This document shows, one piece after another, positions 1 to 64,000 of a DNA stretch of 64,000 nt. This DNA is from Cenococcum geophilum 1.58 (taxonomy: Eukaryota; Ascomycota; Dothideomycetes; Gloniales; Gloniaceae), in the NCBI GenBank assembly GCA_001692895.1, contig KV748213.1:1488001-1552000 (forward strand), in the 5' to 3' direction. Numbering within the stretch: position 1 is the stretch's first letter; each line of letters opens with the position of its first letter. The position numbers and the translations under genes were made by a program. The notes under the pieces were generated by a model. It worked only from the letters and a program-made list of their open reading frames with translations. It ran no database searches and was not told the origin of the DNA.

Positions 1-640
1 AGCCTTCTATTCTACATTACGAGAATAGCGTAACTCCGCTAGAGTAATAGACAGCTTATTATTTAGCCGCGTAGTAGTAGATTAAACACAAAATCCTAAG
101 ATAAATTAATTAGGGAACTAGACGACTATTAAGAGTAATAGGTTGCGTATATTTAGTATTAGAGATAGAGCAAATGTTATAGGACGAACGAATATTCGCT
201 TTAGTGTACTCTAAATAAGAGGATAGTTATTGTAAAGATAGACTTGCTAACGCAATATAGACTAACCCCTCTTTTAAACAACGAGAATATAGAGATAGTA
301 TAATCTTACTAAAAGACAATATTATAGTAATAGTACGAGTACAACGAACAGTTAAGGATAAAGGAATTGCTTTAGGTATAATAAGTAAAGATATTAACTA
401 AATTAATTAGACAGACATTATACCTCTAGTAGATAACTTAGAGATATTAAAAATCTTTAAGGATAAAGATAAAGAGGAGGGAGATGGTGTTATGGACGCT
501 TTAAGTATAATGTTATAACTACTTAGGGGAGAGTTAGAAGAAGCTAGTTAGTTAATATAAATACGGTCTAAGATAAAACTAATAGAACTATGTAACGAGG
601 AATAGTAACTAAGGTTATATAAGGTAATCTATATAATCTG
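1..640 (+). pseudogene. Unrecognised degenerate protein relic
   Basis: One plus-strand frame reads as protein-like sequence across most of this stretch once scattered TAA/TAG codons are treated as mutated Gln or Trp codons. It shows a charged helical stretch (around LLKDNIIVIVRVQRTVKDKG, about 300-360) and an acidic, Lys-rich tail near 450-500. I do not recognise the family. The sequence starts inside the window edge, so the N terminus may be missing. The composition suits a transposon-encoded protein, but that is inference. No terminal repeat or target duplication is visible to define an element. Confidence 0.35.
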
Positions 641-889
641 TAGGATCTACGTAATCTATAATAGAGTAGATAGAGTATACGTTTATTATATATAAGAAGG
701 ATTTTATAGGAGTACGGTTGTATATTTAAGGACCCTTAGTCCCTACCTAAATAGTTCCTTCCTTATAGTAATTCTTAGAATATAATTAGAGTTAATCTAT
801 TAGGCAACTACTCCACCAGTTATTATTATATTGTTAACTTTAACTTACATTACCTATACACCTAGCTTATTAACGAGCCTATCGTAGTT

Positions 890-1320
890 CCTGCTATAAG
901 GTTCCGTTATATTGCTGCTAGTTTAGTAAAAAGAATATTCTAGCACTAGCATTAGCTTTATACTTCGGGTAATAATAAGCTTACGTACTTCTTTTACCAT
1001 AGCTTTAAACAAAATACTAACTTCTTGATATAATTCTATATAAGCTCCAATTAAATGCTTACTTAGGTTCTTTTCGAAGAGATGTGTTCTTATTAGTAGA
1101 GATTGCTAAGAATAGGGATCCTCTACGCGTGTAATAAGACGAACTTCTAATAGGTCAATTAATACTCCTAGCTTGCTCTCTATGGTATCTTATTAGTATT
1201 AAGCAAATTCTGTTATCTATAAGGGCGTAGATCTTACTAATATGCTCTAAAAGCTTTTTATAGCATTCCGTCCTCTATCTAGCACGATCTAGGTTACTTA
1301 GTTAAGGTAAAGCATTTTTT
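890..1320 (-). pseudogene. Unrecognised degenerate protein relic, minus strand
   Basis: Read on the minus strand, this interval gives a mostly open frame with segments such as VEDPYS and a long amphipathic stretch (EKNLSKHLIGAYIELYQEVS). It is interrupted by TAG/TAA at positions that look like former CAG/CAA. I do not recognise the family. It may belong to the same unknown element as the relic at 1-640, facing it, but nothing in the sequence proves that. The remainder, 1320-1757, is AT-rich and I see no feature in it. Confidence 0.3.
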
Positions 1321-1940
1321 TTTAATAGTTGGGTATGTTTATAATTGAACTTGCCTTAATCGTTTATATAGCTTGAATTAATAAAGCATCGCTTTACGGG
1401 TCCCTCTTTAGACTATCTATTTTTATAGGGATCCCTTTCTAGCTCCCTTTATATAGCGAGTGTTAATAAAGTTACACAAATTTAGAAGAGCGAAGGTATA
1501 CCATCTAATAGGAGATTATAGCATAGCCTCTGAATAACTATAGGGACCTAATGTAGCTCCCTCGCCTGATTTATTAGGGGCAAAGTAATCGCTGCTATTT
1601 AGGCTTTATATTGGTTGTGGTTTTTTATAAGCGATAATATGTTGCAGAGTAAATGCCAATTACCAAAGCCTGATTCTACGAAGATTGGCAAATATTGCTT
1701 GAGTTTAAGGCGTGTTTGTTTAAATTCTGTATTTATAATTTTATAAAAAAAGTTGTGATAACATGCGGAACGTTAATCCCCCAACGTAAATTTTAACTTA
1801 AGTTTATAAGTAATAAGCTAATTAATTTTAGAGCTTTATTATATAGACTTTAATTAATATATATAGAGATAAGGTTTTCTAGGGGGAGACTCCCTGGGAC
1901 CCCCCTATATAGAGCTTTTGCTTAATTTAGAAGTAGTAGT

Positions 1941-2006
1941 AAGATTAAGGCGCCTTAGTTACTGCTAGGTAAGGATCTACTATAGTAACCAAGGCGCCCT
2001 ACTTAA
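1941..2006. repeat. Short quasi-palindrome (GGCGCC type)
   Basis: AAGGCGCCTTAGTTACTG is followed about 20 bases later by its near reverse complement, AGTAACCAAGGCGCCCTACTT. The same structure lies in the other arm at 47289-47352. Related palindromes with GGTGTCTCT arms occur at four other places in the window. Confidence 0.6.
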
Positions 2007-2023
2007 GCTGGGCTTAAGGATTA

Positions 2024-2217
2024 TGTTAGTAATACAGGGGAAATTACCAATACTACTCGAGTAGATACAGTGATGGAAAAGCTTATTGTATTAGATAGGG
2101 GAGGGTAAGGAACTTAAGGTTCCTTACCGCGCTAGTGCCACGACGGCACGTAACGGCAAGTTGCCTTACGTGACGGCAATTTGCCACACGTAAGGGCAAA
2201 TTGCCTTATTCCCGATA
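2024..2217 (-). repeat. LTR of copia 1 (3' LTR in element orientation)
   Basis: 194 bp, start TGTTAG, end CCCGATA. It contains three tandem modules built from CACGTGACGGCAA and TTGCC, plus an inner GAACTTAAGGTTCC palindrome. Pair of 7787-7980. Confidence 0.93.
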
Positions 2218-2431
2218 CTGGCAACTTTTCTTTTTGTGGTTGCTATCTATATACAAACAGACCGTATGCGATAATACGACAGTGGGTAGAATATAGCAGA
2301 CTTTGGTAGGTAATACGCCTTATTCTACCGACCCGGACTTCTGCTAGCTAATTACAATTTTCTATACCCGGTATAGAAAATCGCTATTAGCTTGCTTACT
2401 ACTAGCGCCTTAGTGGCCCTTGCTATATCTT

Positions 2432-5400
2432 CTACTCCCTCTTAACCTAACCTTTAACTTGTATATATAGAGTATTTGTATTAATAAACGTCTCTAGCGC
2501 CTTATTTGGGTTTGCCTTCGTCATTATATCTACTAGGTTATTTTAGCTATTAATTTATTAAATCTTAAAGAGTTCTTAACGCTTGTAAGATTGTTATAGT
2601 GCTATAATATTAATTATAAGGCGCTTCTCCTTTATGGTATTAAGCTTAACTAAATACTTATAGAGGGAATATAAGTCGGTGTATATAATTATAGGGATAA
2701 CGGGAAGTTTAAGTTAATCTGTAATTATCTTTAAGGTAGTTCTAATTGTAATTGCTATATTAACTCCGCTAACCATTCTATATATCTCTAACGCTAGAAC
2801 GCTTTAAGTAACGCGCTTACTTTTAGTTAAGCTCTAATAGATAAGATTGCCGTAGATTGTAAAGTTATTCTCTTTAGTAGATTCGTTTGTAATAATAATC
2901 TTATATCCTAGCTAGGAGCTAAAATCTTTATTATTTACGAACGACCTATTAATAAACACGAAGAGCTTAGCGGTGGGAAGATTAATAGGTATATAGAGTA
3001 GTCCTTAATTAAGATGGTTTATTTGCTAGGAAAGACGCTTATTTAGGGTAAGAACGTCGTCCTTAGTTAGTTTCTGGTGTTAAGCGGCAATAGAGAGATT
3101 AAAGGAAGCCTTAGGTTAATAGATAGAAGCAATATAAGCTCCGCGAGCGCGTTGCTCCACATATCCTTACTTTAGAGAATTAATGTTAATAATATTAATC
3201 TTCTTACCTTAACCCTTCTGGCGCAAAGCAATAGAATCCTTATTTAGGGAGAGGATGCATCTATTAAAGAGTAATGGTGTTATTAAACTAAGTCTTTTCT
3301 TTAGCTTCGCTATAAGATTTGCTTTTACTAGCTCGTCTTCTTTAAGAGCTAAGAATTAGTCGTCTCCTAAAATAATTATATCGTTAGTTTATATACCGAC
3401 GATTCCAAATAGGGTTCCTATAGTTATAATAAGGAAGCAAGGATTAAATGTAAAAGTAGTTATTAAAAGCTTCTCCTTATAGTACTTGCTATAGGTAGCC
3501 CACTAATAGGTTCCTACCTCTGCGATTCCGTATAATGGCTTAAGAATAACCATAATTATATCTTTAGGATATTAGTAGCGAATTTATTTTAAAAGATATG
3601 CTAATATTAAGCGCTAAAGGTACGTCTCTAATTGGGTATAGGCTTAAGTAATATCTTATAAATAAACTACTATTCCGTTCTTTATTAAGGAGGGAGCTAG
3701 TATAATAATAACTTGCTAACTAGCTTATTAAATTATAGGGGATTGCGTAAGGATTACCTCCTTACTATTATTATTATAACCTTAGATAATAAGCCTTAAT
3801 TTCTTAAATGGGGCGTTAGTAGCTTTACCCTTAATCTTATTAACCATTCTTAACTTAAAGATGCGAACTCTATTAAACTTAGTAGGGTCGTACTTCTTAA
3901 ATTTAAAGACTCCTCTTAAAATAAAACCGTCGATCTCTTGTTTGTCAGATGCTTAAAAAGAAGCTCCTAGGGTTATAATACGGCCTTCCTTTTAGAGCTA
4001 TTTTACGAGCTCGAAGTTAGCCTTCTCTTTAGCTGTTATAAAGGCTATTAATAACTCGTCTTTACTTTTAATAGCGGTAATAAATTACTCTTCGAAATTA
4101 ACAAGGTGTTAGTAATTTTATAATCCTTTTAGGCGACCTCTACCGCGTCGTGGTTGCGGTACATCTACTGCAATTATATTAGAATTATGGTCTCCTTCTA
4201 GAGCACGTTAATCGTGGTTCTCCTCTAGGGTATCCTCTGGGGCATCCTCTAGGGAATCCTCTAGGGCATCCTATAAAGGCTTGTAACTATTATTCCTATA
4301 ATAGGGCTTAACAACGGTTAAATGGAATTAAGTGGGTTTATAGGGCATTTAAAGAGTATAAGTTTAACTATCGCTTATAATAAGTTTATATGGCCCTAAT
4401 TATCCTCCCTTCTTACGCTATACCCGTACTTTAGATTAGAGAGGTAAATTAAGTGTAGTTAAGGTATTTGGGCCATTTCTTATTCCTAGTACGTCGTTAA
4501 CCTGGCGCGTGGCGTAGATACGTTGCACCTCTTTCATTACCTTGCGAATAGCCTTAGCTCGTTACATAATAGAGGGAGATAGTGGAGAATTGTTAGTTAT
4601 TTAAGGGTAAGCGCTAAAGACTAGTAATATAGGTATAAGTCTATCTAGACTAGCGGAATTATTAACAGCCTTAATAGCCATCTATAAGATAAGCTCTTCG
4701 CTAGCGTCCTTTAGTTCCGAAGAAATAATCTTATATACTTAGCGCAATGGCGTGTAGTATTGTTCCACTTTTTTAACGCTATTATGTGCCTTAATAGGGA
4801 CTTCCTTAACCTTAATTACTATTGCCTTTGCTTATTACCGAAACTCTATAAATAAGAAGTTCCTTCTTACGTTATAAATAACTTAGTTAGGGGGTCCTAG
4901 GTAGATATTAATCTAGTATAATTAAAGAGTATTCTATGCGTTCCTAGCTAATATATCCCTTAGGAAACGTGCGGCTTAGAAGGAGGTTAAAAAGTTAATA
5001 ACTTAGAGTACTAGCTTGCCGCTAAAATATATAATGTTAATGATAATATAGAAGTTAAAGTTGTAGTTATCTTTAAGGGTAAACTTAAATCGGCTAAGGG
5101 ACTTCTAGTTTATTTAATAGTAATAGCAGTACTTTATAAGATGCTTAATTATCTTAACCTTAACCTTATAACCTGCTTGCTAAAGGACCCTAAGTAGTTA
5201 GTGGACGGATGGGTAACTAAAACAACGATGTAGTTGGCGTAGCTCTAACTTAGTTAAATGGCTCTAAGCAACGCTTCTTTCTGGCTGTTAAAGGAGCAAC
5301 TAAGGGTAACCCTACTTGCGTATAACGGGCACCTAATTATCTCCCTAGATAAGCACGTTCTTAAGGTTATTAAGCTTAACGCCTAATCTATCTATATCTT

Positions 5401-7392
5401 AGATGCAGAATAGGAATAGGGTGTTTGTAGGAATAATATGGAAAGTAATATATCCTAATGGGGTTTGGACCTTAATTATACTAAAAGAGATTATAGTACC
5501 CTTGCTAAAGCGGATTGTATATTAGCCTGCCGTTAATTAGTCGATCTAAATAGATCTATTAAGCTACTAAAGGGCTTAAACTTAAGGTTCTCTTGCTATA
5601 GATACTCCTGTGGCTCTAGTATCTAGTATAATACTATAGAAGACGTTCGCCGAGTATCTGTTGTTAAAGGAGAACGCGGAACTTTCCTTTAGCTTATTAA
5701 AGATATCTAACTTTATAACGGAATGGAGCGTAGATTGGTTATTAAGGATAGCAATAGTTTATGTGCCATTTACCTTACCATACTCGGTAAAGTATTGGTT
5801 AGAGAAGTAGTCCTCAATTTCTATATCTATAAGGAGCTGTTCGGCCTCGTTAACCTTACCCTTAAAATCTTCTATACCTTTATATTAAACTAGGAAGCTT
5901 TAAAAGTAGGCTATAGTAACCTTACAATTTCCGACGTTTCATGCGCTTTGGCGGAACTTGTTATATGCCTCCTTTTATCTATTAAGGGGGTGCCTAGTTA
6001 ACTAGTAATTTGGCTTCTTACAAATATAGCACTTCTTTTAACAATCGCTCTAAAATGAACCTCCATAATTACCTTATAGTTAACGTTAATTATACCCTCT
6101 GCCGTATCCCCTACCGCGGCCACTATATGTTTAATCGGTCCAGTTGTAATTGTGTTAGTTAGTTGGGTTAATCGAAGTAGGTTAGGGTTAAGTGTTAAAT
6201 TACTGTACTTCTTAAGAGCGCAGAGCTGTGCTAATAGAGGATCTTAATTAGGTATATACTCCTTTGTAAGTGTTTACAGGATTAAAAAGAGTAAGGTTGT
6301 ATTCTTTAATACCTTAGCATGCGCTAATAACTTAATCGCGTAGGCTAAAGTCCTCTTAATATAATTTAGATAAACCACGCTAAATTATCTAAAGTTAATT
6401 AAAGAGCTTTTAAAGATAATCGAGCCGAGAGACACCTGGGTTATAGTAATAATTCTTAGGAAGGTAGTCTCTCTCTACTCCAATATATACTGCTGCTTAT
6501 TCTCTTCTGTTTTAAAGTGGCATCTTATCTTATATATTATTTGGTTAAAATTATATCCTTTTCCTACCAGATAATCATAATAGAAGGTACTGGCGCGGCC
6601 CTTAAGTATAACGGAATAGGCGTTATAATATTAGTTAGGTTCTAGTCTAACCTTCTAGCAATAGTTGTAGAAAATGCGCAGCTTTAAATTAAGAATATTA
6701 TATAGTTCCCCGCTAAACCTCTTCTTCTGGTCCGAATAGAGCTTTATAAGCTCTGTAAGCATCTTTAAAGTGCTATTAAGCGGTATTAGGCCACGTTAAA
6801 ATTGCATTAGAGATTAAGGTAGGGATTGCTTTATAGGCTGTAGTGGAGATATAAAGCCTAATAGAATACGGCGTAGTACCTAGTCTTGCTCTAGTAGAGT
6901 TTAAAGGTTATTAAATCGCGAAGTAAGGGGGTCTTACGCTTGCTTTAGAGCAATGGAATTAGAACGTGTCTCTGTTAGTATATCGTTTAGATTCTATCGT
7001 AAGTTAAGCTTCCTTATAGTGCGTAGTTGGTGCTTAATTTCTTATGGAGTCCATTTATACTCTTCTTTTACGTTAATAATATGCTCCTAAATATTATCTC
7101 TAATAGCGCCCCCATCTATAGGGATAAATACTCCGTTCTAAAGGAAGTTACGGAAGTTTCGCACGATAACCTTTGTTGCGAGAGCCTATGTTTCCTTTGT
7201 CCATCTAACGAAGTCCTCCTTTATGCAATACCAAAGCACAGTGTTATTATATTTGCTGTCTTTATAGTATGCTATATAGTATAATAAGAATCCGTTTAGG
7301 TCCTATTGTTTGGCATTTATAGGGTCGATATCTTTATGCCATATCTCTGGGTTAATGTCCTTCTCGTACTTTTTTAGGTAGGTTAACGCCAT
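2432..7392 (-). pseudogene. Gag-Pol polyprotein relic of copia 1
   Basis: In copia elements this polyprotein supplies capsid, protease, integrase and reverse transcriptase/RNase H. A plausible start is the ATG at 7392 (MALTYLKKYEKDIN). Landmarks in order on the minus strand are a zinc-knuckle-like KCYICKKPN near 6000-6030, a protease active-site-like LDTRAT near 5630, reverse-transcriptase sequence around 3350-3450 containing ILGDD, and an RNase H-like tail ending near 2432. The frame carries dozens of TAA/TAG codons at former Gln/Trp positions and cannot be translated. A local 12-15 bp repeat (ATCCTCTAGGG type) at about 4225-4275 expands an acidic linker compared with copia 2, which has only two units. 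Alignment to copia 2 supports the reading throughout. Confidence 0.85.
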
Positions 7393-7786
7393 AATTAGTA
7401 TAGAATTGACGGGGTGTCGTACGTCGAAGGTAGGTAGGGTTTTCGGTTTTGTAGAATCTCGTAGGTTTGCTGTTAAAAGGTAGGTAATTTGAGATGTTGT
7501 TTAACGCGTTTCGGACGTTGATTTGGGACCCTAGGTTTAGTAACACTTTTAACCTAGAGTACTCGACTAAATCTTCGTAAACGCAATTGTTCTACGTAAT
7601 AGACGTAACTTGGTATCTCCTAGTACTTAGTAATACTTCTATTACTAGTTTTCCGCAAGTTTAAGGTAGTATAGTATCGCCGGGATCCATTCCATATGAG
7701 CGTATATGGCACCCCTGTACGAGACTGTCTCTTCTGTTAAAAACCTTGCTGTTCTATAGTTGACTGTGTATTCAACCACTAATTAG

Positions 7787-7980
7787 TGTTGGTAATACAG
7801 GGGAAATCACCAATACTACTCGAGTAGATACAGTGATGGAAAAGCTTGTTATATTAGATAGGGGAGGGTGAGGAACTTAAGGTTCCTCACCGCGCTAGTG
7901 CCACGACGGCACGTGACGGCAAGTTGCCTCACGTGACGGCAATTTGCCGCACGTAAGGGCAAATTGCCTTATTCCCGACA
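7787..7980 (-). repeat. LTR of copia 1 (5' LTR in element orientation)
   Basis: 194 bp, start TGTTGG, end CCCGACA, followed by the GATTA duplication. It is less mutated than its partner at 2024: several CpA/TpG sites survive here that read TpA there. Confidence 0.93.
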
Positions 7981-8610
7981 GATTATATTGGTCACAAATC
8001 TAGTATATATTTAGACTGCAGAGCTTTAATATAGAGCCCTCTACGTAGGATCTAATATAGTAGATTATAATTCTAATTTAAAGCTTTATATACTAAATAT
8101 TTTTAATACCTAATAACTAAATCACCGCATAGCTAGAATTAAAGTAAGTCTACTACCCCAACTTAATTAAATACGCATGTAGGAAGAGATATAACTATAT
8201 ATAGAGACGTTTAACATAATTAAGTAACCACATTATTACCCACCTAGTTTAGACGTACGATAACGCGATAGCTTAGTAATGATATAATAGCTTAGCGCCA
8301 AGTAATAGGAGGGGGGAGAAAGGGGAGAAGATTGGGGGTGGCTTGGCCACTGTAAGAAGGTCGTAATATTAGTATAGTATTAAACTTTAAAAATCGTGTC
8401 CTAGGAGCTTAATTAACAACCCCTATATAAAACGTTAATAATATTTAATTATAGAGCTTTAAACCGGTAGATCTTTTAGGAATACCTATTATAAGTAACT
8501 CCGAATACGAAATCTAGAATATTTAGTAGTAGTGTAAGTATAGGACGGGGTATATATTTGCGTTCCTAAATATTATTATATAACGCAATTTTTAGGTAAT
8601 AAAAACCACT

Positions 8611-9090
8611 ATTAATATTACTCGACTAATACCTACCGGAGGTTCCTCCGTCCTTTCTATCTCCTTTTTTACCTATCTTCTTATCCGATGCTATCTATAT
8701 CGCCACGTTAACTAATAGATCCCTTAGTGGAGACTAGGGAGGGGTATTAGAGCGCCTCTAGCTCTTATAAGGAAGAAGAAAGAAGAAGAGAGGAAGGTAT
8801 AGAGGAGGGAGTATTTATAAACGGGAGGAGGCCTATAAATAGGAGATTAGGCAGCTATAATATAGACATTAATATTGCTCGACCAATACCTACTAGACGC
8901 CCCTCCGTCCTTCCTATCTCCTCTCTTACCCGTCTCCTTGTTAAATACTATTTATATTACCACATTAACTAATAGATCCCTTAGTAGGGACTAGGGAGGG
9001 GTATTAGAGCACCTCTAGCTCTTATAAGGAAGAAGAAAAGAAGAGAGGAAAGTATAGAGGAGGGAGTATTTATAGATAGGAGGAGGCCCT
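8611..9090. repeat. Two tandem copies of a ~250-bp unit
   Basis: Unit one begins ATTAATATTACTCG at 8611 and unit two ATTAATATTGCTCG at 8868. Both contain a polypurine tract (GGAAGAAGAAAGAAG-like) and the motif GGGAGGGGTATTAGAG. Right-arm equivalents lie at about 46160-46660, so the duplication predates the arm duplication. Confidence 0.75.
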
Positions 9091-9158
9091 GCAAGCACGT
9101 GATTTGGTAAGTATTAATAGCACGAGATTCTTATATAAGATGGGCTTAATTACTTACT

Positions 9159-9220
9159 AAAATACGGGGTATCTCTGTTACTGTAGTGGCTACTATAGTA
9201 GTAGAGACGCCTTAAATATT
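9159..9220. repeat. Short quasi-palindrome (GGTATCTCT type)
   Basis: GGGGTATCTCTGTTACTG pairs imperfectly with AGTAGAGACGCCTTAAAT about 20 bases on. The same element is at 46041-46100 in the right arm, and relatives lie at 30159-30212 and 30261-30307. Confidence 0.6.
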
Positions 9221-9420
9221 TAATATAACCGACAACTAAGGCTATTAATAAGTAAAAGGTAGGCTACCGATATAGTGCGAATAATATAGTTATTAATATC
9301 GTTTATAGCCTGTTTTTGCTTCTAGTATACACGTAAATCGTCCTTATATTTAGCGTAGAGCTAGTTATAGGTAGTGAGCTAGTTTAGGTCTAGCTTTGCT
9401 ATTAATATAGTTATAGGTAG

Positions 9421-9616
9421 TGTTGGGAATAAAGGCAAATGGTCACCATATGAGGCATATTGCCGTCACGTGTGGCAAGTTGCCGTTACGTGCCGCCGCG
9501 GCACTAGCGTGGTGAGGAACCTTAGGTTCCTCACCCCTTTCTTTAAGAAGAAAAAAGAACAATTATTATACTATCTACGAACCGTAGCTACGTGATATCC
9601 CCTTGTGAGTCCAACA
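9421..9616 (+). repeat. 5' LTR of copia 2
   Basis: 196 bp, TGTTGGG to TCCAACA. It contains CACGTG, GGCAAGTTGCC and GAACCTTAGGTTCC, modules shared in altered order with the LTRs of copia 1 and 3. Confidence 0.94.
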
Positions 9617-10021
9617 CTGATTAGTGGTTAACTTCACTGTTATACTATAGAACAGCTAGGTTTTCACTAAGAAGAGACGAGCCACTATACCAGTGCTACT
9701 CGTGCTAGAGGAAGCTGTCTTTTTAAGGTCAGAACTGGTCCTAAACCTTAAATAGAACTCTTCCACGAATCTAAGGATCTAAAGGCTAGAACTGGTCCTA
9801 AGCCTTTTTAAGATTACGGATTCTTGCGTCTATTACGCAGAATAACACGCTTTACGAGTCTTCGCGATTTAAGGCCAGAACTGGTCCTGAGCCCTATAAC
9901 CGCAAATATACGTCACGAACGCGTACTAAACAATAAACGCGTACCAAACGATAAATATATATTACGAACGCGTACCAAACGACAATCTCTATACTAATAA
10001 CACTTCTCTCCCTCCGAAAAT

Positions 10022-13000
10022 ATGGCTACGCCTACCTTAAATAACTGGAAAGACTCCTTACTACTAGGGGTAGCTAAGCACGCGAAACTTATTAATAAAG
10101 ATTGGGACGAATTTGCCTTTAATATAATAACTTATACTATAAAATAAGTTAACGGCTTTCTCTTATACTATATTGTATTCTACCGAAATAGATACTACGC
10201 CGACTTACAACTATAGGAGTATTTTAGGGAGGATTTCGTGGGATGGACTGCTGATACCTGGGCACTTAGCAATGTTAATATTGTTTAGGACTTTTAAGAC
10301 TTCCTCCGTAGGAATGGGGTATACGTTGCTGAGAACGGTAACCTAATTACTAGTAATATTTAGGCCGTTATTACTAGTGTAGAAGAACCAATATGGACGG
10401 AAGCTAAGATTATACGTTAACTACGGAAACCTAAAAACAACCTATATTCTTTGGAAGGCAACTTTAATTCATATTAAAACCCCTAGAATGCTGACCCCCC
10501 ACCTAGAGCTGCTCTCCCACCTAGAGGTGCTCTCCTACTTAGAGTTGCTCCGCCTCCACCTCCTCCACTCCAGCTAATTGGTGAGCCTTTACCACGGGAA
10601 GTCACAAATCTGATAAAGGTATATTTGGACGAAGAGAAGAAGTTTAAAGGAGAACTGTACGATATACTCGGAGCAAAACTATAGGTCTTTTATAACTGTT
10701 GCAATAAGGTCGGAATTTAATACCACTAGTACCATTACGCTTTCTTTGTTATGTTAAAGGGACGGGCGGCAATATTCTATTACGACTATATTGCGGGTAA
10801 AAACTATAACTTAATGCAATGCTTTAGCTTACTAGAGCCTACTTTAAAACTAATAAGAATCGCCAACTTTATATGTCCGAATGGCGGGAGATTATATTCT
10901 AGAGAGTTATTGCTTCTAACCTAACAAAGACTTGTTTAGAGTGCCTTTAACTACTCTTTAACAAACTCTAGAAAATCTAATGTGGCCTTACCGAAACTTA
11001 CTAAAATAAGAACAGCCTAAGGGACCAGGTTATCTTAGCATGCTATAGCGTTTCTAAGTATAACTTAGCGCTATACAAACCTGTAGATATGTTTAAAGGA
11101 GTATATGCTAAGCTACGCTCCGCTATAGGTACTGCGATGTAAATATAAGAATCTTAACAGTTCTATACCGAAAACCCTACCTAACTAAGTATTCCTGACT
11201 AATACGATTACAACTAGACTAATTAAATATATGGTGGCCGCGGTAGGGAATACGGAAGAGGGTACGATTAATGTTAACTATAAGGTAATTATAGAGGTCC
11301 TTGTGGAGGTTTATTTCGAAGTAATCGCTAGAAGAAGTGCTATATTTGTAAGAAGCCAAATTGCTAGTTAACTAGACACTCCCTTAATAAGCGAAAAGAG
11401 GCATATAACAAGTTCCGTTAGAGTGTAAGAAATGTTAGAAATTACAAGGTTACTGTGGCCTACTTTTAAAGCTTCCTAGTTTAATACGAAGGCGTAGAAG
11501 ACCTTAAGGGTGAGGTTAATGAGACCGAACAGCTCCTTATGGATATGGAAATTGAGGACTACTTACCTGACTAATACTTTACTAAGTATAGTAAGGTAAA
11601 TGGCACATAAACTGTTGCTGTCCTTAATAACCAATTTACGCTCCATTCTATTACGAAGTTAGATATCTTTAATAAGCCAAAGGAGAGCTCCATGTTTTCC
11701 TTTAACGATAGATACTTGGCAAACGTCTTCTATGGTATTATGCTGGATACTAGAGCCGTAGGAGTATCTATAGTAGGAGAACCTTAAGTTCGAGCCCTTT
11801 AGTAGCTTAATAGCTCTGTTTAGATTAACTATTTAACGGCAGGCTAGCATACGATTTGTTTTGGTAAAGGTACTATAATCTCTCTCGGCATAATTAGGGT
11901 TTAAACCCCCTTAGGGTATATTAGTTTTCACGTTGTTCCTATAAACACCCCGTTTCTATTTTGCATTAGAGATATAGATAAATTAGGCGTTAAGCTTAAT
12001 AACCTTAAGAATATACTTATTTAAGGAGATAATTGGGTGCCTGTTGTGCGTAAGTGGGGTTACCCCTGGTTGCTCCTTTATTAACTAGAAAAGAGTGTTA
12101 CTTAGAGCTACTTAACTAAGTTAGAGTTACGCTAACTATACCGTTGTTTTGGCCACTTATCCGTTTATTAATTGCTTAGGGTTTTTTAGCGAGTAGGCTA
12201 TGAAGTTAAGGTTAAGGTAATTAAGTATCTTATAAAGTATTACTATTACTACTAAATAAACCAGAAGTCCCCTAGCCGATTTAAGTTTACCTTTAAGGAT
12301 AACTACAACTTTAACTTCTGTATCGTTATTAACGTTATATATCTTAGCGGCAAGTTAGTGCTCTAAGTTATTAACTTCTTAACCTCCTTCTAAGCCGCGC
12401 GTTTCTTAAAAGATATGTTAGCTAGAAACGTATAAGAGACCCTTCGGTTATGCTAGATTAATATCTATTTAGGACCCCCTAATTAAATCATCTACGATAT
12501 AGGAAAGAACTTCTTATCTATAGAGTTTCGATAATAGATAAAGGCAATAGCAATTAAGGTTAAGGAAGTCCCTATTAAGGCATATAATAGTATTAGAAAA
12601 GTAGAACGATATTACGCGCTATTACGCCGCGTATATAAGATTATTTCTTTAAAACTAAAGGATGCTAGTAAAAAACTTACCTTGCAAATGGCTGTTAAAG
12701 CTATTAATAATTCCGCTAGCCTGGATGGACTCGTACCTACGTTACTAGTCTTTAGCGCCTACCCTTAAATAACTAACGATTCTCCACTATCTCCCTCTAT
12801 TGTGTAATGAGCTAAGGCTATCCGTAAGGCAATAAAGGAGGTATAACGTCTTTACGCTATACGCTAGGTCAACAATACACTAGGAATAAGAAATGGCCTA
12901 AATACCTTGACTACGCTCAACCTGCCACTTTAGTCTAAGGTACGCGTATAGCGTAAAAAGGGAGGATAGTTAGGCCTATACCAACTTATTGCAATTAATG

Positions 13001-14918
13001 GTTAAACTTGTACTATTTAGATGCCTTACAGACCTACTTAATTCCGTTTAACTATTATTAAGCCTTACTATAAAGATGACAATTCCGAGCCTTTACAGGA
13101 TGCCCTAGAAGATGCCCTAGAAGAGAACTACGATTAATATACTCTAGAAGGCGACTACAATCCCGATATAATTATAGTAGATATACTATAACCACAACGC
13201 GGCAAAGGTCGCCTAAAGGGATTACAAAATCGCTAATATCTTATTAATTTTGAAGAATAATTTGTTGCCGCCATTAAGAATGGAGTTAAGTTATTAATGG
13301 CCTTTTTAACAGCTAAGGAGAAGGCTAACTTTGAACTCGTAAAACAGCTCTAAAAGGAAGGTTATATTATAATTTTAGGAGCTCCTTTCCAAGCATCTAA
13401 TAAGTAGGAGATTAATAGTCTTATTATAAGAGGAGTCTTTAAATTTAAGAAATATGACCCTACTAAGTTCAATAGAGTTCGCATTTTTAAGTTAAGAATA
13501 GTTAACGAGATTAAGGGTAAAGCTACTAATGCCCTATTTAAGAAATTAAGACTTGTTATCTAAGGTTACAACAATAATAGTAAAGAGATAATTCTTATAT
13601 AATCTCCCACGATTTAATGAGCTAGTTAGCGAGTTATTATTATATTAGCTCTCTCCTTAATAAAGAATAGAATAGCAGTTTATTTACAAGATATTACTTA
13701 AGCCTATACCTAATTAGAGACGCACCTTTAGCGCTTAATATTAGCATACCTTCCGGAGTAAATTTGCTACCAGTATCCTGAAGACACGATTATAGTTATA
13801 CTTAAGCTATTATATAGAATTACAGAGGTAGGAACTTACTGGTAGGCTACCTATAGTAAGTACTATAAAGAGAAGCTTTTAATAACTACTTCTATATTTA
13901 ATCCCTGCTTCCTTATTATAACCACAGGAACCCTATTTGGAATCGTCAATATATAAACTAATAATATAATTATCTTAGGAGACGACCAATTCTTAGCTCT
14001 TAAAGAGGATAAGCTAGTAAAGGCAAATCTTATAGCAAAGCTAAAGGAAAAGCTTAACTTAACAATACTATTACTCTTTAATGGATGTATCCTCTCCCTA
14101 AACAAGGATTCCATTGCTTTACGCTAGAAGGGTTAAGGTAAGAAGATTAACGTTATTAACGTTAATTCCCTAAAGTAAGGATATATGGAGCAACGCGCTT
14201 GCGGAGCTTATATTACTTCTATCTATTAACCTAAGGCTTTATTTAATTTCTCCGTTACCGCCTAATACCAGGAACTAATTAAGGATGACGTTCTTGCCCT
14301 AAATAAACATCTTTTCTAGCAAATGAACTATCTCGATTGGGGACTACTCTACATGCCTATTAATCTTCCTACCGCTAAGCTCTTTATATTTATTAATGGA
14401 TTATTTATAAATAATAAGGATTTTAGCTTCTAGTTAGGATATAAGATTATTATCACAAACGAATTTACTAGAGAGAATAACTTTATAATCTATAGCAATC
14501 TTATCTATTAGAGCTTAACTAAGAGCAAGCGCGTTACCCGAAGTGTTTTAGCGTTAGAGATATATAGAATGGTTGGCGGAGTTAATATAGCAATTACAAT
14601 TGGAACTACCCTAAAGATAATTATAGATTGACTCAAACTTCCTATTATCCCTATAATCGTATATACCGACTTATATTCCCTTTATAAGTGTTTAGTTAAG
14701 CTCGGTACTATAAAGGAGAAGCGCCTTATAATCGATATTATAGCACTTTAGCAATCCTATAAGTGTTAAGAACTCTTTAAGATTTAATAGATTAATAGCT
14801 AAGATAACCCGGTAGATGTAATAACAAAGGCGAACCTAAATAAGGCACTAAAGACGTTTATTAATATAAATACTCTACGTATATAAGTTAAAGGTTGGGT
14901 TAAAAGGGAGTCCCTAGA
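10022..14918 (+). pseudogene. Gag-Pol polyprotein relic of copia 2
   Basis: The start MATPTLNNWKDSLLLG at 10022 follows a 400-bp leader. In order, the plus frame shows gag; a zinc-knuckle-like KCYICKKPNC at about 11335; a protease active-site-like LDTRAVG at about 11750; an integrase N-terminal zinc-binding segment with HRCFGHLSV at about 12140; reverse transcriptase near 13940-14110 (IILGDDQFLALKEDK, LLFNGCILSLN), where the usual copia YVDD site is replaced by a diverged QTDD/NTNN-like sequence; and an RNase H tail with IYTDLYSLYKCLVKLG near 14650 and NPVDVITKANL near 14810. TAA/TAG occurs every few dozen codons, so no polyprotein can be made. This is the best-preserved coding copy among copia 1-3. 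Confidence 0.88.
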
Positions 14919-15268
14919 AATTTCTTAGTTATGTAAGGTCTTGAGATGTCTAGGAACTTCGACCGGCAGTTAAAGTTGTCTAATTGGTTAGATTCTATAG
15001 ACCCTAACTTAAACCAGCCAATTAGGATTTTTTATCCCCGAGATGGAAAATCGCTATTAGCTCGCTTACCGCTAGCGCCTTGGCGGCCCTACTGATAAGA
15101 TACCTACCCATAACTTATAAGCAAGAAAGCACTACGTGCTAAGAGGCAAATTTTGGGATAGCGAGACTTATATTATAATGGCAATAGTAAGTAAGGAGGA
15201 TTAATTTTTATTCCGCTAGTTAAGTGGTATATGTATATAGATGGCAACCACAAAAGAAGAGTTGCTAG

Positions 15269-15464
15269 TGTTGGGAATAAAGGCAAATGGTTACTATATA
15301 AGGCATATTGCCGTCACGTGTGGCAAGTTGCCGTTACATGCCGCCGCGGCACTAGCGTGGTGAGGAACCTTAGGTTCCTCACCCCTTTCTTTAAGAAGAA
15401 AAAAGAACAATCATTATACTATCTACGAACCGTAGCTACGTGATATCCCCTTGTAAGTCCAATA
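15269..15464 (+). repeat. 3' LTR of copia 2
   Basis: 196 bp, TGTTGGG to TCCAATA. The terminal CA has become TA by transition. It is followed directly by the GGTAG duplication. Confidence 0.94.
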
Positions 15465-15951
15465 GGTAGTATATCCCTTAGTATAGGCCAACTTAGTAGT
15501 TCTGGTTTTAAAAGATTGTCTTTCTTCTTAGATAGGTTAATATACTACTATACCTTATTAGTTTTAGCTGTGTCTTAGATAATAAAGAACTATTAAATTT
15601 AATTAGATGGCTTATTAAGGATAAGGTTAATTTTTAATTTAATAAAGGTTATTATTTTTAGAATTTAATAGGTTAGGAAGGGTCTAGGTTAAGGTTTAGC
15701 TAGTGTTTTAGCAGAACCTTATTTAGACATTCTAAACTTTTAATTTAATTTATTAGTTTAGATTACTAAAATCTAAAATTTTATTATAGGGAGCGCAATT
15801 AATAACCCCTACTAATAGCTCTAACTACGTCTAATTTTTAATTTATAAATTGGCAGATTTATAAGTAATAGTAATTGTAAGTAGCTCCAGGTATAGTATA
15901 TATAAAATCTTAACTATAGTATAGAGAAGTCGTGGCTGCTAATATATAGTC
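15465..15951. repeat. Arm sequence between copia 2 and Helitron 1
   Basis: It begins with the second GGTAG duplication and the 5' part of a minus-strand copia gag relic. About 15560-15735 matches 45560-45720 of the right arm in reverse complement. About 15735-15951 does not match the corresponding right-arm block (45398-45565). Confidence 0.6.
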
Positions 15952-16389
15952 CTAAGTATTCTTGGAGGTTATATAACTTCTTATATAAGCGACATTTCCG
16001 CCCTTTAAAAAAATTAAAAAATTCCAAAAATTAATTAACGCTATAGATAGCAGTAATATTAATCCGGCAGTACTGTTAATTCTCCCTATATACTATTATA
16101 TATATATCTAACAGCTTTAAAAGCGGTAAGAAGGTAGGATAGATAGGGGGGTTAAAATTTAGAAAATTAGATTTCGCGGTTAAGCTATTTAAAAGTTAGA
16201 AAACTAAAATAAATACTATATTCTCCGCTTACCTCTAAGCTAGTATATAATTTCCTAATTAGGAAAAGTCGTTTATAAGTAGTTGCTACTACCTCTATAT
16301 AAAATCTTTTTATTATACCTCTTTAGTTTTACTTATAAATAACTAAAATCGTTTTATATTAAACCTACGTTTAAATATAAGCCCTAAAA

Positions 16390-17746
16390 GCTTCTTAACT
16401 TGTGAGATTGCTATATAGGTTAGCCTAACTATTTTATCCTTTTCCTTAATATCTAGAACCACCTAGTTAAGTATTAGGCCCTAGCTTTTATATACGGTAA
16501 AAGTAAAAGCTAGAATAATTGGAAATTAATACTATAAGTAAGAGCCTTTTATACCCTCCTACTTATAAAGTACGGAAAATATAGGGATAACTTTTTTTAC
16601 TATCCTGCCGAGTAAATAGGGTAGGTCCGTTATACCTATCTACTATAATTAGTAGTAACTAAGGCTAATCCTTTTTAATATCCGCGTGTCCCTTCTATAC
16701 GACATCTTTAACTATACTAGTAGTACCGTTTACTAAGCCTAGTTTAATCCAGATATTTTATATTAGTATTACTTTCACGCCAATATATAGGGCTAGATTC
16801 TCTATAATATCGCACTAATTAGGAGTAACTTTCTATACACCAATACTAGTATTAACTGACTTAATAGCCACTACTAGCTGTAAAAGGTCGCGAAGCTAAG
16901 TAGTGTTATACTTACCTATAGTAGCGCGTATACTATATAGCCGAATTGCGTTATTAAAGCCTATAACCTTATTAGTAGATAGGCCTTGCTTATACCTAGT
17001 TAAAAGAAGCTTCTAGGTTAATTTACTTATAGAATTACTATATAGCTTTATAAGGACAGTCCTAAATATAAAGCTTTTAGCGTTATTACCGCCCTACTAT
17101 ATAACTTGATTTAGAATAGCAGTTCGGTTAATTGCCTTATAGGCTTCTTTTTTATGGCTAGCAAGCTCTAACGGCCTAGTGGGTAGATTGCTGTATAAGG
17201 CCGCTTAATTTATAGGGGGAAGCTAATGGAAATCGCCTACTAGTAAGATGTTTCAGCCTTTAAAGTAGTTATTGTTATATATAGAGTAGATTTAATAGAG
17301 ACGGCGATTGATCTAGGCTAGATATACTTACCTAATTATAGATTTCTTATTAAAAATAAGATAGTAAATATCCTTAAAAGCCTATTATAGAGGCGTAAGA
17401 CTAGTAGTAGGCAAGTCCTTAAACGGGCGATTTACTAGCAACCTTAATAGATTATATATAGTTCTGCCGTTAATATTAAAGGCAGCTACCCTAGTAGGGG
17501 CCGCTTAAACTAATAGTATTGGCTTACTATTAGCCCTTACTATATTATAGAGCGTAGTAGAGAGGATAGTAATAAGATATAATTTGCTAGTTCCTACCTC
17601 TCTATTAACGTTAATCCGTAGTAGGGAGGGGCTAACACCCACTTAGATCTGCCTGTAGTAATTAACTATAATATTATAGATATAACGCTAACCTAGTTAT
17701 AAGGAGGACGGAGTTGCTATTTAGGATAGGCGGTTCTATAGTAAAG
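16390..17746 (-). pseudogene. RepHel helicase domain relic of Helitron 1
   Basis: This is the C-terminal Pif1-like helicase half of the Helitron protein, which unwinds DNA during rolling-circle transposition. It is identified by alignment with the clearer plus-strand copy at 43690-45010. The Walker A loop is mutated (GTSKL in place of GKS near 17600), and the rest is broken by stop codons. The Ginger-like element interrupts the gene immediately upstream at 17752, so the Rep half lies beyond it at 23134-25960. Confidence 0.75.
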
Positions 17747-17751
17747 GCTAT

Positions 17752-17885
17752 TGTTCTACCTAATACCGGTATACGGCTTATTCCGGAATATTTCTGCCTT
17801 ATTCTAGAATAGATCGTCCTTAAAGAGGAACAAATCGTATATCGCTTTGAGCTGCTTTATTCCGGGTTAGTTGCTTTGTTCTAGG
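17752..17885. repeat. Left TIR of the Ginger-like element
   Basis: It starts TGTTCTACCTAATACCGG and includes GGCTTATTCCGGAATAT and GAGCTGCTTTATTCCGG. It is the inverted counterpart of 22985-23128 and of 22827-22962. Confidence 0.82.
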
Positions 17886-18848
17886 GCGGGTCTCTTGAAA
17901 AGCGGGCCAGTTGTAAGACGGTATAGCCCAATTAAGGCTCACTAACGCTGCATCTACACCGCCAATCGCGAAGCTATTTTTCAAAATAGTTGCGCCATAT
18001 ACTTAATTTTTATTTCACCTTTAGATTTTATTGGTAAATAGTTATCGCATAAGGCCTATAGTAACCCTAAATTACACCTATAACGCCTACACAACGTCGC
18101 CAAAAGATCTACTTAATAAGTGTATATTTGGTAGTCGAATAATATTTCGCAATTAACTATAAGCATTTTTTAGAGAGCTCTTGTGAGCCCCTTATAGTAT
18201 TAATTTTGCTTAGTAATCGCCCAATTAGGCTTAGCTTAGGGGCTTCGAACTTAAACTTCAAACTTTATAACGAACTTTAAAAAATTCTCATTAATCGCTC
18301 CTTAGCCACCACCTTATCTACGACTTAATTAGACCCTTAACAATATACAGGCCTTTTCTATAAGTTCTGAATATATATCTAACTTAATTGCTAGGTTAAA
18401 TCTAATAGTAATAGCGATGTCGGCCTCCGCGCCTAATCCTATACCTACCTCTATATCTAATACTACCTTACCTTCTACTATATTTGGATTCTATAACGCC
18501 GCCCAAGCTATTTCTGCATTCTTAGTTATAGTAAAGCCTGCCTTTATAAAGTATCTAGAAGAAACTAGGAAGAACTCTATAAAGCGAGTCTCCTAATATA
18601 AATATAACGACCTTATTTCCTAGCTTGCCAATCCAAATTATAAAGCTTATATATAGGCAAAACACAACGCTAAATTAAAGGCCAACCTCCGGTGGTTTAT
18701 AAGGGAAGATATTTACCTAGATCTATAAGGCCTCTAAAGGCGCCCATTAGGCGCTAATAAAAAGGCTTTAAAGGTAATTCCTAAGCTAGAGATTTATAAT
18801 ATAATCGTAAGCAAGTATATTAAATACTGTAACCGACTACCGACACTA

Positions 18849-19050
18849 TGTCGAGATCGTCACCTGGAGGGCTCCAAGACAGCCACCCTATATATTGACT
18901 TGCAGATCAATATTGCTTGCAGATCACCGTTCCCGTTTCAGCTATCTATTACCCCATCATTTCTACCCTCTTCGTGTATATATATAGAGCCTCTAGAGCT
19001 ACATTTACAATCAAGTCGTTCATGCATTTCCACACTCTGCAAAGCTTACA
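18849..19050 (+). repeat. Probable solo LTR or fragment, little mutated
   Basis: A patch with few TpA stops interrupts the transposase relic. It starts TGTCGAGATCGTCACCTGG and could end at AAGCTTACA (about 202 bp), which fits a TG...CA LTR. I could not find a matching 5-bp duplication (CACTA on the left, AATAC on the right), so the right end is uncertain and may lie further towards 19140. Confidence 0.4.
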
Positions 19051-20929
19051 AATACTTAGGGCAGAAGAAGATGTACTATATAATTGCGATAGAGTATTAC
19101 GGTATAAGAAATGTTAAAGTTAACTAGCTAATTAATTACTGTCGGATCTATAAGGAGTAAGTTAAAAATTCTAGATCTAAAGGTATATCACTAATATTCT
19201 TATAGAAAAGCAGCCTCTACTATAAAGCCTCCGCTTAATATAATCGTCTTATTGGCTTCTTTTAACCGTATTTAAGGCGATCTAATTAATATGCGCTTTA
19301 AGCTAGACGGCGAATATAAATAGATTCTATAGATACGCGATTATTTTAGTAAATACTACGCCCTCTATCCTCTTAAGCAGAAGACTACTAAGGAAGTCGC
19401 CGCTACTATTTTACAATGGCTACATTACTATAGTATTCACCCTTATATTTGGTAGAGTAATAACAGTTTAGAATTTAAAGGCGCCCTTCTTATTTTACTT
19501 TGTCGTTATAGAGTTAAAGTTATTAATAGCCGTCCCTATTACCTGTAATTATAAGGCCTTATAGAGTAGGCCAACGGCTTTATAAAGAAAAAGCTTTATA
19601 TAGTAAAGCGAGTTACAGGAACTTCACAATAGGCAGCGGCTTGCCTACTTATCGCGGCCTTAATTAATCGTACCTACCATGAGTTAATTGGCTGTACGCC
19701 GTTTCGTTACCTATATAGGAGAGATCCTTAGGCCTCTACTTTATTGCCACCTACCCACTAGGCTATAGCGGAGCCTCCGTCCGATATTAGTAACGCTAAA
19801 TTTAATTATAAGGATTTAGATAGCAATAAGGAAGTTTTAGGTCCTTAACTAGATAAGAATAGTAATAGGCGGGAGGCCGCTAAGCAAGAGCGCGAGGACG
19901 AAGATAATTAATCTATTACTTTTAGCGCCCTTACTACTGCTAATAAGGTTTACAATGTGTCTTCTAATATAGAAGATAACAGTTATTAGATCTTAGCCTC
20001 CGGCGAATCTTCCGCTGATAAAGACAGTAATTCTAATAGTATTATTCTAAGCTTAGGAACTAGCTCCGCAGGCGATCGCAATTAATTTAACAATAATAAT
20101 AACGACGACGATTTAGCTAAGGGAGACTAGAGGTAGGTAACTCCTCTAAACCATACTTTATCTGACGACGATCGCCTCTCTTATAATTGCTTACTAGTCT
20201 TAATTTAAACGCGACAAATTTAGCATACTATACAGTCGTTAGGATTAAGTGGATTTAGGCAGCCTCCGCCTCTACTAAAAGGCTTTCCTACACTAAGCCA
20301 AGAAGCTAGAATGTAACTATATTATAAGATAATAGAAGTAATGGATAGAGAGGCTATAGCCTTAGCGGCAGTAAGTGCTAAGCATACTGCTAATCTTTAA
20401 CGTACTAAGAGAGCTCTGCAATCTATTCGGTAGCAGAAGGAACTATATCTAAACGACTAGATTAAAGATCCGGAGGACTCCTACTATACCCCTAAAGGTT
20501 ATTTTATAAATAATCTTGCTATTTAAATTAAAGCTTTATAAGTATAACTCTATCGCGAAGCCGGCGGAGCTAGCGTTCCACCTATAGATCTTAGTAAGTA
20601 TCACGATATTACTAAGCCTTTTTTTTTTTATCCATTGTATTATACTACGTACAATACTGCGCATGCAGCCTTAGGCTATGGCGCTATAGTTCTATATACA
20701 TAAATCCTTTCTAGGCAGCTTAATATGTACTAGTAGCTATGTCCTAGTAGTTTATAAACCCTAAATTAGGAGTTTATAGTTTCCTAGTAAAATACTAAGA
20801 TACTACAACTGCTAGGGAATGAGAAAATGGTAAGAAAAACTGTAAGAAATCCTAACCCCTGTCCCTGTCCTTTTGCAATTTATTTCTGTCCTTTTGCTCT
20901 CTAATATCTTTTTAAGAGCCTAGTAGGAG

Positions 20930-21424
20930 TTGCCTCCTTCTAGAATCCTATCTGTTTTTATTCTTCCATAGAATCTTCTTCGCGTACTAGTTTAGCAGCT
21001 TTAAGAGTCTCGCAGTCTTTACTATTAGCAAAGTGTTTTCTTTACAATTAATGCAAAGAGGGTGGTATGCTGGCAAGGCTTGCCTGTTGTTATACAGGTA
21101 GAACAGGAATGGTCTTTAGATAAATGTGCAGCCGCACAGTATCTGCAGGCCCTAGTAGAGCACCTGTCTCCTATATGGCCAAATTTTTGGCAGCTCGTAC
21201 ACTGCGTAGTAGGAGAGACTTCGAGGTATTTTACTACCTTAGTAGCTGTACCTGCAATTGATATCTCTTTTTGCTTAAGGATTTCTTGTCTTTTTTCTTC
21301 GCTCTCTATAGTAAAAACTATAGAGCCAAATCTGGTCTGTGGAATTACTAAGCCTACCTATAGGCATAACTTAGTTTGGGCAATTAAGAACTCTAATAAT
21401 CCTATACACGCAATTCCACTATAG
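20930..21424 (-). pseudogene. Non-LTR retrotransposon ORF1 (gag-like) zinc-knuckle relic
   Basis: On the minus strand from about 21424 the frame reads RFGSIVFTIESEEKRQEI, then TQCTSCQKFGHIGDRC, then RYCAAAHLSKDHSCSTC, then KPCQHTT, then (after a 1-2 base shift) PLCINCKEN and HFANSKDCETLKAAK. The spacing of Cys and His matches the triple CCHC/CCHC-like knuckles at the C terminus of ORF1 in Tad-type LINEs, which bind RNA. It is almost free of stop codons, unlike the surrounding transposase. It lies antisense inside the Ginger-like element. I see no reverse transcriptase next to it, so it is a fragment or a captured domain. Confidence 0.6.
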
Positions 21425-22090
21425 CGAGAGCTTAAGCAGCGGGTATTAAAAAAGCTAGAAGAGCACTAAAAGGAACTACGGCTACAGAGGCCTTCTGTAG
21501 GGTCGAGCTCCCTTTATAATATATTAAATATTTATAAGAGAGTTCGATAATAATTAGCTCGCTTTTAAGAACGGATAAAGAAGAAGTATAGTACGTAGCA
21601 TTCTATTACTACATTTAATATAGGCAACTTCGTCCTTTTTCTAATTCCTAGAAAGCTTTAAAAGGCCACTAAGATCTCTCGCATACCCGGCTATATATAT
21701 AAGATTTAAAACCGTAGCTACTATAAAATTCGCACTTAGTACGGAATCGTTAAAGAGCCCTTTTTTAGCAGCGAGTTAATTAAACCAAGAGAGACTTATA
21801 ATGCTTAAATCTCTATAAGTATTGGTAAAGTTATACCGCTTTTTATAATAGTAAAAGCTTATCTAATAACTGCGTGACCTATTAGCTGTGGGTATAAGTA
21901 AGGATATAGCAATTAGCGATATAGCTATTAAAAAGGAAATATAGAGTATTCTTTCTACTGCTATAGAGGGAGAGCTTATATAAATTAACTAACCGAAGAT
22001 TTTGGCAAACTACCTTTAAGAGCTATAAGCTATAGGAGACTTGCTAGTTCTTAGATAACCTTTTAGCTAAAGCGCCCCTAGCAGAAGATA

Positions 22091-22189
22091 AAGCCTTAAA
22101 GCTCTACACAACCTTAAAGCTCTATATAACTTTAAAGCTCTATATAACCTTAAAGCTCTACACAACCTTAAAGCCTTATATAACCTTAA
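22091..22189. repeat. 18-19 bp tandem repeat, about five units
   Basis: The unit is CTTAAAGCTCTAYAYAAC. It lies just downstream of the Ginger transposase relic, in non-coding sequence. Confidence 0.8.
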
Positions 22190-22826
22190 TCGGCAATAAT
22201 AAATAAGGAAAGTAATTAATTAAGCCTACTATAAAGGCTGCGGAAGTTAAAGGAGAGGAGGATAATAGAGCAGGCAAGGCTAGCGCAGGCAGGAGAAATC
22301 TAAATTATAACTATACTAAACCTAATTAGGCAATTAGTCTATAGCTAGCAGAACATTAAAAAGCCCGGCTTTTAATAGATCTTAGTAGGTTTAAGGCTTT
22401 ATATAATTTGCAAATTTTAGTATTAGGGAACGCGATTAACCGCCCCCCACCTAATTGGTTTCTACTACCTATAGACTATATCCACAACGTGGAAAAGCCT
22501 TTAAATATATTTATAAATTACAGCGTAACCTAGTTTAGATGGAATCTAATAGTATTGTGGTGGTTTAGGGGGGTAGTTAAATTTAATCTCTAAAGCCTTA
22601 CAAAATCTTATTAAAAAATTAAGATTTTATATAATTATGCTCCACCAGATGATTAATTATAATATTAAGGATATATTATTACTTATTTTACGCCCAAAAT
22701 TAATAAGATTATATATTAGTCCTTATTTATAACCATTAACTACACTATACTTCCTAAATCAACTCATAGAAACAGCTAAAATCTACTAAAAAGCTTTATT
22801 AAAAAGCTTTATATAGCTTTAAATCT

Positions 22827-22962
22827 ATTCCGGGATGAAGCAATTAATCCGGAATAAAGCAGCTCAAAGCGATACACGATTTGTTCCTCTTTGAGGACAA
22901 TCTGTTCTAGAATGAGGCAGAAATATTCTGGAATAAGCCGTGTACCGGTATTAGGCAGAACA
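22827..22962. repeat. Internal duplicate of the Ginger right terminus
   Basis: A copy of the right TIR ending GGCAGAACA, separated by only about 20 bp from the terminal copy (22985-23128). Its ACA end is better preserved than that of the outer copy, which ends ATA. Confidence 0.8.
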
Positions 22963-22984
22963 CGTCAAAAAGCTTCATATAGCT

Positions 22985-23128
22985 TTAAATCTATTCCAGA
23001 ATAAAGCAATTAATCCGGAATAAAGCAGCTCAAAGCGATACACGATTTGTTCCTCTTTAAGGACGATCTGTTCCGGAATGAGGTAGAAATATTCCAGAAT
23101 AAGCCGTGTACCGGTATTGGGCAGAATA
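22985..23128. repeat. Right TIR of the Ginger-like element
   Basis: It ends GGGCAGAATA directly before GCTAT at 23129-23133. It is the inverted partner of 17752-17885. Confidence 0.82.
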
Positions 23129-23133
23129 GCTAT

Positions 23134-25960
23134 AGCCGTACTTCCTACTAATAAGTCCTCTTATTAAGCTGCGGGTATGTACCCCAATATATACTCTAGT
23201 TATAGTTATAATTAAGCTCCCTATTACTAAGCCTATTAGGATCCTTAATTTTAACTCTGTTAGTATTTTAAACGCGGATATATAGGGCCTTAAAGGACTA
23301 GTATAGCTCCAAGTCGTCTACAAAATTGCCCTTAAACTTATTAATATTATTAGCAGTTTTATAACCTTTCTTTAGTTTTTAATTATAGAAGTAGTTAGGT
23401 GGGTACTAATAAAAGTCAACGTAAGCTTAATAGGAAGCCATATAATTAGGGGCCCTAAATCTATTAGTATAAGTAGCTACTTCCTTATACTCCCTCTATA
23501 TATAATAAAGAATAAGCTTTATATAGTAGAACTTAGGATACTATAAATAGGAAGGATCGCCTTTATATCGCGGAAAGTACGATATAACTTAAGGCCTTGC
23601 TCTTAGTTAACGCTTATAAGTAGAGTAATTAAAATAGAGTAAAAAATTAAGGAAAGTAACGTCCTCTACCCCATCTAGGCGGCGCTTATATTTCTTATAG
23701 TTAGACAGTTCGTGCCCTTAGTTGCCTATCCTTAAGCTTATATATAGCGCTTTAATTATCCTTCTAGCGGCAGTCTAAAGTTACTATATTCCTTAAGCCT
23801 TCGGAAAGGGGAATATTAAAAAGTAGATAGTATACCTCCTGCGCTAACTAATCGCGTTTAGTAATAAGCTTATTTATAAACTTAGCTACTATTAAACTAA
23901 AGGCATAAAGATTATTGACGTGCGGCTATACTAATTAAAGTAACTCCTAGTAGGAAGTTAACTTCTTCTCTTCCTTACTATAATATTTGCCTATATAGTT
24001 AACTATTACTAATATACTTATAGCGGGCGATGTATTAATATTTACTATCTACGCTAGTATTATAGCTAAATTATAGCTATTAAAAAGCTTATTATTACGC
24101 TGCGGATAGAACGTCCAGTAATATAGATTTTAATCCTTTAATATAGCGGCCTTATCGCGGAGAGAGTATGGAAAGTAAAAGTGGCACTCCTTTACTCTAG
24201 CGGAGCCTTTCTTTAATCTTAAGCAGTAAGATTTAGTATAATTATAGTGCCGTTGAAATCGATTAAGGTAGGTAGTAAGAAGCTCACTAGTATTAAGCTA
24301 TTCTTTATAGCTAAGAGTAGAAGGATATTAAAGATTAAGAGGCCTAGATTAATTAGGATTTATTATAGATATAAAAGTAGCCTAGTACTTAGTAAAAGCC
24401 GCCCTTAATTTACTAGTTAACGGATCTAGCCTTAGGGCTATTAAACTCTATAAGAAGCTATATATATAGCCGCTACCTCGCACCTACTACTTATATTAGG
24501 ACTAAAAGTTAGTGCTATTAAATAGACCTATAAGTACGTGCTTTCTAAACAGATTAAAGCGGCGATATAGTTAGTAAGCAGCAATATATAGGTTATTATT
24601 AAGATTCTAAAAAGTAATCCGGTAGCGCTAAGCCTTATTAGCAGCCTTATATTTATTAAATTAAGGCATATAAAAGTGTAGATTATACTAATATAGATTA
24701 GCAGCGCTAAGTATAAAGAATAAAGACCCGCTCTTAATATTCTTAGTATAAGCTATAAGCTTATTTCTCTTCTACTTCTAGTAAGGCCTAGTACCCTTAA
24801 GCTTCCGTATATACTATACAATCTTATTTAGAACCTAGTTACCCCTACTACTATTTATAAGATTACTAAGCTTATCTAAAGATAGACTATTTTTATTTAA
24901 TTAGCCGTAAAGGAAGCGGGTAGCGTTAAGGGCTTACTCTTTTATAATCCAATTAAACACATAGTAGCGAAATAAGGGGTGGCGGCCAAACCGACTATCC
25001 TAATACTTAAGTATATACTTAGCGTACGCAGCTAGGGTAACCGTACGGCTTTATAGTATATTAAAATCTACTTTACTATAAGGAAATAGGGTAGAAAAGG
25101 CGCCGCGCATAATAAAACTAGCTAATCACTTAAAGAGAGGTGTCTGTCGCATAATAGGAACCTCTAGGCCCACTTATAGGTCTTATTAGTATTAAACCTC
25201 GCGACCTAAAAGCTCTAATTTATTAAGGTTAGGCACTAGATTAGGAACTAAAGTATCTAGTATATTATTATTAAATTCGCTATCTAGTATATTACTACCA
25301 AGCTCGGTAGGCAGAGGATTAATAGTAGAAGGATATTATATAGGAGTAGCAGGGTAAGCTGTCGGGCCACTAAAATTAGACTCTAACTTATTAATATAAG
25401 GTAGCTAGTCTAATATAGAGCCATTTTTAAGTAAGCTAGTAAGCTAGGTGCTATATATTTTAACGTTATAATAATTAGAATAATTAACCTTTAAAAAGTA
25501 AAGCTATTATACTATAGCAGAGCGCCTTATAGTATACCACTTAGTAAACCGCCGACTTAGGTATTCGCTACCCTCTACTACTATAGGCTTCACAACTAGT
25601 ATATCGAGTTTAGTAGGTAGCCGTAGTAGCTGCCTCTAAATCTTTAGTATATTCTAGCTAAAGCAGCAAACGTAGCCAGTATAGCGGTATTGCTGGCCGT
25701 GTATACGCACGACTTATAAATAAACGTATACACGCGCAATTAGAAGCTCCTCCACCGCGGTAAGTATAGGTAGGAAGCTAAAAACAGGCCCCGGATTAAG
25801 CCTATTGCTTTTACTAAATAAGGGAGAAAGGGTTAGATTTTTAAGGCTATTAGCGTCCTTAACGCAGGCTTTACATACACCTATATTATTACCCTCCGTA
25901 GCTAGGCCTATTTAGAACTACTACTTCTTGCAATAACTGCACATCTCTATGTATTTAGCC
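23134..25960 (-). pseudogene. RepHel N-terminal and Rep domain relic of Helitron 1
   Basis: This is the 5' two-thirds of the Helitron protein gene, cut from its helicase half by the Ginger insertion. It is identified by reverse-complement alignment with Helitron 2 (40700-43600), which shows a Helitron-like N-terminal domain and then the HUH-type Rep region. Stop codons are dense. The upstream end is marked by a Gly-Ala-Cys-Arg-Lys-type minisatellite (26041-26163) that Helitron 2 lacks. The relic would have encoded nicking and ligation at transposon ends. Confidence 0.72.
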
Positions 25961-26040
25961 TATAGTATACTCTTAAACTTCTTAATTCGCTCCCAATTAA
26001 CAGCTAAAACGGATGTAGCCGTAGTTAGAGCTTACCGCGA

Positions 26041-26163
26041 GGGAGCTTGCCGTAAGGGAGCTTGCCGTAAGGGAGCTTGCCGTAAGGGGGCTTGCCGTAA
26101 GGGAGCTTACCGCAAGGGAGCTTGCCGTAAGGGAGCTTACCGCAAGGGAGCTTGCCGTAAGGA
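26041..26163. repeat. 15-bp minisatellite GGGAGCTTGCCGTAA, about 8 units
   Basis: Units alternate TTGCCGTAA and TTACCGCAA. It is followed by another short repeat (GGTAGAGTAGGTATT) to about 26250. The equivalent place in Helitron 2 (near 40685-40700) has a single GGCAAGCTCCGAC-like unit, so the array expanded in this copy only. Confidence 0.85.
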
Positions 26164-26984
26164 AGGTAGTATTAGCGGTAGAGTAGGTATTGGCGGTAGA
26201 GTAGGTATTAGCGGTAAAGTAGGTATTAGTGGTAGAGTAGGTATAGGAGCTAGTTCCGGTAAGGACGTATTTAGGCTATTTAAAGTACCTCTTCTACTAT
26301 ATAGAGCTTTATCTATAGTATATAGCGGAGGAGTAGGTAAGTAAGCTTTACTCCACCGATTAAAAATGCGGTGCTCCCGTTATATTACCCTAATTGTCTT
26401 TTACCGTTAAGCTATTTTAGGGGTATCTTAGCTATTCTAGCCGCGAGGTAGGGAGGAGTTCTTAGTATCGTTTTTAGGTAGAGCAGTTTGCTAGCGCCTT
26501 ATAGGACAATTCTTAGTAGTAAAACCTAACTCTATAAGAGCTCTCCGCTTATTTAAATTATATTTAGAGGCCTAGAAAGGTAAGTAAAAGTAGAAGTAAT
26601 AAATAGGGAAGACGTACCTTTAACTAATATAACTAGTATAGCTTTAAAAGCTTCTTTAAAGGGCCGTCTTTTACAAAGTTAAGGCGGGGCTTATGGATAT
26701 AGGACTTGCTGCACTTAATTATAGTAGGATCTGCCATATATATAATGTATATAGTGGTATTAATAGAGGTATCAACAAAAAGGAAGGTGCAATACTAAGA
26801 TATTTTGATGTTTATAGTATTTTGATATTCGTTATGTGGATTCTGCTATAACCTACCGCCCGCAAGTTTTTTTCTAACCAATTAGAAGCCAACTTTCAAA
26901 CCAATCAAAAGCTGGCTTGGCGGGAGTTTGAAAATTCGAATACCCAACCTAAAAGTATAGACCACTCGTACCTCGGGTCAATAA

Positions 26985-27144
26985 TTTACAGATCTCGGGA
27001 GGCGAACATTCTCGCCTAAAAGTAGTGCCTCTTTCAGAACTTTCTAGATTGCGGGAGCGGCTCTATATTATTCCGGGCCAATCACACATTTAGTGCCTTT
27101 AACATGCTCGCCATGTGACGGAGGCGGACCCTACTCTGCGATAG
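26985..27144. other. Spacer upstream of the BIR-like gene
   Basis: 160 bp of balanced composition with few mutated sites. It starts at the Helitron 5' end and leads to the ATG at 27145. It may hold the BIR-like gene promoter. I see no clear TATA box. Confidence 0.3.
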
Positions 27145-27355
27145 ATGGCTCTAAAGACGCGGGCGACTACAGAAAGGAAGGAACGGAAGAGAAAGAAGAA
27201 GGAACGGACCTCTTTTACAGACGACCTGAATCCTTTCTCTCCGCTATTACAGCCTCCTTTACAGCCTTCGCTACCGTCTCGTTCACCAACTCCAACTCTA
27301 ACCCCCCCCCCTAAATCGCCGCTCCCACCATGCCCAGCTGCATCTCCTCCATCAA

Positions 27356-27560
<205 letters not shown>

Positions 27561-27836
27561 CCAAACCTAGCCCCTAGCTTTATAACGATATCCTCCCGTA
27601 TAAGCTTATACACGAACTGGCCCCATTAACGTCTCTCCCCAATAAAACTCGCTAGTGCCGGTTTTTACCATCTAATCTTTAACGATGACTATGAGGATTT
27701 TACGCAATGCCCTTTCTGTGGTATATAGAAGTGTAGCTGGAATGATATAGACTACTCTATTGAAGAGTTAATAACAGAGCATAACAACGATTGCTTGTGG
27801 CCAAAACTTAAAGCCGACTTCCATAACTATCTTATG

Positions 27837-27905
27837 CCTGCGCCTACACCTAAGCCTAAGCCTAAGTCTAAGCCTAAGCCTACGCCTACGCCTACGCCTA
27901 CTACA
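27837..27905. repeat. CCTAAG/CCTACG hexamer repeat
   Basis: About ten units of CCTAAG changing to CCTACG, encoding Pro-Lys and Pro-Thr in the tail of the BIR-like relic. Confidence 0.85.
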
Positions 27906-28190
27906 CCTGATATACCTCAGCTATTACCTAAGCCTACGCCTATACCTACTACACCTCAGATACCTTAGATACCTCAGAAACCGCTTCTAAGCCCTGTACC
28001 TTGGCTATTACTAAAACGCAGACCACTACCTTAATCGCCATAATCGCCTTACCTACTACCTCTACAACCACGTATATACGCCTTAGTACTAGCATCATCC
28101 TCACCCCTACAACCAGTTCAACCTTACTAGAAACCACTAGGCCTAGTACTTACAGTTTAAGACCTTATGGCACGATTTTGGGGTAAACCG

Positions 28191-28753
28191 TCTCCGTTCC
28201 AATTCTAATTCCAACAGCTACAACTATAACTACAACCACAACTACAACCACAACTACCACTACTACTACCAGCAGCTTAGTTGATTGCATAGTTCCTATT
28301 ATATATACTACCAGCGTTTATAAGTGGACGTGGTCTAAGCGATATTATACCCCTACACTGTAACTAACCCACGCACCCTCGTGCTACCAGCAGATCCCGC
28401 TTTAGTCGCCGAAGATAGGACACTAAATACTTGGAGGAACGGCCCCCCAGGAGTACCTGCTACTAACTACCCACGAGATCTCGTAGAATAAGGCATAAAT
28501 AGTACTAGGGAGTACTAAATAAGGCATATGTATGGGCTTATGCGAGAATATGGCAAGACTAAAAGAAGCGAAGTTATGTAATATAGTACTAGTGCCCTCT
28601 AGGCTTAGTGCCTCCGGGCGGAATAAACTTCATCATCATCATCATCATCATGTGACGGATGTCCACAATATGCTTTCAAATGGATGCGGGGATAAGATTA
28701 CGGGCCGGGTTACCAGCTAAGAATAATATTGTACAATGTAATAGTTTCCTTCT
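28191..28753. other. Intergenic region between convergent relics
   Basis: It begins with a simple ACAACY-type repeat (28210-28280) and holds a run of seven CAT trinucleotides (about 28630-28652). Composition is balanced. I see no domain in either strand, and no terminator signal can be assigned. Confidence 0.3.
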
Positions 28754-28756
28754 TCA

Positions 28757-29059
28757 GCTCGCCTCAAACTCCATAATTCGTTCACGGCTTACGGTAGCTT
28801 CTTTCTCCCAAGAATTCTCGCTCTCCAGACAACCCTTCCACCCAACAAGGTATTCGACCCTTTTGCGCAGCACTTACTTCTTAAGCAGTCGCACGCCCGA
28901 ATGGTTCCCTTAATAGGTCGCCTTAAACCCTTCGACAAGCTCTGGGCTTATGTCCTTCCGCTTCTCCTATGTATTGCCCTCGTGCGGAAATCCTTTCCAC
29001 TTCATAAGGTACCAAGTCGTTTTGCCTCGTTTCCACTTGGCAAGCAACGCTTCAGCCTC
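28757..29059 (-). pseudogene. Two tandem chromodomains (C-terminal exon-like part of the recombinase relic)
   Basis: Both copies show the chromodomain core: basic strand, Y-L-x-x-W-K-G, then E-N/G-N-T/S-W-E followed by a helix (VEGFKATY; RIMEFEAS). In chromodomain 1 the Trp of the N-T-W-E motif is TAG, a mutated TGG. In known systems chromodomains bind methylated histone H3 and direct chromoviral integrases to heterochromatin; a similar role here is inference. They lie in the same frame as the DUF3435 part once the inserted element is taken out. Confidence 0.8.
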
Positions 29060-30158
29060 CTATATCCCTCTCTTGGCATTAATTGCAACTGGCTAGCTGT
29101 TACAAGGCGGCTGTATCACCGAGCGTTCGATGTGCCCTGGCGTAGTTATCGGTATGCTTCTGTGAGCATCCTCGACTAAGTCTGCAATAGTTAGTAGACT
29201 TAATATAGAAGAAGGAAGAGCATCTCGGAGCTCCGGATCAACCAAATCCATCAGAATACTGGACAGATATAATGCGGCCAGGATCCGGGCAGTAACACTT
29301 GGCAGTAACTTTACTGCCCGAATCTTTTGATCGGCGGCGGCTTAGCAGGCGGTCAGGGTAGCCAAGGCACTACTCGGGCACCTATTTTACTAGTAAAAGC
29401 CATACAAATGCAATGTTCACCAATACCCCCTTACCCCGGCATGCCCCGCAGGCTGCTACACAGTTAAACGGACGTACACATTACCGCCAAGATTCTCAAC
29501 ACCGCTTAATCGCCACCCAAGCTTTATATAAATACGTGGCAATGGCTCCCTACGCTCTAGACCAAGACCCTTACCCAAAATAGATGCCTCTACCTCTGTT
29601 ACCGCCGCCGCCGCGCCCTAGAAAACCCAGCCAGCCAAATAGAAGGCCTATAAGAAGCTAAGAAACGAGAACGCGATCGCGGAAACGCAGGCAGCTATTT
29701 AACCAATCCCTCCTAAACACTTACTCAAGCTAGAAGCTGGTAAGCACTCTAGCGTTCCAAATGGGTATAGTTATCTTATTACTTTAAAGAAAGAATAGGA
29801 AAGAAATAAGTTGCCGTAGTAGATTCGACGACCTCCCCTCCCTTAGCCCCTCTCCCAATAGTATAGATAATGTAGTATTTTCTAGCACGTCTAAGTTATA
29901 AATTAGTATTGTGGGACCCACCAAATACAATAATATAACCGTGCGGTGGTGTGTCTTGGAGTACTTTGGTGTTAAAGCGCCCGGGATATTTATTTACTAT
30001 CTGCTTGCTCTTCTCCTAAGGTAACCCTCCCTCTTAAGTCCTTGTTTAAATTACCTTTGTAACTTATAACTCTTAAACAAATTACTTTTACACGTTAATT
30101 TGCCTCTGGCTTCTATATTTGCACGGATATAATTGCGATTAAAATCTAAATTTATAAA

Positions 30159-30212
30159 TATAGGGTGTCTCTATTACTGCAGTAGCCACTATAGTAACGG
30201 AGACACCCTATA
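30159..30212. repeat. Quasi-palindrome inside the TIR element
   Basis: TATAGGGTGTCTCTATTACT pairs almost perfectly with GTAACGGAGACACCCTATA. It is the best-conserved member of the window's palindrome family. Confidence 0.75.
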
Positions 30213-30260
30213 TTTTAGTGAGTAGTTAGTCTACTGCAGTCTAAAATCTTAATTGTTAGA

Positions 30261-30307
30261 AATTTGGGGCGTCTCTACTATTACAGTAGCAGAGGCACCC
30301 TAAATTT
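30261..30307. repeat. Second quasi-palindrome inside the TIR element
   Basis: AATTTGGGGCGTCTCTACT pairs with AGTAGCAGAGGCACCCTAAATT. It lies about 50 bp from the first. Confidence 0.7.
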
Positions 30308-33300
30308 AATACTATGCTAAGTATTATGACTTTCCTCTAGTGACCGAGTAACCCTAAATCTTGTTAGGCTAGCTCTAAATCAATACAACCGTAGAATATA
30401 CTATACCACTACGCCGCAAGGACTTTTAGTTGTAATCTTATAAATTTAATTAAAATATAAACCCCTTACGATTAAATATTTCCACATGTAACACCATGCT
30501 AAGGATTACGATGTAGATTACTTAGACATAGCTTTACTGCGATGCAACGGCTCTACGCCGATCGATTGATCTACGGCTCTAAAATCTAGATCTACAACAC
30601 TAAAAACAAGCTCCAAGCCACTGATTTTACACCGGCAGAACGAAACTTGGCAAGAGATTCGGGCAGTAAAGTTACTGCCAAGTGTTACTGCCCGGATCCT
30701 GGCCGGATATAATGGAGGAGTCTCGGGGCCGGACAGAATCCAGTCCTCCTAAGACTCAACAGGAGAAAAGATAGCATCGGTGATCGCGTTAAAGTTCCAA
30801 GGTTCAGAATCACTAAGGAGGTCAACAGTGGTAGCTTCCAATGGAGTTGTCTAGGGAGAACGGCACTCCTCTCCAGTTTAAGGAACTGCTTCGGGAACGT
30901 CGTCTGACAGAGACGAGAGCGAAGTATCCGTACTATAACAGTCCTCGTGATTATCCCAGGCGCTGCCAATTGGGGTGCTGCGACGTAATAAGGAACCGCT
31001 AGACACTGCTGCCATCTTAACGCTATCCGCTAGGCATGGATCAAATTCCACTGCCGAGATATTCATAAATAAGTGGTCAAGAGGATCTTTAGAGCGACTT
31101 TTGGGGGCAGATTTTTAACCACCCGGTACTTTACAGTCCTTATCTTCTAGCTTTCCTTAGAGTCGAGGCCGCTTCTTCTTAGCGGCACCCGACATTTCGG
31201 CTCGTTCATCATCGCCCTCTTCTTGCTAACGTTGGCGCTTCTTCCATACATCTAGCTTGTAAGTGCTATATATGTCTCCAAGGTGGTTCCATAAGTTAGA
31301 TTCCGAATAAAGCACTACAGTGCATAGCAAATGCGGGTATGGAATAGAGTCCTTGCTATCTAGACTCTCAACATACTCTGAGATGCAGTTAGAGATATAT
31401 CTTTGCCAGCTTGTCCAATCATGGAACTGTCTCATCCGTACGGCTGCTAGTAGCCATTTTTTCCTCAGACATCCACTGCAATATCCGGCGCAGGCAACGG
31501 CGTAGCGGAAAGTAACTAGTTCGTACCGGAAAGGCACATTAAGATTATCGATATGATCTTGGCAGTAGGCTTCCTAATCTGTCTCGCTGGTTATCCACCT
31601 ACTGCACCGGAAGCAAAATTCGGCGAAGCCAGATTGCTTCTTATGGTAGTCTTTGGAGCACCGGTATATATGCTTCCACCTCTCTTTCACGACGATGCTG
31701 AGGCGTTCTATTAGCAGAAGTGGCACTAATGAGGGGGGACTATCCTTACTCTTCAATCTCCTGGCCGTAGGTCGGTACTGGATAGCAACCTCCTATGGGC
31801 CGTAACGCTTCCTGGTACGCAACACGGGAATCGTTTGTGCGAAGCGCAATAAGGTCTTAGAGGGCGGAGATACCTTCTGGACTCCGTAGCGGGGCGGCGA
31901 TCGGTAAAGTACGAGCGAGGTGATCGCGCTCGGGAACCATGCGGCGGACAACACGGTCAAAGTAACTGCGGTGCCACTCGCCCTGGTCGTCTACCTCACA
32001 TTGGGTGGTGTATACTCGCCGTTGCGTCCTGCGGTAGTTCGCCAACTCTTCATTAATGAGCTTTTAACGCTGATCATAGACATAGCCGTTAAGCCTTGAG
32101 CTCTTGGCGCCCCTTCTCTATAATAGCAGCCGTAATCTAAGCGGAGAGGTTGTTAATCTGCTCGCCAAGATTGGTAAAGTCCTAGCGCTGTCTTAGCTCA
32201 TCTAGGCACTTTCCTAGAAGCAAGTGCTGGAGATCCGGGTTTCTCCTTATGGACGCAGAGCGGAAGTCTTCTATAAGATCCCGCCGCGGCTCCAGGCCGA
32301 GGAAGACTGCTGCACCGTCCATATTACTTATATTATTTAAGTAGTGGCCGACAAGAGACTTTAAGTTCCTATGCGCGGCGAACTTTATAACCTGCCCTAG
32401 TAAATAGCCGCTGTCTGTTGCTAATTAGCCTGCTATACCATGAACTTATTCAAAGTAAGTACCCCTTACCGTCTACCTTAATAAGCGCTTTACGACGGGT
32501 GGCATAGAGCCCCATCCCTCCTGTAAAACCGGCCCTTTTCGCCTAGTCTAAACACTAGTGGCCCCACACGGTCTCGTTTTTAGTCTTCTCGGTTGGTCTA
32601 TCTGTAGACATCTCCAGAAAAACCAGATCGTCCAACATCCTATCCGCCCAATCTATGATCCGGTACTTTCTGCCCGGCGGCGGTCTAGCAGCGAGGACAT
32701 CCTTAATAGTACTGTAGTCCCTAAACGCGCCAGCCGAGATAATAATAGCGAGTAGAAACAAGAGGCCGTTGGCAGAAAGAGGAGGCGCGGGCTTCAACCT
32801 CTCATACAATGGATGTTTTGGTCTGTGTATAAGCTGTTAGCAACCCACCCGAGCCTTGGAATGAACCACTTTAGACTTACTTTTTTGGCGTGTCTTATAT
32901 TCCTTTAGTAAATTCTCTTTTAAAACTTATCTTAATCTCTAGCTCTCCATCTTTCCATACAACCATACAAACGAGGTCCTGTTGGTAATAGTTAGCACGA
33001 AAATTAGGGTTTCATTTCCACCTTAGACTTGGTATCTCACCTTATACGTCGCCTTGCATATTTCCTGTAACCTTGCAGAAGTATAGCAATGCATCTTCAA
33101 TAGGGCACTTAAATCCACACGGCACCCTTTATAGACGTAGTTATGGTAGTTATACTGCCACAAGAGCTCCTCTATGTCGACGTAGTTCTCTATTATTAAG
33201 AACGTGGGTGCCTTTTCCTCTATTAACAGCGGAATCGTATATCTAAGCACGTCTTTAATATACTTTCTCTCTCGTTAGTAAATGCATCATATAGTAATAC

Positions 33301-33788
33301 TTTAGAGTAGGCTAGCCCGTAGGCACACTTATAGGAGCTACTAAGTTATGGACTTTTGGAGGAATGGTAAAGTTGGTCTTGCGCTGCTATATTAACATAA
33401 GTTTTCGCATCTTATTCCGTACCGTTTTAACAGTTACTCTTCCCGTCTCTTTATCTAGTCTGCCGGGGGTTAAGTATCCGACAGCTTTAGTAATATGCTT
33501 TATGTCTTCTATATTGCGTAAGTCCAATCCTAGATATTTCCTTTTATACCTAAGATGTGTCAGTGCTTGCTATTCTGGACTTAGCTTTATAATATTAGCA
33601 ACGTACGCTTCCCAAAAATCCCATATCGCGTCGTACCGTGGTTAGCTAGTCTTTTTATTTAGTTTTCTATAAACGGGATTGCTATCGATCCCAGACCTAT
33701 CCTCGGAGAGCCCATCCCTCAGGGCTACCTCTATCTGCTCGTCTAGATTTAGTTCTCTCTAATATCCTTTTACCTGTTTAGTGCTCAT

Positions 33789-34420
33789 GGCTTACAGAAC
33801 TCTGTATATGCGGATATAGATATCTAGAGTAGAGACAAGAAAAGAAGGTCTTTCTGGAGAAATGGGAGAGGGATTGGAGAGAGGAGAGAAGGGGGAGGGA
33901 ATATAAGTGAGGAGATATGTAAGGAGATGCGTGAGGAGATGTGTGAGAAGGTGTGTAAGAAGATGGGTGAAAAGATATGTGAGAAGATAGGTAAGACCGT
34001 AAGAAGATGGGTAAGAAGATGGGTGAGAAGATGGGCGAGAAGAGAGGTGAAGACAAGAGGGAACCGGTCATTTATAGAATACGTAGCCCTAGGCAAAACG
34101 CAGAGGACGGCGTAAAACAACCTGAAGGCAGAAAAAGGTCCCACGCATGAAGACAGGCAGACCAGGATAACTGTCTGGGAATGAGCGTACAGTGGAAACA
34201 GATTTGGGACCCCCGGCTGGGAAAGGGGGCCTTTTCGGGCTCCTCGTTAAAAGTTGACGATTTCTGGTGAGATGGGTGAGCAGACCTGAGCAGACTTGAG
34301 CCGAAGTTGAGCCAGGCCTGAGCCGCCTGAGCAAAGGCGGCGCGGGGTCACGTGGGCCAGAGGGTTGGGAGGTGTCGAGATTCCGGTCATGAAACAGCCA
34401 TTTCAATAATATCGGGAACT
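33789..34420 (-). promoter_or_regulatory. Putative upstream region of the recombinase relic
   Basis: Immediately upstream of the recombinase ATG (minus strand) is a 250-bp polypyrimidine tract on the coding strand (CCCATCTTCTCACC-like, 33840-34060). Fungal promoters often have CT-rich tracts near the start. Beyond it is a G+C-rich, barely mutated stretch (34150-34420) containing CACGTGACC. The short frames seen here are low-complexity by-products. Promoter function is inferred from position only. Confidence 0.35.
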
Positions 34421-34436
34421 CGCTACGGTACGCGTT

Positions 34437-34893
34437 ATAGGGGTAATAAGTATATAATTATCTACCACTGCTTAAGATAGTAGGGAACCTACTATATAAT
34501 ACGGTAGGCTGAGATAATTACCCTCTCCTTAGGCCTACACCCCCTAATATAATATATTAAAATATATCTCTATCTCTACAAGCAAGTAAATAGATAAAGA
34601 TATCTATTTAAAGCGAAGTTACGCCTCCTCTAAATAGCAACATTAATATCTATTACAATCAGCCTTTTGGCTTTTCGCTTTCCCACCCTCTACCCTATAA
34701 ATAGATTTGCAGCCTTTTAGGCTTATAGTAGGCCTAAGGGGGGAAATAAGTGTGTAATTATCTACCACTGCTTAAGATAGTAGGGAACCTACTATGCAAT
34801 ACAGTAGGCTAAAATGATTACCCTTTTCTTGGGCCTATACCCTTTAATACAATATATTAGAATATATCTCTATCTCTATAAGCAAGTAAATAA
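34437..34893. repeat. Two direct copies of a ~155-bp repeat
   Basis: Copies at about 34437-34598 and 34742-34893 share AATTATCTACCACTGCTTAAG, AGTAGGGAACCTACTAT and a TATCTCTATCTCTA tail. Each contains a GTAGG/CCTAC hairpin and loosely inverted ends (GGCCTAAGGGG, CCCTTTTCTTGGGCC). They could be MITE or solo-LTR remnants. No target duplication was found. Confidence 0.6.
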
Positions 34894-34904
34894 ATTATAA
34901 GTTA

Positions 34905-34975
34905 GAAGGGGCATTAAAACAGGCTAAGCATAGCTAGCATAAATCTTGGCTAAGATTAACTTTTAAGCCCCTACT
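34905..34975. repeat. Inverted repeat GGGGCATTAAAA...TTTTAAGCCCC
   Basis: About 70 bp with complementary ends. It may be a tiny MITE or part of a retroelement terminus. Confidence 0.45.
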
Positions 34976-34978
34976 TAT

Positions 34979-35030
34979 ACACTAGTTGTGTAAAGTTAAG
35001 TATAAGTTATACCCTATACAACTAGTGGGG
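34979..35030. repeat. Inverted repeat CACTAGTTGT...ACAACTAGTG
   Basis: A 48-bp near-palindrome with 10-bp perfect arms. It lies downstream of the DIRS-like recombinase relic and may mark its right terminus. Confidence 0.5.
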
Positions 35031-35459
35031 CGGAGTCATTTTTGCGCGTTTAAGGGGTGAAGCCGATTTCGTTAAAGCTCGGATTCCTAGAACTCGGTTA
35101 CCCGCTAAATACCGCTATCTATTATTTACACGCTTGCGGAGAAGAGGATTAATTAATCTAATTAGTGGGTACGGGCTTAAAGGCATTAATTAAGAATGGG
35201 TATATTCGCAAGGCCATTTATAAGGGATTGCCCTGCTTTAACTAAACGTGATGCCCATAGACCTAGAAGCGCAGCGCCCGTACCACATAAGGTAGAGTAA
35301 GGGGAAGAAAAAATAAAAAATAAAAAAGGGGGGGAAAGAAGAGATTTAAGTTAATATATTAGAGTGCTAAAATAGGCACTCCTACACGCCATTGTGCCTA
35401 AATACCTTCGCCTATTATATCTAGGGCGAGTAATAATAAGAACGGTATTGGCGTTTTAC

Positions 35460-35960
35460 GTTAGAAGTTTATACTTAGCCGGAATAGGTCTTTTAGGGAT
35501 AATAAATAGTAAAGCTAGAACGCTTATAAGGACCACTGGCCCAGTTACTATATTTAGCCGTCCATAAAACCGTTATCTTAAGCGTATTAAGTAGCACCTT
35601 TCTAAAATAAGTGTCCATTATAGAGCTTAGAGTAAAGGCTAAGAACGGCAACTTTATACTTTAGCTTATTCCTAACCACGTAGCTTATAAAGGCCAATCT
35701 CTTAAAGTAAAAGAGAGGGGCGTTTCCGGGTTAGGGGTTATTTTTAAATAGGTGTTTTATAGCTCGAACTACGCATTTAGGTTGCCCTAAAGTAGCAATT
35801 ATAATTAAGACTCCTTGGTAATTAACGTCCGTTTTACTACACTTTAGACATAATATTATATAGTCCTCTACTAGCGTTATATCATTTCTAGTATATTTTA
35901 TAGTAAAAAAGGCGTAGCTATCTTTCTAAGCCTTAATATAGGTAATCTCGCCTAGATAAA
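35460..35960 (-). pseudogene. Tyrosine recombinase relic of the DIRS-like element
   Basis: On the minus strand: FFTIKYTRNDITLVED, GVLIIIATLGQPKCVVRAIK, then NAPLFYFKRLAFISYVVRN, then YNGHLF-KGAT and LGQWSL-AF-LYYLLSL. The last two correspond to the HxxR box and the distal Tyr of tyrosine recombinases. The HxxR Arg reads as a stop (CGA to TGA type) and several Gln codons are TAG. The enzyme would have catalysed strand exchange at integration. It resembles DIRS recombinases more than the DUF3435 gene upstream. Confidence 0.75.
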
Positions 35961-37249
35961 GGAATCCCGTAAAGGCCGTGGTGACGGCAGCGTTAAAGTT
36001 AAGATCCTTAATGGATTGGGCATTTAGGGTAACCAATTAGGTAAAAATGTCTTTAGTAATTGGTAATCTTTTAGCCGTAGTAGAGGGATTTATAGATATT
36101 ACACCGTCTAGGATCCTCTTAATAATAGGATTATTAAAGACGGAGGTGTTATAATTAGCGTTAATATAGTAAGATTGAATTGCGGAGATATAGGCTCTAA
36201 CTATAGCAGGCTTAATATAGCTTATTCCTAGACTAGCATTACCAAAGATCCGTTAGGTAATTTATTCTCCTAGGTAGTAGAGAGGCGCTAGGTACTTTAC
36301 CGCTCTATAAAAATTATAGTAGCCCTCCTAACTCTTAATTACGGGATAGTATAAATCTCTTATTCCATCGGAGAGGCTGTGCCATAATAGTTAGCCAAAG
36401 TATTCTAAGGGGGCTTTTACCTTAATCTAGAAATTAGGTAGGGGGTCTTTAAGAGGGACCAGGTCTCCTATTTCGGCGTTAGATTAAATATAATAAAGAA
36501 GTATATAGTAACAGTAAATTAGAAGTATCCTAATACGGGTATAGTAATAACACCCTATCGCGATTAAAACGAGATAGAGTATTAGCTAGCCTATTTTCTG
36601 TAGAGGAAACTTACTCTATATAGAGCGTAATATTATAGGCTGCGGCTAGTTAGAGGATCTTACGGAGCGGGTAATTACCCAGTCCTTTTACTACTATATT
36701 TTAGAATCCCAAGAGTGCTACCGTGTTATCCATATAGATATAGATTAAGCTATACTTTTACCGCGTTGCCTAGAGCTAGAACAAGGTCGTAATTGCTTAG
36801 ACCTCCCGCTTATTAATTAGGGCAAGGCGGTATTCTACATTAGGGTAGTAGCTTAAAGAATTGTCTTAGGGTAAAAATACTAAATAGGGCGGCTATGTTG
36901 TCCCTTAAGAATCCTTAAGGAAGAAAAAGGCCCTATAACTAAGAATCCCGGATACATCTAAAAAGAGATAGAATTATTTTTAATCCGTATCGTTAAAGAA
37001 GAGGATACTATTTAAAAGGGTAAGAGTATCCCTCTACCATAATAAGTCTTGGCGAAGTTCAGCTATTAGCCGTTAGCAAGAATAACTACCTGCCTTTATA
37101 AAAGTGGAGATAAACTCCTAAATAGAGCGGTTATATAAACGCCTAAGCCTAATTACCCGGGCGCTTTAAGCAAGTCTACTAGCTAGTTTTTAACTCTAAA
37201 CTAGCGTTAGGGATCTACCACTTAACGCTTTATTAATCTCCTTAATTAT

Positions 37250-37770
37250 AGTGGCCTATTTTAAAGGAGAAAGACGCAGCTTAAACTTTAGAGTATCTAT
37301 AATATAACCTAGGACTTTAGCTATAGTGCCTTTAATATTCTTTAATTCGTTTTATAGGATACCTAATTCGTCGCTTAATTGGTTATACACACTAAGCAAT
37401 TAAGGGAGGATAGAAGCGTTAGAGAGTATAAAGATAAAGTTATCTAAATAGTGCTCTAAGGCGGCGTTTAGGATATATTAGATAAGTATCCAGTAGAATC
37501 CCTCCATAAAAAGATTAAATAAAAAGGGTGCAGTTTAAAGGCCAAATAAGAGGCAACGTTTAAAATATACTACACCCTTCTAGGAGAACCCCATAAGGCG
37601 TTAAGCTTTAATAAAAAGTAGGATATTCTAAAAGGCGTCCTTAATATCCCTCTTAATAATTATATAACTATAGCCTATATATATAACGTATTAGAGAACC
37701 TAATCAACTATTAAATATTATAGTGTGGCGAATGCTATAGGGATTAAGTCGTTAATAGATCGGCTAAATA
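37250..37770 (-). pseudogene. Reverse transcriptase relic of the DIRS-like element
   Basis: The minus strand reads IIIKRDIKDAFR (first catalytic Asp block), then, after a one-base shift, CLLFGL, TAPFLFNLFMEGFYWIL and ALEHYLDNFIFILSN, where YLDN stands for the usual Y-L-D-D with the second Asp changed to Asn. LGYIIDTLKFKLRLS follows. This block order matches DIRS-type reverse transcriptases. RNase H would lie between 36800 and 37200 but I could not identify it securely. Confidence 0.75.
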
Positions 37771-38249
37771 GTAAGAATAAGTTATAAATATAGCGCTATT
37801 TCCTATCCGCTTTAGGTACTAAACCTAGCGGCAAGAATATAACGGGAGACGTTGCCATTATAATCCTGCCTATGTCTAGATTGGCGCTAATCTTCTCTAA
37901 GATTAGGACCGTATTTACGGCTATTAAGGCTTAGTTCTTCTAGGAGAGGAGCTTAATTTCTAAGTCTACCCTAATCTGGCATCCGAACTTTACGATACTA
38001 ATAATATTACATTAGAGGTTGCCAGGGTACAGGGATAGATAACGCCCCCACGCTTAAATAATTAAGGGGGAGGGAGAGTCCTATAGAGGAGAGGAGGGTA
38101 GAAAGACTAGAAATAATAGTATAGTATTTAGCCTACCCGTACTATAAGGGTAGAGCACGGTTTCGGCGGAGTGTAGGTATAGCTTAATAAAATCCTTTTC
38201 CTCCTCTTCCTTTTCCTTATTAACACTTTCCTCTAGTAATTACTATTTG

Positions 38250-39178
38250 CAATTCCTTATAGCATACGGGCTACCGTACTTGTTACAGGTATATGGGAAC
38301 TTATAATCCTTACCTAGGTCACACTTCCCTCTATTAAAGCTATAATAGGTCCTTAAGATATTAGTACTTACTTACATGCGTTTTAAGATAGATGCGGATT
38401 TATAAGTACTAGGATTATAATAGATATCCAGGAAGTTACTAAAGATCTTCTAGTTAGCTAGCTCTAACTAGTTCTTTTAAATAACTATAGAGTGGTGCTC
38501 TAAGGCCATAGTTATTAAGGGAGCAATTTAGTAGGTGGTAGATATCTAGATAACTTAATTATAAAAGGCAAGCATTTAGGGAATAAGATCTACTAAAAGA
38601 TTCTTATATATAATAATTAAAATCATTATATAGTTAAGGAAGCCCTTTACCCACACTTTAACGGACGGGTAGTCCTTTATTATCCCTTCTTTTGGTCTTA
38701 TAGAAAGGACGCTGTTAACGATAAGGATATTATTCTAAGGCTTAGACTAGAGCTAGTGTATCTAGAGGCAAGAGAGGTTATTAGGCAAGAAAGTACCCTA
38801 AAATACCTTAAGTATCTCTTTATTCGGGACGCTAGGGAGGAAGGTATTTAGGATATTAGCTATAGATGGGAGCAACTTACCTAATTTATTAATTAGGGTT
38901 AAGGATAACACTGCCGTAGCTAATCTCGCTGTTACCGTAGCGAGGCTTAATATATAGAGTTTAGTTACCTAATCTTCCTATTCTTTTTAGACGCGTAGTA
39001 TTTTGGTACGGTCCTCCTGTTCCTAAAGAAGTCTTATTTTCCGGTTAGTTGCCTAGTCCTTAACCTTCTTTACCTAAGCTCTTCTAATCCTTAGGTTCTC
39101 CTTATATAGTTACTAAAGCCATTCTTTGGCTTTTTTAGCGGCTAAAGTCTTACATTAAGCCGCGGAGAGAGGCGCCAT
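38250..39178 (-). pseudogene. Gag-like relic of the DIRS-like element
   Basis: A possible start is the ATG at 39178 (MAPLSAA). Near 38260-38350 the minus strand reads YYSFNRGKCDLGKDYKFPYTCNKYG, where Tyr replaces Cys or His at three places. Restoring the underlying pattern conceptually gives a Cys-Cys-Cys-His finger plus a following CxxC, as found in gag proteins of these elements. The first part is Lys-rich with a coiled-coil look. Many stops are present. Confidence 0.55.
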
Positions 39179-39340
39179 TATAGAGAATAGAGACTGTAAC
39201 GCTGGCGTATCGCCTAAAGGTATAGGGGAAGGTAAGGGAGACTGGTAAGTAACCTCTAAGGAGTTTAGCTCGTCGAGTGTATTATTATTAGTTAAGTTTT
39301 TAAGGTTTTTATAGACGATTCGCGAAGGTTTAGACGAGCG

Positions 39341-39671
39341 TATAAGTTATTAAGTCATTAACAGCAATAATTAATTATTAGAAATTGAGTAAATAAGATA
39401 TTGGCTCTTAAATGAGACTAATATAGAAAGCAAGCAAGCAAGGCTCAATTTTGTAAATGTTAATAATGTTAGTGTTGCTAAGATACAGGGGTGCTGCTAT
39501 AGTGCTCGCTTAGCCACATAGATATGTCCATATTATTAAAATTAAATTACTAATTTGTTACCCTATTTTTATATAACGAATCAATTAATATGGACCTAAA
39601 GGAGTAGAACTTATAAATTGCTATTATAGATTTCAAATTTAGTATTTATAAGTCTATATAAAAAGCTATGC
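39341..39671. other. Spacer between the DIRS-like relic and Helitron 2
   Basis: AT-rich with a short GCAAGCAAGCAAGG repeat at about 39430. I see no gene or terminal repeat in it. Confidence 0.3.
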
Positions 39672-39975
39672 TTATTGACCCGAGGTATAAGTGGTCTATA
39701 CTTTTAGGTCCTAGATTTTAAACTCCCGCTAAGCCGGCTCCTAATTAGTTAGAAAAAATGTTATAGGTAGTAGGTTATAGCAGAATCCATATAACAAATA
39801 TTAAAATATTATAAATATTAAAACACCTTCCTTTTTGTTAACACCTCTATTAATACCACTATATACATTATAAATATAGCAGATTCTACTATAATTAAGT
39901 ATAGCAAGTGCTATATCTATAAGCTCCACCTTAACTTTATTAAAGACGGCCCTTTAAAAAAGCTTTTAAAGCTAT

Positions 39976-40239
39976 GTGTAAGGGTACTTTTGGTCCCTTA
40001 CTCGGCTACATCCCGGGAGCTCTTAGGGGCTGCCAAGGCTAGCCTTCGGCTAGGCCTTGGCCACCCCTTATAAGCTCCTCGGGCTTGCAGCCTCCTTCCT
40101 CCCCATCGGTTCGTCTCTCTCTGTACCTAGGCTATTGCCTACCCTTATTACCATATCGTCCTCTTCCATCGACTCCCTATGTGACTCATGCTCGGCTTGC
40201 CTGCTCCCTACCGTATACCCTAGCAATACTGCCTTACAC
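39976..40239. mobile_element. 264-bp MITE with GTGTAAGG ends
   Basis: It starts GTGTAAGGGTAC and ends GCCTTACAC (inverted GTGTAAGG), flanked by TAT on both sides. The empty site is seen in Helitron 1 at about 26636-26645. It is G+C-rich and shows almost none of the C-to-T damage around it, with a strong inner palindrome (AAGGCTAGCC...GGCTAGGCCTT). A 3-bp duplication would suit PIF/Harbinger-derived MITEs, but a TA duplication is also possible. The short frames inside are not genes. Confidence 0.75.
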
Positions 40240-40699
40240 TATGCTAGTTATATCGGTTAAAGGCGCGTCTTCTCTATATATTACTTCTACTTCTACTTAC
40301 TTTTCTAGGCCTCTAAATATATTTTAAATAAGCGGAGAGCTCTTATAGAGTTAGGTTCTACTACTAAGAATCATCTTATAAGGTATTAGCGAACTGCTCC
40401 ACCTAAAAATAATACCGAGAACACGTTCCTGCCTCACGGCCAAAACAGTCAAGATACCCCTAAAATAGCTTAACAGCAGAAGATAATTAGGACAATATAA
40501 CAGGAGCATCGCATTCTTAATTAGTGGGGTAAAGCTTACTTACCTACTCCTCTGCTATATACTATAGATAAAGCTTTATACAGCAAAAGAGGCACCCTAA
40601 ATAGCCTAAATACGTCCTTATAGGAACTAGCTCCTATACCTACTCTACTACTAATACCTACCCTACCACTAATACCACCTTTCTCGCGGCAAGCTCCGA

Positions 40700-43600
40700 C
40701 TACGGCTATATTACTGCCCGTTTTGGCTATTAATTAGAAGTAAATTAAGAAGTTTAGGAGTATACTATAGGCTAAATATATAGAGACGCGTAGTTGTTAT
40801 AAGGAGCGGTGGTTCCAAATAGGCCTAGCTATAGAGGGTGATAATAGAGGTGTATATAAAGCCTATATTAAGGACGCCGATAGCCTTAAAGATCCAACCC
40901 TTCTTCCCCTATTTGGTAAAAGTAATAGGCTTAATCTGGGGCCTATTCCTGGCTTCCTACCTATACTTACTACAGTAGAGGAGCTTCTAATTGCACGCGT
41001 ATACGTTTATCTACAAGTTATACGTATACGCGGTTAGTAATATCGCTATACTAGCTACGTTTGCTACTTTAGCCAGAACACACTAAAGACTTAAAGGTAG
41101 CTACTACGGCTACCTACTAAACTTAATATACTGGTCGTAAGGCCTATAGTAGTAGAGGGTGGCGAATACCTAAGTCGGCGGTTTACTAAGCGGTATACTA
41201 TAAGGCGCTCTGCTATAGCATAGTGGCTTTACTTTCTAAAGGTCAATTATCCTAATTATCGCGGCGTTAAAATATATAGCACCCGGCTTACCAGCTTACC
41301 TAAAAATAGCTCTCTATTAGATTAGCTACCTTATATTAATAAATTAGAGTCTAATTCTAGTAGCCCAACGGCTTACCCTACTGCTCCTATATAACGTCCT
41401 CCTGCTGTTAATCCTCTACCTGCCGAGCTTAGCAGTAATATACTAGACAGCGAATTTAATAACGACGTACTAGATACTTTAGTTCCTAATCTAGTGCCTA
41501 ACCTTACTAAATTAGAGCTTTTAGGTTATAAGGTTTAACACTAATAAGACCTATAAGCGGGCCTAGAGGTTCCTACTATGCGATAGACACCTCTCTCTAA
41601 GCGATTAGCTAGTTTTATTATACGCAGCGCCTTTCTTACCCTGTTTCCTTATAGTAAAGCCGATTTTAACATACTATAAAGCCGTATAGTTACCCTAGCT
41701 GCATACGCCAAGCATATACTTAAGTATTAGAACGGTTAGTTTAGCCGCTACCCCTTATTTCGCTACTCTATGTTTAATTAGATTATAAGAGAGTAAGCCC
41801 TTAACGCCACCCGCTTCCTTTACGGCCAATTAAATAAGAATAGTCTATCTTTAAATAAGCTTAGTAATGTTATAAATAGCAATAGGGGTAGCCAGTTGCT
41901 AAATAAAATTATACGGTATAAATAAAACCTTAAGGGCACTAGACCTTACTAGAGGCAGAAGAGAAATAAGCTTACAGCTTATACTAAAAATATTAAAAGC
42001 GGGTCTCTATTCTTTACACTTAGCGCTACTAATTTACATTAGCATAATCTACACTCTTATATACCTCTATTTAACAAATATAAGGCTGCTAATAAGGCTT
42101 AGCGCTACTAGATTGCTTCTTAAAACCTTAATAATAATCCGCATATTGCTGCTTACTGGCTATATTGCTGCTTTAATCTGTTTAGGAAGCACGTGCTTAT
42201 AGGCCTATTTAATAGTACTGACTTTTAGTCCTAATATAAGTAGTAGGTATAAGGTAGCGGCTATATATATAGCTTTTTATAGAGTTTAATAGCCCCAAGG
42301 CTAGATCCGTTAGCTATTAAATTAAGGGCGGCTTTTACTAAGTACTAGGCTACTTTTATATCTATAATTAATCCTAATTAATTTAGGCCTCCCAATCTTT
42401 AATATCCTTCTACTCTCAGCTATAATGAATAGCTTAATACTAGTAAGCTTCTTACTACCTACCTTAATCGATTTTAACAGCACTACAATTGCACCAAATC
42501 TTACTGCTTAAGATTAAAGAAAGGCTCTACTAGAGTAAAGGAGTGCCGCTTCTATTTTCCACGGTCTCTCCATAATAAGGCTGCTGTATTAAAGGATTAA
42601 AATCTATATTACTTAATATTCTATCCATAGCGTAATAATAAGCTTCTTAATAGTTATAATGCAGCTATAATATTAGCGTGGAAGGCGAATATTAATATAT
42701 TACCCACTACAAGTATATTAGTAATAGTTAACTATATAGGCAAATATTGCAGCAAGGAAGAGAAGAAGTTAACTTCCTACTAGGAGTTACTCTAATTAGT
42801 ACAGCCGTACGCTAATAGCCTTTATGCCTTTAGTTCGGTTATAGTTAGGTTTATAAATAAGCTTATTATTAAATGCAATTGGTTAGCGTAGGAGGTATAC
42901 TATCTGCTTTTTAATATTCCCCTTTACAAAGGCTCTAAAAATATAATAACTTTAGACTACTACTAGGAGGACGATTAAAGCGCTATATATAAGCTTAATA
43001 ATAGGCAACTAAGAGGGTACGGATTATTTAACTATAAGAAATATAAGCGCCGCCTAGATAGGGTAGAGGACGTTACTTTCCTCAATTTTCTACTCTATTT
43101 TAATTACTCTATTTATAAGCGTCAGCTAAGAGCAAGGCCTTAAGTTATATTATACTTTCCGCAATATAACGGCGATCGTTCCTATCTATAGTATCCTAAG
43201 TTCTACTATATAAAGCTCATTCTTTATCACCCGTAGAGGGAGTATAAGAAAGTAGCTACTTATACTAATAGATTTGGGGCCCCTAATTATATAGCTTCCT
43301 ATTAGGCTTACGTTAACTCTTATTAGTACCTACCCAACTACTTCTATAATTAGAAACTAGAGGAAGGTCGCGAAACTACTAATAATATTAATAAGTTTAA
43401 GGACGATTTCGCAGATAACTTAGAGCTATATTAGTTCTTTAAGGCCCTATATACCTGCGTTTAAAATACTAATAAAGTTAAAATTAAGGATCCTAATAGG
43501 CTTGGTAATAGGGAGCTTAATTATAACTATAACTAGAGTATACATCAGGGTACGTACCTGGAGCTTAATAAGAGGACTTATTAGCAGGAAGTATAGCTAT

Positions 43601-45010
43601 AGCCTCTATCGTAGAGCCGCCTATCCTAAATAGCAACTCCGTCCTCCTTATAACTAGGTCAGCGTTATATTTATAATATTATAGTTAATTACTATAGGCA
43701 GATCTAAGTGGGCCTTAGCCCCCCCCTATTATAGATTAACGTTAATAGAGAGGCAGAAACCGGTAAATCGCATCTTATTACTATTCTCTCTACTACGCTC
43801 TATAATATAGTAAGGGCTAATAGCAAGGCATTGCTATTAGCTTAAGCTGCCCCTACTAGGGTAGCTGCCTTTAGTATTAACGGCAGAACTATATATAATC
43901 TATTAAGGTTGCTAGTAAACTATCCGTTTAAGAAATTGCCTGTTACTAGTCTTACGCCTCTACAATAAGCTTTTAAGGATATTTACTATCTTATCTTTGA
44001 CGAGAAATCTATAATTAGGTAAGTATATCTAGCCTAGATTAACCGCTACCTCTATTAGATCTACCCTACGCGTAATAACGACTATTTTAAAGGCTTAAAT
44101 ATCTTGCTAGTAGGCGATTTCCATTAGCTTCCCCCTATAGGTTAGGCGGCCTTATATAGCAATCTACCCGCTAGGCCGTTAGAGCTCGCCAGCTATAGAA
44201 AGGGAGCCTATAAGGCGATTAACCAAATAGCTGTCTTAGATTAAGTTATACGGCAGGGCGGTAATAACGCTAAAAGCTCTGTATTTAGGACCGCCCTTAT
44301 AAAGCTACGTAGTAATTCTATAAGTAAATTGACCTAAAAGCTTTTTTTAACTAGGTATAAGCAGGGCCTATCTACTAATAAGGTTGCGGGCTTTAATAAT
44401 ATAATTTGGCTATATAGCATACGCGCTACTATAGGTAAGTATAACGCTACTTAGCTTTGCAACCTTTTACAGCTAGTAGTAGCTATTAAGTTAGTTAACA
44501 CTGGTGTAGGTGTACAAAAAGTCACTCCTAATTAGTGCAATACTATAGAGAATCTAGCCCTATATATTAGCGTAAAAGTAATGCTAATATAGAATATCTA
44601 GGTTAAACTAGGCTTAGTAAACGGTACTACTAGTATAGTTAAAGATGTTATATAGAAGAGACACACAGATATTAAAAAGGATCAGCCTTAGTTACTACTA
44701 ATTATAGTAGATAGGTATAACGGACCTGCCCTCTTCACTTAGCAGGATAGTAAAAAAGTCGTCCCTATATTTTCTATACTTCGTAAATAGGAAGGTATAA
44801 AAGGCTCCTGCTTATAGCGTTAATTTCTAATTACTCTAGCTTTTGCTCTTACTATATATAAAAGCCAGGGCCTAATACTTAACTAAGTAGTTCTAGATAT
44901 TAAGGAAAAGGATAAAATAGCTAGGTTAACCTATATAGCAATCTCACAAGTTAAGAAGCTTTTAGGGCTTATATTTAAACGTAAATTTAATATAGAATGA
45001 TTTTAGTTAT
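40700..45010 (+). pseudogene. RepHel (rolling-circle replication initiator/helicase) relic of Helitron 2
   Basis: N-terminal part (about 40800-41800): RWFQIGLAIEGDNRGV followed by conserved Helitron N-terminal sequence. Rep region: LFFTLSATNLH near 42010, a degenerate HUH box reading GYIYSFL near 42262 (His to Tyr), and YIGKYCSKEEKKLTSY near 42730 holding the catalytic Tyr region. Helicase: GKSHLITILS Walker A at about 43760, TRVAAFSINGRTIYNLLRL near 43850, FDEKSI near 44000, GDFH-LPPIG near 44115 and a C-terminal block near 44850 (ALTIYKSQGLILN). The protein would nick DNA and unwind it for rolling-circle transposition. Stops at former Gln/Trp codons make it non-functional. Helitron 1 carries the same gene, split. 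Confidence 0.85.
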
Positions 45011-45397
45011 CTATAAGTAAGACCAAAGAGGTATAAGAAGAAGATTTTATACAGAGGCAGCAGTAACTACTTATAAACGACTTTTCCTAATTAGGAAATT
45101 ATATACTAGCTTAGAGGTAAGTAGAGAATGCGGTATTTATCTTAGTTTCCTAACTTTTAAACAGCTTAACCGCGAAATCTAATTTTCTAAATTTTAACCC
45201 CCCTATCTATCCTACCTTCTTACCGCTTCTGGAGCTATTAGATATACATATAATAGTATATAGGGAGAATTAGCAGTATTACCGGATTAATATTGCTGCT
45301 ATCCGTAGCATTAATCAATTTTTGGAATTTTTTAATTTTTTTAAAGGGCGGAAATGTCACTTATATAAGAAGTTATGTAACCTTTAAGAATATATAG

Positions 45398-45565
45398 ACA
45401 ATTGCAACAATTCCTAACTAAGAACCCTCTTTCCAACCTTATAGCTTTACTTAGACTACTTTTACTACCTTTATAGTGTTTCGAGCTTCTTTACCTATTA
45501 AATAAACGGACAATTAACCCTAGTTAACGAATGTACCTAACTAATAAACGAACTAACGAATTAAA
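45398..45565. other. Block differing between the two arms
   Basis: Directly beyond the Helitron 3' end, 168 bp here has no counterpart in the left arm, which has about 217 bp of other sequence (15735-15951). Similarity resumes at GTCTAAATAAGG. No feature is recognised inside. Confidence 0.5.
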
Positions 45566-45754
45566 TCAAAAGTTTAAACGTCTAAATAAGGTTTTACTAA
45601 GACGCTAGCTAAACCCTAACCTGGAGCCCTCCTAACCTATTAAATTCTAAAAATAACGACCTCTACTAAATTAAAAATTAACCTTATCCTTAATAAGCCA
45701 TTCGATTAGATTTAATAGTTCTTTATTATCTAAGACACAGCTAAACTAACTAGG

Positions 45755-46030
45755 TATAGCAGTATATCGACCTATTTAAGAAGAAAGATAATCTTCTAAA
45801 GCTAGAACTACCAAGTCGGCCTATACTAAGGGACGTACTACCTACGGCTATATTAATAATAAAGTTAGACCTAATCTAGCTCACTGCTTATAACCGGCTC
45901 TACGCTAAATATAAGGACAATTTATATATACACTAGAAGCAAAAACAGGCTATAAACGATATTAACAACTATATTGTTCGCACTAATATTGGTAGCCTAC
46001 CTTCCACTTATCGACAGCCTTAGTAGTTGG
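45755..46030 (+). pseudogene. Copia gag N-terminal relic
   Basis: The plus frame reads LPSRPILRDVLPTAIL, then LTAYNRLYAKYKDNLYIH and KQAINDINNYIVRTN, a pattern seen near the N terminus of copia Gag (a helix followed by a ...LRxYI(V/I)RT-type segment). It has a few stops. No protease or polymerase follows; the relic stops near a quasi-palindrome. The left-arm copy is split by copia 2 (9235-9420 and 15465-15560). Family assignment is moderate. Confidence 0.5.
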
Positions 46031-46040
46031 GTATATTAAA

Positions 46041-46100
46041 TATTTAAGGCGTCTCTACGACTATAGTAGCCACTGCAGTAATAGAGATACCCTATATCTT
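46041..46100. repeat. Short quasi-palindrome (GGCGTCTCT type)
   Basis: Right-arm copy of 9159-9220: AAGGCGTCTCTACGACTATAG pairs imperfectly with CAGTAATAGAGATACCC. Confidence 0.6.
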
Positions 46101-46159
46101 AGTAAGCAATTAAGCCCATCTTATATAAGAATCTTATACTATTAGTACTTACCAAATTA

Positions 46160-46660
46160 CATACTTATAGTGCCTCCTCCCATCTATAAATACTCCCTCC
46201 TCTATACCTTCCTCTCTTCTTTTCTTCTTTTTATAAGAGCTGGAGGCGCTCTAATACTTCTCCCTAGTCCCCACTAAGGGATTTATTAGTTGACATAGTA
46301 ATATAGATAGTATTAGACGAGGAGATAGGCAAGAGAGAAGATAGAAAGGATAGAGGAGCCTCTAGTATGTGTTAGTTAAGCAATATTAATAGCTATATTA
46401 TGGCTGCCTAATCTCCTGTTTATAGGCCTCCTCCTATTTATAAATACTCCCTCCTCTATACCTTTCTCTCTTCTTCTTTCTTTTTCCTTATAAGAGCTAA
46501 AGGCGCTTTAATACTCCTTAATCTCCACTAAGGGATCTATTGATTAATATAGCGATATAGATAGCATCGGATAAGGAGATAGGTAAGAGAGAAGATAGGA
46601 AGGACGGAGGAACCTTCGGTAGGTATTAGTCAAGCAATATTAATAGCGGTTTTTATTACC
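46160..46660. repeat. Right-arm copies of the ~250-bp tandem unit
   Basis: Two units, each with CTCCCTCCTCTATACC, a pyrimidine-rich TTCTTTCTTTTT-like tract and TAGTCAAGCAATATTAATAG ends. They are inverted relative to 8611-9090. Confidence 0.72.
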
Positions 46661-47288
46661 CAAAAATTGCGTTATATAATAATATTTAGGAACGCAAATA
46701 TATACCCCCGTCCCATACTTACACCACCACTAAATATTTTAAATTTTATACTCGGAGCTACTTATAATAGATATTCCAAGAAGATCTACTAGTTTAAAGC
46801 TCTATAATTAAACGTTATTAACGTTTTATATAGGGGTCATTAATTAAGCTCCTAGGATATAATTTTTAAAGTTTAATACTATACTAATATTATAACCTTC
46901 TTACAGTGGCCAAGCTACCCCTAATCTCCTCCCCCTCTTCCCTCCTCCCATTACTCGGCGCTAAGCTATTATATTATCGCTAAGCTATCGCGTTATTATA
47001 CGTCCAAACTAGGTAGGCAATAACGTGGTTACTTAATTATATTAGACGTCTCTATATATAGTTATATCTCTTTTTATACGCGTATTTAATTAAGTTAGGG
47101 TAGTAGACTTACTTTAATTCCAGCTATGCGGCGATTTAGTTATTAAGCATTAAAAATATTTAGTATATAAAGCTTTAAATTAGAATTATAATCTACTATA
47201 TTAGATCCTACGTAGAGGGCTCCATATTAAAGCTCTGCAGTCTAAATAAATACTAGATTCGTAACCAATATAATCTTTAAGCCTAGCT

Positions 47289-47352
47289 TAAGTAGGGCGC
47301 CTTAGTTACTGTAGTAGATTCTTACCTAGTAGTAACTAAGGCGCCTTAATCT
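47289..47352. repeat. Short quasi-palindrome (GGCGCC type)
   Basis: Right-arm copy of 1941-2006, with GGCGCCTTAGTTACT and AGTAACTAAGGCGCC arms that are almost perfect. Confidence 0.65.
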
Positions 47353-47536
47353 TACTACTACTTCTAAATTAAGCAAAAGCTCTATATAGGGGGGTCCCAG
47401 GGGGTCTCCCCCTAGAAAACCTTATCTCTATAAATATTAATTAAAGTCTATATAATAAAGCTCTAAAATTAATTAGCTTATTACTTATAAACTTAGATTA
47501 AAATTTACATTAGGGGACTAACGTTCCGCATGTTAT

Positions 47537-47737
47537 ATAGTATCCCTTTATTAACTTTAAATAATAAATTAAGGGCGCCACTAATTATATACACTATAGC
47601 TCTTAGAAGCTCGTGCCACTTCGTACACACTGCCGGCTCGTATATACTAAAATCCGAAAATTATAATAATTTTAAGAAAGCTATTTAGAAGTAAGGCCTC
47701 AAATATATTGGAGCTAGGTGTTCAGAGGCTGCCAAGA
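47537..47737. other. Spacer between the right arm and copia 4
   Basis: 200 bp of AT-rich sequence. No gene or repeat is recognised. Confidence 0.3.
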
Positions 47738-47932
47738 TATCAGAATTAAGCGAGAGGTGCTGACTAAGCTCTGGACACATTGCGAGGACGAAGTCCGCAT
47801 GTAATCTATATAGACATTAACCATATCTACTACATCACGAATCAATCAATATTCATCGTCTGCGTCATCTCTATCATTAATTAGACCCTCAAAATACCTC
47901 CGCTATAACCCCATAACCTTGTAATTCTAACA
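47738..47932 (+). repeat. 5' LTR of copia 4
   Basis: 195 bp, TATCAGAATTAAG (originally TGTCAG, as in the partner) to AATTCTAACA. Several transitions relative to 52418-52612. Confidence 0.92.
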
Positions 47933-47989
47933 GGTTATAAGCCCGGATAGCAACACCTCTCCTAACTTGAAAATTAACCCCTAAAATGA

Positions 47990-48880
47990 CCTCATCTACC
48001 TTAACCTCAACGGCGCCTATATACGATTACAAGGCCGGTAAAATCATCACCTTTAATAGAGACAACTTCGCAGATTAGGAGCGCACCTGCAAAGCAGCCC
48101 TAATTATAGCAAAAGAATAGGATTTTATCACTAGTACAGAGGACCTAGCTTAAGTTAATTTAGCTAATAGGAGAAGAAAAAGGGGGGAAGCGAACAAGAT
48201 TATCTTTAACTCTATAGGAGACGACCGTTAGGAAGAGATACATACAATAATAAAGGAGTATAATATTTAGGGAATGTGGGAAGGAATAAAGAAGTTTAAT
48301 AAGGCCAATAACGAGGTCTATATCTCTAGACTTTATAGGGAGTTCTACAGCACTATATTTAACCCTATAAAGATACAAATCGTCGAGTTCCTTTATATAC
48401 TAAATCAATTTAAGATTAATCTAGCCTTAATATCTCAAGCACTTACTAACGACGATATTAAAGAGCAACTCCTCCTAGCCCTACTAAGCGATGTTATATA
48501 GTAGAATGCGAAGACCTAGTATCTACGAGATAAACAAGACCTTAAGAGTTGCATTACCCTTCTTTAGGAACAAGAGACTGCTCTCCCTACACAAGCACAA
48601 ACTATAGTACTCGCCAACGAAAGGAAAGACAAACCTAGGGGGAGAAGGGGAAACCAAGGTCGAATAAGAGGCAGAGGTCGTGCTAGTAGATTCGATCATT
48701 CCTCACGTTACAGCTCGTCGTCTTAAGTCAGCAAAGAGCTAAGATAACCAGAAAGAGACGAGTGTCAAGTATATTATCAAAAAGGTCACTACTAGAAAGA
48801 CTATCCCCTGCTTAGACAATTCCGATTTAATAACGCCAAGAAGAAAGATTAAGGTTTTCCTAAGGTAAAGGAAGTAGGAA
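47990..48880 (+). pseudogene. Gag relic of copia 4
   Basis: The start MTSSTLTSTAPIYDYKAGK is at 47990. A capsid-like helical region has YILNQFKINLALISQALTN near 48395. An Arg/Gly-rich stretch (RGRGRASRF, near 48670) precedes a CCHC knuckle with one Cys changed to Tyr (CQVYYQKGHY near 48765). A 75-codon open piece survives at 48274-48501. Several Trp/Gln codons are stops. Gag would form the virus-like particle and bind RNA. Confidence 0.82.
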
Positions 48881-48949
48881 ATATAGCTATAGCTAAGGAA
48901 GAATTTAATAGTAATTTAATCTACCTTAACCTTAACCCTAACCCTAAAC

Positions 48950-51900
48950 GTGCTATGCTTACGACAATATTACTAGCTTAGGCTCTTAACTTAGGAGTAA
49001 CTAAGCACTTTATTAGTAACTAATTAGACCTAGTATATTTAAAGAGGTGGAATACACCTTATTAGGTCCGTACTGCAAATAAGATTATTATCCCTGCTAT
49101 AGGCTATAGCTAAGTTTAAATCGACAGCCTAAGGCTAAAAGACGTCTAGCTTATACCTTTATTTAAGACAATCAAGCTAATCTTAATAAGGACTCTTACT
49201 TAGGAAGGCTACTCGATTACCTTTAATATAGATAATTAAGCTACTAGTTAGTATAAATTAGGGGCGACATTTAAGGCCACTATAAAGAACAACCTCTACG
49301 TACTATAAAAGCCTTAGGGAGCATTTAATGCGACAGTGGAAGCACATAATTTATAATTAAACATCAATAAAATAGATACTAAACTATAGCATCGCCGAAC
49401 TAGACACACAAACTATAGTAATCTGCTTAAGCTATAGTACTCCTTACTAGGTATATAGTTTAGGAAGAAAGTAGTGCTAGTTAGTAAAAGTATATACAAA
49501 GCTTATCTAGCTAGGAAGATGCGAGAAATACTAAATAAGAAGATAACTAAGTGCGAGAAGATACCTGGTTAAGGGCTATATTTTAATACTATAGGACAAA
49601 TCGGTATATTAATTAGAGCCTATAACTACTACCTACTAGCCCTAAATAACGCCACACGCTATACTTAGGTTATCCCTCTTAAGACCCTCTAAACCAAAGA
49701 GGTACTACCGTATATTAAAAAGATCATTATAAGGGTAGAGAGGTTTATAGGGACTAAAGCTGCATAGATTTGAGCGGATAATGGAAAGGGGGAGTTCGGC
49801 CATAGATTCTAAGACAAATTAATACCCTAGGGTATTAATTTTAAGCCTTGCCCGCTATATAAGCACTTATACAATAGCGTAATTAAGCGCGCAATCTATA
49901 TAGTCGACTATAAGACAAGGTCACTTCTATTTTAAGGAAATATACTAGTTAAACTCTAGTGCTATGCAGTCGAACACGCTGTCTAGATTAAGAATTAAGT
50001 ACCGACCTTAGCACTTCCATTTAACGAATTTAAGTATAGTGGTGCTATTATACCGTACGAGGCATATACCTAACGAGTCCCTAACTTAAAGAATCTAGTT
50101 ATCTTTAGGTATTACGCTAACCCAATTAATATACTTAAGAAACACCCTAGGAAGTATAATTTAAGAATAAAGCCTAACTACGTTTTTATGGGATTAAAAG
50201 GGAGTAGTTAATTTAAAATAATAAACCTATATACCTAAGAAATTAAGCTCTTTAGAGATGCTAAAGTAAATAAATATAGGTTCCCTTATAGAGTATGTTA
50301 GGTATAGGCTATGAGCCAAGCTGCGAACTAACTTAGACCTTCCCTTACTATCTTAAACGGGCCGACAGAGACTCTAGTTGCGAGAACTAAGAGTAGGCTA
50401 GATAGTAACTAAGTAGGCCGCTTAAGCTAAGTGGGAAGCCCAGGTTAAGACCGAGTAGGCCGCTTAAATTAAGTAGGATACTTAAATCTATAAGGTAATG
50501 CTAAGGGTAGAACGCCTATATAAAGTACGTTAATACATATTCTTTATACGCAGAGAATAAGGTCTAAAAGGTTACTAAATATAAAGGTTTTTAACGATAT
50601 AGTGGTTTAGTTAGTAATAGCTATAAAAGCTATCCACCTAAAAGCTAAAAACACTACCTCCTTAGGAGCACCTATAGCACCATTTAACGCCATTAAGCTA
50701 GATTAGGCCTTAAGGGAGGACGCTCTTAGCTAAATAAAAGCTATCTTTAACAAATTTCTCCCTCTTAAAAGAATATACACCTATATTACTATAAAGGGGA
50801 GAGTACTAGAAGGAAGGTTATTACTCTTAAGTAAGCTAGTTCTAAAGCACAAGTATAACACTAAGGGAGAAGTAATTTGTAAGAAGGTAAGACTATATAT
50901 TTAGGGAGATAAGCAGACCCCTAATATCGACTACTTTAAGATATTTACGTCTATTATATAATACGACACCTTTAGGTTTCTAATAGTAAAGATAACAGCT
51001 AAAGACCTTAAGCTCGACTATATTAACGTCAAAATTATATTCTTAAACCTGCCGTTATAAGAATAGATTTATATATAGATTTCTAACCTTTTAAGAGACT
51101 TTAAACCTAACCTTAAGGGGGTAAAAGACGTCTACTTAAAGCTAAATAAGTTACTCTATGGCCTAAATCAGGCACTAAGAGAATGGTTTTAAATAGTTAA
51201 GAAGTTCTTTAAGAATATAGGTTTAAAATTAGCTAAGGCTGACCCTAATCTCTTTATAGGAAATGGAGTATATATCTTATTATTTATTAATAATATACTA
51301 ATCGTAGGAAAGTACCAATACCTTAATATTATAAAGATAAGAATTTTAAGAGAATGGAGATATAAAGACCTAGGTCCTATAGAGGTATTTATAGGCTTCT
51401 AAATTAAACCCTTAAGCTATATTAAACGATGTATACCAAGAAGCTACTTAAATAGCTAAAAATAGACAACTATAACCCGTCTAAGCTACTAATACCAGCT
51501 AGCACTGTTCTAAAACCTAATATTAAAAGTCCCCTTAAGTACGATAATACGACAGTATACCGATAGATTATTAACTCTATAATCTACCTATTAAACTATA
51601 CACGTCTTAATATTAGCTATGCTGTTAGTTAGTTAGCTAGATTTATAGCAGCACTAGGAGAATTATATTACCGTTTAAGTAAGCAGCTGCTATAGTATCT
51701 AAACGGCACTCTTAAAATTGGAATTACTTAAATTAAAAGATCTACCTCCCCTTATATAAGCTTACGTTAACTAACTTACCTACTAGCTATAGTATCTTTA
51801 CTAACGCTATATAGGGAACAGAACACGATCGGATATTATTTTAAGGTATAGCAGTTATACGCTATAGAGGAGCCGTAATCTAGATAGCTTAAAGGCAGAA

Positions 51901-52263
51901 GTTAATAGCACTAAGTTTGATAAAAGTAGAGATTATAGCAGCGTTAGAAGGAGTAAGGTTAGTAGTATAGCTTAAGAAGCTAATAAGAGATCTAGGGGAG
52001 AGAGACGACAACAACAACCCTTTTATCCCTACGCTCTACTGTGACAATAAGGGTATAGTTAACCTTTTATACAACACGAAACACCACTAGAAAGCCAAGC
52101 ATATTAAGACTTAATACCTCTTTGTACAAAACGACATAGTTTAGCAAGATTACTTTAAAGTGGTACATATACCAGGTAAAGATTAACCTAAAGATATGCT
52201 CATAAAGCAGCTACCAATTAACCAATTTACGAAGCACTGTATAACGCTAGGAATTAGTAACTG
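48950..52263 (+). pseudogene. Pol relic of copia 4 (protease, integrase, RT, RNase H)
   Basis: Protease region near 48970-49090. Integrase zinc-binding HRRTRHTNYSNLLKLQY near 49395. Integrase core with TKAA-I-ADNGKGEF near 49760 and YKHLYNSVIKRAI near 49865. Reverse transcriptase near 50950-51400 with KLLYGLNQALREWF and YILLFINNILIVGK, where FINN replaces the catalytic F/Y-V-D-D by G-to-A changes. RNase H with CDNKGIVNLLYN near 52045 and KDMLIKQLP near 52190. The likely end is TGA at 52261. The order protease-integrase-RT-RNase H is diagnostic of copia. The frame is broken throughout. Confidence 0.88.
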
Positions 52264-52417
52264 ACGGAGTAAGCAACGGAGCAAGTGACAGAGGTTTTTC
52301 GCCTACTATAGGTTTTCCCTCCGTACGTAGGCCAAATGGCACTTGCAAGGTATTTGGGAATAGCCTCATAATTGCCTATTTAGGACAGACGAGGAGAGCG
52401 TCGTCAGCATGGGGGAG

Positions 52418-52612
52418 TGTCAGAATTAAGCGAGAGGTGCTGACTAAGCTCTGGACACATTGCGAGGCCGAAGTCCGCATGCAATCTATATAGACATCAA
52501 CCGTATCTACTGCATCACGAATCAATCAATATTCATCGTCTGCGTCATCTCTATTATCAATTAGACCCTCAAGATAGCTCCGCTGTAACCCCATGACCTT
52601 GTAATTCCAACA
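52418..52612 (+). repeat. 3' LTR of copia 4
   Basis: 195 bp, TGTCAGAATTAAG to AATTCCAACA. It is the less mutated copy. Confidence 0.92.
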
Positions 52613-52646
52613 CGGGAGACCGAGGGTGCGATTCCCGACGGTCGCA
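52613..52646 (+). tRNA. tRNA-Asp-like 3' half (pseudo-tRNA fragment)
   Basis: CGGGAGACCGAGGGTGCGAT and the following TTCCCGACGG resemble the anticodon-stem 3' strand, variable loop and T arm of fungal tRNA-Asp, whose T loop is normally GGTTCGATTCC; here one T has become G and one stem base is altered. It abuts the copia 4 right LTR. No 5' half is found on the other side of the element, so it cannot fold as a tRNA. Confidence 0.5.
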
Positions 52647-54293
52647 CTTTGCTCTGGTAGTTGCAGTTAACGCGCATCTACAGGGGTTAGATGCGAGGGG
52701 GCGTTAGATGAGTCTGGCGCGGTTGCGACCCGGCAAGGCCTACGTTACTAGGAGACGCTAATATATGTGGGCTTCTTCTTGGTAGGCGGACCCCCTTATG
52801 GCAGGGCACTCAAGGACAAGCGCGCAGAAGGGAGGGCAATTGTAAGAGTATATATATTAGATCCCGTTACAGTCGCAATATATTCGCGAGTACAGTCTGT
52901 TTTTTTTTAGCTATTTAGCGACGTAGGGCGGGATATATTATAGTTACTCTATATATAAATAGGGTCCTATTTAGGTACTTAGTAAAAATAGATATTTAAG
53001 AATAGTTATAAATCCAAAATTATATACTATTAAGAACTTGCTAACTATTAAGTGGGGCTAAAGGCGTAATAGTCTAGAAATAGTTACTTTAGACTCTCTA
53101 AAGTTATAGTATATGCTATATAAAATTTAAACCCCCCTACCTTGCATTATATAAGCCAAGTTAACTTGGTTTTTATTATTCTATATATTAAGATATTGTT
53201 TTAGAGTCTTTTTAGTATCCTAAAAAGACTAGAGCTAAGTATAATATACTTAGTAGATATCTTAGCCTCACGGAGTATATATTCTATATTACTAACGGAC
53301 TTTAACGCACTTAACTTATATAGGTATAAGATGATATACTTTTACTAAGCTTAATTTAAAGATAGTATAAATACCCGCTTTTATGTTTATATTTCTAAAT
53401 ACCCTACTCTCTAGTTTATATGCTAGTAATTAAAGACGGGTTAAATTCCTTTAAATAATTCTTCTTAATTTTATACTTGTGCTTTTATAAATAAACTTCT
53501 ATATTACGGTTTATATTATCTATACTCTTATACTCCTATATTTAGTACTTTTCTATAATATTTCTTATTAACTCGTATAATAGAGCTAGAAACTCCCACT
53601 ATACTATCCGTGCTATAACTATATTAAATAGCTGCTTCGGTTCTACCGGCGTTTAATTTATTATAAGCTAAAATACTAAGTTCGCCTAGTTAAATAAGTC
53701 GCTTTTAATACTTACCTAGCGCTATATCTTACTAAGCCAAAATAAGTCCCCTAAATATATAGATCTAAGATATAGTATATTATAGCTATTGCGGAACTAT
53801 ACAGAGACAAAGCCTATAAGCGTAATAGATAGGTTAAAATTTAGCTAGTAAACTAAGAGGTTTAAGTTGCTAAAGATAATACCGTAAGAATAGATAAATC
53901 TTAGCCTAGAAAGAAGCTAGAGCGCTTATTAAAGTACTAGCGGATAATATAGGCCTAAAATAGTAGCGGGTGCTAATTTAGAATTACTTAGATATATTTC
54001 CTTCTAGTATTAAAGGAGAAAATTAGTTAGTGGCGGTCCTAACGGATATATAAGGACTAGTAGGCCTATTTATATATCTTATTAAAGGTATCTAGTATAT
54101 AGCTTTTAGCAACGTATATAGAATAATTAAAGTATAAAGGGATAATAAATAGGATAAGATATGGGTGCGATTTACTAATCTGCTTATAAGCGATATATAT
54201 CTTAAAGTACTCTAAGAACTTAGCTTATTAGCGCTAGTATTTATCTAAGGAGTTATTACTATTATAATTTTTTAGGATAAGAATAATAGTAGA
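52647..54293. other. Unassigned stretch between copia 4 and copia 3
   Basis: The first 220 bp are G+C-rich and little mutated, ending in a run of nine T at about 52902. The rest is AT-rich. A minus-strand frame in 53400-53760 and a plus-strand frame in 53780-54250 look protein-like with many stops, but I do not recognise either. Confidence 0.35.
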
Positions 54294-54458
54294 TATTGGT
54301 CACATAGGATAACTCACTAATAACGACTACTTGAGTAGGTTACAGTGATGTTAGTTAATAAAGCTTGTTTTTAGAATAAGGAAGGACAAGGAGCTTAAGA
54401 CTCCTCGCTACGCTAGTGCCGCGGCGACACGTGACGACCGATTGCCTCATTCCCGACA
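54294..54458 (-). repeat. LTR of copia 3 (3' LTR in element orientation)
   Basis: 165 bp, TATTGG (TG mutated to TA) to CCCGACA. It shares CACGTGACG and GCCGCGGC modules with the LTRs of copia 1 and 2. Confidence 0.92.
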
Positions 54459-54605
54459 CTAGCAACTCTTCTTTTGCGGTTACCATCTATATATAAATAC
54501 TGCTTGACTAGCGTAGTTTTATAGGACCACTTTGTAATACCTTGTATATGCCCACCGATTAAGCCCAGTCATAAGACCGCAATTTACCGTAATCTGCTAT
54601 ATTCT

Positions 54606-54786
54606 GCCAGGCTATGGAATTCTGCCGAATTTTGCTAAGCTATAGACTTCTGCCAAATTCTGCTTAGCTATAGACTTCTGCCAAATTCTACTAAGCCATA
54701 GACTTCTGTTAAATTCTGCTTAGCTATAGACTTCTGCCAAATTCTGCTAAGCTATAGACTTCTGCCAAATTCTACTAAGCTATAGG
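54606..54786. repeat. 28-bp tandem repeat, about six units
   Basis: The unit is CTATAGACTTCTGCCAAATT plus CTGCTAAG. It lies in the non-coding region before the 3' LTR of copia 3. Copia 1 and copia 2 lack it. Confidence 0.88.
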
Positions 54787-54891
54787 ATTCTATAAAATTC
54801 TATAAAATTCTACTAAATTCTACCAGAACTGTAATAGCGTATAGTACGTGCCTATTAACTATTACTATTATAATATAAGTCTTGCTCCTAC

Positions 54892-57800
54892 TCCCTTTTA
54901 ACCTAACCTTTAACTTATATACGTAGAGTATTCGTATTAATAAATGTCTCTAGAGCCTTGTTTGGGTTTACCTTCGTTATTATATCTACTAGATTGTTTT
55001 AGCCGTTAATCTATTAAATTTTAAAGAGTTTTCGCCGTTTATAGGATTACTAAAGTGCTATAATATTAATTATAAGGCGCTTCTCCTTTGTGGTACTAAG
55101 CTTAACTAAACACTTATAGAGGGAGTATAAGTTGGTGTATATAATTATAGGGATAACGGGAANTTCGAGTTAATCTATAATTATCTTTAGGGTAGTTCCA
55201 ATTGCAATTACTATATTAACTCCGCTAACTATTCTATATATCTATAACGCTAGAACGCTTTAAGTAACGCGCTTACTCTTAGTTAAGCTCTAATAGATAA
55301 GATTACCGTAAATCGTAAAGTCATTTTCTCTAGTAAATTCGTTTATAATAATAATCTTATATCCTAACTAGGAGCTAAAATCTTTATTATTTATAAACGA
55401 TTTATTAATAAATACAAAGAGCTTAGCGGTGGGAAGATTAATAGGCACGTAGAGTAGTCCCTAATTAAAATAGTTTATTTGCTAGGAAAGACGTTTATTT
55501 AAGGCAAGAATGTTATCCTTAGTTAGTTTTTAGTATTAGGCGGCAATAGAGAGATTAAATAAAGCCTTAGGTTAATAGATAGAAGTAATATAAGCTCCGT
55601 AAGCGCGTTACTCTATATATCCTTACTTTAGAGAATTAACGTTAATATCATCGATCTTCTTACCTTAACCCTTCTAGCGTAAAGTAATAAAATCCTTATT
55701 TAGGGAGAGGATGTATCTATTAAAGAGTAATAGTGTTATTAAATTAAGCTTTTCCTTTGGCTTTATTATAAGATTTGCCTTTACTAGCTTATCTTCTTTA
55801 AGAGCTAAGAATTAGTTGTCTCCTAAGATAATTATATTATTAGTTTATATACCAACAATTCTAAATAGAGTTCCTATAGTTATAATAAGGAAGTAAGGAT
55901 CGAATATAAAAATAGTTATTAAAAGCTTCTCTTTATAGTGCTTGCTGTAGGTAGCCTACTAATAAGTTCCTACCTCTGCAATTCTATATAATGGCTTAAG
56001 CATAACCATAATTATATCCTTAGGATACTAGTAGCAAATTTACTCTGGAAGGTATGCTAATATTAAGCGCTAAAGGTGCGTCTCTAATTAGGTATAGGCC
56101 TAAGTAATATCTTATAGATAGACCGCTATTCTATTCTTTATTAGGGAGGGAGCTAATATAATAATAACTCGCTAACTAGCTCGTTGAATTATAGGAGATT
56201 ATATAAAAATTACCTCCTTACTATTATTATTATAGCCTTAAATAATAAGCCTTAAATTCTTAAATAGGGCGTTAGTAGCTTTGCCCTTAATCTCGTTAAC
56301 CATTTTTAACTTAAAGATGCGGACTTTATTAAACTTAGTAGGGTTATACTTCTCGAATTTAAAGACTCCTCTTACAATAAGACTATCAATCTCCTGCTTA
56401 TTAGATGCTTAAAAAGGAGCTCCTAAAGTTATAATACAACCTTCCTTTTAGAGCTATTTTACGAGTTTAAAGTTAGCCTTCTCCTTAGCTATTATAAAGG
56501 CCATTAATAGCTTAACTCTATTCTTAATGGCAGTAACGAATTACTCTTTAAAATTAATAAGATATTAGCGATTTTGTAATTCCTTTGGGCGACCTCTACC
56601 GCGTTATAGTTGCGGCGTATCTACTATAATTGTATTAGAATTGTGGTTGCCTTCTAGAGTATATTAATTATAGCTCTCCTTTAGGGCATCTTTTATAGTA
56701 TCCTGCAAAGGCTTAAAACTATTATCTTTATAATAAGACTTAATAACAGTTAAACGGAATTAAGTAGGTCTGTAAGGCATCTAAATAGTATAAGTTTAAC
56801 TATTAATTATAATAAGTTAATGTGGGCCTAATTATCCTCCCTTTTTACGCTATACACGTACCTTAGACTAGAGTAGTAGATTAAGCATAGTTAAGGTATT
56901 TAGGCTATTTCTTATTCCTAGTACGTTGTTAACCTGGCGTATAGTATAGAGATATTACACCTCCTTTGTTGCCTTATAAATAGCCTTAACTTATTACACA
57001 ACAAAAGGAAATAGTAGAGAATTATTAGTTATTTAAGGGTAGGCTCTAAAGACTAGCAACGTGGGTATAAGTCCATCTGGGCCAGCGGAATTATTAACAG
57101 CTTTAATAGCCATTTATAAGGTAAGTTCTTTGCTAGCGTTCTCTAGTTTTAAAGAGATAATCTTATATACGCGGCGTAATGACGCGTAATATCGCTTTAC
57201 TTTTTTAACGCTATTATATACTTTAATAGAAACTTCCTTAACCTTAATTACTATTGCCTTTATCTATTATTAAAACTCTATAGATAAGAAGTTCTTTCCT
57301 ATATTATAGACGATTTAATTAGGGGGTCTTAGGTAGATATTAATCTAGTATAATTAAAGGGTATCCTATACGTTCCTAGCTGACATATCCTTTAAGAATT
57401 ATGCAGCTTAAAAGGAGGTTAAGAAGTTAATAACTTGGAGTACTAGCTTACCGCTAAGATATATAACGTTAACAATAATATAGAAGTTAAAGTTATAGTT
57501 ATCTTTAAGGGTAAACTTAAATCGGCTAGGGGACTTCTAGTTTATTTAGTAGTGGTAGTAGTACTTTATAAGATGCTTAATTGCCTTAACTTTAACTTTA
57601 TAGCCTGCTTACTAAAGAACCCTAAGTAATTAATAAACGGATAGGTGGCTAAAACAACGGTGTAGTTGGCGTAACTCTAACTTAGTTAAATAGCTCTAAG
57701 CAATACTCTCTTCTAGTTATTAAAGGAGCAGCTAAGGGTAACCCTACTTACATATAATAGGTACCTAATTATCTCCCTACACGAGTATATTCTTAAGGTT

Positions 57801-59855
57801 ATTAAGCTTAACGCCTAATTTATCTATATCCCTAATGTAGAATAAAAATGGAGTGTTTGCGGGAATAATATAAAAAGTGATGTATCCTAAGGGGGTTTGG
57901 ACCCTAATTATGCCGAGAAAGATTGTGGTACCCTTACTAAAACGTATTATATATTGGCCTGCAGTTAATTAGTTAATCTAGATAGAAGTACTAAGCTACT
58001 AAAGGGCTTAAACTTAAGGTTCTCCTACTGTAGATACTCCTACGGCTCTAGTATCTAGTATAATACTATAAAAGACATTCGCTAAGTATCTGTCGTTAAA
58101 GGAGAACACAGAGCTCTCCTTTAGCTTATTAAAGATATCTGACTTTATAATAGAATAGAGCGTAGATTGGTTATTAAGAATAGTAACAGTTTATATACCA
58201 TCTACCTTACTATACTTAGTAAAGTATTAGTTAGGTAAGTAGTCCTTAATTTCCATATCTATAAGGAGCTGTTTGGCCTTATTAACCTTACCCTTAAGAT
58301 CTTCTACGCCTTTATATTAAACTAAGAAGCTTTAGAAGTAGGCCGTAGTAACCTTATAATTTCTAATATTTCTTATACTCTAGCGAAACTTATTATATAC
58401 CTCCTTTTGTTTATTAAAAGAATGCCTAGTTAACTAGTAATTTGGTTTCTTATAAACGTAGTACTTCTTCTGGCGATTACTTCGAAATAAACCTCTATAA
58501 GGACCTTTACCTTTATCTTATAGTCATTAATTATACCCTCTACCATATTACCTATTATGGCCACTATATATTTAATTAGTCCAGTTATAGTTATATTAGT
58601 TAGCTAGGTTAGCCAGGTTAATTAAAGCAGGCTAGAGTTAGGTATTAAATTGCTATACTTCTTAAGAGCGTAAAGCGGTGCTAATAAAAGATCTTAATTA
58701 AGTATATACTCCTTTATAAGTATTTACAGGATTAAAGAGAGCAAGGTTATATTCTTTAACGCCTTAATATACGCTAATAACTTAATTATATAGGCTAAAA
58801 TCCTCTTAATATAATTTGGATAAACTACGCTAAATTATCTAAAGTTAATTAAAGAGCTTTTAAAGATAATTAAGCAAAGGGATACCTAGGTTTGTAGTAA
58901 TAATCCTTAAGAAGGTAGTCTCTCTCCATTCTAATATATACTGCTATTTATTCTCTTCTGTTTTAAAGTAGCATTTTAACTTATATATTATGCGGTTAAA
59001 ATTATATCCTTTTTCTACTAAACGATTATAATAAAATATACTAGCTCGGCCCTTAAGCATAACAAAATAGACGTTGTGGTATTAATTAAACTCTATTCCT
59101 ACTTTCTAGCAACAGTTATAGAAGATACATAGTTTCGAATTAAGAATATTATATAATTCCCTACTAAACTTCTTCTCCTAATCCAAATAGAGCTTTATAA
59201 GCTCTATAAGCAATTTTAAACTACTTTTAATTTAAGATTAAGATAGAGAAGGTAGGAGTTATATTATAAGCTATAGTAGGGATATAGGTCTAACCGGTGG
59301 AGTCTAAAGGTTAGTAAATTATAAAGCAATAGGATCCTATACTTGCTCTTATTAGGGTATAGTATCTAACGTTAAAGTTATGGGTTAAATTAGATACAGA
59401 GGAGTTAAAGGCAAAGGTAGATTCGTCTCTAGAGGTATATTACTTAGATTCCATTATAAATTAAGCTTCCTTATAGTGCGTAGTTGGTACTTAATCTCTT
59501 ATAGAGTTTATTCGTGCTCTTCTTTTATATTAATAACCTACTCCTAAATATTGTCTCTAATAATACCCCTATTTATAGGGATAAATACTCTATTCTCCCA
59601 AAGGAAGTTACGGAAGTCCCGTATGATATCCTTATTCGCGAGAGCCTATATTTCCTTTATCCATCTAATAAAGTCCTCCTTTATATAGTACTATAGCATA
59701 GTATTATTATATTCGCTATCTTTATAGTATGCTATACGGTATAATAAGAATCCGTTTAAGTCTTACTAATTAACATCTTTAAGGTTAGTTATATTAGTGT
59801 TCTATATCTCTAGGTTAATATTGTCCTCGTACTTCTTCAGGTAGGTTAACGCCAT
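54892..59855 (-). pseudogene. Gag-Pol polyprotein relic of copia 3
   Basis: Start-like ATG at 59855, at the place equivalent to 7392 in copia 1. The same landmarks follow in order: zinc knuckle near 58450, protease near 58050, reverse transcriptase near 55800-55870 and an RNase H tail ending near 54892. Mutation has gone further than in copia 1; a 60-codon open stretch on the opposite strand at 59514-59696 is a shadow. One undetermined base (N) lies at 55163 inside the RNase H part. Confidence 0.83.
55163..55163. other. Undetermined base (N)
   Basis: The only ambiguous base in the window. It lies in a region with two other near-identical copies, so it probably reflects ambiguity in read placement or polishing. 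Confidence 0.99.
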
Positions 59856-60278
59856 AATAGCTATTATTAAAGATTATTTAATGCGTTTTAATAAAAAATT
59901 AAGGAAAATAAAGGTTGTTTAATATGTAGTTAGGCAGTAATCGTAATCCTATAGTCTGCGAAGGTACACTAAAGGTATTTAGATAGTTGTTTTAACGCGT
60001 TTTAGACATTAACTTAGGACCCTAGGTTTAGTAACACTTCTGACCTAAAGTACTTAACCAAATCTTTGTAAACGCGGTTGTTCTATATAATAGACGCAAC
60101 TTAGTATCTCCTAGTACTTAGTAACACTTTTGTTACTAGTTTTCCGCAAGTTTAAGGTAATACAGTATTGCCGGGATCTATTCTATATAAGCGCATATAG
60201 CACCCCTATATAAGACTGTCTCTTCTATTTAAAAACCTAGCTGCTCTATAATTGACTATGTATTTAACTACTAATTAG

Positions 60279-60443
60279 TGTTAGTCATATAGGGTAACTT
60301 ACCAATAACGACTACTTAAGTAGGTTATAGTGATATTAGTTAATAAAGCTTGTTTTTGGAATAAGGAAAGGCGAGGAGCTTAAGACTTCTTGCTACGCTA
60401 GTGCCGCGGCGACACGTGACGACCGATTGCCTTATTCCCGACA
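60279..60443 (-). repeat. LTR of copia 3 (5' LTR in element orientation)
   Basis: 165 bp, TGTTAG to CCCGACA, followed by GTAGA. Confidence 0.92.
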
Positions 60444-60799
60444 GTAGATTTTAAATTAAGAGCTTATATAGTTAGTCTAGTATAAAGCTTAGTAAAATAG
60501 TAGGGCTTATTAAAAGGGATAGGCGTAGGCTAGGGGTGCGCTAAAGGAGTAGGAGTGCGAAAGTAAGGATGTATATAGCCCCTTTAAGTTATATATACTA
60601 TAATAGTAAGATATAGTAAATAAGGTGTAAAGTACTAGTGCCAGAATGCCGCTAAATAGGGCTATATAGAAAAAGATAAACCCTAGGGGAAGACTCCTCT
60701 TTAGGGTTAAAAGGGATTAATATATTGTATATTAATCTAGGCCGGCTAATTAGTAGTAAGAGCTATATTATCCCTTATACTTTATTCCGTAATAGATAT

Positions 60800-61020
60800 T
60801 AAGTTTTAACTATTACTTTAGCTAACTTAGGGGTAAATACCTTTACCTTAATTAATACTAAGTACGTTATAAAACTTACTACCTTTTTTTAATACGCCTC
60901 TAGAAGAACTATATAAACTAATTTTAATTTATAGGTATAATGGATAAATAGGGGAGCCTATTAGGACTATTTTATATAATAATAATAATAATTTATTGCT
61001 TAACGTCCGATTCGGATCCC
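60800..61020 (+). pseudogene. Possible retroelement aspartic protease relic
   Basis: The plus frame reads LANLGVNTFTLINTKYVIKL near 60815, which resembles the D-S/T-G-A-N...I-D/N-T core of gypsy-type proteases, with the catalytic D(S/T)G triad altered. A (TAA)n run follows at about 60985. No polymerase domain is seen downstream, so this is tentative. Confidence 0.35.
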
Positions 61021-62344
61021 TATTGGGCCTATGTAGACTACTCCTTATTTATATATAGGGAGAAAACTCTATTTAAGAAAAATAAGAAAACCCCATAATC
61101 CATCTCCCCGCCTTTTAGGACTCGCCTACTTAGCGCCTGTAAGTCGCCTATGGTGCTCTACTACCTTACTGTTTGACCTCTTTAGGAACCACTGCTGCTG
61201 TAACAAGCCTACGGACGCGCTAGTATTATAAACTATTACTCTACTACTGTAGAGTTACTAGGGGGCACCTGCTGCTCGCCCCCTTGCCTTTTATTACCAT
61301 TTCCCTTGTAACCCGGAACTGATTTAGCACATTTTAACTAATAAGCCACTAGGTAACCGCCTTAAGGCCTTTTTGTGTTAAGAGTAGTGTATTATAGTTC
61401 TCTGTGCCAGCTACTAAGAGTATTATTTCTTAATTGGTGCGTAGGGGGCATAGCAGTATTACGTGTTTTGGTGTCTGTCTTGGCCAGCTATATTCGCATC
61501 TTAGGCTACTTACTAGGATACCCACCCAGTAAAGCCAATCTTTTAGTCCTATTATTCCTGTTCTTAAGAGTGTTGCTATTATATTTTCTGCCTTTATTAG
61601 GCCTTCTTAGAGCTCTTAGGTATTTACCCCCCATGGCGTTAACCATGCTATGGCTTGGGTTTGTCTTACCTGAGTTAGCCTCTGTACCTTCGACTCCTAT
61701 TCGCCTCTCCAGCGTTAGTCCAACCAGTATTGCATTGCGGTAGATGGTTTCCCGGCGTTCTTGTGTGTTTTACTTTGGCTCCTTTCTCTGTCTTGCTGTC
61801 TTTGCTAACCTCTTACGCGTCTCCCTTCCGACTATTTTATATATCTACCTCTATATTAATAAATAAAGGTAATATAATGTCCCCTTTCTTATTATAGACC
61901 TTAAAAGCTATAATATAATTTTAAAAAGGAAGTAGCTAGTGTATTTCGGCCTATAGCTTAATATATAAGATAGACGGCTTACCTAGCCTAAAAACTTACC
62001 TCTAATACCTTTATAAAAGAGATTAGTATTATTATAGAAAAATTTATATAGCCTTAAGTAAATACTATTAACTAGGCCGACACTATATGTAGAGATTAGG
62101 CCTTTAAGGAAGATATATAGCTTAATCTATAGTAAGTCTATATACTATAGCATCCTTAAACTGCCTTCCCTTAACACGTTAGAGTCTTTAGAGTAAATAG
62201 TCCGTTTAAAATACCGTTTTTAAAATAACGCGTATATCTATATAGAATTTAATTATTAATTATACCGCTACTATGCCTTCTAATTGTGCTAGAATGGATA
62301 TAAACCTTATTTAGAAGACTTGGTATAACGTTTCCCTAAATAAG
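61021..62344. other. Unassigned region with a lightly mutated core
   Basis: 61100-61840 has balanced composition and few TpA stops. It gives a 122-codon hydrophobic frame on the plus strand (61375-61743) and a hydrophilic, longer but interrupted frame on the minus strand. I recognise neither; the hydrophobic one is probably the shadow. 61840-62344 is AT-rich with no recognised feature. Confidence 0.35.
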
Positions 62345-62760
62345 ATGGCGAAAACAGCTCCTCCTAAACCCTAGCTATTGCCCAAATTTAGACCTCTCTA
62401 TATTGGCGATTAGGACAACTATAGCTTACTAAACCTCCCTTCTAACGTTAATATATATAAACTTTTTAAGTTATTTAAACTGTCTTTTACGGAAGAGATT
62501 ATAGATAAGCTTATAGAGTAGATAAATAAGTACGCGGAGCTCTATCCGCTAGATAAGGAAGTAAAATACCTATATATATAGTAGCTAATATATAGGCAGG
62601 AACTCTACGCGTATTTTAGAGTACTTATTTATATAGAAATTACTATAAAGCTAGCTATTAAAGATTACTAAAAGGATTTAAATATATATAATAGCTTTAT
62701 ATTCCTAGGTACGAGCACTAAATTTAGCTAATCTAATTAATTATCCTTATCGATAACTTA
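62345..62760 (+). pseudogene. PiggyBac-like transposase N-terminal relic
   Basis: The ATG at 62345 begins MAKTAPPKP. Next come LFKLFKLSFTEEIIDKLIE, NKYAELYPL and ELYAYFRVLIYIEITIKLAI followed by DY-KDLN. This is the arrangement of the piggyBac transposase N-terminal region (F-T-x-E-x...NxYA...E-L-x-A-F/Y-x-G-x-L-I-Y-M-G). Trp and Gln codons are stops. The catalytic DDD core is missing; sequence changes abruptly near 62800, so this is a truncated copy. Confidence 0.6.
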
Positions 62761-62825
62761 AGGACGCGAATTGGCGTATTAAGGGATAATACCCTATTAG
62801 GAAATTTTTTTTGGGGTCGTTGTTG

Positions 62826-62852
62826 CGGTTTGCGGCAAATTGCCGCAAACCG
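62826..62852. repeat. 27-bp perfect palindrome
   Basis: 13-bp arms (CGGTTTGCGGCAA and its complement) around a central A. It contains GGCAAATTGCC, the same core as in the copia LTR modules. Related half-sites (AATTTGCG, AAACGC) recur to about 62990, as does the pair TTTATAACAAGTTTGCAGCA at about 62905 and 62945. Confidence 0.85.
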
Positions 62853-63009
62853 TACAATCGCGGTAGATGTATATAGTTGATAGCAATTTGCGTAAAACGC
62901 ATATTTTATAACAAGTTTGCAGCACCCTAATAGCAATTTACGCGTTTTATAACAAGTTTGCAGCATCTAATAGTAAATTGCGGTAAAACGCTACCCTATA
63001 AATAAATAG

Positions 63010-63158
63010 TGCGCAAACTGTACAAATTATACAAACTGTACGAATTGTAAAAACTGTACAAATTGTAAAAACTATATAAATTGTAAAAACTATATAAATT
63101 GTAAAAACTATACAAATTGTAACTATATAAATTGTAACTATATAAATTATAATTATAT
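63010..63158. repeat. 19-bp minisatellite AAATTGTAAAAACTATATA
   Basis: About seven units shading from ACAAACTGTACAAATT through AAATTGTAAAAACTATA to shorter 14-bp units (AAATTGTAACTATAT). Confidence 0.88.
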
Positions 63159-63240
63159 TATATAATAACCAAATTATTATATATTCCTATAGATTTCTAT
63201 AATATACTTTTAAATATATTTATATTATAACTATATAAAA

Positions 63241-63458
63241 TGTAGAGCTATCTACTTTAGGCGTTAAAGGGGAAGCCTCTTATTAGATAACTTATATAGA
63301 GCTATTTATTAATAAAATAGGTTAATTAATTAATGATCTTAATTGTGTCTTAACTTAGGGCCCTTAGGCTTAAACAAAGATATTTATAATATACGTGACC
63401 CATATACCTAACTAGTGTATATCCTACGCCACTAAGAATACAGATTATCTAATATACC
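63241..63458 (-). repeat. Candidate 3' LTR of a copia element running off the right edge
   Basis: On the minus strand a GGGGG polypurine tract (63459-63464) is followed by TATATTAGATAATC (originally TGT...), and 218 bp later the sequence ends GCTCTACA. The 5' LTR is outside the window, so neither the LTR nor a duplication can be confirmed. Confidence 0.45.
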
Positions 63459-63539
63459 CCCTTAGCTTTAACCTAGTTGAGGACGAAGCTAGCTACCTTC
63501 TTATATCCGTCTATGCGTTAATTAAACCGTAATCTTATC

Positions 63540-64000
63540 TAAATCCTTCCTTCTCGCCCTAACCTTCTCCCTTAGGTTCTCTAGTTGCTTCTCCTTATTT
63601 AGCCGCTCCTTAATATCTACTATTTCGATTATATTAATAAAGCTCTTAAACCTCTACTTAGGCAGGGCCTTTATAAGTCTATTAGCAATTATTTCCTTTA
63701 TCGCTTTCTATTATAATAGCACTCGTCTTATTACGTATTCTTAACGTAACTAGTATTAATAGATGTTAATATATTAGAGCTTTATAATTAGCTTTACTAT
63801 ATCTTTTATAATTAGTTAAAGTGTCTAGATATTATCGCAGTTAATAATTAAGGGCTTATTTAGGTATAACGTTATTACTTTAAACAGCCTACTATTACAG
63901 AGTAAGCATAAGCGGTAATAATATATAGCGAAGTAGGTATTATTAAGCTATATACATAAACTGCGTAATAAAGTCAAGACGTTGCGTAAGGAAAGAAGGT
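63540..64000 (-). pseudogene. Copia RNase H relic, truncated by the window edge
   Basis: The minus strand reads LNNTYFAIYYYRLCLLCNS, LNKPLIINCDN, NIY-Y-LR-EYVIRRVLL, then KAIKEIIANRLIKALPK (the A-D-x-L-T-K-A-L-P box that ends copia RNase H, with Asp to Asn and Thr to Ile) and RFKSFINIIEIVDI. A Lys/Glu-rich tail (KERLNKEKQLENLREK) completes it. The rest of pol lies beyond 64000. It is unrelated in detail to copia 1-4. Confidence 0.72.

What the first reader, a model, noticed from the sequence alone, without database searches (positions are those of the whole stretch)
28754..33788. Tyrosine recombinase of the DUF3435 family fused to two C-terminal chromodomains
Seen: DUF3435-like blocks, degenerate C2H2 fingers and two chromodomains follow one another on the minus strand. 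From codon positions at 32809, 31756, 31537, 31066, 30715 and the TGA at 28756 (after subtracting the 1440-bp insertion plus duplication), the recombinase, finger and chromodomain parts are in the same frame. Known: chromodomains on chromovirus integrases guide insertion into H3K9-methylated chromatin, and DUF3435 proteins include the captains of giant Starship elements. Inference: this would be a recombinase that reads heterochromatin, fitting its position in a silenced transposon cluster. I do not know of a described family with this architecture.
Basis: partly seen in the sequence, partly recalled or inferred. Interest (0 to 1): 0.87.

Follow-up and report, generated by a model that had tools for sequence, protein, structure and literature searches.

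The report
Transposon recombinase with built-in chromatin reader
A dead fungal transposon gene turns out to belong to a real protein family, found in several groups of fungi, that joins a DNA-cutting recombinase to a histone-mark reader, suggesting that some fungal transposons may find silent chromatin by reading it.

Summary
On the minus strand (33788-28754) lies a gene broken by RIP-type mutation, a frameshift and a 1431-bp Mutator-like insertion with a 9-bp target duplication. It encodes a DUF3435 tyrosine recombinase, zinc-finger-like Cys/His blocks and two chromodomains. The fusion is no artefact of adjacency. Of 5 relatives found with the recombinase/finger part alone, 4 carry a chromodomain. 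Of 23 relatives collected, 11 pass Pfam's cut-offs for both domains and 19 for Chromo, from four ascomycete classes. A Chlorociboria homolog runs unbroken across the insertion site. The same 177-Mb genome holds a second, distant, multi-copy lineage whose chromodomain is in frame in 5 of 6 copies checked. Chromodomain 1 keeps the methyl-lysine cage (18 of 18 complete rows); chromodomain 2 has lost it (0 of 17). Recombinase catalytic columns are kept; Cre is the best, though weak, structural match. Best reading: a Starship-captain-like recombinase with a fused H3K9me-type reader that could steer insertion into heterochromatin. Histone binding and targeting are inferred. Closest published case: Starships Sanctuary and Frontier, where the chromodomain is a separate gene at the opposite end.

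The parts
33789..34424 (-). upstream region of the gene, not RIP-like (composite index -0.31), bounded at about 34425 by a multi-copy repeat; presumed promoter side
   Evidence: RIP indices (computed for 33789-34427); 40 of 42 long matches of the neighbouring repeat end at window 34428-34424
33345..33788 (-). N-terminal block of the recombinase gene, from ATG 33788 (4 in-frame stops)
   Evidence: 59.5% identity to P0001 residues 1-105
33047..33274 (-). recombinase block with the first catalytic arginine (codon about 33073)
   Evidence: 70% to P0018 132-202; column R 15 of 15 rows with letters
32476..32830 (-). recombinase block with the HxxR motif; the His is not kept in this copy
   Evidence: 84% to P0001 178-293; H 21 of 21, R 21 of 22 in homologs; reading
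32093..32424 (-). recombinase block with the nucleophile tyrosine (codon about 32343)
   Evidence: 82% to P0019 48-154; Y 21 of 21 in homologs
31782..32084 (-). block after a frameshift, between recombinase and fingers
   Evidence: 97% to P0001 337-436
31216..31735 (-). Cys/His (degenerate C2H2-like) finger region; its first Cys pair lies just upstream
   Evidence: 81% to P0001 439-608; conserved Cys/His columns; in Pfam only one sub-threshold C2H2-type match, in P0004
30730..31216 (-). low-complexity linker
   Evidence: 79% to P0001 609-770
30706..30714 (-). target-site duplication, copy 1 (CATTATATC)
29275..30705 (.). inserted Mutator-like element, 58-nt terminal inverted repeats, related copies elsewhere in the genome
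29266..29274 (-). target-site duplication, copy 2
28757..29265 (-). C-terminal part of the gene with both chromodomains; stop TGA at 28756-28754
   Evidence: Pfam Chromo E=1.5e-19, 2 stretches; 82% to P0019 360-484 and 80% to P0001 784-880
28922..29062 (-). chromodomain 1 (Pfam hit 29059-28922); complete homolog rows keep an aromatic cage (W/Y-W-F/Y); in this copy the codon at the first cage position (29062-29060) is a stop
28763..28891 (-). chromodomain 2, cage lost (V-W-R in 9 of 17 homolog rows, no complete cage in any)

Best explanation
This is a decayed copy of a DUF3435 tyrosine recombinase of the Starship-captain type that carries its own chromatin reader. Shown by sequence, with models in support: one protein family with a tyrosine-recombinase core, Cys/His fingers, a long linker, and C-terminal chromodomain(s), the first with the methyl-lysine cage residues, in several classes of ascomycetes and in two lineages within this genome. 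Inferred: the recombinase excises and integrates its element by the usual tyrosine-recombinase chemistry; the fingers bind element or target DNA; chromodomain 1 docks on H3K9me2/3 nucleosomes and so biases insertion to heterochromatin; the cage-less chromodomain 2 acts as a structural or protein-binding unit. The window copy decayed in the manner of RIP and took a Mutator-like insertion; the order of these events is not known.
Confidence: 0.62

Rival explanations
1. The fusion is real, but the chromodomains do not choose target sites. They tether the protein to HP1-like or other chromatin factors, help it dimerise, or let it act on elements already buried in heterochromatin (excision rather than targeting).
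For: Chromodomain 2 has a complete cage in 0 of 17 rows; PMC3350952 lists dimerisation and DNA/RNA binding among chromodomain roles (passage); tails decay in two members.
Against: The cage of chromodomain 1 is aromatic in 18 of 18 complete rows across wide divergence, which fits a kept methyl-lysine reader.
Confidence: 0.25
2. Adjacency artefact: a DUF3435 gene next to a chromovirus integrase remnant.
For: The window is a RIP-damaged transposon cluster with reverse transcriptase and Helitron remains near by.
Against: 11 of 23 database proteins hold both domains above cut-off; none of the 23 matched a retroviral integrase core at E up to 0.1 (same calls); the Chlorociboria protein is continuous; the motif just ahead of the chromodomain (AIDAE) occurs in both lineages.
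Confidence: 0.03
3. A host gene: a recombinase domesticated for a chromatin function, no longer a transposon.
For: Only copy of this lineage found in the genome; no element ends found.
Against: RIP-type decay and a MULE-like insertion in it; the second lineage is multi-copy with conserved flanks.
Confidence: 0.08

Closest known systems
Starship captains (DUF3435 tyrosine recombinases; e.g. Sanctuary, Hephaestus HhpA)
   Same: DUF3435 domain, Cre-like fold, R, K, R and Y columns, C-terminal DNA-binding region (Sanctuary captain 786 aa, YR 111-463, DNA-binding domain 711-784; PMC12506042 passages)
   Different: Here the same polypeptide goes on through a long, low-confidence linker (718-917 in P0007) into one or two chromodomains; element ends and cargo are not established for the window copy; Sanctuary's captain has Tyr where this family has the HxxR His
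Separate chromodomain gene at the far end of Sanctuary (ROU50) and Frontier Starships
   Same: A chromodomain protein kept with a DUF3435 captain in one element; the Sanctuary authors speculate about heterochromatin targeting (PMC12506042, PMC11857905, passages)
   Different: I could not compare the sequences
Chromovirus integrases (Ty3/gypsy, e.g. MAGGY)
   Same: Enzyme that inserts DNA, with a C-terminal chromodomain; works like it in principle
   Different: No retroviral integrase core matched in any of 23 proteins; tyrosine recombinase instead of DDE chemistry (the latter recalled)
HP1, LHP1, CBX, Chp1 chromodomains
   Same: CD1 sequence and fold, aromatic cage
   Different: Cage position 1 is Trp in 17 of 18 complete rows and Tyr in one; no chromoshadow domain identified
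Crypton elements
   Same: Eukaryotic DNA element with a tyrosine recombinase
   Different: No Crypton DNA-binding family (recalled: GCR1_C) in the Pfam tables of the 23 proteins; published work calls the two very distantly related (PMC12134995 passage)

Membership tests
DUF3435 family (PF11917) | Pfam match above cut-off | tested here: met
   homologs: 15 of 23 above 25.8 bits; the other 8 are P0004, P0013, P0017, P0019 (21.0-24.6 bits) and P0020-P0023 (none listed); the window's own broken pieces reach only 14.9 bits
Tyrosine recombinase | catalytic R, K, HxxR, H/W, Y | tested here: met
   homolog alignment A2, rows with letters: R 15/15, K 17/18, H 21/21, R 21/22, second H 13 and Q 8 of 21, Y 21/21; columns chosen by motif, the K least surely; Pfam Phage_integrase only sub-threshold
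Tyrosine recombinase | Cre/lambda-integrase fold | tested here: inconclusive
   Cre tops both lists, but no Foldseek E-value below 0.001, rmsd 8-10, catalytic stretch of low confidence
[quoted passage not shown]
   window copy: 5.8-kb island 34424-28643 between other repeats, no ends of its own found; lineage 2: three copies have a 32-39-kb block downstream between copies of an about 30-bp repeat, not resolved as cargo or insertion
Starship captain | accessory genes (DUF3723, NLR, FRE, PLP) | not tested
   -
Methyl-lysine-reading chromodomain | aromatic cage Y24/W45/Y48 | tested here: met
   CD1 18 of 18 rows complete at the three columns; 5 rows left out (P0005, P0010, P0014 each lack one position, P0012 and P0018 end earlier); CD2 0 of 17, 6 rows left out; cage positions as in PMC3350952
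Methyl-lysine-reading chromodomain | binding to H3K9me2/3 | not testable with these tools
   needs peptide binding
Chromovirus integrase | retroviral integrase core (rve) with reverse transcriptase in the same polyprotein | tested here: not met
   no such Pfam match in the four window pieces at E up to 1 or in 23 homologs at E up to 0.1
Mutator-like (MULE) insertion, 30705-29275 | 9-bp target duplication and terminal inverted repeats | tested here: met
   CATTATATC on both sides, 58-nt arms 97%; that 9 bp is typical of Mutator is recalled; its transposase was not sought

The most novel reading that the evidence does not exclude
A clade of giant-transposon-type tyrosine recombinases carries a built-in H3K9me reader, so the choice of landing site depends on chromatin state as well as DNA sequence. 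This would be a chromatin-guided site-specific recombinase, a counterpart of the chromovirus integrase that arose on an unrelated enzyme, and the fused form of what Sanctuary-type Starships may do with two genes.
Probability: 0.5. Interest if true: 0.86.

Novelty: new variant of a known kind. Interest (0 to 1): 0.73.

Why it matters
Why Starships land where they do is open; captain family and flanking direct repeats are thought to matter (PMC12134995 passage), and heterochromatin targeting by a chromodomain gene is called purely speculative for Sanctuary (PMC12506042 passage). It would also show that chromodomain capture for targeting happened on tyrosine recombinases, not only on retroelement integrases, and could give a chromatin-addressed recombinase as a tool.

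Tried and rejected
Considered and rejected: adjacency artefact; gypsy integrase remnant; both chromodomains being readers (CD2 lost the cage). A first idea that lineage-2 elements are compact 4.7-kb units was dropped: the shared 3' limit between C39 and C36 comes from a 32-39-kb block in C39, C18 and C43, and the type without the block goes on for at least about 1 kb beyond it in most of nine loci. Its 5' limit lies near L069 position 1027-1041; short fetches at the predicted 5' ends of C2, C28 and C44 did not align. Element ends of the window copy could not be found: it is the only copy found. The search for related loci on viral contigs gave no usable pattern. Pfam on lineage-2 downstream flanks found nothing at E up to 0.01 (10 of the 12 frames of the two flanks given). 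Absence of other folds shows nothing. The species is not known.

The 'carbonic anhydrase' names of P0005 and P0015 were not followed. The tree used 20 of 23 proteins (P0021-P0023 left out) and labelled P0020 Eurotiomycetes; one search puts Cirrosporium in Xylobotryomycetes; it flags P0005 and P0014 as long branches that meet. Proportions among homologs beyond one search are biased, since later searches were seeded with that first set, nearly all with chromodomains. Of one search's 29 matches, 7 are the window and 22 were merged into 19 loci; C2:2449525 counts there as without a Chromo hit although reads one.
Full report
What is there. The window (G000:C38:1488001-1552000, in a 177,193,698-base assembly of 162 contigs) is RIP-like nearly throughout, less so in a GC-richer stretch at about 27-34.5 kb (composite index of the gene 0.49, of the whole window 1.08). 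Inside that stretch, on the minus strand, lies the reported gene. Translated block by block, all eight blocks match one protein family, best hits 59.5-97% identical: N-terminus 33788-33345, recombinase 33274-32093 (three blocks), 32084-31782, fingers 31735-31216, linker 31216-30730, chromodomain part 29254-28757. Pfam finds two Chromo stretches (E=1.5e-19); DUF3435 is below cut-off in the window itself (E=0.013), not surprising for a broken copy.

How it is broken. The eight blocks hold 22 stops (14 TAG, 8 TAA); homologs mostly show Q at 9, W at 6, R at 3, others at 3, and 1 is uncovered. Against the Chlorociboria protein P0001, 107 of 167 mismatches in 862 aligned columns fit C>T/G>A changes and 23 fit the reverse. 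This is the RIP direction. There is a frameshift near 32.09 kb and several intron-like gaps. The insert 30705-29275 has 58-nt inverted arms (97%) and a 9-bp duplication CATTATATC; related copies occur elsewhere. With one duplication it measures 1440 bp, so the frame is the same on both sides.

Is the fusion real? Three lines say yes. (a) A search with residues 140-760 only, which hold no chromodomain, returned 5 proteins; 4 carry Pfam Chromo and the fifth (P0005) has a degenerate tail of the same shape. Two further searches brought the total to 23. By hmmscan, 11 of 23 pass the curated cut-offs for both families, 15 of 23 for DUF3435, 19 of 23 for Chromo, and 13 of 23 show two Chromo stretches. 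Without a Chromo match above cut-off are P0005 and P0014 (degenerate tails) and P0012 and P0018 (models of 581 and 585 aa that stop before the tail). (b) P0001 is continuous where the window is interrupted: residues 609-770 match the block before the insert and 784-880 the block after it. (c) The same genome holds other relatives, 24-37% identical to P0019 over the matched parts. Of 19 such loci 8 have a same-strand Chromo hit within 8 kb downstream, six of them at 1087-1132 bp, against about 0.3% expected per locus. Only 150 of 740 Chromo candidates were scored, so 8 is a lower bound. In 5 of those 6 the chromodomain is in the frame of the recombinase/finger match; C28 is not. In two copies (L045, L046) read directly, fingers and chromodomain share one frame with 17 and 19 stops between them; in L043 the motif used was not found, though its Pfam hit is in frame. 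The motif AIDAE just ahead of the chromodomain, or its near form PIDAE, occurs in both lineages, which suggests one origin of the fusion. I saw a single chromodomain in the two lineage-2 copies read.

Distribution. Looked up: Chlorociboria, Hyaloscypha, Pseudogymnoascus, Calycina and Halenospora are Leotiomycetes, Neonectria Sordariomycetes, Fonsecaea Eurotiomycetes, Cirrosporium Xylobotryomycetes; the classes of the other hosts are recalled. In a tree of 20 proteins the rows I labelled Sordariomycetes fall on one side of a branch (94/94), and Cirrosporium joins Chlorociboria, Calycina and Halenospora (97/93), which may mean transfer or contamination.

Surroundings. The window gene is the only copy of its lineage found. 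It fills an island of 5.8 kb, 34424-28643, between a repeat with 42 long matches, 40 of them ending at window 34428-34424, beyond it a high-copy repeat with reverse transcriptase remains, and on the other side a repeat beginning at about 28642 that includes a BIR-like stretch, then a Helitron relic. No ends of its own could be found, so it may be a solo recombinase; solo DUF3435 genes are said to be commoner than captains (PMC12134995 passage).

Lineage 2 elements. Nine copies exist, the query included, the other eight at 88-91%; C11 is shortened and C61 split. Nine loci go on downstream into one shared sequence (C36, C2, C61, C11, a second C39 locus, C31, C44, C28, C5, the last two in pieces); in C39, C18 and C43 that sequence reappears 39, 32 and 33 kb further on, with about 30 bp present on both sides of the block.

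How it most likely works. Shown: domain composition, conservation of catalytic and cage residues, decay of this copy. Inferred from the families: excision and integration by tyrosine-recombinase chemistry; DNA recognition by the finger region; docking on H3K9me2/3 by CD1, as for the MAGGY integrase chromodomain (PMC3350952 passages), giving a bias to heterochromatin, where insertions do least harm. The weak step is the last; I give it about even odds. A rival with one quarter of the weight keeps the fusion but gives the chromodomains a tethering or dimerising role.

Known or new. In the held library (5.39 million papers) ten searches turned up no description of a DUF3435-chromodomain fusion. 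Three papers hold DUF3435 together with 'chromodomain' or 'chromo domain'; I saw passages of all three. Two report a separate chromodomain gene at the end of Sanctuary and Frontier opposite to the captain (PMC12506042, PMC11857905); the third lists the two domains among separate gene groups (PMC9426589). I also saw passages of PMC10799480, PMC12477816, PMC3350952 and PMC12134995; the other papers listed were seen as listings only. PMC11162782, PMC10104507 and PMC9156397 are not held, so prior mention there is possible. The proteins themselves are in public databases, where some are already named 'Chromo domain-containing protein'. I file this as a new variant of a known kind.

Noticed in passing
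window 27597-27800 (+), inside a repeat 28642-27501: BIR (inhibitor of apoptosis) domain match, E=1.3e-6, in a sequence with further copies at 74-95% in the genome
   Followed up: no
window 25824-24478 (-): Helitron relic: DUF6570 and Helitron_like_N, in a repeat with at least 38 other copies from 26985 downwards
   Followed up: no
window 37732-37337 (-): Reverse transcriptase remnant (RVT_1, E=1e-8) in a high-copy repeat that runs from about 35115 to at least 39000
   Followed up: no
G000 C39:1365034-1404110, C18:2386514-2418455, C43:664137-696894: 32-39-kb blocks directly downstream of lineage-2 chromodomain recombinases, with about 30 bp of the same sequence on both sides; copies elsewhere lack the block. 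Starship cargo or nested insertion
   Followed up: partly
G000 C39, C43, C18 (5' side), L069 1-1041: Three lineage-2 copies begin within about 15 bp of the place where a repeat with at least 37 other copies ends, and C36 keeps about its last 235 bp: possible preferred landing site
   Followed up: partly
G000, 165 matches to PF11917: Very many DUF3435 genes in one genome, most of those listed with stops inside; at C49:752543-753905 two adjacent matches with 1 stop and none
   Followed up: no
P0020, Cirrosporium novae-zelandiae: Xylobotryomycete protein joins Leotiomycetes in the tree (97/93): horizontal transfer or contamination; its model also runs into a fructosamine kinase
   Followed up: no
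P0005, P0015: Public records call two family members 'carbonic anhydrase', with no such Pfam match here: likely misannotation
   Followed up: no
window 34428-34595 and 34728-34895: 168-bp direct repeat, 86%, spacing 300, part of a repeat with about 42 long matches elsewhere
   Followed up: no
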